From Candidatus Poseidoniaceae archaeon (GTDB lineage: Archaea > Thermoplasmatota > Poseidoniia > Poseidoniales > Poseidoniaceae), in contig JANXHP010000138.1 in assembly GCA_024958795.1 (NCBI GenBank), forward strand, positions 1 through 39,069: 39,069 nt of DNA, read 5' to 3'. Position 1 is the first letter of the stretch. Every line of letters begins with the position of its first letter. Made by a program: the position numbers and the translations under genes. The notes under the pieces were generated by a model, which ran no database searches, was not told where the DNA came from, and was given only the letters and a program-made list of their open reading frames with translations. Shown in pieces: positions 1-39,069 of this stretch.

Positions 1-1206
1 AACCTCTATAGAGTCGCTTATTGCAGAAGGTATAGCATTTGTTCCAGCCGCTTTAAGAATTGGGTTTTGTGGCTCATCATTGTGCATCTTTCTCTTTACT
101 CCACCTGTTTTGAGTAATTCTTGAACAGGTTGAACTGCAGAATTGTGTGCTAATCCTTGTAATTCTGAAATTCCACCAGCAGCATCAGGTTGTGTTGGAA
201 CTGATTCAAGAGTATGTGCAATTGCTCTTTCCAATCTTTCCAGAACTCTCCAAGAGTGTCTTAATCTTACTTCTCTCTTGGTTGGATGTACGTTTACATC
301 GACCTCATTAGCGGGAATGATAAGGCTCAGCACTGCGATTGGATGGCGACCTTGCATCAGTCTGGTTTTGTATCCACGACGAATTGCTTGCAAAAATGGA
401 CCAGCGGCAACCGGCCTATCATTGATCAATACATGGACATCGTCGCCCTTTCCTCTAGTCGTATCAGGTGTGCTAATCCATCCACTCCATGACTCTTCAC
501 CAGGTGCATCATCATCTATTGCTGGACTTGATAATTCAAGCATTGAGGACGCTTGACCACCTAGAAGGTCATACAAGCGGTCACTCATCGTTTCACTGGC
601 AGGAACATCGAGCATTACTTTCTCATCGATAATGAGTCTAAATCCTACATTCATATGCGCCATTGCATGTGAAACAACAACATCGACGATTCGTGAGTTT
701 TCAGTAGCAGCTCTGCGCTGGAATGCTAGACGTGCAGGTGTATTGTGGAATAGGTGTGCAACTTCTATCCTTGTTCCATGCGCCATTCCTTCCGGTTCAA
801 CTGATTCTTTGTCACCATCTTTCATTGAAATGCTTCTACCTTGACAATCTTGAGGACGGCTGGCAATTTTCAGATGTGAAACCATGCCAATACTTGCTAA
901 TGCTTCACCCCTAAAGCCAAGGGTATGGATTGCAGATAAGTCTTCGACTTTACGTAATTTTGATGTTGCATGTCTATCGAGTGCAAGCGGTAAGTCTGCT
1001 TCATCAATTCCCGAACCATCATCTTCGATACATATCATGTCAAAGCCGCCTCTTTCAACGGTTATTACAATGCGAGAACTACCAGCATCCAAACTATTCT
1101 CTAACAGTTCCTTAACTACTTGTGCAGGTCTTTCAACCACTTCTCCGGCGGCTATATGGCCAATTGTTTTGTCATCCAGTTGAATGATTCGCTGGGCTTG
1201 ACTCAA
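1..1206 (-). CDS. mutL: DNA mismatch repair protein MutL (3' end beyond window)
   Basis: This gene is missing from the ORF track because its stop lies left of base 1; the frame is open for 402 codons. It is a GHKL ATPase that couples MutS mismatch recognition to strand removal. The three N-terminal GHKL motifs are visible: IAAGEVVERPAQ followed by ELLENSLDAG (motif I), EDDGSGI (motif II) and TLGFRGEAL (motif III). I place the start at a TTG at 1206, which gives the usual MutL N-terminal length. GGTGGTGA, the end of mutS, lies just upstream as a plausible ribosome binding site. In-frame GTG codons at 1215 and 1218 would overlap mutS by a few bases. The close junction implies co-transcription and probably translational coupling. 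The C-terminal dimerisation/endonuclease region is not visible, so the endonuclease motif cannot be judged. Confidence 0.95.
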   Translation of the reverse strand, partial: MSQAQRIIQLDDKTIGHIAAGEVVERPAQVVKELLENSLDAGSSRIVITVERGGFDMICIEDDGSGIDEADLPLALDRHATSKLRKVEDLSAIHTLGFRGEALASIGMVSHLKIASRPQDCQGRSISMKDGDKESVEPEGMAHGTRIEVAHLFHNTPARLAFQRRAATENSRIVDVVVSHAMAHMNVGFRLIIDEKVMLDVPASETMSDRLYDLLGGQASSMLELSSPAIDDDAPGEESWSGWISTPDTTRGKGDDVHVLINDRPVAAGPFLQAIRRGYKTRLMQGRHPIAVLSLIIPANEVDVNVHPTKREVRLRHSWRVLERLERAIAHTLESVPTQPDAAGGISELQGLAHNSAVQPVQELLKTGGVKRKMHNDEPQNPILKAAGTNAIPSAISDSIEV

Positions 1207-1207
1207 C

Positions 1208-3859
1208 TTATTCACCACCGAGCATTTTCTTTAATCTGTAAAGAGCATCTTGAGCCTGTCTTGGACTCATATCATCAGCGTTAATTGTTGACAAATAATC
1301 CAAAACAGCCTGTTGTCCAGGTTCTAGGGAGATTTGCTGAACTTCAACAGTTTGGCTTCCAGAATGACCCATTGCAGCAGCAGCAAAATATCCCATTAGA
1401 CTCGCTTGACCACTATCTCTTGAGATAGGAGCACCACTTTCACCTGCTTTTGCTCCTCTTGCTTGACTTTCTAAGAAGTTGAGTAAGTCACTTGCCCTCT
1501 CAACTACTTCTCTTGGTAATCCAGCCAATGCTGCGACCTGTACTCCATATGAGTCATCACAAGGTCCATCAGCAACAGTGTGCAAAAATTTCAATTCACC
1601 ATCAGACTGAGCAACTTGAACATGAACATTTACCAATCCTTTGACCTCTTCCTCCAATCCAACCAATTGGTGGTAATGGGTTGCAAATAGTGTTCTTGAA
1701 CCGATTCTATTACAGATGTCCTCTGTTACAGACCAAGCGATAGATAATCCATCAAAAGTAGAAGTCCCTCTACCAATTTCATCTAATAAAACCAATGAGC
1801 GTGAAGTAGCCCTACGCAAAATATGTGCAACTTCAATCATCTCCATCATGAATGTTGAACGACCTCTTCGTAAGTCATCACTAGCTCCAACTCTTGTGAA
1901 AACACGATCAACCAATCCTAATTTTGCCTTTTTACATGGAACGAATGAACCGGATTGTGCTAATATCGATAGTAGTGCAGTAGTACGTAGGTAAGTCGAC
2001 TTTCCACCCATATTCGGACCTGTTATCAACAAAAACCTTCGTTTTGCATTTAGGGAAATATCATTTGGAACAAATCCACTCTGAGTCTCCAATACAGGAT
2101 GTCTTGCACCTTCTGCTTTGAGATGATCTCCTTCAGTCATTTCTGGACGTGTCCAAGCGCGAGACCTTGCAACTTCAGCAAAGCACTGTAATACATCTAT
2201 TGAGGCGACTCTTGCAGCAATATTTGCTAAAGTTACAACATGAGTTCTACATTTTTCTCTAAGTGTTGTGAACATTCGGTATTCTAGTTCTTTTACACGG
2301 CCGCTAGCGGTTAACAACAAGTCATCACGTCGTGCTAACTCATCGGTAATAAAGCGAGAACCATTGGTCATTTGTTGCTTTCTTCTCCACTGTTCAGGAA
2401 CTTTATCCTCATGTGTTTTTGTAACTTCAATGAACCAACCAATCTGTCTATTCATTCTAACTTTTAAACTTGGAATTTCCAATTCGTTTCGAAGGCTTGC
2501 TTCCAAATCTCTAAACCAAGAATGTCCACTTTCAGCTGTTTCTCTAAGTTCATCAATTTCACTATTTATTCCGCTTCTAATCAGTCCACCATCCTTCAAT
2601 CCCAGTGGCGGATGGTCAACCAAAGTATGGCGAATATCTTCACCTACATCGCTTAATGCATCCAATTCATGAGATAGATGTGTGAGTAATTCATTATCCG
2701 TTTCCTTGCATAGATTGATGACTGCAGGCATTCTTTCCAATGCGATAGCAGTAGCCAATAGATCTCTTCCATTTGAGCGATTATAGGCTAATTGAGTTGC
2801 AAGTCTTTCCATATCTCGTAAGCCTTTCAACGCTTCTCGCAAAGCATCAAGTCTTCTTGACGAGCGAGTGAGGGCAGAGACTGCATCATGTCTTGCAGAT
2901 ATTGCATCAATATCGGCTAGAGGCCGCAAAACCCATGTTTTCAATAAGCGGCGCCCCATTGCAGTACGGCATTTATTGAGGTTGGAAAGTAAACTCCCCT
3001 CATATTCACCAGACAAGGTTGAAGACAATTCTAAATTTCTTAGAGTCGTTTGGTCAAGTACTAGATGGCCTTCTTCCTCAATGATTTCAACATCTCGTAA
3101 TGGTACATCATCAGTGATGTGCATCGTTGAGAGATAATCAGCGGCTAATCCAGCAGCCGCTATTGCCAAAGGTGCATCATCTAGGTCAAGATGTCCAAGG
3201 TCAGCAACATTCAGAACTTTTGTTAAGCACTGTCTTCTTTTTGCTTCACTCGCTCTGTGTTGACTTATTGCAACACCATTCAAATGTGAAAACATTGCAC
3301 AGAGAGTATTGTCTTCAGCATCAGTAGGTGAGATAACTATCTCACTTGGATTCCAACGAAGAACTTCATCCAATGCTTTTGCGAATCTATCAGCACCATG
3401 GCATGTACTAGCCCAAGCCTGACCGGTTGAAGCATCGACAACACCCATTCCAAGGCTATCACTTCCTAGACATATGGCTATCAGGAGCGATCTTTCATCA
3501 GTGCCCAATAATGATTCTTCATACAAACTACCAGGTGTGTAGATTCTGCTAACCGTTCTTTCAAGAATTTTAGCACCCTCTCTCAATTCTTCTTCTTGTT
3601 CTGCAACACAGACCTTGTGTCCAGCTTTTAGCATGCCGCGAATATTATCTTCCAATGCATGCCAAGGGAATCCTGCCATGCGAATTGGGTCTTGGGCCTT
3701 TTTGTCTCTTGAAGTTAGAGCAAGGCCAAGAACTTCAGAAGCGATTTCAGCATCATCATGGAATAATTCATAAAAATCACCCATTCTAAAGAATAAGATG
3801 GTATCTGGGTGTGATGATTTGATTTCATCAAACTGGTCCATCATTCCTCTTTTTGACAT
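1208..3859 (-). CDS. mutS: DNA mismatch repair protein MutS
   Basis: At 883 aa this is the normal length of bacterial-type MutS1. MutS dimers recognise mismatches and small loops and recruit MutL. The mismatch-binding Phe-x-Glu region is present near residue 25-33 (MGDFYELF). The ATPase domain has Walker A GPNMGGKST near residue 613, followed by LLDEIGRGTSTFDG (Walker B and dimer signature) and the TLFATHYH switch. The last 35 residues form the short helical C-terminal tail typical of MutS1. The start ATG (MSKRGMMDQFDEIK) gives a standard N-terminus. mutL follows immediately on the same strand. Most archaea lack MutS1/MutL, so ancestral acquisition from bacteria is likely (inference from family distribution). 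Confidence 0.97.
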   Translation of the reverse strand: MSKRGMMDQFDEIKSSHPDTILFFRMGDFYELFHDDAEIASEVLGLALTSRDKKAQDPIRMAGFPWHALEDNIRGMLKAGHKVCVAEQEEELREGAKILERTVSRIYTPGSLYEESLLGTDERSLLIAICLGSDSLGMGVVDASTGQAWASTCHGADRFAKALDEVLRWNPSEIVISPTDAEDNTLCAMFSHLNGVAISQHRASEAKRRQCLTKVLNVADLGHLDLDDAPLAIAAAGLAADYLSTMHITDDVPLRDVEIIEEEGHLVLDQTTLRNLELSSTLSGEYEGSLLSNLNKCRTAMGRRLLKTWVLRPLADIDAISARHDAVSALTRSSRRLDALREALKGLRDMERLATQLAYNRSNGRDLLATAIALERMPAVINLCKETDNELLTHLSHELDALSDVGEDIRHTLVDHPPLGLKDGGLIRSGINSEIDELRETAESGHSWFRDLEASLRNELEIPSLKVRMNRQIGWFIEVTKTHEDKVPEQWRRKQQMTNGSRFITDELARRDDLLLTASGRVKELEYRMFTTLREKCRTHVVTLANIAARVASIDVLQCFAEVARSRAWTRPEMTEGDHLKAEGARHPVLETQSGFVPNDISLNAKRRFLLITGPNMGGKSTYLRTTALLSILAQSGSFVPCKKAKLGLVDRVFTRVGASDDLRRGRSTFMMEMIEVAHILRRATSRSLVLLDEIGRGTSTFDGLSIAWSVTEDICNRIGSRTLFATHYHQLVGLEEEVKGLVNVHVQVAQSDGELKFLHTVADGPCDDSYGVQVAALAGLPREVVERASDLLNFLESQARGAKAGESGAPISRDSGQASLMGYFAAAAMGHSGSQTVEVQQISLEPGQQAVLDYLSTINADDMSPRQAQDALYRLKKMLGGE

Positions 3860-3932
3860 GCTACTACCTCAACAATGCTTACGCCGGATGTAGTGGTCAA
3901 TGACGAGAGCACATGAAGATTATCGCTATTCC

Positions 3933-3949
3933 TTCCTCCGTAGGAGGAA
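3933..3949. promoter_or_regulatory. Perfect 7-bp inverted repeat between mutS and the next gene
   Basis: TTCCTCC and GGAGGAA flank a 3-base GTA loop. The repeat lies in the 146-base gap downstream of the minus-strand membrane protein and upstream of the mutS start at 3859. It could be an operator for mutS or an RNA hairpin at the 3' end of the upstream gene. No long T-run follows in either direction, so I do not call it a terminator. Confidence 0.35.
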
Positions 3950-4005
3950 TACTCAACAAAACAATAAGAAATGTATTCAATAAGATCAACTTGTCAAAAC
4001 ATGAC

Positions 4006-5289
4006 TCAATAGTTGCGATATCTATCCAAAACAGTCCAGCCCATCACAACAAAAATTATACTAAAAATAGTTAAAAATGCAAAGTTCAAAAACCCTCTAC
4101 CATCCTCTATAGAGCCCTGCACTGTAAGGTCAATAGTCATTACTTCAAATGCACTATTATCGTCCATTCCATGCATAAAAATCATACCTCCTTCATATTC
4201 GGCTACTTCTATTTCTATTGGAATTGGCTTTGCGAATTCCTTTATGTCAATAATTCCATCATCAAAACTAGCAATCGATGTTGTATCCTTTTGTCCAATA
4301 AACCATGTTTTCCCATCAGAATCAGTAACTGCAGATTGTGATGGAAGGTCAAGATAATTGATTGAACCATCACTTTTAATTTGATATGCACCCGTATTTG
4401 CAGCGACTATTACTTGTGAATTACCTGTTGAGAATGTATTGTGTATTTGACCTTCTTCACCTGTTGTAAGTGATATCAAAACAGGTGATACGGAGAGGTT
4501 TCCTTGCCATTCAATAATACCTATTGTTGTACGCACATTAGGGCTTGCAGGGCTACCACCAGAACTTTGAGTATTTGCTATAGTGCCTGTTGCCACCCAT
4601 TTGTCTTGCGATAGATGAACGATGTTATCCCAATTAACTGAATTAGAATTTACCATTGGTGGGGAAGCGACGTAATATGATAATGCTCTAATCGTTGAGG
4701 TTCCATCATCTTCTTGAGTGACGATCATAGCAGAATTAGGGCCTCCGTTTTCTTGATAATCATCGATCATAAACTCATCAGAAGTATTGACATTGATGTA
4801 TGCTATTTGTTCATTGAGAGTTATTTCAACCAGTTGGTTGCTAGCGATTGACAACATAGCTCTATCATCGCTCATTTCATTCATGAAACGGATTTCATCA
4901 CCTTTGTCATATTCGGATGGCTGATAAATCATATCAAGTGAATCACTAGTATCCTGGCTGTAAAGAAAATGACCCTGACCTGGAATATACATATGAGTTA
5001 ATTGGCTGGAAACACTGCCTTCATTGTCAAAATAAACTATGTCAAGTACTCGATTACCATCATGGCCCGCATCACCAGCGCCTAAATCAACGCCAGTCAA
5101 AGTACTGGTTCCTTCAATAACGACTCCACCGATGAAGGCAAATATGAAAAAAAGGCCAATTGCAAGCCATTGGTGCTCACTTTCCTCTTCCAGCAACTTG
5201 CGCCAGCGACCTGCCATAGTTGCTTGGCAGGGTTGGGGGCAAAAGAAGGCTTTCATAGAAGTATTAGTTTTGACTCTATTATGCAACAT
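4006..5289 (-). CDS. Membrane-anchored, mostly extracytoplasmic protein of unknown function (propeller-like)
   Basis: I do not recognise a named family. The 427 aa comprise a short N-terminal region with two cysteines (FFCPQPCQ) and a basic stretch, one membrane helix near residues 41-60 (LAIGLFFIFAFIGGVVI), about 330 residues rich in beta-strand, Asp, Ser and Thr, and a second membrane helix near the end (FAFLTIFSIIFVVMGWTVL) followed by RYRNY. The topology suggests both ends in the cytoplasm and a large outside domain. Repeating short strands separated by turns resemble a beta-propeller, but no repeat motif is firm. The start at 5289 is preceded by GGTGA. An alternative ATG at residue 25 (MAGRWRKLL) would remove the cysteine-containing leader. 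It is divergent from the L10e gene. Confidence 0.7.
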   Translation of the reverse strand: MLHNRVKTNTSMKAFFCPQPCQATMAGRWRKLLEEESEHQWLAIGLFFIFAFIGGVVIEGTSTLTGVDLGAGDAGHDGNRVLDIVYFDNEGSVSSQLTHMYIPGQGHFLYSQDTSDSLDMIYQPSEYDKGDEIRFMNEMSDDRAMLSIASNQLVEITLNEQIAYINVNTSDEFMIDDYQENGGPNSAMIVTQEDDGTSTIRALSYYVASPPMVNSNSVNWDNIVHLSQDKWVATGTIANTQSSGGSPASPNVRTTIGIIEWQGNLSVSPVLISLTTGEEGQIHNTFSTGNSQVIVAANTGAYQIKSDGSINYLDLPSQSAVTDSDGKTWFIGQKDTTSIASFDDGIIDIKEFAKPIPIEIEVAEYEGGMIFMHGMDDNSAFEVMTIDLTVQGSIEDGRGFLNFAFLTIFSIIFVVMGWTVLDRYRNY

Positions 5290-5357
5290 TTCTTACTTTC
5301 ACCGGAAGGACATCAATCAAAGGGATGATAAGGGAACCATTGGTCGCAAGGTTGCTC

Positions 5358-5362
5358 GGAGG
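5358..5362 (+). promoter_or_regulatory. Shine-Dalgarno site of the L10e gene
   Basis: GGAGG lies seven bases before the ATG at 5370. It decides the start against the upstream in-frame ATG at 5325, which the ORF track used. Confidence 0.7.
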
Positions 5363-5369
5363 TATACAT

Positions 5370-5909
5370 ATGGCACGAAAACCAGCATCCATGTATCGTC
5401 AACTCAAAGGACCAGCTTATACTCGTCGCAAGTATATTGGTGGTGTTCCTAACAATCGTATTTTGAAATTCTACATCGGCAATCGTAGATCTGCTGAACT
5501 TGGCAATTTCAAAGTAATCATTGAACTACGCTCTGATAACAATGTGCAAATTCAGCACAAGGCACTCGAAGCAGGCCGTGTAATTGCTAATTCAACAATT
5601 CGTAAAATAGCAGGAATGGAAGGATATGCTTTGCGCGTACACACCTTCCCTCATCACGTATTACGAGAGAATAAGCAAGCAACAGGTGCAGGTGCTGACC
5701 GTGTATCCCAAGGAATGCGTTGCGCATTCGGAAAGAATGTCGGAACAGCAGCCCGTGTTAAGCGTGGCCAGAGAATTATGTCAATTCAAACAGATCCTGA
5801 ACATTACCTATTAGCACGTGATTCATTGCGCAAGGCTAGCATGAAAATGCCAACACCTTGCACAATTCAACTTATTTCAGGTCACGAGCACCTCAAGGGT
5901 CTTGTTTGA
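5370..5909 (+). CDS. rpl10e: 50S ribosomal protein L10e (uL16)
   Basis: This is a structural protein of the large ribosomal subunit near the A-site tRNA and peptidyl-transferase centre. The protein begins MARKPASMYRQLKGPAYTRR, the conserved archaeal/eukaryotic L10e N-terminus. It retains the basic segment FPHHVLRENK and the glycine-rich stretch around GMRCAFGKNVGTAARV. At 179 aa the length is right for archaeal L10e. I moved the start from the track's 5325 to 5370 because family members start at MARKPA or MVKRPA and a strong GGAGG precedes this ATG. It is followed on the same strand by the ribosome-recycling ATPase ABCE1, a sensible functional neighbour. Confidence 0.97.
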   Translation: MARKPASMYRQLKGPAYTRRKYIGGVPNNRILKFYIGNRRSAELGNFKVIIELRSDNNVQIQHKALEAGRVIANSTIRKIAGMEGYALRVHTFPHHVLRENKQATGAGADRVSQGMRCAFGKNVGTAARVKRGQRIMSIQTDPEHYLLARDSLRKASMKMPTPCTIQLISGHEHLKGLV

Positions 5910-6015
5910 AAACTGATGCTGGGATTCGCTCCCTCATCAAGCATCACTTGTTGTTGTCTTGGCGCGGATACCAAATACCGATAGCCAATACGAATGAACG
6001 AAGGGAGGTGAGAAT

Positions 6016-7794
6016 GTGCGAGTAGCAGTTTTGAGAGAAGACAGTTGTCAACCAAAGAAATGTAATGATGAATGCCATGCATTCTGTCCTCCTGTAAGAA
6101 ATGGACAAGAATGCATCATTATGGATGACCGTTCAGGTAAACCAATTATTTCTGAGAGTTTGTGCATTGGATGTGGAATATGTATCAATAAGTGTCCGCA
6201 TGATGCCTTGATCATTGAGAACTTACCTAGTGAATTAGAGCAGGATATGATACATCGATATTCAATGAATGGATTCCGATTGTTTAGATTGCCCACACCG
6301 AGTAAGGAAAGTGTGGTAGGAATACTTGGACCAAATGGAATGGGTAAGTCAACTGCAATCAATGCACTTTCTGGACGATTGATTCCAAATTTGGGAGAAT
6401 GGTTGGATAAAGAATGCAACTGGGATGGAATTATTGAGACTTTACCGAGAGGTGAATTGAGAGATTTCTTTATTTCAGTTCGGGAAGGAAAAATAAAAGT
6501 TGCATTAAAGCCCCAAAACATTGACCGTTTACCAAAGAGGATTCAAGGAACTGTACGTGATTTATTGAGTAAAGTTGATGAAAGAAAAATGTTTGATGAG
6601 ATGACTACAGAATTAGGTATTTCACATCTTCTTGACCGAACAGTACAACAATTGTCTGGTGGTGAATTACAAAGAATGGCTATATGCGCAACACTTTTGC
6701 GTGATGTTGATGTTTATTTCTTTGATGAGCCATCGTCTTACTTAGATATCCACGAACGTATGAGAATTGTAAAAATTATTCAAAAGTTAGCAGAGAGTAA
6801 ACGAGTTCTGGTAATAGAGCACGATTTAGCAGTACTCGATGTCTTAGCGGATTTGATTCACATCGTATATGGAAAGAAAGGTGCATTTGGAATATTTACT
6901 CCAGCTCGTTCAACTCGGCAAGCGATAAACACCTATCTGGATGGATTTTTACCAGAACAAAATGTCCGCATTCGTGATAAGCCGATTAAATTCAAAAACC
7001 ATCATTCTAATTCTGCTGAACTTGGTAGTCAAGTAATCAGTTGGGGCGGCTTAGAAAAGAAATTAGGTGATTTTAAGTTAGAAACTGGAGAAGGAGCAGT
7101 CCATAGAAGCGAAGTTGTTGGAGTAGTCGGTCCTAATGGAACTGGTAAATCTACAATGATCAAAATTCTTGCAAGAGAGTATGAATATGATGCCGGATGG
7201 GTCAGTAGTGATTGCAGTATTTCTTACAAACCTCAGCATATTGATGTCGATATGGACTGTACAGTTCAAATTTGGTTGGATAGTGAGATTGGTCCACGTT
7301 GGAGAAGTGGTGAATACCATAGCAATGTGATAAAAGCATTAGGAATTGATGAATTGTTGCCTAAGCGTGTCAAGAAGTTGTCCGGTGGAGAAAGGCAAGC
7401 GGTTTCAATTGCGATATGTCTTGGTCGAGAGGCTGATTTGTACTTGTTAGATGAGCCAAGCGCTCATTTAGATGCCAATGCCAGGATGGAGGCTGCAAAG
7501 GCGATAAGAAGGACAATGGAAGCAAATGAGAAGTCTGCATTCGTGATTGACCACGATGTTTACTTTATCGATATCTTAGCTGATTCTCTCTTAGTGTTTG
7601 AAGGAGAAGGTGGAAAAGTAGGAAAAGCCGAAGGTCCTTTCCCATTGAAAGAAGGAATGAATCGTTTCCTTTCAGGAGTCAATATCACTTTCCGTCGTGA
7701 CCATGATTCTAAACGTCCGCGAATCAATAAGTCTGAATCAAGGAAAGATAGAGAACAACGTCAGGCCGGTGATTTCTATTCATATCATTCCTGA
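6016..7794 (+). CDS. rli1: Ribosome recycling ATPase ABCE1 (Rli1)
   Basis: ABCE1 splits ribosomes into subunits after termination and carries two [4Fe-4S] clusters. The N-terminal iron-sulfur domain shows cysteine-rich DSCQPKKCNDEC and a second ferredoxin-like set, CIGCGICINKCP. NBD1 has Walker A GPNGMGKST, signature LSGGELQR, Walker B FFDEPSSYLD and IEHD. NBD2 has GPNGTGKST, LSGGERQ, LLDEPSAHLD and IDHD. At 592 aa it is full length. The start is GTG at 6016, preceded by AAGGGAGGTGAG, an excellent ribosome binding site; the nearby ATG at 6014 is out of frame. The 106-base gap after L10e and the short gap to the downstream nuclease suggest one transcription unit. Confidence 0.98.
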   Translation: MRVAVLREDSCQPKKCNDECHAFCPPVRNGQECIIMDDRSGKPIISESLCIGCGICINKCPHDALIIENLPSELEQDMIHRYSMNGFRLFRLPTPSKESVVGILGPNGMGKSTAINALSGRLIPNLGEWLDKECNWDGIIETLPRGELRDFFISVREGKIKVALKPQNIDRLPKRIQGTVRDLLSKVDERKMFDEMTTELGISHLLDRTVQQLSGGELQRMAICATLLRDVDVYFFDEPSSYLDIHERMRIVKIIQKLAESKRVLVIEHDLAVLDVLADLIHIVYGKKGAFGIFTPARSTRQAINTYLDGFLPEQNVRIRDKPIKFKNHHSNSAELGSQVISWGGLEKKLGDFKLETGEGAVHRSEVVGVVGPNGTGKSTMIKILAREYEYDAGWVSSDCSISYKPQHIDVDMDCTVQIWLDSEIGPRWRSGEYHSNVIKALGIDELLPKRVKKLSGGERQAVSIAICLGREADLYLLDEPSAHLDANARMEAAKAIRRTMEANEKSAFVIDHDVYFIDILADSLLVFEGEGGKVGKAEGPFPLKEGMNRFLSGVNITFRRDHDSKRPRINKSESRKDREQRQAGDFYSYHS

Positions 7795-7833
7795 GATGAA
7801 AATTTATCCATATATGGAGATTGGTGATTAATA

Positions 7834-9594
7834 ATGCCCGTAAGCACACCTCCTCTTGGTGGACCTCTAGGGCGTTCCCGTTCCCGTCTTTCTGCAAGTG
7901 CATTAACTTCGTTTTTACGTTGCGATAGGCAATGGTTCTTGGGAAATAAAGTCGGAATACGAGGTCCATTAAACCCACCACAAGTTCTTGGTATTGTCTT
8001 GGAAGATGCACTTTGTTCCATATTGATGCAAAGGCCTGTAGGAATTGATTCAATAGAAGAATTAAAGCAATGGGCAAATGGATTCATCGAAGAGTCCGTA
8101 GCCACAGTATTATCCGAAGGTGGAAAGTTATGGGATCAAGGCATTTGGCGTGTAGATGAAAATTGGGACGATGTTGATGTTGACAGAGTAAGAAGAAGAA
8201 TCAACGGTGGATTGGAATTGTTTTTTGAAGAAGTTGAGGCTTGTCATTCAGCCAATGGCGGCCCTTATCTTGAGTTATTTCGTAGTGGTCAGCAACCTTT
8301 CGCAGTACCGGCACCATCTTGGGGCGATGAACCAGTATTTCCTTTACCGGATAAAGTTCCAAGTCTTGATATTAGAAAATGGTCGAATGGTGTTGATGCA
8401 GATTGGAGAAGCAAAGGAAGCCCAGTTTCATGGTCAGAGGCTTGGGAAATTGCTCGTCCTTGGGTAAAAGACCCGAGAGTGCACCAACCACAGAGAATGT
8501 TCCATCCTGATGGCTGGGCTGCTGGTGAATTAGATTTAGTCTTAAGATGGGACGGTAGGATTCGCTTAGTAGATATCAAATCAGGAGATCCGACATCAAG
8601 GTTTGCAGCATCGCTTCAACATCAATTAGGATTCTATAGTTGGCTTTGGTATGAAACGCATGATAATCAAACAGTGGACGGAATGGAAGGTTGGTATCTA
8701 GATGGTCCTCAACGAGTTGAATTCGAGGCGCTTAAGGCTGAAAATTTACAGGTTATGACGGATGTATTCAAGGGAGTACATGAAAAGATGCAAACGATGG
8801 GTTCAGGTCCTGCAAAACTACCAGTTCCTCTCGAAGAAGCGTGTGATGGAGAATCAGCAGGTTGCCATTGGTGCAGTTTGGCAATTGATGGCAAGCATTT
8901 GGTCAATGATGAATTACTAAAATCAATTTATGATGGTCAAGAAATTGTTATGTCAAGACCTAGTGAAAAATTGCAGCAAATTCCTGAAAGAGTTAGTGTA
9001 ACTGGGAAGTTTACTGGTGCATGGGGGCCATTACCAAATCATTTCGGCGAACCTGTATTGGGTGCGATGTTGGTGGCAGGTAAAACTCAGATTACTATCG
9101 AGGAAAGCCAACCAGGTTCATTCCCAACATTGCATCAGTGTCCTCAAGGAGAAATTGTTATTCTCGATGCACTTCCAGGTGTTTGGAGAGGTCAAGCAAG
9201 ATTGTATGTTGACAAAAACACTAGAATCATTAGCAAACAAGATGCAGAACAAGAGTTTAATGATCTTAATCAAAAACTGACGCGAATTGGTTTGTTGAGA
9301 ACTAGAGCAAATGTAGAGGGTGTCATTCTATGCATCGCAAAACGAGTTGGAAAAAGATTGGATGGAAAACCATGGGCCATGCTCTCAATGCACCTGTGGG
9401 ATGGAGAGCATGTCGTTGAAGTTGCGGCTTTTGGCTCTAGCATTTCTGGTGCGATGGAAGAGACAATACCAGGGGATTCATTGAAACTTACTGGGGCTGA
9501 AATTGGTTGGAGAAATGGATTGCCACAGTTGCGAATAGATATTCGTTCAACTAGACTTTCTTTCAATAGAAAAGAGAGGGTTTTAGAGGGTTGA
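7834..9594 (+). CDS. Cas4/AddB-type PD-(D/E)XK iron-sulfur nuclease with C-terminal OB-like domain (A)
   Basis: This 586-aa protein is a predicted DNA exonuclease of the RecB/Cas4 superfamily. Visible catalytic residues are D234 (in GELDLVLRWDG), D247 and K249 (VDIKSG), and Q264xxxY268 (QLGFYSW). Cys30 in the N-terminal FLRCDRQWF segment, together with C337, C344 and C347, can form the iron-sulfur pin known from Cas4 and AddB. The C-terminal spacing is CX6CX2C rather than the usual CX2CX5C. After residue 370 the chain is beta-rich, and the last 100 residues look like an OB fold (ANVEGVILCIAKR to the end), suggesting single-stranded DNA binding. No helicase domain is present. ATG at 7834 follows GGTGA. 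A homologous gene follows after 16 bases. Exact function is unknown; a repair or recombination role is inferred. Confidence 0.8.
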   Translation: MPVSTPPLGGPLGRSRSRLSASALTSFLRCDRQWFLGNKVGIRGPLNPPQVLGIVLEDALCSILMQRPVGIDSIEELKQWANGFIEESVATVLSEGGKLWDQGIWRVDENWDDVDVDRVRRRINGGLELFFEEVEACHSANGGPYLELFRSGQQPFAVPAPSWGDEPVFPLPDKVPSLDIRKWSNGVDADWRSKGSPVSWSEAWEIARPWVKDPRVHQPQRMFHPDGWAAGELDLVLRWDGRIRLVDIKSGDPTSRFAASLQHQLGFYSWLWYETHDNQTVDGMEGWYLDGPQRVEFEALKAENLQVMTDVFKGVHEKMQTMGSGPAKLPVPLEEACDGESAGCHWCSLAIDGKHLVNDELLKSIYDGQEIVMSRPSEKLQQIPERVSVTGKFTGAWGPLPNHFGEPVLGAMLVAGKTQITIEESQPGSFPTLHQCPQGEIVILDALPGVWRGQARLYVDKNTRIISKQDAEQEFNDLNQKLTRIGLLRTRANVEGVILCIAKRVGKRLDGKPWAMLSMHLWDGEHVVEVAAFGSSISGAMEETIPGDSLKLTGAEIGWRNGLPQLRIDIRSTRLSFNRKERVLEG

Positions 9595-9605
9595 ATGAAA
9601 CCCTC
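9586..9605 (+). promoter_or_regulatory. Hairpin at the junction of the two nuclease genes
   Basis: GAGGGTT and AACCCTC form a perfect 7-bp stem around a six-base loop. The stem includes the stop of the first nuclease and ends five bases before the ATG (9611) of the second. In mRNA it would sit where the ribosome binding site of the second gene should be, and no other Shine-Dalgarno is evident there. Ribosomes finishing the first gene would open it, so translational coupling is a reasonable inference. Confidence 0.45.
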
Positions 9606-9610
9606 ATCGT

Positions 9611-11446
9611 ATGCCGGTGCATATTGCGAGCGAAGAGGATTCAATTGGACCGTATAATCGCTTATCTGCAAGTCAGGTAAATTCTTACAACAATTGTTCA
9701 CGTCTATGGTTTTATGAAAAAATACGCCGCTTTAGAATGCCGCAAATACCCGTATTATTCGTAGGTAGAGCTGTTGAAGATGCTGTTTGCAAAATGCTGC
9801 GTGAGTCACCAGGATTAATGGTCTCAACTGCGGATTCAAAAATATTAGAATCAACACCATTGGATAAAAACGGCCTACCAAGTAGAGAAGGTGGAGACTG
9901 GCCGGCATCAAAATTGCTAGCATTGCCATCTAATATGCATCCAACAACTATTGATGGATTAAAGGAATGGGGGCGAAGTCGATTAGATATTCACTTGCCA
10001 TTGTCATTAGAGGCGATGAAGAAAGAATGGGAGAAGGATGAAAGGAAAGCAGGAGATTGGTCTACTGTTAATACGCAGTATTGTCTTGAAATGTGCTATA
10101 CTGCATTAGACATGCATCTTGTAGAATTACAACGTTGCATTGAATCTAATGGAGGGCCTAATCTTGAAAGTTGGAGAGAAGGAAATAGAGAGTATTGGCC
10201 TGCTCCAGATGGTCGCGCTTTTGAGTTGGTAAACAGTCATCCACTTGCTAGTAAGGACTCCTTTACTCATGTTGAGGCTTGGGAGGTTTGCCGCCCATGG
10301 TTCGTTGATCCAGGTGCAGAAAAATTCACTATGAACTCTATTCATCCAGAGCATTGGTTCCAAGGTGAGTATGATTTAGTATATCGATGGGATGGTAAAA
10401 TAAAAATTGTAGACTTGAAAGCAAGTGTTGGTAAAGGCGACCGTTCAGGAAATTACGTAGACCAACTTCGAATGTATGCTATGTTATGGTGGACTACTCA
10501 TGGAAAAGATGAGACTGTAGATTCTCTTGAAATTTGGTACTTAGGTGCTAATGTTGTTAAGGAAATTGAATTACCTACACTAACTGAATTACAAGAAATG
10601 GAAGCCGAATTAGAGCAGATGTGGAAAGTTCTCAAAGAGAATAAGCCAGAAATTGACCAATGTCCTCCAAATCCAGCCCCTATGCGTGGATTCGCTGAAG
10701 GTGGTAAAGCAATTGCAGCTCCAGATGAATCTCGCTGCGATAGTTGTGATTGGGAACAGATTTGTCCGGGTGGTTCAGGGAACGATGATTTGCCAAGTGC
10801 TGGAATTGTTAATTTACCAGGTTCAACATCAAGTTTTGATATTACAGAAATCGCCCAATTGAATCCTAGAGCAACAATCATTGCAGAGGTATTTTCTGTT
10901 GTTGGAGCCAATACAAAACCAGTTCCGCAAATCACAATTTGTCAAGGAACAAATTTTGCAAAAATACAAATTATTTCAGAAACGCATGAATCCGGTCAGA
11001 AAAGTTGGCCACAAGGGATAAAGAAAGGTGATTCTGTCAAATTAGATGGAGTTGTTTTCACAATAAATTGGAAGGGTGAAATTATTCTCAAAGTTGATCC
11101 TCATGCAATGATTATCCCAGCATCTCCAAGCGAAGAATGTACTACTGATTTAATGTCATATAGAGCAAAATATCATGTTGCAGGAAGAGTGATTTATCGT
11201 TTTGAAAAGCGTGGTATTGGTCGTACTGGCAAGGAATGGCATAGAAAGGGAATGATGATCCAAGATTCTACTGGAGCAATGAAAGTAGGTGGATGGGCTA
11301 ACGACTGGGGACCTCAATATGATACGGTAAATATTGGAGATACAGTAGTGGTAGCCAATATTGGAATAGATGCATGGGCAACTGAAGTACGTGGTGAGAT
11401 TTCCCGAAATTCTACTTTCCAAACTATTGATAGAATTACTAGATGA
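9611..11446 (+). CDS. Cas4/AddB-type PD-(D/E)XK iron-sulfur nuclease with C-terminal OB-like domain (B)
   Basis: This 611-aa protein is a paralogue of the preceding gene with the same layout. It starts with a YNRLSASQVNSYNNCSRLWF segment containing Cys29. The nuclease core has D255 (QGEYDLVYRWDG), D268 and K270 (IVDLKAS) and Q285xxxY289 (DQLRMYAMLWW). Cysteines C376, C379 and C385 (CDSCDWEQICPGG) give the canonical CX2CX5C pin. Two beta-rich modules follow; the last (residues about 515-611, YHVAGRVIYRFEKRG onwards) resembles an OB fold. All catalytic and cluster residues are intact. Similarity in both halves to gene A indicates duplication followed by divergence, perhaps giving a two-subunit nuclease. 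It is not a CRISPR Cas4: no cas genes or array are present and the protein is about three times the length of Cas4. Confidence 0.8.
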   Translation: MPVHIASEEDSIGPYNRLSASQVNSYNNCSRLWFYEKIRRFRMPQIPVLFVGRAVEDAVCKMLRESPGLMVSTADSKILESTPLDKNGLPSREGGDWPASKLLALPSNMHPTTIDGLKEWGRSRLDIHLPLSLEAMKKEWEKDERKAGDWSTVNTQYCLEMCYTALDMHLVELQRCIESNGGPNLESWREGNREYWPAPDGRAFELVNSHPLASKDSFTHVEAWEVCRPWFVDPGAEKFTMNSIHPEHWFQGEYDLVYRWDGKIKIVDLKASVGKGDRSGNYVDQLRMYAMLWWTTHGKDETVDSLEIWYLGANVVKEIELPTLTELQEMEAELEQMWKVLKENKPEIDQCPPNPAPMRGFAEGGKAIAAPDESRCDSCDWEQICPGGSGNDDLPSAGIVNLPGSTSSFDITEIAQLNPRATIIAEVFSVVGANTKPVPQITICQGTNFAKIQIISETHESGQKSWPQGIKKGDSVKLDGVVFTINWKGEIILKVDPHAMIIPASPSEECTTDLMSYRAKYHVAGRVIYRFEKRGIGRTGKEWHRKGMMIQDSTGAMKVGGWANDWGPQYDTVNIGDTVVVANIGIDAWATEVRGEISRNSTFQTIDRITR

Positions 11447-11483
11447 TTGATTATTGGCTATTTTGCTTTTCTGAAAACGAGTT

Positions 11484-11569
11484 TGGCGCCAAGAGAGAGA
11501 TTTGAACTCCCGTGTTCAGGGAACAGTGGATTTCGAATCCACCGCAATACCGAGCTATGCGATCTTGGC
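11484..11569 (-). tRNA. tRNA-Ser (anticodon CGA)
   Basis: On the minus strand the sequence folds as a class II tRNA. The acceptor GCCAAGA pairs with TCTTGGC, followed by discriminator G and a genome-encoded CCA (11484-11486). The D stem is GCA/TGC with GG in the loop. The anticodon stem GTGGA/TCCAC encloses loop TTCGAAA, giving CGA. A long variable arm (GTTC-CCT-GAAC) is present, and the T stem GGGAG/CTCTC carries loop TTCAAAT. The long arm, the G discriminator and the anticodon all agree with serine (UCG codons). I see no intron. Confidence 0.95.
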
Positions 11570-11625
11570 CTGTATGTGCCCGCTCCTACGCGACGGTCAT
11601 AAGGATGATGCACTGACCAATCGCT

Positions 11626-11826
11626 ATGCAGGTTCACTTAAGCGGACGTGATCACGATTTGAAAATTGAAGTTGAGTCGGGCCAAACGGTAAGACAAGTT
11701 CTAACAGAAGCGAATATTTTACCTTCAACTGTAATCGTAAGTTTTGATGGAACAATTCTTCCACATTCAACAATTCTAAGCAGTGATGTTGTTCTACTTG
11801 TTACCACAGTTTCATCAGGTGGTTAA
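11626..11826 (+). CDS. Small archaeal modifier (ubiquitin-like, MoaD/ThiS fold)
   Basis: This 66-aa protein has the beta-grasp pattern of MoaD/ThiS/SAMP proteins and ends in Gly-Gly (TTVSSGG). The C-terminal glycines are adenylated by an E1-like enzyme; the protein then either donates sulfur (tRNA thiolation or cofactor synthesis) or is conjugated to lysines. The segment IEVESGQTVRQVLTEANI matches the second strand and helix of this fold, and FDGTILPHSTILSSDVVLLV matches the ThiS/MoaD C-terminal half. No strong Shine-Dalgarno is seen, so it may be leaderless. It is convergent with the PAC2 gene. Sequence alone cannot decide between SAMP conjugation, Urm1-like sulfur transfer and a purely metabolic role. 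Confidence 0.85.
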   Translation: MQVHLSGRDHDLKIEVESGQTVRQVLTEANILPSTVIVSFDGTILPHSTILSSDVVLLVTTVSSGG

Positions 11827-11833
11827 TTTTCAA

Positions 11834-12589
11834 TCAATTGTAGAATGCATCTGCTGAATCGGTTAATTCTGCAATAACATTCTGCGCTTTTTCAGGTGCC
11901 ATACTCTGTAATTTTGCTAATAGATTTGCAGAGGTATCACTTGGTAGGGAAAGTCCCAACTCAAACCAAGTATCAATATTGTCAAGCAGTCTTTGACTTG
12001 CCATGACATCTCCACTAGCACCCACAGTTGTTGCTATTGCTAAGCAAGAATTTATTTCATAAAGAGGCCCACTGCTAGCCAACAATGCAGTTAATCCGAT
12101 TGCTCCAGAACTTGGTTCATCTCTTCGTACATCTACTCCTTTTGATTCTAATTCAATTCTATGAGAGGCATTACTTGCAACAATGAAAGTTTCTTTTCTT
12201 GATGGTTCGCTTCCCAAGCCAGCCATTACAACCATTTCACTAACACCTTGTTGCATAAAGAATTGCATTATCTCATTCGCCAACATCCCTTGACTATTTG
12301 GGTCAACAGGTTGTGTTGAACCAGTTAAGGTTAGGATTATCTTGCCAGTGGTTGATTCTATAGAGGAAATGGTGTAGTGAGGTGGTGCTAGTAATCCATC
12401 TTCATCAAGACATGCTAATGGTGGCAATGAAGTATCATGGAGTCTAGCAATTTGTGTTGCTCCATTTACTGAATTAACAGCATCGATAGCAGCCTTGCCT
12501 ACATTGCCTACTCCAGGGAATGCAATTAGCATTAGACTATGCTCGGGGAGAACGGTATTGTCATTTCTCCATTCAACAGTTAGAACCAT
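11834..12589 (-). CDS. PAC2-family protein (proteasome assembly chaperone-like)
   Basis: The 251 aa match the archaeal PAC2/COG1938-type family. The N-terminal half carries LMLIAFPGVGNVGKAAIDAV, followed by a Rossmann-like region with LTGSTQPVDPNSQG and VVMAGLGSEPSRK. Eukaryotic PAC2 helps assemble the 20S proteasome alpha ring; the archaeal role is not firmly known. It is the last gene of the L44e-S27e-aIF2alpha-Nop10 cluster, its usual archaeal location, about 100 bases after nop10. The length is typical. Confidence 0.88.
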   Translation of the reverse strand: MVLTVEWRNDNTVLPEHSLMLIAFPGVGNVGKAAIDAVNSVNGATQIARLHDTSLPPLACLDEDGLLAPPHYTISSIESTTGKIILTLTGSTQPVDPNSQGMLANEIMQFFMQQGVSEMVVMAGLGSEPSRKETFIVASNASHRIELESKGVDVRRDEPSSGAIGLTALLASSGPLYEINSCLAIATTVGASGDVMASQRLLDNIDTWFELGLSLPSDTSANLLAKLQSMAPEKAQNVIAELTDSADAFYN

Positions 12590-12691
12590 GTTTCGCCAAT
12601 CCTAACGCGACGCGTTATAATGTTTGACATTGATTCAAACCGCAGCAACCCATTTGTTGAGTCAATATTAGTGGCCGATTGAAGAAAAAAA

Positions 12692-12943
12692 TTATTCTTC
12701 TTCATCAGGGGCTCTCATTTCTGCAGTTTCACGCATTTCTTCAAGAGTTGGTAGAGTTGGAAGTCCTTGTGGCCAAGAAGCATCTTCAACATTGTACATC
12801 TTTCTGCGAATATCAGCGCGATGATCTTCTGGTGACCACTTAAGAGGTGCAGCAGCTTGTGCATTTTTTCCACAAGATGGACAGGTAGTTGACAATGACC
12901 ATGCACTGCAATCTAAGCATTGTTGAAGGATTTGACGAGCCAT
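12692..12943 (-). CDS. nop10: H/ACA ribonucleoprotein subunit Nop10
   Basis: Nop10 is a small zinc-binding scaffold of the H/ACA RNP, which pseudouridylates rRNA with Cbf5, Gar1 and L7Ae. The protein has CLDCSAWSLSTTCPSCG, two CX2C pairs as in archaeal Nop10, followed by the conserved segment LKWSPEDHRADIRRKMY (family: PxxFSPxDxYxxYR). At 83 aa it is longer than the usual ~60 because of an acidic C-terminal extension ending APDEEE. It starts four bases after the stop of aIF2alpha, confirming the operon and the identification. Confidence 0.93.
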   Translation of the reverse strand: MARQILQQCLDCSAWSLSTTCPSCGKNAQAAAPLKWSPEDHRADIRRKMYNVEDASWPQGLPTLPTLEEMRETAEMRAPDEEE

Positions 12944-12947
12944 AATA

Positions 12948-13739
12948 TCACTCTCTCCAAGCTCTTGCTTCTCCGCCTGCCTTTTCCATCATTTCAATAG
13001 CAGCATTTGTTGCAGAATTCCATGCAGACTCTGCACTCTTGAAATCAGGTGCCTTCAATTCAATTCTATATTGAGGAGCACCGTTATAGTGGCATGAGAT
13101 TTCGATTTCATCCTTTTCAGAAGAGAACTTTTCTGCAGCCAATAGAGAATTACGGATTACTTCAATTCCATTTACTGAGTTGATACTCAATGATATCGTT
13201 CCTCGAACTTCAACGAAGTCAGGTATGATATTTTCAATTGCAACTTCAATAAATTCTTTGATCCAATCTCCTTCAAATCCAGCATCTACTACTGCCCCTT
13301 CCTTCATTGCAGCCTCTTCAAAAGATCCATATAGAGTTCCAAAGGCTCCGGTTAGTTCTTCAGCAGTTTCAGTAACTTCTTCTTCTGACCAACCAACCTT
13401 TTCACCAATTACCTTTAGCAATTGATGAGCTCTCTTTTCATTCTTCCATTCTTGTAAACGAGCACGTCGTCTCTCTTCTGAAACAGATTTTAGAGATAGT
13501 TCTAGAGATGTACCATCCTTACGGGTACGCATTACCTTACAGATTAGTCTTTGACCTTCTCTAACAAAACCGCGAATATTCTTAACCCAGCCACTGGCAA
13601 TTTCACCAATAAAAATGAAACCTTCAGTTCCTTCAAATTCATCAAATTCAACATAACATCCGTTTTGTTTAACGGTTTTTACAGTTACAACGACTAACTC
13701 CCCTTCTTGAGGGCCGCCAGTGTTTTGTCCTTTGCTCAT
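12948..13739 (-). CDS. eif2a: Translation initiation factor aIF2, alpha subunit
   Basis: aIF2 is the heterotrimer that brings initiator tRNA to the small subunit; alpha helps stabilise tRNA binding by gamma. The 263 aa show an N-terminal S1 (OB) domain: GELVVVTVKTVKQNGCYVEF, then GFIFIGEIASGWVKNIRGFV and GQRLICKVMR. A helical middle domain (WKNEKRAHQLLKVIGEKVG) and the alpha/beta C-terminal domain ending near MMEKAGGEARAW follow. The length is standard. It lies between S27e and nop10, the conserved archaeal arrangement. Confidence 0.97.
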   Translation of the reverse strand: MSKGQNTGGPQEGELVVVTVKTVKQNGCYVEFDEFEGTEGFIFIGEIASGWVKNIRGFVREGQRLICKVMRTRKDGTSLELSLKSVSEERRRARLQEWKNEKRAHQLLKVIGEKVGWSEEEVTETAEELTGAFGTLYGSFEEAAMKEGAVVDAGFEGDWIKEFIEVAIENIIPDFVEVRGTISLSINSVNGIEVIRNSLLAAEKFSSEKDEIEISCHYNGAPQYRIELKAPDFKSAESAWNSATNAAIEMMEKAGGEARAWRE

Positions 13740-13754
13740 TGGAGGATTTCCCCC

Positions 13755-13925
13755 TCATTCCAGTGTCTCTACCACATTGCAGCCAACTAGGTCGGACTTT
13801 CCACCAGATGGACTGGTTAAGGTTGCGCCACAAACATCACAAGAGATGATAGAAGTGGCACGGGAGAAAATTGTTGATTCATTGCTACAATCGCGGCATG
13901 CGACCTTTAGGAAACTACTTGTCAT
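13755..13925 (-). CDS. rps27e: 30S ribosomal protein S27e
   Basis: This 56-codon gene is too short for the ORF track, which lists only its shadow on the other strand. I translated it directly from the ATG at 13925 (MTSSFLKVACRDC) to the TGA at 13755-13757 (CNVVETLE). It has the zinc ribbon of S27e, with CRDC and CDVC pairs separated by about 16 residues, and the family pattern SCxxCGxxLxxPxGGK. It sits 10 bases after L44e and 15 bases before aIF2alpha on the same strand, exactly as in many archaeal genomes. Confidence 0.95.
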   Translation of the reverse strand: MTSSFLKVACRDCSNESTIFSRATSIISCDVCGATLTSPSGGKSDLVGCNVVETLE

Positions 13926-13935
13926 CTTATTCACC

Positions 13936-14220
13936 TCAGCGATCGATTAATTCGAACTTCTTTGCACGCTTACATGGAGCGTAGTGTGCTTTACCAGTCT
14001 CAGTACAGCGATATAGAATATTAACTCTCTTAGTTGGCTTTTCACGGCCATCAGGCTTTGGACGAGGGAAACCTCTGTATCCAGCCATAACCTTACGGAA
14101 TCGGCGTTGACCCCACTTCAGTTCAGAAGCACGTCGCTTCTTAACACGCTCAACAGTGTGCAGAGTATGCTTACCAGCAGATGGACTGTAACGCATGATT
14201 TGACGTGGCATTTTTACCAT
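13936..14220 (-). CDS. rpl44e: 50S ribosomal protein L44e (eL42)
   Basis: This is an E-site protein of the large subunit. The 94 aa are strongly basic and carry the L44e hallmarks: a MPRQIMRYSPSAGKHT start, HTVERVKKRR, GYRGFPRPKP, and the zinc-site half CTETGKAHYAPCKRAKKFEL. The typical first pair of zinc cysteines near the N-terminus (YCPYC in most homologues) is replaced by MRYSPSAG, so only the C-terminal pair remains. The ORF starts MVKMPRQ; the second Met (14211) matches most homologues. It is the first gene of the L44e-S27e-aIF2alpha-Nop10-PAC2 operon. A TAAATA box lies about 40 bases upstream. Confidence 0.95.
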   Translation of the reverse strand: MVKMPRQIMRYSPSAGKHTLHTVERVKKRRASELKWGQRRFRKVMAGYRGFPRPKPDGREKPTKRVNILYRCTETGKAHYAPCKRAKKFELIDR

Positions 14221-14237
14221 GATAACACCTTAAGCAT

Positions 14238-14262
14238 CCCGCCCACAAGGGTCGGGTATTTA
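14238..14262 (-). promoter_or_regulatory. Putative core promoter of the L44e operon with an inverted repeat
   Basis: Read on the minus strand, GGCTAAATACCC contains a TATA-like TAAATA (14257-14262) at a suitable distance from the L44e start. It is followed directly by an imperfect hairpin with outer arms CCCG/CGGG, inner arms CCC/GGG and a one-base bulge (14238-14256). The repeat would lie between the TATA box and the transcription start, an operator-like position. The divergent gene at 14311 may share the region. Confidence 0.35.
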
Positions 14263-14310
14263 GCCATACCGCAATAGTAAGCGCCATTAAACGCCACACT
14301 GCAAGGGGAT

Positions 14311-15144
14311 TTGACAGGTATTATTGATAAGGCTGGGGCCCAAGCACCCCTCATGGATGCGATGATGCAAGCAGCATTGTGGTTTTGGATTCCAGCGATA
14401 TCATTAGTCGTTGGAACAGGGACCGCTCTATCATCAAGGTCTGAAAATATTAAGAATTTTTCAAAATCAATTGCAATAATTGGCTTTATTTTTGTTCTAT
14501 TTAGTCCAGTAACAATTCCTGAATCACCCTCAAGTGCAGCAGGACATTTACTCGGTTCAATTATCGGGCCATGTGCTCTCTTGATTACTGGAATCTATTT
14601 GTTGGCCTTTTCAGGAAATGTTGAAGTTGGAAAATTATCTTCTACTGATAGAAAGATAGGTTCAGTTTGTACATTTTTTGGCTTAATATGGCTTGAAGGG
14701 ATGCATTGGTGGACTTGGACTCCGATGTTGGATGGAGAAGTCAATCCCTATTGGCTAGTATTTTGGCCGACCTTCCTTCTATTAGCTACTGGATTGAGTA
14801 GCGGAGCAGCATTTTCTTTGAGATATTTGGGAGACTCAAGAGAGAATGAATCCAATTTTATGTTAGTAATATCTTCGTTAACATTCACTCTAACAGTTCT
14901 CGGAATGATGCTTGATGGCCCAAATATTACCTCAGAAACTTTTAGAGATCATTTTTGGCTCGCTGCCTCTGACATTTTTGGTTTGGGAATTGGAGTTGGT
15001 TTGTCAATCCTAGTATTCGCATTAGTAATTTGGATTTACGAATCGAGTCTCCCGCCTGTAAAATCCTTGGACGTACCATCACAACAAGAATTAGAACAAG
15101 CAGCCTCAATAATTTCTAATCATATTGGAGGTGAACAAGAATGA
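14311..15144 (+). CDS. Polytopic membrane protein of unknown function
   Basis: I do not recognise a family. The 277 aa contain about seven hydrophobic segments, for example ALWFWIPAISLVVGTGTAL, IAIIGFIFVLFSPV, LIWLEGMHWWTWTPML and FGLGIGVGLSILVFALVIWIY. The loops contain few charges and no obvious catalytic motif; the HWW...W aromatic cluster in the fourth segment stands out. The ORF begins with TTG at 14311 behind AAGGGGAT; an in-frame ATG at 14353 (MDAMMQAALWFW) is an alternative start just before the first helix. It overlaps the next membrane-protein gene by ATGA, so the two are translationally coupled and may form one complex. Confidence 0.75.
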   Translation: MTGIIDKAGAQAPLMDAMMQAALWFWIPAISLVVGTGTALSSRSENIKNFSKSIAIIGFIFVLFSPVTIPESPSSAAGHLLGSIIGPCALLITGIYLLAFSGNVEVGKLSSTDRKIGSVCTFFGLIWLEGMHWWTWTPMLDGEVNPYWLVFWPTFLLLATGLSSGAAFSLRYLGDSRENESNFMLVISSLTFTLTVLGMMLDGPNITSETFRDHFWLAASDIFGLGIGVGLSILVFALVIWIYESSLPPVKSLDVPSQQELEQAASIISNHIGGEQE

Positions 15145-15593
15145 GTGAAGTTTCTAAGACCTGGAAAGTAATTGTTATGGCGATTAGTGTTCCACCATTG
15201 TTATTGATGATTATCGGCGCACTATTAGGTGACGACATTAGCAATCTTGCATTCAAGAGATTTGGTAATGCATTGATTACAGGATATACATTCAGTACAG
15301 GATTATTATTCATCAATATGTTCTTCTATGCAGATTCCAGACAGCGTCCTCTTGCACCATTATTTGGAATGTTGCTGGCAACAATTTTTGGCACTATGAT
15401 TACATTGTGGTTATTGTCCCAAGGTGACTTATTATTGGAAGATAATGGTTCTGCTAGGGCTCAAGCATTGTCAAACATAGTCCGTATATTAGTTTCTTCA
15501 TTGGCGTTGATAATGGCTGTTGTAGTATCGGTGGGTGGAGTATTTGTTGCAATAACATCAAGGCCGAATCGCAATTTGTTTGAAGAAGAATAG
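15141..15593 (+). CDS. Four-helix membrane protein of unknown function
   Basis: This 150-aa protein has four predicted membrane helices: VIVMAISVPPLLLMIIGALL, ALITGYTFSTGLLFINMFFY, LFGMLLATIFGTMITLWLL and ILVSSLALIMAVVVSVGGVFVAI. A short charged C-terminus (RPNRNLFEEE) follows. It starts inside the stop of the preceding membrane-protein gene (ATGA overlap) and has GGAGGTGAA as its ribosome binding site. No family is recognised. Partnership with the upstream protein is inferred from coupling only. Confidence 0.75.
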   Translation: MSEVSKTWKVIVMAISVPPLLLMIIGALLGDDISNLAFKRFGNALITGYTFSTGLLFINMFFYADSRQRPLAPLFGMLLATIFGTMITLWLLSQGDLLLEDNGSARAQALSNIVRILVSSLALIMAVVVSVGGVFVAITSRPNRNLFEEE

Positions 15594-15606
15594 GTTAGCA
15601 ATGACC

Positions 15607-15613
15607 TTTTTTT
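15607..15613 (+). terminator. Putative poly-T terminator after the membrane-protein pair
   Basis: Seven consecutive T on the coding strand lie 14 bases after the stop at 15593, followed by further T-rich sequence. Archaeal intrinsic termination works on T-runs without a hairpin. Confidence 0.4.
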
Positions 15614-15679
15614 CATGATTGTTTCTTTCCGTCGGTTTCATAAGGAGGAGGTTGGTGGGCTGGCTGTCTAGGTGGTTCT

Positions 15680-15859
15680 ATGTCAAAGGGTACTCCGTCA
15701 AGAGGTAAGCGTCAGAAGACTGCTCACATCCGTTGCCGTCGTTGTGGTAACAACTCATATCATAAGCAAAAGTCTGTATGTGCATCATGCGGATTTGGTG
15801 CTACTACTCGTATACGAAAGTTTTCTTGGAACAAGAAAACACACCGTCCTAAGGCTTGA
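15680..15859 (+). CDS. rpl37e: 50S ribosomal protein L37e
   Basis: The gene is too short for the ORF track, so I read it directly. It encodes 59 aa from ATG at 15680 ([19 protein letters not shown]) to TGA at 15857-15859 (KKTHRPKA). The zinc ribbon is complete, with CRRC and CASCGFG pairs, and the family pattern RCRRCGxxSYHxxKxxCASCGFG is unmistakable. In many archaea L37e follows an LSm gene; none is seen here. A ribosome binding site (GGTGG) lies a few bases upstream. Confidence 0.96.
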
Positions 15860-15872
15860 TTTTTTTTCTTTT
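15860..15872 (+). terminator. Poly-T terminator after L37e
   Basis: Eight T, a C and four more T follow the L37e stop codon immediately. This is the T-rich signal expected for archaeal intrinsic termination. It would separate the highly expressed ribosomal gene from purF. Confidence 0.55.
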
Positions 15873-15937
15873 GAAATTGTGTTACAAGCGCAATGGCTAC
15901 AAGCAAGGTTCTCTTGGTCTGTCTAGGGGCAACGGCA

Positions 15938-17476
15938 ATGTGTGGTATTATCGGAGTCGTTGGCCGACATGGAACTCATGTAAATCAGTTGATTTACGAT
16001 GGATTAACAGTTCTTCAACATAGAGGGCAAGATGCCGCTGGAATCATGACTGATTATCAAGGTAAATTTCGTCTAAGAAAGTCAAATGGTCTTGTTTCTG
16101 ACATCTTTTACAGCCGACATATGTTACGTCTTCAAGGTAGTATAGGAATTGGTCATGTTCGATATCCTACTGCAGGTTCATCTTCTAGAGCAGAAGCTCA
16201 ACCATTCTATGTAAATTCACCATATGGTCTTTCATTAGCGCATAATGGTAATCTCTCCAATGCTGCTGAACTAAGAAAGAATCTTCGCGATGTTCATATG
16301 CGTCACATGAATACTACAAGTGATTCAGAATTATTACTAAATTCCTTAGCTGTTGAATTATACTCCCGAACAAATAGTCTAGATATCAATGGAGAACAAC
16401 ATATTGACATTGAAGCTGTATTCGGTGCTGTTTCTGGAGTTCATAAAACTGCAATTGGTGGATATGCTTGTGTTTCAATAATCTCTGGATATGGCTTGTT
16501 AGCATTTAGAGATCCGCATGGTATTAGGCCACTTATTTTCGGTAAGAGGGAACAAGGTGAAGAAACAGAATGGATTGTTGCTTCTGAATCTGTAGCAATC
16601 ACTGCCCTTGGGTTTGAGATTGTGCGTGATGTAGCGCCTGGAGAAGCGGTATTTATCTCTAATTCCGGACGTCTATTTACAAGACAATGTTCTGATAATG
16701 TACTCTATTCTCCATGTATCTTTGAGCATGTATATTTTGCAAGACCAGATTCAATTATCGATGGAATACCAGTTTATCAAGCGAGATTAGCGCAAGGGAA
16801 GAAATTAGCAGAGCGAATACTTGAGGAATGGCCGGACCATGATATTGATAGTGTAATTCCAGTTCCAGATTCTGGTAGAATAGCAGCACTTCAGATGGCT
16901 AATTCATTGGGAGTTCCATACCGTGAAGGATTTGTAAAGAATCGTTATGTAGGTCGCACCTTTATCATGCCAGGTCAAGCCCTTAGGGAGAAATCAGTAC
17001 GCCGTAAATTGAATGCGATTGAGCAAGAATTTAAAGGGAAAAATGTGTTATTAGTAGATGATTCAATTGTTAGAGGAACAACATCTGCTAAGATTGTTGA
17101 AATGGCTCGTGAAGTTGGTGCAAAAAAGGTATATTTTGCTTCAGCAGCCCCTCCTGTTAGACATCCTAATGTTTACGGAATAGATATGCCTGCAGTGAAT
17201 GAATTCATTGCAGATGGAAGAACTATTGATGAAATAGGTCAAAAAATTGGCTGTGACAAATTATTTTATCAAAATCTGGATGACTTAATTGAAGCTACAA
17301 ATTTAGGTGAAAGCAAATTACCTCGTTTTGATACCTCTTGTTTTGATGGTGATTATGTAACCGGAGATATTTCAGATGAATATTTGCAACAATTGCATGA
17401 TGCAAGAAATGATGGTGCAAAGAAGGATTCTCAAGAAGAAGACGATGTAATTGACATGCATAATGATGATGAGTGA
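15938..17476 (+). CDS. purF: Amidophosphoribosyltransferase
   Basis: PurF makes 5-phosphoribosylamine from PRPP and glutamine, the first committed step of purine synthesis. I start it at 15938 rather than the track's 15893, because the N-terminal nucleophile amidotransferase must expose Cys after Met removal: MCGIIGVVG. Further marks are [18 protein letters not shown] and LAHNGNLSN in the glutaminase domain and the PRPP-binding [14 protein letters not shown] in the transferase domain. There is no propeptide, and the chain of about 512 aa is full length. It ends with an acidic tail ([13 protein letters not shown]). Its stop overlaps the next gene in GTGA, so the two are coupled. Confidence 0.97.
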
Positions 17477-18420
17477 GGTCGATTTCATTGACGCAAAACT
17501 CTTGGATACTTAGATTCGGAGAATTAGGGCTAAAATCTAGGCCAGTGCGTAGATCTTTCCAAAAAGCATTGCGAAGAAACTTAGAGCAATTAGCAATTAA
17601 TTCCAATACTCCTATGATTCATGAATTAATTCGTCAGCAAGAAATAATTTCATCAAGTGCTCCAATTGAAGTTGTTGAAGATTTACTATGCCATATTTTA
17701 GGAGTAGTTGCGATTGACAGAGTAGTGGTATTGTGCGAAGAAGTATCTCCAAGTGTAGTTGCAAAGGCTTACCTTAGCAGAGACGATAATGTAGGCAAAG
17801 CGAGAACATTCGGAGTAAGGGTGCGCCGTGTTGGTGAAAACAAGGAGTGGAATAGTCAATCATTTGCTGGAGCAGTAGGTGCTGCAATGCTGGCGGAAGA
17901 TGATTCACTAAGCGTCAATTTGCGTGAACCAGATATGTGGGTCAAACTGATTATGGAAAGTGATAGAGTTTCACTAGTAGAAGCAAGAGTTAGTGGTGCT
18001 GGAGGACTACCAGCAGGAGTACAAGGCGATGTTCTTGTTCAAGTCAAAAGTAGAGATGATATGTTGGGGGCATTTTTGATAATGCGTAGAGGTACTCGCT
18101 TGATTCCAGTAATGGATTGTGAAGAGCAGTATATTGAAAAATTATCTAAGTTTGACCCATTCATCGGTTCTCGTTCTCATGCAAAGGATGAGGTTGGGAA
18201 GAGAATTCAACGCCCGGCTTGGGGGATACTTGGATTGACAAAAGAACAGGCTGCTCCATTTGTTCAAAAGCGCGAAGATGCTGTGAAAACAACCCCTCTT
18301 TCAACATTAGAGCCGTTGTGTGGTTGGAGTGAAGAAGAGAAAGTTGCTCTCCTAAATCATATGGAAAAACCGAGTATCAATATCTCTCACCCTGATTTAG
18401 TTTCCTGGATAGATTGTTGA
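17473..18420 (+). CDS. THUMP-domain protein, ThiI-like with degenerate PP-loop
   Basis: The 315 aa align by eye with ThiI, the tRNA 4-thiouridine sulfurtransferase. The N-terminus has [19 protein letters not shown] (ferredoxin-like/THUMP start), a THUMP body to about residue 170, and the linker [15 protein letters not shown]. In active ThiI the linker leads into an ATP pyrophosphatase loop of the form SGGIDSPVA. Here that place (residues 191-200) reads [10 protein letters not shown], followed by the normal [13 protein letters not shown]. The ATP-binding glycines are gone and the C-terminal domain is short. It probably binds tRNA but cannot adenylate uridine. It begins with GTG inside the purF stop; TTG at 17488 is an alternative start. 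Only one cysteine lies near its end (WIDC). Confidence 0.75.
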
Positions 18421-18462
18421 AATTAATCTGCACTTTGTTGCGGAGAGGTTTTCAGCAATGAG

Positions 18463-20076
18463 GTGTGTGAAGTTGTTATGGTAAAGACACTGACATGCTA
18501 TCCAACTGCTGTTGATGGCAGAGTCTTTGCTCTTACGATGTCATCAGTGGGTGATGAAGTTGCTTGGTCTGAAGCAGATGGTATTGTCAAATTGGCAAAA
18601 GTTGTTGATAATGAGTTGAATGTTATCACTACAATAAACGGGCCATCACGAGTAAATGAAATCGTATTACGAGGAGATAGCCTATTCATTATCGATGAAA
18701 TGGAAGGGTTGCATTGTTTCGGATATGATGGGCGCTTACAATGGACATACGAAACAGGTGCTGGAGGTAGAAAACTACTTCGTTTTGACCAGTATTTAGC
18801 AGTATTAGACTCAATCGGTAGAGTTCATTTGGTAAATTTTCATGGTGATGATTATTGTCAAAATCCTGTGCACAGTAATTGTGCATTGATTTCAAATGCA
18901 CAACAAAAATTACTGGTCGCAAGTGAAGATGGAATTGTCAAATGTTTTGTTGAAGGTAAGGAGGTTTGGACTAGGCCAAAAAGAGGTGATCTAGGAGAAT
19001 CCATTACTGCAATGGGTTATACTTCTCAGGGCTTAGTCATTATCGGAAGAGAAGGTTATGCAATTGTAGCTGGTGATGAAGAAGCATTGGAAATGGAATT
19101 ATGGTCTGGTGACAAATTTGTTCAGAGGAACGATTTAGGTGCGAGATTAACTGCTATTTCAAGTAATGAGAATGGTACATGGTGTGGCTTTGATAATGGG
19201 GATGTTAGCAAACTTTCTGAAGATAATGAATTGATAAAAATAACTAATTTACAATTTCCAATCAAATCATTAACATCTTATGATAATGTGGTAATAGCTG
19301 CTTGCTGGTTTTACCTGTATGCTGTTGATAGCGATGGTATTAGGTGGCAAATAGAACATCAAGGAATGCCTGAATATATTTGTACTGATAAAGGAAATAA
19401 CTTTGTTGTTTTTGCTGGAGAAGACCAAAATGACTGGACTAATGAAGAACCAATTGGATTAATTAATTTAGGTGAGGAAGCATATGAAATTGATAAATCT
19501 GACCTTGGAATTTGGTATCAACTAAAATCACCAATTCCTCAATTAACTGCTGATGAAATCTATAGAGAAGATGATTCAGTAGCAAACTTACTCACAGAAG
19601 ATGAAAGAAAACAAATGGATGAGGGTGCGGAAATTGGATTCGAAGGACTTATTGAAGACCTTGAGCATGAGGTTGAAAATGCTGACATTATTCAACAAGA
19701 AGTAGAATCAAAACAATTGCTTGATACTATTGATGATGGATTGCAATCAATGGCTATGCTCGATGAAGATGAATTACTGGGCGAGCTTGGTCAAACCATT
19801 AACGAAATAATTCTACCACAGGCAGATGCAGGAGATGACAAAGTTATTCCAGCAACAAAAGATGGCAAGGTGGTAGTATTGTTAGATGGTAGCAATTCAT
19901 TTGACCCACAAAAGCGGATTTCTCAATGGTCTTGGATTGAATCTTCAGGAAGAGAGATTTCTACTTCTAAAAAAGTCAAAGTAAAGTTGTCCAAAGGTAA
20001 GCATAGTTTTGAGTTAAGAGTTCAAAGTGGTGAAGGAAATTGGACATCGGATATTGTTTCTGTCATTATTGAATGA
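18463..20076 (+). CDS. Cytosolic beta-propeller protein with acidic linker and PKD-like C-terminus
   Basis: This 537-aa protein has no signal peptide or membrane segment. Residues 1-340 show repeated strand patterns of WD40/PQQ-like propellers (for example GDSLFIIDEMEGLHCFGYDGRLQWTYE, LLVASEDGIVKCFVEGKEVW, WCGFDNGDVSKLSEDNELIKI). Residues about 370-445 are strongly acidic and probably helical. Residues 450-537 match a PKD-type Ig-like fold: ADAGDDKVIPATKDGKVVVLLDG, FDPQKRISQWSW and HSFELRVQSGEG. PKD domains are usually extracellular, so the missing export signal is odd. The start may be GTG at 18463 or ATG at 18478 (MVKTLTCYP). Function unknown; a protein-interaction scaffold is the safest guess. 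Confidence 0.75.
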   Translation: MCEVVMVKTLTCYPTAVDGRVFALTMSSVGDEVAWSEADGIVKLAKVVDNELNVITTINGPSRVNEIVLRGDSLFIIDEMEGLHCFGYDGRLQWTYETGAGGRKLLRFDQYLAVLDSIGRVHLVNFHGDDYCQNPVHSNCALISNAQQKLLVASEDGIVKCFVEGKEVWTRPKRGDLGESITAMGYTSQGLVIIGREGYAIVAGDEEALEMELWSGDKFVQRNDLGARLTAISSNENGTWCGFDNGDVSKLSEDNELIKITNLQFPIKSLTSYDNVVIAACWFYLYAVDSDGIRWQIEHQGMPEYICTDKGNNFVVFAGEDQNDWTNEEPIGLINLGEEAYEIDKSDLGIWYQLKSPIPQLTADEIYREDDSVANLLTEDERKQMDEGAEIGFEGLIEDLEHEVENADIIQQEVESKQLLDTIDDGLQSMAMLDEDELLGELGQTINEIILPQADAGDDKVIPATKDGKVVVLLDGSNSFDPQKRISQWSWIESSGREISTSKKVKVKLSKGKHSFELRVQSGEGNWTSDIVSVIIE

Positions 20077-20114
20077 GGCTCAAACTAAATTATGTGAAAC
20101 TGGAGGAGTGGATA

Positions 20115-20879
20115 ATGGCAGTTTCAAATCCTCTGATTGAAAATTACTTTGTCGGCGCATTACAAATGCGCTGTTCTGTTGTTACTGATACTGTTAGTGG
20201 TGATACGATTATCATCGATGGTGGTGCTGAGCCAGAGAGATTGATAACATGGATTGAAAGTTGGCAGGGGAGGGGACCTGATTGGTCAACAGGGCCTAGT
20301 ATTGATGAATATTCAAATGGTAATTATCCAAAAAGGAAAGTGGTTGCATTGGTAAATACACATGCACATTTTGATCACAGTGGGCACATTCCAGACCTGC
20401 TCAATAATTACAATGTAAAATGGTACTTACATGAAGATGATTTTTTCCTACAATCTTTGGCCCAGCAATCAGGACAACGTTGGGGATTTGAAATACCTCC
20501 ACCTGCAGTTGCAGATGAAAAATTAATAGCAGGTTCAGTGATGAGTTTCGGTACAATTGATTTGGAAATATTACATACACCTGGACATACACTAGGAGGG
20601 TGTTGTTTGAGATTATTTGTTGATGGTGAGTCAGATCACATCTTTGTTGGCGACACTCTATTCGCCGGTTCTGTGGGAAGAACCGATTTGCCAAATACAG
20701 GTGGAGACTTTGATTTACTTTCAAAGTCTATTCATGAGAAATTATGGCCGCTTGATGATGAAATAATAGTTCATCCAGGCCATGGGCCACTGACTACAAT
20801 TGGTGAAGAAAAAACCAGCAATCCTTTTGTTGGACTATCAGCACCAAAAGATGTATTCTCTAGAGGAAGTTATCTCTAA
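20115..20879 (+). CDS. Metallo-beta-lactamase-fold hydrolase (glyoxalase II-like)
   Basis: The 254-aa protein carries the complete metal site of the MBL superfamily: THAHFDHSGH (HxHxDH), HTPGHTLGG, the bridging Asp in FVGDTLFAGSVGRTD and the final His in VHPGHGP. The GDTLFAGSVGRTDLPG-like segment is typical of hydroxyacylglutathione-hydrolase-like enzymes that cleave thioesters. I start it at 20115 (MAVSNPLIENYF) because GGAGGAG lies eight bases upstream, while the track's earlier ATG overlaps the propeller gene. The physiological substrate cannot be told from sequence. It converges with etfA, separated by three bases. Confidence 0.9.
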   Translation: MAVSNPLIENYFVGALQMRCSVVTDTVSGDTIIIDGGAEPERLITWIESWQGRGPDWSTGPSIDEYSNGNYPKRKVVALVNTHAHFDHSGHIPDLLNNYNVKWYLHEDDFFLQSLAQQSGQRWGFEIPPPAVADEKLIAGSVMSFGTIDLEILHTPGHTLGGCCLRLFVDGESDHIFVGDTLFAGSVGRTDLPNTGGDFDLLSKSIHEKLWPLDDEIIVHPGHGPLTTIGEEKTSNPFVGLSAPKDVFSRGSYL

Positions 20880-20882
20880 CAA

Positions 20883-21824
20883 TTAATTCATCATTGCAGA
20901 AAGTGCTGCTTGAAGAACAGGCAATGCCTCTTCCCAAGTTGCGACGATTCCATAGTCAGCATGTTGGAAAATCGGTGCATCTGCATCCTTGTTTATTGCA
21001 ACAATATATTTTGATGAACGCATTCCTGCAAGATGTTGGATAGCACCTGAAATTCCGACTGCAATGTATAGGTTTGGATTGACAGTCTTACCGGTTTGTC
21101 CTACTTGCATAGAGTGTGAGATTTCATCCCAAGTGTCAACAGCAGCACGAGATGCACCAACTGCGGCACCGATTGTGTCAGCGATTTTCTCAAGGTGTGA
21201 GAAATTGTCAGGAGAGCCCATTCCTCTTCCTCCTGAAATGATAATATTTGCTTCAGCAACATCTAATCTTGTACTTACTCTAGCTAAAAATTCTTCAACA
21301 GCAGTAGCCATATCTCCAGTTGCATCAACAACTGAAACATCAGCAGAACCGCCTTGTGCAGATGCAGTGAAAATATTTGCTCGTACGCTAATAACAGCAT
21401 CTCCACTAGTGCTAACAGTTTGCATTGCTTTTCCAGAATATATTGGAGAGGTCAAATTACCACCGTCAATAGCAACAACATCTTGCACTACTGGAATGTT
21501 TCTACGAGCAGCAAGACGAGCAGCCAAATCTTTAGATTGAGGGTTTGCTGAAGTGACAATAATTCCACTAGGAGCAACAGCATCGATTGCAGTAGCCCAT
21601 CCTAATGCATCATATGTTGCAAACAGTTCGGATTTCAATGCAATTACCTTGGAGATTCCTTGAATTGCTGATGCGGAATCAGCAATTGTTGCATCTTCAC
21701 AAGGAACGATGACTATTGGTGCATTACCAAGTGTATTTGCTGCTGTTACTAATTCCGCGGTTGTTGGATGGATTGCACCCTTTGCGATTTCTGCGATAAC
21801 AATTGTCTGACTCATGATATTCAC
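20883..21824 (-). CDS. etfA: Electron transfer flavoprotein, alpha subunit
   Basis: EtfA binds FAD and passes electrons from acyl-CoA dehydrogenases toward the quinone pool through ETF:quinone oxidoreductase. The 313 aa show the C-terminal FAD domain with IIISGGRGMGSPDNF, GAAVGASRAAVD, QVGQTGKTVNPNLYIAVGIS and GAIQHLAGM, and IVAINKDADAPIF. The N-terminal domain has the usual alternating alpha/beta pattern. It lies directly after etfB on the same strand with a one-base gap, so the subunits are co-translated. The likely electron donor encoded nearby is the acyl-CoA dehydrogenase at 26.8 kb. Confidence 0.96.
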   Translation of the reverse strand: MNIMSQTIVIAEIAKGAIHPTTAELVTAANTLGNAPIVIVPCEDATIADSASAIQGISKVIALKSELFATYDALGWATAIDAVAPSGIIVTSANPQSKDLAARLAARRNIPVVQDVVAIDGGNLTSPIYSGKAMQTVSTSGDAVISVRANIFTASAQGGSADVSVVDATGDMATAVEEFLARVSTRLDVAEANIIISGGRGMGSPDNFSHLEKIADTIGAAVGASRAAVDTWDEISHSMQVGQTGKTVNPNLYIAVGISGAIQHLAGMRSSKYIVAINKDADAPIFQHADYGIVATWEEALPVLQAALSAMMN

Positions 21825-21825
21825 C

Positions 21826-22563
21826 TCAAATTACGTTTGCCTCATCTCTTAGAAGTTGAGCAACTTCAGCTGCAGATTCTCCACCTTCGTATGTTTTTCC
21901 AGCAGGTTTTGAAGGTGGTAAACTATGAGAAATAACATTGATTGAAGATGCTGGAGCACTTACAGATTTGACATCCACTTGGGCTTTCTTGGCTTGCATA
22001 ATACCTCTAACATTTGGTTTTCTAACTTTGATATTGCCTTTATCACATGATATCACAGCAGGAAGAGTAACACTGATTCTTGCATTACCACCTTGTGCTG
22101 GTGCGACTACAGATACATTGTCTGCAAAAGTCGCAGAAATAATGTTTGAGACACTTGCCCATCCAAGTCGTTCTGCAATTCCAGGTCCAGTTGAGCCTGC
22201 GCCCGTATCTGCCGCTGCCTTTCCACAATAGACTACATCTGCACCGATTTCAGAAATAGCATTTGAGATTATGCTTTGTAGAGAATTTGAATCAACAAAT
22301 GAATCACAATCAATACGGACAATATGGTCAACACCGATTGCCTTTGCATCTTTTAGAACCTTGTCAGCCATAGCGCCTCCAACCGTAATTGCAGTTACTT
22401 CTCCACCACTTGCTTCGCGGTGTTGCAAAGCCGTTTCAACTGCGAATTCATCATATGGTGACATGACCATTTTGACTGAAGATAAATCCACTCGGTTGTC
22501 TGAGATTACAATACGAGCATTTGTATCTGGGACTTGCTTTACAAGGACTACTATATTTGCCAT
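21826..22563 (-). CDS. etfB: Electron transfer flavoprotein, beta subunit
   Basis: This is the 245-aa beta subunit, the partner of EtfA and the site of AMP or, in bifurcating forms, a second FAD. It begins MANIVVLVKQVPDTNARI, then has SPYDEFAVETALQHRE and GADVVYCGKAAADTGAGSTGPGIAERLGW, the conserved nucleotide-binding loop, and ends with the EtfA-embracing arm. The length and motifs are standard. The upstream region with a perfect palindrome is shared with the divergent MCM-like gene. Confidence 0.96.
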   Translation of the reverse strand: MANIVVLVKQVPDTNARIVISDNRVDLSSVKMVMSPYDEFAVETALQHREASGGEVTAITVGGAMADKVLKDAKAIGVDHIVRIDCDSFVDSNSLQSIISNAISEIGADVVYCGKAAADTGAGSTGPGIAERLGWASVSNIISATFADNVSVVAPAQGGNARISVTLPAVISCDKGNIKVRKPNVRGIMQAKKAQVDVKSVSAPASSINVISHSLPPSKPAGKTYEGGESAAEVAQLLRDEANVI

Positions 22564-22577
22564 AAGAGGACACCCCT

Positions 22578-22594
22578 CCCCTATTCAATAGGGG
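22578..22594. promoter_or_regulatory. 17-base perfect palindrome between etfB and the divergent gene
   Basis: CCCCTATTCAATAGGGG reads the same on both strands apart from its central base. It lies 15 bases upstream of the etfB start and 15 bases upstream of the possible TTG start at 22609. Size, symmetry and position suggest a dimeric repressor operator. It could also form an mRNA hairpin in the etfB leader. Confidence 0.5.
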
Positions 22595-22608
22595 GATGAT
22601 TCTCCGAC

Positions 22609-23574
22609 TTGGGTAGGATTCATGAACCTTACCGAAGAATTATTTTTCTGGCAGGCGCAATGTTTGAAAGCCTTCGGCATTCGCAAGTGTATTCTATGGC
22701 GAGAAAAAGAGGTATTGAACCGGACTCAGCAATGCAAGAAGTACTAGGTGCATGGAGAATCTTATTTGAGAAAAACCACATCGAGGAGATTAAGCGTTTG
22801 AAAGGATTTGAAGAGAGAGTCTTTGGATTAGAAGTTGAACATTCACTCATTTGTAATGATGAGGTTCTAAAGCCGGAATTTCATACAAGACCTGATTGGA
22901 CATTAGAACTTGGAAATATTGTTCTCAATGAGAAGATGATGATACATGGTAATGATTCACGGTTGGTTATCAGAGTTGTAAATTTCTCTAAGCATCATCA
23001 TTTCTCTCTCGATGAATTGAGAATGAGACACCGTTCAACAATGTTGACCTTTGATGTAATAATTAGTCCGGTTGGTGGCCCTCTTGGTTGGATCAAAAAA
23101 GCAGTCTATGAGTGTATAGATTGTGAGCACCGTTTTGAAATTAAACAAAGACTGGCTAGAGAGAGAGATGCTCCGCATCTATGTTATAATTGCATAGAGA
23201 TATTTGCTGCTAAAAACAAGGGCAAATTTCCACGAATACCACCGGTAAATTTTGATATGTTAGTTGAGGATTGTTATTACGAAGATATTGAATATCTAAA
23301 TGCAATTGAAGTAGCTATTGATAATGATGGCAATGTTTTGAAATTAGGAGGAGAAAAATTCCTCGGAGTCGTCAATGATGAATATGTTGGAACATTAGTT
23401 CCAGGTTCAATACACAGAATAAATGCAAGAATTGCAGTTGACCATTTACCCAATAGAGATTTTGTTAAAGATACAAGAAGAATAATTTTGTTAAAGATTC
23501 ATAGCATTGAGAATAGTCCATTCAAAGTTAGCAATGTCTCAGAGACATCTATCGAACTCAATGACAATGAATGA
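22609..23574 (+). CDS. MCM N-terminal-domain-like protein lacking the AAA+ ATPase
   Basis: The 321 aa resemble the N-terminal half of archaeal MCM helicases. A helical N-terminus leads into IRVVNFSKHHHFSLDELRMRHRSTML, an OB-fold start, then KKAVYECIDCEHRFE and, 20 residues on, LCYNC: a four-cysteine zinc site (C169, C172, C192, C195) inserted as in MCM. Near the end GTLVPGSIHRINARIAVDHL matches the MCM strand DLVPGDrVkvtGi. No Walker A or B follows; the protein simply ends. It may bind single-stranded DNA or modulate the replicative helicase. The start is uncertain: TTG 22609, or ATG 22660 (MFESLRHSQVY). It converges with tyrS, two bases apart. The homology is judged by eye, without a search. 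Confidence 0.6.
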   Translation: MGRIHEPYRRIIFLAGAMFESLRHSQVYSMARKRGIEPDSAMQEVLGAWRILFEKNHIEEIKRLKGFEERVFGLEVEHSLICNDEVLKPEFHTRPDWTLELGNIVLNEKMMIHGNDSRLVIRVVNFSKHHHFSLDELRMRHRSTMLTFDVIISPVGGPLGWIKKAVYECIDCEHRFEIKQRLARERDAPHLCYNCIEIFAAKNKGKFPRIPPVNFDMLVEDCYYEDIEYLNAIEVAIDNDGNVLKLGGEKFLGVVNDEYVGTLVPGSIHRINARIAVDHLPNRDFVKDTRRIILLKIHSIENSPFKVSNVSETSIELNDNE

Positions 23575-23576
23575 AA

Positions 23577-24719
23577 TTAATTGGTAATCTCTGTAACCGT
23601 TTCCAATAATTGAGGATTAGCATCAAAGTAGTCAGATAGTGTTTGTAATCCCTTTGCTACTCCATTTGCCACACCCATCTTGGCATCAAATGGATGCAAT
23701 GTTCCATCCTTTATCGCAGCTCTAAAAGAGTCTAGGTCAGTCCAAGTGCTTTCTTCTCCGAATTTAGGGTCAGGAGTCACTTTGATTTCACCAAATTCGG
23801 GTAATACGATATATTGTGCTAATTCGTATATTGGTGAATGGTCATCCTCTGGGTCCAAATATGCTTTGCGGAATTTCTTTTGCAACTGCTTTTGTGTATC
23901 ATGCACTAATACCGCACCAGATGGGTCCGACTTACTCATCTTGTGGTCAAAGGACTCCATACGCATTCCAGTAGCCTTCAATGAAGAAATAATCGGTGTA
24001 TGTAAGCAGGTTGGCTTTTGCCATTTCCATTTACTAGCCATATCTCTCATGAACATGTGTGCCTTTCTTTGGTCCATTCCACCAATTGCAATATCAATAT
24101 TCATTTCAAAGATATCGGCTGCTTGCATTGCTGGATAATAGAACTTAGACAGATCGTGGTCACTTGACTCTTCATCTCTACCCATGATGGTGAATGTTTT
24201 GCGTACCATTGCCAAGGTAGCACCTTTTGAACATCGTAAAACACGAGCCCAGTATTCACCGGAATCCATTATCGTTGAAGCCCAAACAAATCGTAATTGT
24301 CCTGCTCCATCTCCTTCTTCAGGATTGCCCAATAATACTCTAAAAGTATCTTCCATATACCTTGCAGTTGTTTGAATATGCTCCATGTTTCCATTGAATT
24401 TATCATTAATCCAAGCGTGCCAATCAGCTAAGAATATCATTACATTAGTTCCAGCATCTATCATTCTTCGTAACTGTAGTGCAAGAACCTTCCATCCGAT
24501 GTGGGCTTTTCCACTCGGTTCAAATCCCACATAACATCGTATGATCCCATCGCCACCCATGCTAGTTCCATCGGCAAGACATTTGACCAAATGTTCAATG
24601 CCTACAGTCTCATCAACAAAACCAATTATTGATGCTAATTGCTGGCGCTTTGTATCATCTAATTCAGATATTTGTGGACATCTTTCAAGATGAGGTGACA
24701 GAATTGTTTCGACATTCAT
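23577..24719 (-). CDS. tyrS: Tyrosyl-tRNA synthetase
   Basis: This class I synthetase charges tRNA-Tyr. The 380 aa match the archaeal/eukaryotic-type TyrRS: CYVGFEPSGKAHIGW contains the HIGH-like motif (HIGW), FLADWHAWINDKFNG is the conserved tyrosine-pocket region, GGMDQRKAHMFMRD follows, and KMSKSDPSGAV is the KMSKS loop. There is no separate S4 domain, as expected for the archaeal form. The start ATG at 24719 fits the expected length. It lies 44 bases downstream of the lysine-rich protein gene on the same strand. Confidence 0.95.
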   Translation of the reverse strand: MNVETILSPHLERCPQISELDDTKRQQLASIIGFVDETVGIEHLVKCLADGTSMGGDGIIRCYVGFEPSGKAHIGWKVLALQLRRMIDAGTNVMIFLADWHAWINDKFNGNMEHIQTTARYMEDTFRVLLGNPEEGDGAGQLRFVWASTIMDSGEYWARVLRCSKGATLAMVRKTFTIMGRDEESSDHDLSKFYYPAMQAADIFEMNIDIAIGGMDQRKAHMFMRDMASKWKWQKPTCLHTPIISSLKATGMRMESFDHKMSKSDPSGAVLVHDTQKQLQKKFRKAYLDPEDDHSPIYELAQYIVLPEFGEIKVTPDPKFGEESTWTDLDSFRAAIKDGTLHPFDAKMGVANGVAKGLQTLSDYFDANPQLLETVTEITN

Positions 24720-24763
24720 TGTATCACATCAAGTTGTTGCCCACTCTATAGAATCATTATTAT

Positions 24764-25288
24764 TCAAAACATATCATTTAATTTCTTGACTTTACCTTCA
24801 CTTGGAGGGGTTCCATCATCTATCATCTGTTGAATTTCAGCTATCATAGAGTTGACTATTGCTTCCTTCTCCGAAGTCAAATTCTTTGACATCTGCATTG
24901 TTTTTTGAGCAATTTTTATTGCACCCTTTGCCTTTGAAAATTTCTTAGCATTTTCCTTTGCCTTATCGCTTCGTTGTTTTGCGTTATATCCTGTGACTTC
25001 ATCTAAGAAGGAGGACCAGCGCTTACGTGATTCCATTGCAATCTCTCTTCCTCCATCTGAATCTAGTAAATCTCCAAGGTCTGCACCTTTCATTTGAGAA
25101 ACATCAACTGCTAATTTACCATCTTCATCGAAGTGACCAGAGACCATTAATAAAATTCCATATGAGCCAATGAATTTTCCATCAGCATCAGCATTCACAT
25201 TTTCAAAGTACCCTGCAGCAATCTTAGCCAATCCAGCGCTTCCGCCCATTTTCTTCTGTAGTCCACGCTTTACAGCAAATCGTTCCAT
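24764..25288 (-). CDS. Conserved-looking soluble protein of unknown function, lysine-rich
   Basis: The 174-aa protein is not recognised. Its first half (MERFAVKRGLQKKMGG to GILLMVSGHFDEDGKLAVDV) looks alpha/beta. The second half is helical and lysine-rich (NAKQRSDKAKENAKKFSKAKGAIKIAQKTM) and may form a coiled coil or bind nucleic acid. No cysteines, signal peptide or membrane segment are seen. Codon use and composition match the neighbours, and the position upstream of tyrS in the same direction suggests a real, co-transcribed gene. Confidence 0.65.
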   Translation of the reverse strand: MERFAVKRGLQKKMGGSAGLAKIAAGYFENVNADADGKFIGSYGILLMVSGHFDEDGKLAVDVSQMKGADLGDLLDSDGGREIAMESRKRWSSFLDEVTGYNAKQRSDKAKENAKKFSKAKGAIKIAQKTMQMSKNLTSEKEAIVNSMIAEIQQMIDDGTPPSEGKVKKLNDMF

Positions 25289-25408
25289 ATGTCAATGGCA
25301 GAAGTCCATTTGACATAAGGCTCACCGTCATTAACATTGAAAATCATTGGCAATTTCAGTATAATGTTGATACGATGGGGTTTTCATTGATTGACTTGTG
25401 GCGAGTAC

Positions 25409-26755
25409 ATGCGAGGACGAATCACTTGTGGAATTATTCTTGCAATATTGTTGTTGCCGATGGTTATTGCTGAGCCAAATTCAGTAATTCAGATTAGATC
25501 TTCAACTACACTTGATGATTTTGATATCGGAATTAATACTGGTGCAGTTTCTCCAGATGGGGAGATTGTCATACTAGTTGGAAAGGAAGGCTATGTTCAC
25601 CGAATTTCTGCAATCAATCCGATGGATAGAAGCCAAGATATTGAACTTAATGCTGGACCGACGGCAAAAGACTTCAATGATGTGGCATGGCATCCAAGGG
25701 GAAATACAGCACTAATTACTGGAGATAATGGAATGGCGTTGAGATATGATACATATGACCACAGTATTAGCAACGTCAATGGTTCAAGCACAGTTAGTGG
25801 CTTAGATCTGACTTCAGTTGCTTGGAGAACTTCTGGTGATTATGCTTACTTTGGTGCAGTTGATGGAAGCATATGGAAATTTTCAGAAGGCTCGGGTTTT
25901 GAATCAATCGATAACTATGGAATGACCTCTCCAGTAAGCGATATCGCATGTCATAGAACCAGCAACATATGCGTAGTAGTTACTCAAAATGATGGAATTT
26001 ATGTAATTGGAAAGGACCATCATGTTACTAAAATGTCTGATACTAAAGATTACACTTGGATGGCTGTAGATTGTGCAGACCCAACCTTGAGAGAATGTGT
26101 TGGATTTGCAAGTGGCCTTATTACAAAAGCGATTCAATTAAATTTTGAAGATTCCTCACTATCTTATGGAAAACCACCTATGATGTTAACAACTCTAGAA
26201 GGAGATATTACTGATGTATCAAGCGGTTCAGATGGTACTACACTGCTTCATCTTGCACCATTTGGAACAGTAAGACAACAGCCAATAACAAACGAAGCTT
26301 ATGCTCAACTAATTTATTCTGATGTTGAGGAATGGGATGCTGTAATATCTGGAAGAGCAATTAAGTTCACTTGGGAAACTTCAACTTTGAATGGATTTAT
26401 CATCACAGATTATGGTAATATCATTAGTTTTGAACCGTTGCAAGAAGCAGGAGATGATAGTATGTTATTCAAGGCGATAGGGCTTGCAGTTCTGGTTGCA
26501 GTTCCAGGAACTATTTTTGGATTGATATTCATGAGTAGTCCGTTTTACCAGAGAATGTATGCTGAAAGTAAACTGCGTAAGGTGGTAGGACAGCCTCTTA
26601 TAATTGCGCTTGCGATTGGTGGTTGTTCATGGGCTTTGGATAACCAATATAATTTTGATACACCTTTGGAGGCACATTTCTTAATTACTTTTGCCATACT
26701 TTTCATCGGTCTTTGGATGGGTTATTCTTCTGAACGATCTAATAATAAAAAGTGA
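25409..26755 (+). CDS. Secreted, membrane-anchored beta-propeller protein
   Basis: From the ATG at 25409 the protein starts MRGRITCGIILAILLLPMVIAEPN, a clear signal peptide with an Ala-Glu cleavage region. Residues 25-350 carry propeller repeats of the WD/YCF48 type, each with a serine/aspartate turn: AVSPDGEIVILVGKEGYVHR, VAWHPRGNTALITGDNGMAL and VAWRTSGDYAYFGAVDGSIW. The C-terminus has about three membrane helices (AIGLAVLVAVPGTIFGLIFM, PLIIALAIGGCSWAL, LITFAILFIGLWMGY) ending in a basic tail. It is probably anchored with the propeller outside. The track's TTG at 25391 would add six residues that spoil the signal peptide, so I prefer the ATG. Role unknown. Confidence 0.75.
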   Translation: MRGRITCGIILAILLLPMVIAEPNSVIQIRSSTTLDDFDIGINTGAVSPDGEIVILVGKEGYVHRISAINPMDRSQDIELNAGPTAKDFNDVAWHPRGNTALITGDNGMALRYDTYDHSISNVNGSSTVSGLDLTSVAWRTSGDYAYFGAVDGSIWKFSEGSGFESIDNYGMTSPVSDIACHRTSNICVVVTQNDGIYVIGKDHHVTKMSDTKDYTWMAVDCADPTLRECVGFASGLITKAIQLNFEDSSLSYGKPPMMLTTLEGDITDVSSGSDGTTLLHLAPFGTVRQQPITNEAYAQLIYSDVEEWDAVISGRAIKFTWETSTLNGFIITDYGNIISFEPLQEAGDDSMLFKAIGLAVLVAVPGTIFGLIFMSSPFYQRMYAESKLRKVVGQPLIIALAIGGCSWALDNQYNFDTPLEAHFLITFAILFIGLWMGYSSERSNNKK

Positions 26756-26828
26756 TGCTTTTGTTCTAATTTTTGAAGGGGTATGTTGAAGAAGCGGTTG
26801 TTATTCGTTATCAATAGGAGTGATTGCT

Positions 26829-28004
26829 ATGGAGCCATTCGAAGGACTTGACTTTTACAATATTGAGAGCCTATTGAGTGAAGAAGAAATAATGATTCGC
26901 GATATGGTTAGAGATTGGGTTGATGAAGAAGTCTTACCTAATATCGAAAAAGCATGTTCTGATGGAGTCTTCCCAGATGAATGGCGAGTAGCTCTTGGTG
27001 AAATGGGAGTATTAGGTGCGCCGCTAAAAGGATATGATTGCCCAGGTCTTTCCTATGTCGCCTATGGTTTAATCTGCCAAGAACTCGAAAGAGGAGATTC
27101 AGGATTACGTTCTTTTGCTTCTGTTCAAGGTTCACTAGCAATGTATCCAATTTGGGATTTTGGAACTGAGGAACAGAAAAATTACTATTTGCCAAAAATG
27201 GCAAGTGGTGAATGGATTGGTTGCTTTGGATTAACCGAACCAGATTATGGTTCAAACCCAGGTGATATGATTACAAAGGCAGAAGATAAGGGTGACCATT
27301 ATTTGCTAAATGGGGCAAAGATGTGGATTACCAATGGAACCCTTGCTCATGTTGCAATTGTATGGGCGAAGTTGGATGGAGTAATTCGCGGATTTATTGT
27401 TGAGAAAGATGATGAAGGATTTAGTGCGCCTGAAATGAAAGGAAAGTATTCTTTACGCGCAAGTGTAACAAGTGAATTAGTTTTCCAAGATTGTAAGATT
27501 CCAAAAGATCGTATCTTACCAGATGTAAAAGGACTTAAAGGGCCATTTTCTTGTTTGAATAATGCTAGGTTTGGAATATCTTGGGGAGCGTTAGGTGCTG
27601 CAATGGCTTGTTTCCATTCAGCAAAAACTTACACATTGTCTCGTATTCAATTTGACCATCCTATCGCTTCATACCAATTGGTACAGAATAAGTTGGCTTG
27701 GATGTTAAGAGAAATCACCAAGGGGCAGTTACTGGCGTATCATCTTGGTAAGAAGAAGGATGATGGAACTTGGATTCCAGAACAAATATCATTGGCTAAG
27801 ATGAATAATGTAGACATTGCATTGGAGATCGCTAGAATGGCTCGTGATATGCATGGAGCAAATGGAATCCTTGATGAATATCCAATAATGAGGCACATGG
27901 CAAACCTCGAGTCAGTAAAGACTTACGAAGGTACTCATGATATCCATAATCTCATCTTAGGAAGGCATATTACAGGTATTCAAGCATTTACAAGAGATAT
28001 TTGA
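26829..28004 (+). CDS. gcdH: Acyl-CoA dehydrogenase, glutaryl-CoA dehydrogenase-like
   Basis: This FAD enzyme oxidises acyl-CoA at C2-C3 and passes electrons to ETF. The C-terminal segment SVKTYEGTHDIHNLILGRHITG contains the catalytic-base Glu in the glutaryl-CoA dehydrogenase context (TYEGTHDIHALILGR). Other marks are FGLTEPDYGSNPGDM, AKMWITNG, RFGISWGALGAAMACFHSA, QFDHPIASYQLVQNKLAWM, and GANGILDEYPIMRHMANLE. If it acts on glutaryl-CoA it also decarboxylates to crotonyl-CoA, in lysine or tryptophan breakdown. I use ATG 26829, nine bases after AGGAG; the track's GTG at 26820 directly touches that site. At 391 aa it is full length. Confidence 0.88.
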   Translation: MEPFEGLDFYNIESLLSEEEIMIRDMVRDWVDEEVLPNIEKACSDGVFPDEWRVALGEMGVLGAPLKGYDCPGLSYVAYGLICQELERGDSGLRSFASVQGSLAMYPIWDFGTEEQKNYYLPKMASGEWIGCFGLTEPDYGSNPGDMITKAEDKGDHYLLNGAKMWITNGTLAHVAIVWAKLDGVIRGFIVEKDDEGFSAPEMKGKYSLRASVTSELVFQDCKIPKDRILPDVKGLKGPFSCLNNARFGISWGALGAAMACFHSAKTYTLSRIQFDHPIASYQLVQNKLAWMLREITKGQLLAYHLGKKKDDGTWIPEQISLAKMNNVDIALEIARMARDMHGANGILDEYPIMRHMANLESVKTYEGTHDIHNLILGRHITGIQAFTRDI

Positions 28005-28011
28005 ATCAATT

Positions 28012-29337
28012 TCAAATAAGGAATTGAGCAATTCCTATAATCAATCCAAAGATTGGAAATACAATGTTTTCTAATTGACTTCTAGCTGAAGAAATAGCAG
28101 TTAGTTCAGTACCCTTCTCTAATCGTGGTTTGAATCCAGGAGATTTTTCACCAACTGCATAAACTATTGAATTTTGTAGTGTAGTATCGACTTGTTTATC
28201 ATAAGACATTTCTTCATTTGTTCTTGGTTTAATCATCCCCATTACATAACAAGGGTCTCCAAGTTTCAATCCCCATAAAGTCCATCTATGTCTCAAGATT
28301 TTTTCATCGGCTACAAACATGGAGAAAATATTACCAAATAAATTACCAAGGTTACGATTGTGATTACACTCCCATTGAATCAAATGTTCTCCAAAATCAT
28401 TATCATTTCTAAACGAACCAGTAACGATCATTATCCCTCCAGTTCCATCATGTAGGGTGAAATTAGTTCCTCCTTCATCAGTTCTAACCGACCTCCAATG
28501 CCTAGAAACTTCTTGACGCATATTTCCATTAGAATCTCTTACCATTCTCCTTTGTTCCACTTCAATTTCATATTCCCAGTTCCAAGAAACCAAGTCGGCT
28601 ACTGTTTTGGAATGGTCTCCATCAACGTGTAATAATGGTGGGTCAATAATCCCATTTCTAACTTGACCAACCAGTTCAGCATTACCAATTGCTATTGAAC
28701 GAATATTAGATGTTGGAGTGTCTTGCATTGACTGAAGGCGCTTCCAAGTAAAGAATCCAATTACAAGCCAAATAATTGAAATCACTAACATAATTGGATA
28801 TTTGGTAATTTCTTCTTGTATATCCTTTAGCATGGATAACTGAAGTGCCAATAAACAGAATGCGATTAACTTTGATAATCCTGCATTTGAAAAAGTTGGA
28901 GGAATCGGAGTTCCGATTTTATTCGGATGTTCTGCGATTAACTTTCCAGAAGAATCTGCTGAGTATATATTTTGCAAATGCCAATCTTCAACAGGTGGTG
29001 CGGGAAAAACCCATGAGCGCAAATCTACTTCTGGGCGATGAATCCTTTCTCCACCCCAAAATGAAATCAATTCGGTTCCGCCCATTTCACTTTGCCACGC
29101 CACTTCACCTGGGCGCATTTCTTTGCGTAATTTGTGTAACTTTACCTGCAATTCACTTGGTGTAGAAAATCCAACAAGTAGTATTCCAATAGCTGAAATC
29201 ATTGGTATTTTTATTACAATTCCAACTGCAAAAATAATAATTCCAACAACGAATACAATCCACCCAATAAATCCCATTGGTAGAGTAAATCCAAACAAAC
29301 CTCCGTCAAGTTCAGTGTCATGACCTTGCGCGTTCAT
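28012..29337 (-). CDS. Membrane protein with GIDE-like domain
   Basis: The 441 aa start with two adjacent membrane helices (GFIGWIVFVVGIIIFAVGIVI, ISAIGILLVGFS), then a soluble segment, two more helices (KLIAFCLLALQLSMLK, YPIMLVISIIWLVIGFFTW), a soluble domain of about 190 residues, and a final helix. The soluble domain matches the GIDE fold known from the mitochondrial E3 ligase MUL1 and prokaryotic relatives: TSNIRSIAIGNAELVGQVR, WNWEYEIEVEQRR, FTLHDGTGGIMIVTG, and LRHRWTLWGLKLGDPCYVMGMI. No RING finger is present, so ligase activity is not implied. It follows the phytoene-synthase-like gene by 51 bases in the same direction. Confidence 0.7.
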   Translation of the reverse strand: MNAQGHDTELDGGLFGFTLPMGFIGWIVFVVGIIIFAVGIVIKIPMISAIGILLVGFSTPSELQVKLHKLRKEMRPGEVAWQSEMGGTELISFWGGERIHRPEVDLRSWVFPAPPVEDWHLQNIYSADSSGKLIAEHPNKIGTPIPPTFSNAGLSKLIAFCLLALQLSMLKDIQEEITKYPIMLVISIIWLVIGFFTWKRLQSMQDTPTSNIRSIAIGNAELVGQVRNGIIDPPLLHVDGDHSKTVADLVSWNWEYEIEVEQRRMVRDSNGNMRQEVSRHWRSVRTDEGGTNFTLHDGTGGIMIVTGSFRNDNDFGEHLIQWECNHNRNLGNLFGNIFSMFVADEKILRHRWTLWGLKLGDPCYVMGMIKPRTNEEMSYDKQVDTTLQNSIVYAVGEKSPGFKPRLEKGTELTAISSARSQLENIVFPIFGLIIGIAQFLI

Positions 29338-29388
29338 GGATGCTGTTAGGCGATTTGGTTCTTAATATTGACAGTTCACACTACTTGC

Positions 29389-30696
29389 TTATACTGCAGG
29401 TAATATGCCCAGTTTTGAAAGTCCAGTCCATATTGGGTTGAGGAATTCTGGTAAGATTCTATGGCGGATATATACAGCAGCAGCAAGAGATATTTTCTGA
29501 ACTTTGTTCAACTTAACTCTCTTGGTGAATACGTCACCTTGTTGCTTTTCGATCTGTCTTAGTATTTTGTCATAGAAAGCAATCATTGCTGCTGGAGAAT
29601 ATCTAGTTCTTCTTGGAAGTAGCGGAAGTAGTAGTCTTGCTTCTCTTAGATATGTCCTTGCTCGCTTTGCATATGCTGCACAGTATGGCTCCCAATTCAT
29701 ATTCAATACAACCTTCCCATCTAGTTCAGATTCTGTTAAGCCATTTGCTTCTAATTCATTTAGAGGGAGATATACTCTATCTCTTGCAATATCTTCTCCA
29801 ACATCACGCAGCACATTTGTTAGTTGCATGAATACCCCCCAAGACTCTGCATATTTTTTTGCTGCAGGGTCTTCATAGCCAAATATTTCAATGCACATTA
29901 GGCCGACAACAGATGCAACTCTGTAGCAGTAAACATACAATTCGTCAAATGTTCTATACCTGTTATTGTAAAGGTCATCTTCCATTCCTGAAATCAAATC
30001 ATCAAAGACTGTACGAGGAATAGAATATTGATTTACAGTGTCTTTTAGTGCAAGGAATACAGGGTCGGTTGAGTATACATCAGTATATGCTGTTGACAAC
30101 TTCTTTCTAAAGAAGAATAATTGTGTGATTTTGTTTAGATATGCTTCTTGGTCCAAGATAGTACCTTGCTGTTGTAAACTTTCTAATTGTTCTCTATATG
30201 CGACAGCTTCAGGATCGGTTTCACCCATACTACCAGGGAACTTGTCAGCCCAATCTCCGTCTGCAATATCATCTGCTCTTCGACAGAATGCATAGACTGC
30301 GCACATTGCCAGTCTTTGTTCATCAGGCAAATATTTGAAAGAATGATAAAAGTTACCAGCCTCCCTCATAGTCAATTCTTCACAGTAGCGGTATGCTAGT
30401 TTCAACAATTCAGCAGGAGGACTTTGTGACCAAATAGGTGCATCAAGGTGAGAGAATGGATCTACCAATTCATCTGCTTCGCCAACAATACCGATGTAAG
30501 TAGCACCTTCACGTATTGCTTCCATAGCAGTTACACTAACCGCTTTGACAGTATCTCTAGCTAATGTAACACCTGCTCTAAGCCTATCAAGAGTCGTCAA
30601 TTGCTTTCCTTCAACCGCCGAATGTTTTGAAGTTGCTCCACCCTTTAGAGGGAAGAGTAAATCAAGTGGTTTTCGGCGTTCTAGCATCTGGCTCAC
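29389..30696 (-). CDS. crtB: Phytoene synthase-like squalene/phytoene synthase
   Basis: This head-to-head prenyl synthase has both aspartate-rich motifs: CRRADDIADGDW (first DxxxD) and QLTNVLRDVGEDIARDRVYLP (second). The context FYHSFKYLPDEQRLAMCAVYAFCRRADDIAD and the C-terminal RRTRYSPAAMIAFYDKILRQI are those of CrtB phytoene synthases, which condense two geranylgeranyl diphosphates for carotenoids. At 435 aa it has an extra N-terminal region of about 90 residues (MSQMLERRKPLDLLFP onward) of unknown role. It lies 104 bases downstream of a second family member. Carotenoid or retinal synthesis is inferred. Confidence 0.85.
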   Translation of the reverse strand: MSQMLERRKPLDLLFPLKGGATSKHSAVEGKQLTTLDRLRAGVTLARDTVKAVSVTAMEAIREGATYIGIVGEADELVDPFSHLDAPIWSQSPPAELLKLAYRYCEELTMREAGNFYHSFKYLPDEQRLAMCAVYAFCRRADDIADGDWADKFPGSMGETDPEAVAYREQLESLQQQGTILDQEAYLNKITQLFFFRKKLSTAYTDVYSTDPVFLALKDTVNQYSIPRTVFDDLISGMEDDLYNNRYRTFDELYVYCYRVASVVGLMCIEIFGYEDPAAKKYAESWGVFMQLTNVLRDVGEDIARDRVYLPLNELEANGLTESELDGKVVLNMNWEPYCAAYAKRARTYLREARLLLPLLPRRTRYSPAAMIAFYDKILRQIEKQQGDVFTKRVKLNKVQKISLAAAVYIRHRILPEFLNPIWTGLSKLGILPAV

Positions 30697-30726
30697 TCAC
30701 ACTCGCCAGTTCATTGGTTAAGAGTC

Positions 30727-30759
30727 TGACCGTTGTTTGACCATTACGCCCTATGGGCG
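30727..30759. promoter_or_regulatory. Repeat-rich region upstream of crtB
   Basis: Two direct TGACC repeats (30727-30731 and 30738-30742) are 11 bases apart, one helical turn. Next to them is the inverted repeat CGCCC-TAT-GGGCG (30747-30759). On the minus strand an AT-rich GAATTAAATC lies just upstream as a possible TATA element. Together they look like a regulated promoter for the phytoene-synthase-like gene. Confidence 0.35.
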
Positions 30760-30800
30760 ATTTAATTCTAATCAAAGTCAAAATTACTTTGCTTAAATTT

Positions 30801-31817
30801 TCAAGCATCTTTATTTTTCTTGAGCAAGCGATCTACTCCACCTGGGATTAGTAGAGCACGAACTATCTTTCCAGCATATGACTTAATTTCACTTCGAGTG
30901 ATTTTTATTCGTTCTTCCGAATTCAACACATTACCTGATCTCAGCAACGTCACAGTACGCTGGCCTATCAGTACCGGCAGCATACAAGATGCCTTGAGTC
31001 GAAGTTGCTTGTCTGGTAGCATTCGGATATAGTCAACAGCAGCATCTAAATGTTCATTTGTGAGGTCTAAATATGAATCATATAATGGTCTAAAATTGTC
31101 GATATTAGATTGGTCCATTAGGTCCTCAGGTTTCAGATTATGTTCCTGTAATGACTGCTGAGGAATATAGCATCTACCGAAACGTAAATCTTCAGGTATA
31201 TCGCGTAAAATATTTATCATTTGTAACGACTTTCCAAATCTAATTCCTTTCTCCAAAAATTCCTTTTCCTTTTCTGAAGGTAAAGAGATTAAATGAGCCA
31301 AAGAAATCTTGCTCCAAAATACTCCAACACTTCCTGCAACACGATAGGCATAATCGTCTAATTCTTCTTCTGATTCTAATGCTGAAATACTTCCACCTTC
31401 CTTAGCGGTTCCAAAGCGTTCAAGGTCGAGAACTTGACCACTCACAATTATCTCTAAGCACTCTAGCATAAGTTCCTGGTCATCCTTACTATAGACTTCA
31501 AGACCCGCTACGACATCTTCCACATTCCTAAGCAATTCAGCCTCATCTTCGTTGGTTTGAATCTCTGCAATTTCAGAGAAATCAGGTAAAGAGGAGGATC
31601 GCCCCTGGGTTACATCATTGTAATCTTTCAAGATCTTGAGCAAAACCTCGGTTTCTCCATGTTTAGAATCCGCAATAGTATCGGCAACACGAGCCAATAG
31701 GTATAGCAATCCTATTTGGCCGCGAACCTTCTTTGGAAGATATTTCAGAGTCGGGTAAAACGAGCGGGAAGTTGCCTCTAGTAAGGCGTCGGTTTTGGGG
31801 TTAATCAGCACCGCCAT
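30801..31817 (-). CDS. Squalene synthase-like squalene/phytoene synthase
   Basis: The 338 aa include SFYPTLKYLPKKVRGQIGLLYLLARVADTIADS (first Asp-rich motif in a squalene-synthase context) and LQMINILRDIPEDLRFGRCYIP (second). The GKSLQMINILRD and GRCYIP wording is that of bacterial farnesyl-diphosphate farnesyltransferases rather than CrtB. It probably joins two farnesyl diphosphates to squalene or a dehydrosqualene, although HpnC-type activity cannot be excluded. There is no C-terminal membrane anchor. GAGGGGAT precedes the ATG. The CrtB-like gene follows on the same strand. Confidence 0.82.
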   Translation of the reverse strand: MAVLINPKTDALLEATSRSFYPTLKYLPKKVRGQIGLLYLLARVADTIADSKHGETEVLLKILKDYNDVTQGRSSSLPDFSEIAEIQTNEDEAELLRNVEDVVAGLEVYSKDDQELMLECLEIIVSGQVLDLERFGTAKEGGSISALESEEELDDYAYRVAGSVGVFWSKISLAHLISLPSEKEKEFLEKGIRFGKSLQMINILRDIPEDLRFGRCYIPQQSLQEHNLKPEDLMDQSNIDNFRPLYDSYLDLTNEHLDAAVDYIRMLPDKQLRLKASCMLPVLIGQRTVTLLRSGNVLNSEERIKITRSEIKSYAGKIVRALLIPGGVDRLLKKNKDA

Positions 31818-32032
31818 TTTATCCCCTCATTTTGCCGGGATAGTTCTCTGTTCTTGACCCTGTGGGAGGCAATTGGTATGTATTACTGATTTAGTGATTG
31901 TAGTTTTGTATTAATCGTTAATGATTTTACGGTTTGAGCAAATGTAACTTTGTCACAAGAGTAAACAATTCACCGTTTCTTGATGCAAGCCTTTAACTTT
32001 AACATCGTTAGCCCCTTTACTGGGGGATTGGT
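31818..32032. promoter_or_regulatory. Divergent intergenic region, about 215 bases, no gene seen
   Basis: This is the longest non-coding stretch of the window. It separates the minus-strand isoprenoid genes from the plus-strand zinc-ribbon protein. It is AT-rich in the middle (TTTTGTATTAATCGTTAATG) and ends in GGGGGAT, the ribosome binding site for the ATG at 32033. TTTAACTTTAACAT near 31990-32003 is a plausible TATA-containing segment. No ORF, tRNA or clear structured RNA was recognised. Confidence 0.5.
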
Positions 32033-33622
32033 ATGCAATGTGGTTCATGCGTTGAAGTCATTCCTGATGACAGTATTTTTTGCCCTGAATGTGGTGCAAG
32101 GCAGGAGATGTCTCATGCAGGAGGATTTACTTCGCATAACGCAGTTGGTCTCAGTGGACAGGATGTTTCTGGTGGCCGTTCTTTTGGTGTAGTTTCCGGT
32201 GAAGCAATTCGTCAACAACGCGATGCACAAATTGGAGCTGCTGCAAATATTCCAACCGATGTAATGCAACAAATTGCACAAGGTATTCAAAATCAACAAA
32301 ATTTCCCACCTGGTACATTCCCACCCCAAGGAATGCCGCAAAATCAGCAATTCCCACCTCAAGGAATGCCACAAAATCAGCAATTCCCACCTCAAGGAAT
32401 GCCGCAAAATCAGCAATTCCCTCCTCAAAATCAACTCCCACAACAAAATTCAGAATTGCCGCCAATGAACAATAATAACATTCCTTCACCAACAGATGGA
32501 CAAAATATTGGCAATGACGCAATGCCAACGATGAATCATGATGAATTAGAAGCAGTTGGCACTATCATTGCCAGTAATCCAAGTAATTCTCCTACCGACC
32601 AGATGGTAAATCGTTTGGCTGAAGCTGAAAGAGCGATGAAGAATGAGCGTCGAAGTCAGTGGCTAAATATGAATCAAACTCCAGCAACAAATGTATTAGC
32701 AAATCTGGGTACAGAATTACCTGCTCATCTGCGTCAAGAACAAGCTAATCCTGCTGCAAATGTAATGGCAGGTGCGATGGGTCAAAGTGCAGTTGAAGGT
32801 CCAAGTGAAGCTTTACTGCGTAGAATTTGTGAAGTTGCAGTAAGAAGAGTTGCAAGAAAGAGAGGTGTTGCAGTTGAAACACCTCAGTCAAGTGCTGATG
32901 GAGATCAGTTGAATGTCACAGTAACCTTTGTTGATGATGGTAGAGTATTGGACACTCCTGAAGATTTGGCACAAGCCTTTGAACATTCAATTCAGACTGA
33001 ATTAGCATTAAAAGGATATGATTTCTCTACAAATTTGAGCCTATTTTGTTCTAAGGAAGGAGAGATTGAGAAACTCATTGGTCAAGCAACTGAAGAAGTT
33101 GAAGAGGAGGAAATGTTTGCCTGTGAAATTTGTGATGGCTTAGTCAAAGAAAGTGATAACGAGTGCCCACATTGTGGTGCAATGTTTGAAGATGAAAATT
33201 CACCTAATACCGGTCCACCAAGTCGTTCCGGCCCACCAGGTCCATCTAAGTCAGGAGGTCCACCGAAGTCGGGCGGTCCACCGAAGTCGGGCGGTCCACC
33301 GGGTCCAAGTCGTGGAAGTCCAGCAAAGTCAGGCGGTCCACCGGGTCCAAGCCGTGGAGGTCCATCAAAGTCAGGCGGTCCACCAGGTCCAAGCCGTGGG
33401 GGTCCATCAAAGTCAGGTGGTCCACCTAAGTCCGGAGGTCCACCAGGTCCATCTAAGTCTGGAGGTCCACCGAAGTCGGGCGGTCCACCGAAGTCAGGCG
33501 GCCCACCAGGTCCATCGAAGTCAAGCGGTCCACCAGGTCCAAGTCGCGGAGGTCCATCAAAGTCAGGCGGTCCACCTAAAGGAGGTCCAAAGGGGCCAAA
33601 GCGTGGCGGTCCTCCTCGTTGA
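32033..33622 (+). CDS. Double zinc-ribbon protein with Gln/Pro repeats and long Gly/Pro/Ser/Lys tail
   Basis: The 529 aa comprise, in order: a zinc ribbon C3-C6-C17-C20 (CGSCVEVIPDDSIFCPEC); a linker; tandem PPQGMPQNQQF repeats from residue 96; an acidic/neutral helical region; a folded module around residues 260-345 (RRICEVAVRRVARKRGV to KGYDFSTNLSLFCS); a second zinc ribbon C364-C367-C378-C381 (CEICDGLVKESDNECPHC); and 136 residues of GGPPKSGGPPGPS-type repeats (394-529) with a strong positive charge. No signal peptide or membrane helix is seen, so the protein is cytosolic. The tail is certainly disordered and might bind RNA or DNA or drive condensation. No family is recognised apart from the zinc ribbons. 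Confidence 0.8.
   Translation: MQCGSCVEVIPDDSIFCPECGARQEMSHAGGFTSHNAVGLSGQDVSGGRSFGVVSGEAIRQQRDAQIGAAANIPTDVMQQIAQGIQNQQNFPPGTFPPQGMPQNQQFPPQGMPQNQQFPPQGMPQNQQFPPQNQLPQQNSELPPMNNNNIPSPTDGQNIGNDAMPTMNHDELEAVGTIIASNPSNSPTDQMVNRLAEAERAMKNERRSQWLNMNQTPATNVLANLGTELPAHLRQEQANPAANVMAGAMGQSAVEGPSEALLRRICEVAVRRVARKRGVAVETPQSSADGDQLNVTVTFVDDGRVLDTPEDLAQAFEHSIQTELALKGYDFSTNLSLFCSKEGEIEKLIGQATEEVEEEEMFACEICDGLVKESDNECPHCGAMFEDENSPNTGPPSRSGPPGPSKSGGPPKSGGPPKSGGPPGPSRGSPAKSGGPPGPSRGGPSKSGGPPGPSRGGPSKSGGPPKSGGPPGPSKSGGPPKSGGPPKSGGPPGPSKSSGPPGPSRGGPSKSGGPPKGGPKGPKRGGPPR
32318..32428 (+). repeat. 33-base coding tandem repeat (PPQGMPQNQQF)
   Basis: Three near-identical 33-base units (32318-32350, 32351-32383, 32384-32416) differ at a few synonymous positions, and a partial fourth follows. 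The length preserves the reading frame. High nucleotide identity implies recent expansion or ongoing homogenisation. Confidence 0.9.
33212..33619 (+). repeat. Coding repeat array GGPPKSGGPPGPS
   Basis: About 400 bases encode irregular alternation of GGPPKS, GGPPGPSK and GGPPGPSRGGPSKS units. GGTCCACCx and AAGTCxGGCGG words recur many times. Composition is far richer in G and C than the surroundings. It forms the tail of the zinc-ribbon protein. Confidence 0.9.
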
Positions 33623-33636
33623 TATTGTAAAATTAT

Positions 33637-34563
33637 TCAGCGAAGTCCAGCATCTTTCAGTGCCTGAAGAAGAACTGAACCAATCTCACTCGGATCATTT
33701 GCACATGCAATACCTGCTTGTTTGAAAGCCTCAAACTTTTCTTCAGCAGTTCCCTTTCCTCCAGAAATGATTGCTCCAGCATGCCCCATCCTTTTTCCAG
33801 GAGGGGCTGTAGAACCAGCAACGAATCCAACAATAGGTTTACTGACATTTTCTGCAGCAAAGGCTGCAGCTTCTTGTTCTGCATTACCACCAATTTCACC
33901 AATCATTACGATTGCTACAGTTTGCGGATCGTTTTCAAATGCTGCAAGACATTCAATGAACCCAGTTCCATTTACTGGGTCTCCACCAATTCCAATACAG
34001 GTTGATTGTCCTTCGTCGATACTCATTGTTTGTGCTACCGCCTCGTAAGTAAGTGTTCCAGATTTTGAAACAATTCCTATTCTTCCTTTAGCATGAATGT
34101 GGCCAGGCATAATTCCAATTTTAGCCCCACCAGTTTCTCCAGGTGTAATGATTCCAGGACAATTTGGTCCAATCAATCTTATTCCAGGACGATTGTTTAC
34201 ATATGCAACTGCTTTGATCATATCAAGAGTCGGGATTCCTTCAGTAATACAAATTACAACCCCTTCACCTTTGATTGAATCAAAGGCTTCTGCAGCCTCC
34301 ATGATTGCTTCTGCAGCAAAAGGAGGAGGTACATAAATTACAGTAGCATCAGCATCAGTCACTGTTATTGCCTCGGTCATTGAGTTCCAAACTGGGAAAT
34401 CTTTTCCTTCAAGTTCTACAGTTTGCCCACCCTTTCCAGGAGTACAGCCACCGACTATATTTGTTCCATATTCAACCATTTTACCAGCATGGAACATTCC
34501 TTGTTTCCCTGTTATTCCTTGAACCAATACTTTCGCATCTTCTTCAATCCATATTGCCATCAC
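33637..34563 (-). CDS. sucD: Succinyl-CoA synthetase (ADP/GDP-forming), alpha subunit
   Basis: SucD carries the phosphohistidine and CoA site of succinyl-CoA synthetase, the substrate-level phosphorylation step of the TCA cycle. The 308 aa have [20 protein letters not shown] (CoA-binding Rossmann loop), [15 protein letters not shown] and [16 protein letters not shown], and the active-site His in [19 protein letters not shown]. The start overlaps the sucC stop by four bases (34560-34563), as usual for this pair. Confidence 0.97.
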
Positions 34564-35768
34564 TCATCACCTCCGATTAAAGATACAATCTTTTGAGCAC
34601 CTTCTGCAAGGTCATTAGCAGGATGAATATTCAAATCAGATGCAGCTAATATTTCCTTGCCCTGCTCAACATTAGTACCTGCAAGACGGACTACGAGTGG
34701 AACTTCTAATGACAATGCTTCAGTAGCAGCTATTACTCCACGAGCAATAATATCACAGCGCATTATACCTCCAAAAATATTGACTAAAATACCTTTGACA
34801 TTTGGGTCTTCCATAATCATTGAAAAGGCAGTTTTTACCTGTTCTTCATCAGCACCACCGCCGACATCAAGGAAGTTTGCAGGCTCTCCGCCATACAATT
34901 TGATAACATCCATTGTAGCCATTGCTAATCCCGCTCCATTTACCAAACAACCGATGTTACCATCTAGTTTAACATACGATAAACCGGTCTCTTTAGCACG
35001 GATTTCAACATCTTCTTCTTCTGATAAATCGCGTAATTGAGCCCAGTTCTTATGCCTAAATTCTGCGTTTTCATCAAATGAAATCTTTGCATCAAGTGCA
35101 ACTATTTCATCATTAGAGGTTCTAACTAATGGGTTGATTTCAACCATAGCACAATCTTGGCTGACGAACATTTCATACATCGCATTCAATGTTTTTGCAA
35201 AGGATCTCAATGCCATTCCTGATAATCCGAGAGAATTACCTAAGTCTCTCTTTTGGAATCCCAATAATCCAGCGTTAACATCAACTACAACTTTGTGAAT
35301 TTTATCAGGAGTATGTTCGGCTACATGCTCAATATCCATTCCACCTTCTGTTGAAGCCATAATGAGTACAGATTTGTTATCTCTATCAACGAGTAAAGCT
35401 AGATAATATTCGTGAGCGATATCACAACCTGATTCAACGTATAGATTCTTAACAACCTTGCCTTCATCTCCTGTTTGAATAGTTACCAGAATATTTCCTA
35501 GAATATTTGTTGCATATGTTTCAACTTCATCTTTTGAAAATGCTATCTTAACTCCGCCTTGCATCACTTCTTGCCGTGTTTGAGGATGATAGAGTGTACC
35601 TTTTCCTCTTCCACCAGCATGAATTTGAGATTTTACTGCTACAACCTTAGAGTTGAGATTATCGTATGCTGTAAGCGCTTGTTCTATTGAGGTACAATGT
35701 ACTCCCTCTAATACTGGCACTCCGAACTCTTTCAGCAGTGCTTTGCCTTGGTACTCGTGGATATTCAT
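34560..35768 (-). CDS. sucC: Succinyl-CoA synthetase (ADP/GDP-forming), beta subunit
   Basis: This is the ATP-grasp beta subunit of succinyl-CoA synthetase. It starts [22 protein letters not shown], then [26 protein letters not shown] (metal-binding region), and [19 protein letters not shown] near the C-terminus. I use ATG 35768: the track's TTG at 35780 lies within TTGGAGAGGGTC, which is the ribosome binding site. At about 402 aa it has the standard length. It overlaps sucD in ATGA-like fashion. Confidence 0.97.
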
Positions 35769-35884
35769 GACCCTCTCCAAGCAATGCCAAAAGAAGGCCG
35801 TCTTTGAAGACTTTGATTTGGCAGTGCCAATTTTCCAGAGCGTGAATGGGGATTATTGATAGGCTAAAGCGTAAGGGCAATGCC

Positions 35885-36889
35885 ATGCAGGTAGTTGTTT
35901 TGGCCGGAGGAGTTGGCTCAAGATTGCGGCCATGGACTAATCAAATTCCAAAACCATTGTTACCAATGCTCGATAAAACTCTACTCGAAAGAGTTGTTGA
36001 AGGGATACCAACTGATTTGGTTGACGAAGTTGTAGTAGCAGGTGGATATAAAGTTGACATGATTAGGCAATATTTTGCAGATTCAGATGTTGATTTTGAT
36101 GTAACTATTGTGCCTGAAGATAAGCCACTGGGTACTGGTGGAGCACTTGCAAATTGTTCAGATGTAGTAAGTGGAACATTTGCTTGCTTTAATGGTGATA
36201 TTGTCTCTTCAATGGACATCATGCCTGTTCTAGACTTGCATAAAAGAAATGGCGGTATTGGCACACTGGCACTTTGGGAAGTTGAAGACCCGACTCGATT
36301 TGGTATTGTTGGATTGGATGACAATTCTAGAATCACTCAATTCAAAGAGAAGCCTAAAAAAGAAGAGGTTTTTAGTAATTTGATAAATGCAGGATCATAT
36401 ATTTTAGAGGATGATATCTTTGAATATATGCCAGAAGGGAAGCATTCTATAGAAAGAGATGTATTTCCAATTCTAGCCGCGGAAAGTCAATTAAATGGAA
36501 TACAATTCAGTGGATATTTCATCGATGCAGGAACACCGGAGTCTTGGTCTCAAGGTGTGCAAGCATGCATTCGTAACAAGAGATTTGACAGTGGAGAAAT
36601 ATGTGGTGGCTCGTGGTTTTCTCATCCAATGGCTAAGGTAATTGAAGGTGCGAGAATAGTTGGCTCAATGATAGAAGGAAATGTTGACATTGGAGATAGT
36701 GAGGTAGTTGAAAGCACTATCTTATCTGGTTCATCCGTTGGTGATAAATCTATCATTTCATCATGCTTAATCGGCCGCAATGCAACGATTGGCAGCAATT
36801 GCAATCTAAGTGGAGTAGTTGTAGATCATAACTCAATTATTCCGTCCCAAACCAATCAAATTGGTGGAAAATGGCCTTTAGAGGAATAA
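35885..36889 (+). CDS. Sugar-phosphate nucleotidyltransferase with C-terminal left-handed beta-helix
   Basis: This enzyme joins a sugar 1-phosphate to a nucleoside triphosphate. The N-terminus MQVVVLAGGVGSRLRPWTNQ followed by IPKPLLPMLDKTLLERVV is the canonical pyrophosphorylase signature. GTGGALANCSDVVSGTFACFNGD and FKEKPK follow, and the sugar-site region INAGSYILEDDIFEYMPEG is present. The last 90 residues have hexapeptide repeats (IEGARIVGSMIEGNVDIGDSEVV) as in archaeal mannose- or glucose-1-phosphate transferases. I start at the ATG at 35885 because family members begin directly at this strand; the track's ATG at 35846 would add 13 residues. The sugar and nucleotide cannot be fixed by eye. 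Confidence 0.9.
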   Translation: MQVVVLAGGVGSRLRPWTNQIPKPLLPMLDKTLLERVVEGIPTDLVDEVVVAGGYKVDMIRQYFADSDVDFDVTIVPEDKPLGTGGALANCSDVVSGTFACFNGDIVSSMDIMPVLDLHKRNGGIGTLALWEVEDPTRFGIVGLDDNSRITQFKEKPKKEEVFSNLINAGSYILEDDIFEYMPEGKHSIERDVFPILAAESQLNGIQFSGYFIDAGTPESWSQGVQACIRNKRFDSGEICGGSWFSHPMAKVIEGARIVGSMIEGNVDIGDSEVVESTILSGSSVGDKSIISSCLIGRNATIGSNCNLSGVVVDHNSIIPSQTNQIGGKWPLEE

Positions 36890-36955
36890 TATTATCATCA
36901 ATTTTGCAAGGTTATTGATGAAAGCCCTCAAGTGGGATATCGTTTTGGCAACACT

Positions 36956-37621
36956 ATGAGCGTTCCGTTGGTTGTTGTCAATTTCAAGACTTATGCTTCT
37001 GCAAGTGGCTCTCAAGCCAATGTTCTTGCAGCAGCAATGGAAAAACAGATTTCTCAATCATATCGTATGGTTGCAGTAGTTTCAGCATTTGATTTAAACT
37101 CGGTAACAAATGAAAACCCTAACTTAGAAGTATGGTCACAGCACCTTGATTGTGCAGGTAATGGTAGTTTCACAGGATGGCTAGAAGCGGGTAATGCGAT
37201 TGAAAGAGGGGCTGTTGGAACGATTATTAATCATGCAGAACACAAAGTACCGTTATCTCATGTGGAAGAGTTGATGAAAATACTTCCAGATGGTTTTCCA
37301 ATTTGTGCTTGTGCAGCTGATGTAGATGAAGCAAAAGCACTTGCAGCACTTGGTCCAACTTTCATTGCAGTTGAACCGCCTGAACTGATAGGTGGCGATA
37401 TTTCAGTAACATCTGCAGACCCTTCAATAGTTTCAGATACTGTTGCTGCTGTAAAATCAGTAAATCCTAATGTTAGAATCTTATGTGGTGCTGGAGTAAA
37501 GAATGGAGAAGATGTTGCTATGGCGATTAAACTTGGAGCGGAAGGTGTACTGCTTGCAAGCGGAGTGACCAAAGCATCTGATGTCGATTCTGTATTAGCA
37601 GATTTAGTAAGCAACTTTTGA
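36956..37621 (+). CDS. tpiA: Triosephosphate isomerase, archaeal type
   Basis: It interconverts dihydroxyacetone phosphate and glyceraldehyde 3-phosphate. The catalytic Lys is in VVNFKTYASASG, the His in INHAEHKVP and the Glu in FIAVEPPELIGG. The phosphate-binding ends are ILCGAGVKNGEDV and GVLLASGVTKA. At 221 aa from the ATG at 36956 it is the short archaeal form (about 225 aa). The GTG at 36932 would add eight residues. It ends next to the convergent nuclease-like gene with no gap. Confidence 0.94.
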   Translation: MSVPLVVVNFKTYASASGSQANVLAAAMEKQISQSYRMVAVVSAFDLNSVTNENPNLEVWSQHLDCAGNGSFTGWLEAGNAIERGAVGTIINHAEHKVPLSHVEELMKILPDGFPICACAADVDEAKALAALGPTFIAVEPPELIGGDISVTSADPSIVSDTVAAVKSVNPNVRILCGAGVKNGEDVAMAIKLGAEGVLLASGVTKASDVDSVLADLVSNF

Positions 37622-38584
37622 TTATCTTGCTTGAATGAATTCAGCCAGTTCCAAAGCGCTTTGTTGTGATGTTCCCGCATCTAGGTTAGTGCCTCCAGGG
37701 CAAGATTCTCTCAATGCACACTTACGACAAGTAGATGACTTATTTGCGAGAGGAATTTGGCTCATAGAATGATGATCTCCTAACTTTGATAACATCATTT
37801 GCATTTGCTTGATATCAGAATCTATTAGGTAATTTGATTGAATTAGTTTATTCTCATTTGCAGAGAAACGTTGTTGATTCCAAAAGCCATTACGCCATGC
37901 AATTATCCTAATAATGAATTTATTTGCTAAAATTGGTAAATTGTTTTTCCCTCTTATCCATGAGACCATAGCCATAGCTTCTAATTCTTCAAAGCAAGAA
38001 TCCTTTGAGCCTTGCATATCAATTCTAATTAGATGCCAATGGTTTTGGATTTTTACAGCAATATCTGGGCAACAATACATGTCTATTCCATTAACTGAGC
38101 CATATTCTGTTCTTTCAAAAACCATCCATTGTTTGTGATATCGGTTGGTAAGCGCTTGAATAAAGTCAGTTTTCCAAAGAGCATTTATTCTTTTGATAGC
38201 ATTTTTTATCAAATATTCAATATCAATATTATTGAGTTCTAAATTATTGTCAATTGCTTCCTTTGTACCAACAATTTCATGTATTGACATAATTTTTTGT
38301 TGCCGCGATAATTTATTTGTCAAATTTTCTCTTATTCTTCTCTCTGTGAATAATTGTGACCATTCAACATTCATTTGCAGGTCTTCCAGACGTTCAAAAA
38401 TAGTCTGTTTACTAGAACGTAACATTAAGTCCCAATATGAGCGAATGTCATTCATCGAGTACCATTTTTTTGATGTAGATTGATCCCAGTTTCCTTGATT
38501 GATACCGTATCTGATTACCCACCATCGTGGACATGCAAGAAACAATTCCCTTCTACTCTTACTCCACACCTTGTGATATTTCAT
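37622..38584 (-). CDS. Cas4-like iron-sulfur protein with degenerate PD-(D/E)XK site
   Basis: The 320 aa share the layout of the two nucleases at 7.8-11.4 kb without the OB-like tail. SRRELFLACPRWWVIRYG carries Cys18, and CRKCALRESCPGG gives C286, C289 and C295, the canonical CX2CX5C of Cas4/AddB. The core is altered: D174 remains (YCCPDIAVKI), but the DxK motif reads IDMQ (D189, Q191), so the catalytic lysine is missing. The QxxxY helix reads FEELEAMAMVSW. The cluster is therefore preserved while nuclease activity is probably lost. This could be a structural or DNA-binding subunit, comparable in logic to inactive nuclease halves in other complexes. The homology is judged from motif order, not a search. 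Confidence 0.68.
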   Translation of the reverse strand: MKYHKVWSKSRRELFLACPRWWVIRYGINQGNWDQSTSKKWYSMNDIRSYWDLMLRSSKQTIFERLEDLQMNVEWSQLFTERRIRENLTNKLSRQQKIMSIHEIVGTKEAIDNNLELNNIDIEYLIKNAIKRINALWKTDFIQALTNRYHKQWMVFERTEYGSVNGIDMYCCPDIAVKIQNHWHLIRIDMQGSKDSCFEELEAMAMVSWIRGKNNLPILANKFIIRIIAWRNGFWNQQRFSANENKLIQSNYLIDSDIKQMQMMLSKLGDHHSMSQIPLANKSSTCRKCALRESCPGGTNLDAGTSQQSALELAEFIQAR

Positions 38585-38627
38585 AAACAGGATGACAATT
38601 AGTCAACCTGTATAAAGCACTGGTTGA

Positions 38628-39069
38628 TTAAAATAAACCAAATCTATTTGCAGCAATAATTGAGTTAACAATCGCCCAAATGGAAACAGGGATTACACAC
38701 CAGCCAATAAATTCAGCAAATACTTCTGAACCAAACTTACCGAATAATCGTGAGAATGGACCTCCAATGGCGGCAACCCATCGTAAACACAATACTGTAA
38801 ATCCACCCATTAATACGATGCCGATTAAGAAGGCGATTCCATACAAGATTCCAGTTCCACCACTTAGAATACTTGCTCCTACACCCTGCTGGATTAGTGA
38901 AGGGAAGGCTAACCATCCGAACCATCCAATCCAAGCACCGATTAATACATCGCGTTCCATATCCTCAAGTTCTCTCCAATCAGAAAATCCTTTAGGAAAT
39001 AATCTGTGGATTTGCTTTGCAATTATTTTTACTTCGTAAGGACTGCCATTCTTTGCAGCAAAGAAACTC
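38628..39069 (-). CDS. Membrane protein, 5' end beyond the window
   Basis: The track lists only the part after an internal Met (38960). The same frame stays open to base 39069 (SFFAAKNGSPYEVKIIAKQI then HRLFPKGFSDWRELEDM), so the gene is cut by the right edge. At least 147 codons are visible. Three membrane segments follow the soluble start: GAWIGWFGWLAFPSLI, GILYGIAFLIGIVLMGGFTVLCL and FIGWCVIPVSIWAIVNSII. No family is recognised. Confidence 0.7.
   Translation of the reverse strand, partial: SFFAAKNGSPYEVKIIAKQIHRLFPKGFSDWRELEDMERDVLIGAWIGWFGWLAFPSLIQQGVGASILSGGTGILYGIAFLIGIVLMGGFTVLCLRWVAAIGGPFSRLFGKFGSEVFAEFIGWCVIPVSIWAIVNSIIAANRFGLF

Follow-up and report, generated by a model that had tools for sequence, protein, structure and literature searches.

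The stretch of DNA analysed here, called the window in the following, is 39 kb long (39,069 nucleotides) and comes from a Candidatus Poseidoniaceae archaeon. It contains two adjacent genes, P1 and P2, which follow the gene for ABCE1 on the same strand and face a cluster of translation genes on the other strand. The features are:

6016..7794, + strand: ABCE1 (Pfam ABC_tran, Fer4_RLI, Fer4), first gene of the ABCE1-P1-P2 run
7834..9594, + strand: P1, 586 aa, PD-(D/E)XK nuclease fused to two RPA-like OB folds
7885..8928, + strand: P1 nuclease domain, about aa 18-365, with C30, E57, D234, D247-x-K249 and Q264xxxY268, then C337-x6-C344-x2-C347 (PDDEXK_1 and conserved columns)
8842..8874, + strand: P1 cysteine triplet CX6CX2C (C337, C344, C347), non-canonical
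8992..9567, + strand: P1 tandem OB folds, about aa 387-467 and 491-578 (AF2 secondary structure, Foldseek)
9611..11446, + strand: P2, 611 aa, Cas4-type Fe-S PD-(D/E)XK nuclease fused to two RPA-type OB folds
9650..10780, + strand: P2 nuclease domain, about aa 14-390, with C29, E56, D255, D268-x-K270, Q285xxxY289 and C376-x2-C379-x5-C385 (PDDEXK_1)
10736..10765, + strand: P2 cysteine triplet CX2CX5C (C376, C379, C385), canonical for Cas4/AddB/Dna2; N-terminal partner C29 at 9695-9697
10832..11440, + strand: P2 tandem OB folds, RPA-type, about aa 408-508 and 514-610 (profile matches)
11834..14220, - strand: convergent LSIN cluster with a PAC2 protein (COG2047-like), Nop10, aIF2-alpha, S27e and L44e (Pfam)

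The reading frames and protein lengths agree with those given in a preliminary description of this DNA, which also placed P1 40 bases behind ABCE1; counted from the ABCE1 stop codon the gap is 39 bases. P1 and P2 are separated by 16 bases. According to Pfam the ABCE1 protein is the ribosome-recycling ATPase with its canonical N-terminal Fe-S domain. The LSIN cluster has been described before (PMC2643942); its L44e reading frame was assigned by its sequence and the other members by Pfam. Among the reading frames of the window that were scanned there was neither a helicase nor a cas gene nor a CRISPR-like array, in agreement with the earlier statement, and a search for a terminator-like fold downstream of P2 gave none.

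Both proteins carry the PD-(D/E)XK core which was proposed for them. The PDDEXK_1 scores are 45.9 bits for P1 and 55.5 bits for P2 (Pfam cut-off 22 bits), the motifs D, D-x-K and QxxxY are present in both, and the domain was recognised in all 20 nuclease halves tested. The two proteins are homologous, with an identity of about 28%, and the active-site motifs of each are invariant in the family alignments. The alignments also contain an invariant Glu (E57 in P1, E56 in P2), overlooked in the preliminary description, at the position where Cas4 has the motif-I His. The nearest relative of the nuclease half with a solved structure is Cas4 (4r5q), for which the N-terminal cysteine region gives an E value of 6e-4; the C-terminal cysteine region of P2 aligns with it as CX2CX5C, but that part of the alignment scores below zero. 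A search of the PDB with the single P2 sequence gave no useful match.

The cysteines differ between the two proteins. It had been claimed that both have C-terminal cysteines placed as in Cas4/AddB, and this holds for P2 but not for P1. The cluster cysteines of P2 are invariant in all 59 homologues examined, while P1 of most genera lacks the Cas4 spacing. P1 homologues from the sister family f2 (L091, L092, L094 and L095) have the canonical CX2CX5C, and P1 of genus g9 has lost all four cysteines and kept the active site. With canonical, shifted and lost cysteines side by side, the P1 proteins offer a natural test of whether the fold depends on the cluster or whether the cluster serves regulation only. 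The domain architecture of the two proteins and the conservation of their catalytic and cysteine residues are direct observations from these comparisons.

The beta-rich C-termini, earlier compared to OB folds in general, consist of two OB folds in each protein, and both AF2 models (pLDDT 84.5 and 87.2, pTM 0.82 and 0.84) match RPA in Foldseek; this relationship to RPA had escaped the first description. For P1 the likeness is one of predicted fold (P. abyssi RPA 8aaj, E 2.2e-7; human RPA70 1jmc, 2.7e-7), its sequence matches being weak. The OB half of P2 is RPA-like by predicted fold as well, and judged from its sequence profile it is related to RPA (P. abyssi RPA 8aa9, 4e-6; 2k50; Sso SSB 1o7i; Ta0387 2k75). 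The P2-profile matches located outside the order cover the OB half only, and the two reading frames inspected among them are RPA-type genes. A separate RPA gene was found in 17 of 17 genomes tested, so the nuclease fusion is an addition to the cell's RPA and not that RPA itself.

At least one of the two genes is present in 178 of 194 Poseidoniales genomes, in all 34 high-quality genomes and in each of the 21 genera. P1 and P2 represent old sister families of equal age which stem from an ancient duplication; within the phylum they are limited to the Poseidoniales, where their inheritance is conserved and where dN/dS values of about 0.06-0.09 indicate purifying selection. Relatives of the nuclease half elsewhere in the phylum were found in only four genomes, with E values of 4e-7 or weaker. 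Among the loci examined the order is ABCE1-P1-P2 on one strand wherever both genes occur, and the P1-P2 spacing is mostly short, ranging from overlaps up to about 110 nt. No gene for DNA repair keeps a place beside them throughout the order; the neighbours that stay the same are ABCE1 and, in many genera, those of the LSIN cluster. P2 occurs without P1, with its motifs intact, in 7 of the 21 genera, all of them among the 11 genera of family f2, and here it follows pdxT and a radical SAM gene. Since P2 of these genera has no ABCE1 beside it, the connection to ABCE1 as a fellow Fe-S protein, suggested earlier, is not supported, and we reject this adjacency as a functional necessity. P1 stands alone in genus g9 and in individual genomes of genera g3 and g4; losses of P2 in which P1 was retained have happened several times independently. 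In g9 the slot of P2 is occupied by an exonuclease of the DnaQ/RNase_T kind, which lies 14 nt behind P1. This looks like the exchange of one exonuclease for another and would fit a DNA and an RNA substrate alike.

The preliminary description proposed a two-subunit exonuclease without a helicase. In its strict form this reading makes P1 and P2 obligate partners in a helicase-free analogue of AddAB/AdnAB. The fixed order behind ABCE1, the mostly short gaps, the full active site kept in both proteins and the equal age of the families all speak for such an enzyme. However, each protein is found without the other (P2 in 7 of 11 f2 genera, P1 in g9 and in genomes G125, G135 and G139), which weakens this reading to the point that we regard it as unlikely. 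The adjacency which stands in all loci examined with both genes makes a cooperation of P1 and P2 possible, though not an obligatory one.

A nuclease directed at RNA, acting in ribosome rescue or RNA turnover and tied to ABCE1 and the LSIN cluster, would fit the position of P1 directly behind ABCE1 in the loci with P1 and that of the LSIN cluster next to P2 in both families, and OB folds can bind RNA. Against it, the genes of the LSIN cluster run on the other strand, the P2-only genera have no ABCE1 next to P2, the OB folds are of the RPA/SSB type, and the PD-(D/E)XK relatives that were found carry annotations as DNA exonucleases; we consider such an RNA-directed role very improbable. Weak profile matches to Cas4 and DruK, together with 30.1 bits in the NCBIfam model cas4 (TIGR00372), could point to a nuclease of solo-Cas4 or defence type. 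This hardly agrees with two core genes that evolve slowly and keep the same housekeeping surroundings, with a window devoid of cas genes and arrays, and with the lack of matches among phages, plasmids and viral contigs, and we give it next to no credence. A mobile defence gene was rejected on account of the phylogeny and the gene context. The viral fold matches of the nuclease are annotated as PD-(D/E)XK, RecB-type and Cas4-family exonucleases; a viral origin was rejected when no relatives were confirmed in viral contigs, phages or plasmids.

The reading we prefer, and which we hold to be probable, is that P1 and P2 are helicase-free ssDNA nucleases with their own RPA module, working in chromosomal DNA repair or replication. 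The preliminary suggestion of an Fe-S-type nuclease that works without a helicase and brings its own ssDNA-binding module has good support in the case of P2; for P1 we have less certainty. We infer the ssDNA substrate, the metal cluster, the polarity and the pathway. In the proposed model ssDNA is bound by the tandem OB folds of RPA type, which pass an end or a flap to the PD-(D/E)XK catalytic site. As in Cas4, Dna2 and EXO5, the nuclease fold of P2 would be locked by a [4Fe-4S] cluster, here on C29, C376, C379 and C385. In effect P2 would be a nuclease of the EXO5 or Dna2 type that has RPA as part of its own chain. Its likely task would be the trimming of ssDNA ends or flaps during chromosomal repair or replication. 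P1, the old paralogue, is predicted to be probably an active accessory nuclease which may be dispensable in lineages with small genomes. It should be noted that the change of the motif-I His to Glu, the deviating cysteines of P1, the dispensability of P2 and the missing conserved repair neighbour count against the proposal.

End resection is another possible task of P1 and P2, given that NurA was not detected in the order. NurA was found in none of 60 Poseidoniales genomes (26 of them high-quality) and is present elsewhere in the phylum, on the basis of one Pfam model which also finds nothing in many other Thermoplasmatota; P1 and P2 themselves do not match this profile (PF09376). A search for the Rad50 zinc hook missed Haloferax and Methanosarcina in its control, and the HerA search gave weak PF01935 matches, mostly in family f1. 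A more far-reaching version, which we put forward tentatively and think rather unlikely, is that resection of the HerA-NurA type has been replaced in Poseidoniales by an in-house Cas4-type Fe-S nuclease-RPA fusion which sets substrate capture and strand polarity in cis, an archaeal one-polypeptide counterpart of the eukaryotic Dna2/EXO5-RPA couple. If this were true, selection against Fe-S cofactors under ocean conditions would lie behind the repeated losses of P2, the loss of cluster cysteines in P1 and the remodelled Fe-S domain of ABCE1 at the same locus.

Marine group II, to which the archaeon studied here belongs, ranks among the archaeal groups that are most abundant in the surface ocean, and to our knowledge there is no genetic system for it. 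For these organisms a core, order-specific nuclease-RPA fusion is a testable candidate for the processing of ssDNA ends without a recognisable NurA. In the literature covered, our searches found no account of a Cas4-type nuclease-RPA fusion, and one on MutS/MutL of Poseidoniales gave nothing specific.

Among known systems, Cas4 and the other Fe-S nucleases of PF12705 (PDDEXK_1), including solo-Cas4, have the PD-(D/E)XK core and QxxxY in common with P1 and P2. The N-terminal Cys with CX2CX5C is shared by P2 and the f2 P1 proteins, unlike P1 of the window (CX6CX2C) and of g9 (none). P1 and P2 differ from Cas4 in having a nuclease half of about 390 aa followed by two RPA-type OB folds, a Glu as motif-I residue, a TIGR00372 score far under the equivalog cut-off of 65 bits, and no CRISPR context, neither cas1/cas2 nor an array being found in the window. 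Exonuclease VII and RecJ are also helicase-independent ssDNA exonucleases with OB folds; their catalytic folds are unrelated to PD-(D/E)XK and they have no Fe-S cluster. Tandem OB folds are shared with archaeal RPA (P. abyssi RPA, MacRPA, Sso SSB), but P1 and P2 have only two, placed behind a nuclease. Dna2, AddB and AdnAB are of the same Fe-S nuclease type, with CX2CX5C as in P2; in contrast to AddAB, AdnAB and Dna2, P1 and P2 have no SF1 helicase domain and no helicase partner among the scanned reading frames of the window, and in Pfam P1 has only a sub-threshold match to Dna2 (E 0.25). The eukaryotic EXO5 is likewise a helicase-free Fe-S PD-(D/E)XK nuclease, although P1 and P2 have no match to an EXO5 profile in Pfam up to E 1. 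EXO5 has a single [4Fe-4S] nuclease domain and works on the ends of ssDNA, where RPA enforces its 5'-3' polarity (PMC8710748). RPA is a separate partner of EXO5, whereas in P1 and P2 it is fused in cis, and the fusion may serve as a model, within one chain, of Fe-S nucleases that are guided by RPA, among them Dna2 and EXO5.

P1 (7834-9594, plus strand, 586 aa) and P2 (9611-11446, plus strand, 611 aa) have the coordinates given in the preliminary description. P1 starts 39 bases after the end of ABCE1, 16 bases separate it from P2, and MutS and MutL are encoded upstream, on the opposite strand. The window belongs to Candidatus Poseidoniales (marine group II). The close-relative scan of the genome collection found near-identical loci in Poseidoniales MAGs; dN/dS of the window genes against close relatives is 0.06-0.09. 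Neither a helicase, a cas gene nor a CRISPR-like array was found among the window ORFs scanned, which agrees with the first reading of the sequence. Downstream of P2, in convergent orientation, are:

tRNA-Ser
PAC2 protein
Nop10
aIF2-alpha
S27e
L44e

The convergent PAC2-Nop10-aIF2-alpha-S27e-L44e set is the LSIN cluster plus COG2047 companion, a gene set known from euryarchaea (PMC2643942). Two other window genes should be mentioned. A 427-aa protein without Pfam match (4006-5289, minus strand) lies between MutS and L10e and stays with MutL-MutS in genera g1 and g8. A 529-aa zinc-ribbon protein (32033-33622, plus strand) has a long run of GGPPKSGGP-like repeats as its C-terminal part and a further repeat (33 bases) at 32317-32428.

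The Pfam model PDDEXK_1 scores above its cut-off in both P1 and P2, and in 20 of 20 nuclease halves sampled from both families. The AlphaFold2 models (P1: pLDDT 84.5, pTM 0.82; P2: pLDDT 87.2, pTM 0.84) predict an alpha/beta nuclease and, behind it, two barrels of five to six strands. Foldseek matched both models to RPA70 and other tandem-OB proteins, and the P1 model also to Pyrococcus abyssi RPA. Against a viral fold library the front half of P2 matched PD-(D/E)XK, RecB-type and Cas4-family exonucleases. Its back half is predicted to be of RPA type, sequence profiles (P. abyssi RPA, 4e-6; also a methanogen RPA-related protein, Sulfolobus SSB and Ta0387) agreeing with the fold search. The relation of P1 to RPA rests on the fold, because the sequence matches of its OB half are weak (E 0.05). 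No description of a nuclease-RPA fusion of this kind was found in the part of the literature searched.

The catalytic residues of P2 (D255, D268-x-K270, Q285xxxY289) are conserved, and in both families an invariant Glu replaces the motif-I His of Cas4. The Cas4/AddB-like cysteine placement proposed earlier for both proteins stands for P2, where none of the 59 homologues deviates at C29, C376, C379 or C385. Aligned with Cas4 (4r5q), the N-terminal Cys region of P2 matches significantly; the C-terminal triplet also aligns, but the segment scores below zero. For P1 the proposal fails in most of family f1, where the C-terminal spacing is CX4-6CX2C. P1 has the canonical CX2CX5C in those genera of the second family, f2, which possess it, and CXCX2C in g6 and g10; in g9 all four cysteines are gone, the N-terminal one included, and the active site is intact. 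From this distribution over lineages the canonical form is probably ancestral in P1, the ligand set having since drifted.

A search at E 1e-3 recovered at least one of P1 and P2 from 178 of 194 Poseidoniales genomes, including all 34 of high quality, and from every one of the 21 genera; these tallies count either paralogue because a search with one finds the other. Full-length relatives turned up in none of 7 genomes of the sister group in the same class, nor in the rest of the phylum. A P2 profile search of 390 genomes across the phylum gave weak matches outside Poseidoniales, covering the OB region only in all 12 such genomes with matches located; the two of these ORFs that were inspected are multi-OB genes resembling RPA, each with a second OB-type gene behind it. 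These searches show P1 and P2 to be restricted to Poseidoniales within the phylum. The claim reaches no further, since the wider search consisted of the close-relative scan and tblastn in phages and plasmids.

A maximum-likelihood tree separates P1 from P2 with full support for each group; both f1 and f2 are represented in each, so the duplication predates the family split. Both genes are present in 9 of 10 f1 genera. ABCE1-P1-P2 occurs in four f2 genera (g14, g16, g18 and g21), and in the other seven P2 is the only one of the pair. A single loss of P1 probably explains the latter, because the P2s of these seven genera form one supported group; in ten P2-only loci pdxT and a radical SAM gene precede P2 in place of ABCE1. 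The two g9 genomes that carry this locus have lost P2, as have some g3 and g4 genomes, where P1 is still behind ABCE1. The place of P2 in both g9 genomes is taken by a 279-aa RNase_T/DnaQ-type exonuclease, 14 nt behind P1 (L146, 8619-9458, plus strand; L097, 7056-7895, minus strand); this is the genus whose P1 has lost the cluster cysteines. P1 is split into two ORFs in MAG loci L038 (4546-6306) and L039, and ABCE1 in L039 and L044 (4406-6219), the split ORFs of L039 being at 6225-7984 and 4399-6176; these are probably assembly frameshifts.

A deviant N-terminal Fe-S domain of ABCE1, with 6-7 cysteines in a new spacing, was seen in four unrelated genera (g3, g4, g9 and g18), at these loci:

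L157, 9737-11557, minus strand
L158, 1335-3125, plus strand
L097, 9739-11505, minus strand (no Fer4 Pfam match)
L094, 11298-13064, minus strand
L093

Only this domain differs, because the ATPase body tracks the genus (e.g. 89% to other g4); it reflects either domain exchange or convergence. P2 is also lost in three of the four lineages.

A Cas4-type nuclease joined to RPA-type OB folds suggests ssDNA as the substrate; substrate, polarity, metal cluster and pathway are all putative. That a DnaQ-type exonuclease has taken over the slot of P2 in g9 fits an exonuclease role. A Pfam model search for NurA gave no match in the 60 Poseidoniales genomes covered, of which 26 are of high quality, and detected it in further families of the phylum and one sister-group genome. 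As it was also empty in many other Thermoplasmatota, a role in resection is only a lead. PF01935 (HerA-type) matches occur in most f1 genomes and nearly none in f2.

P2 would work like a Cas4/EXO5/Dna2-type nuclease. It should not be classed as a Cas4, because its motif I is different, it scores far under the curated cut-off and it lacks a CRISPR context. AddAB and Dna2 have a helicase, whereas P2 has none, which rules out both identities, and a separate RPA rules out P2 as the cell's own. The closest known mechanism would be that of EXO5, a helicase-free [4Fe-4S] nuclease acting on open ssDNA ends, on which RPA enforces the 5'-3' direction (PMC8710748); P2 would unite counterparts of the nuclease and of RPA in one chain.
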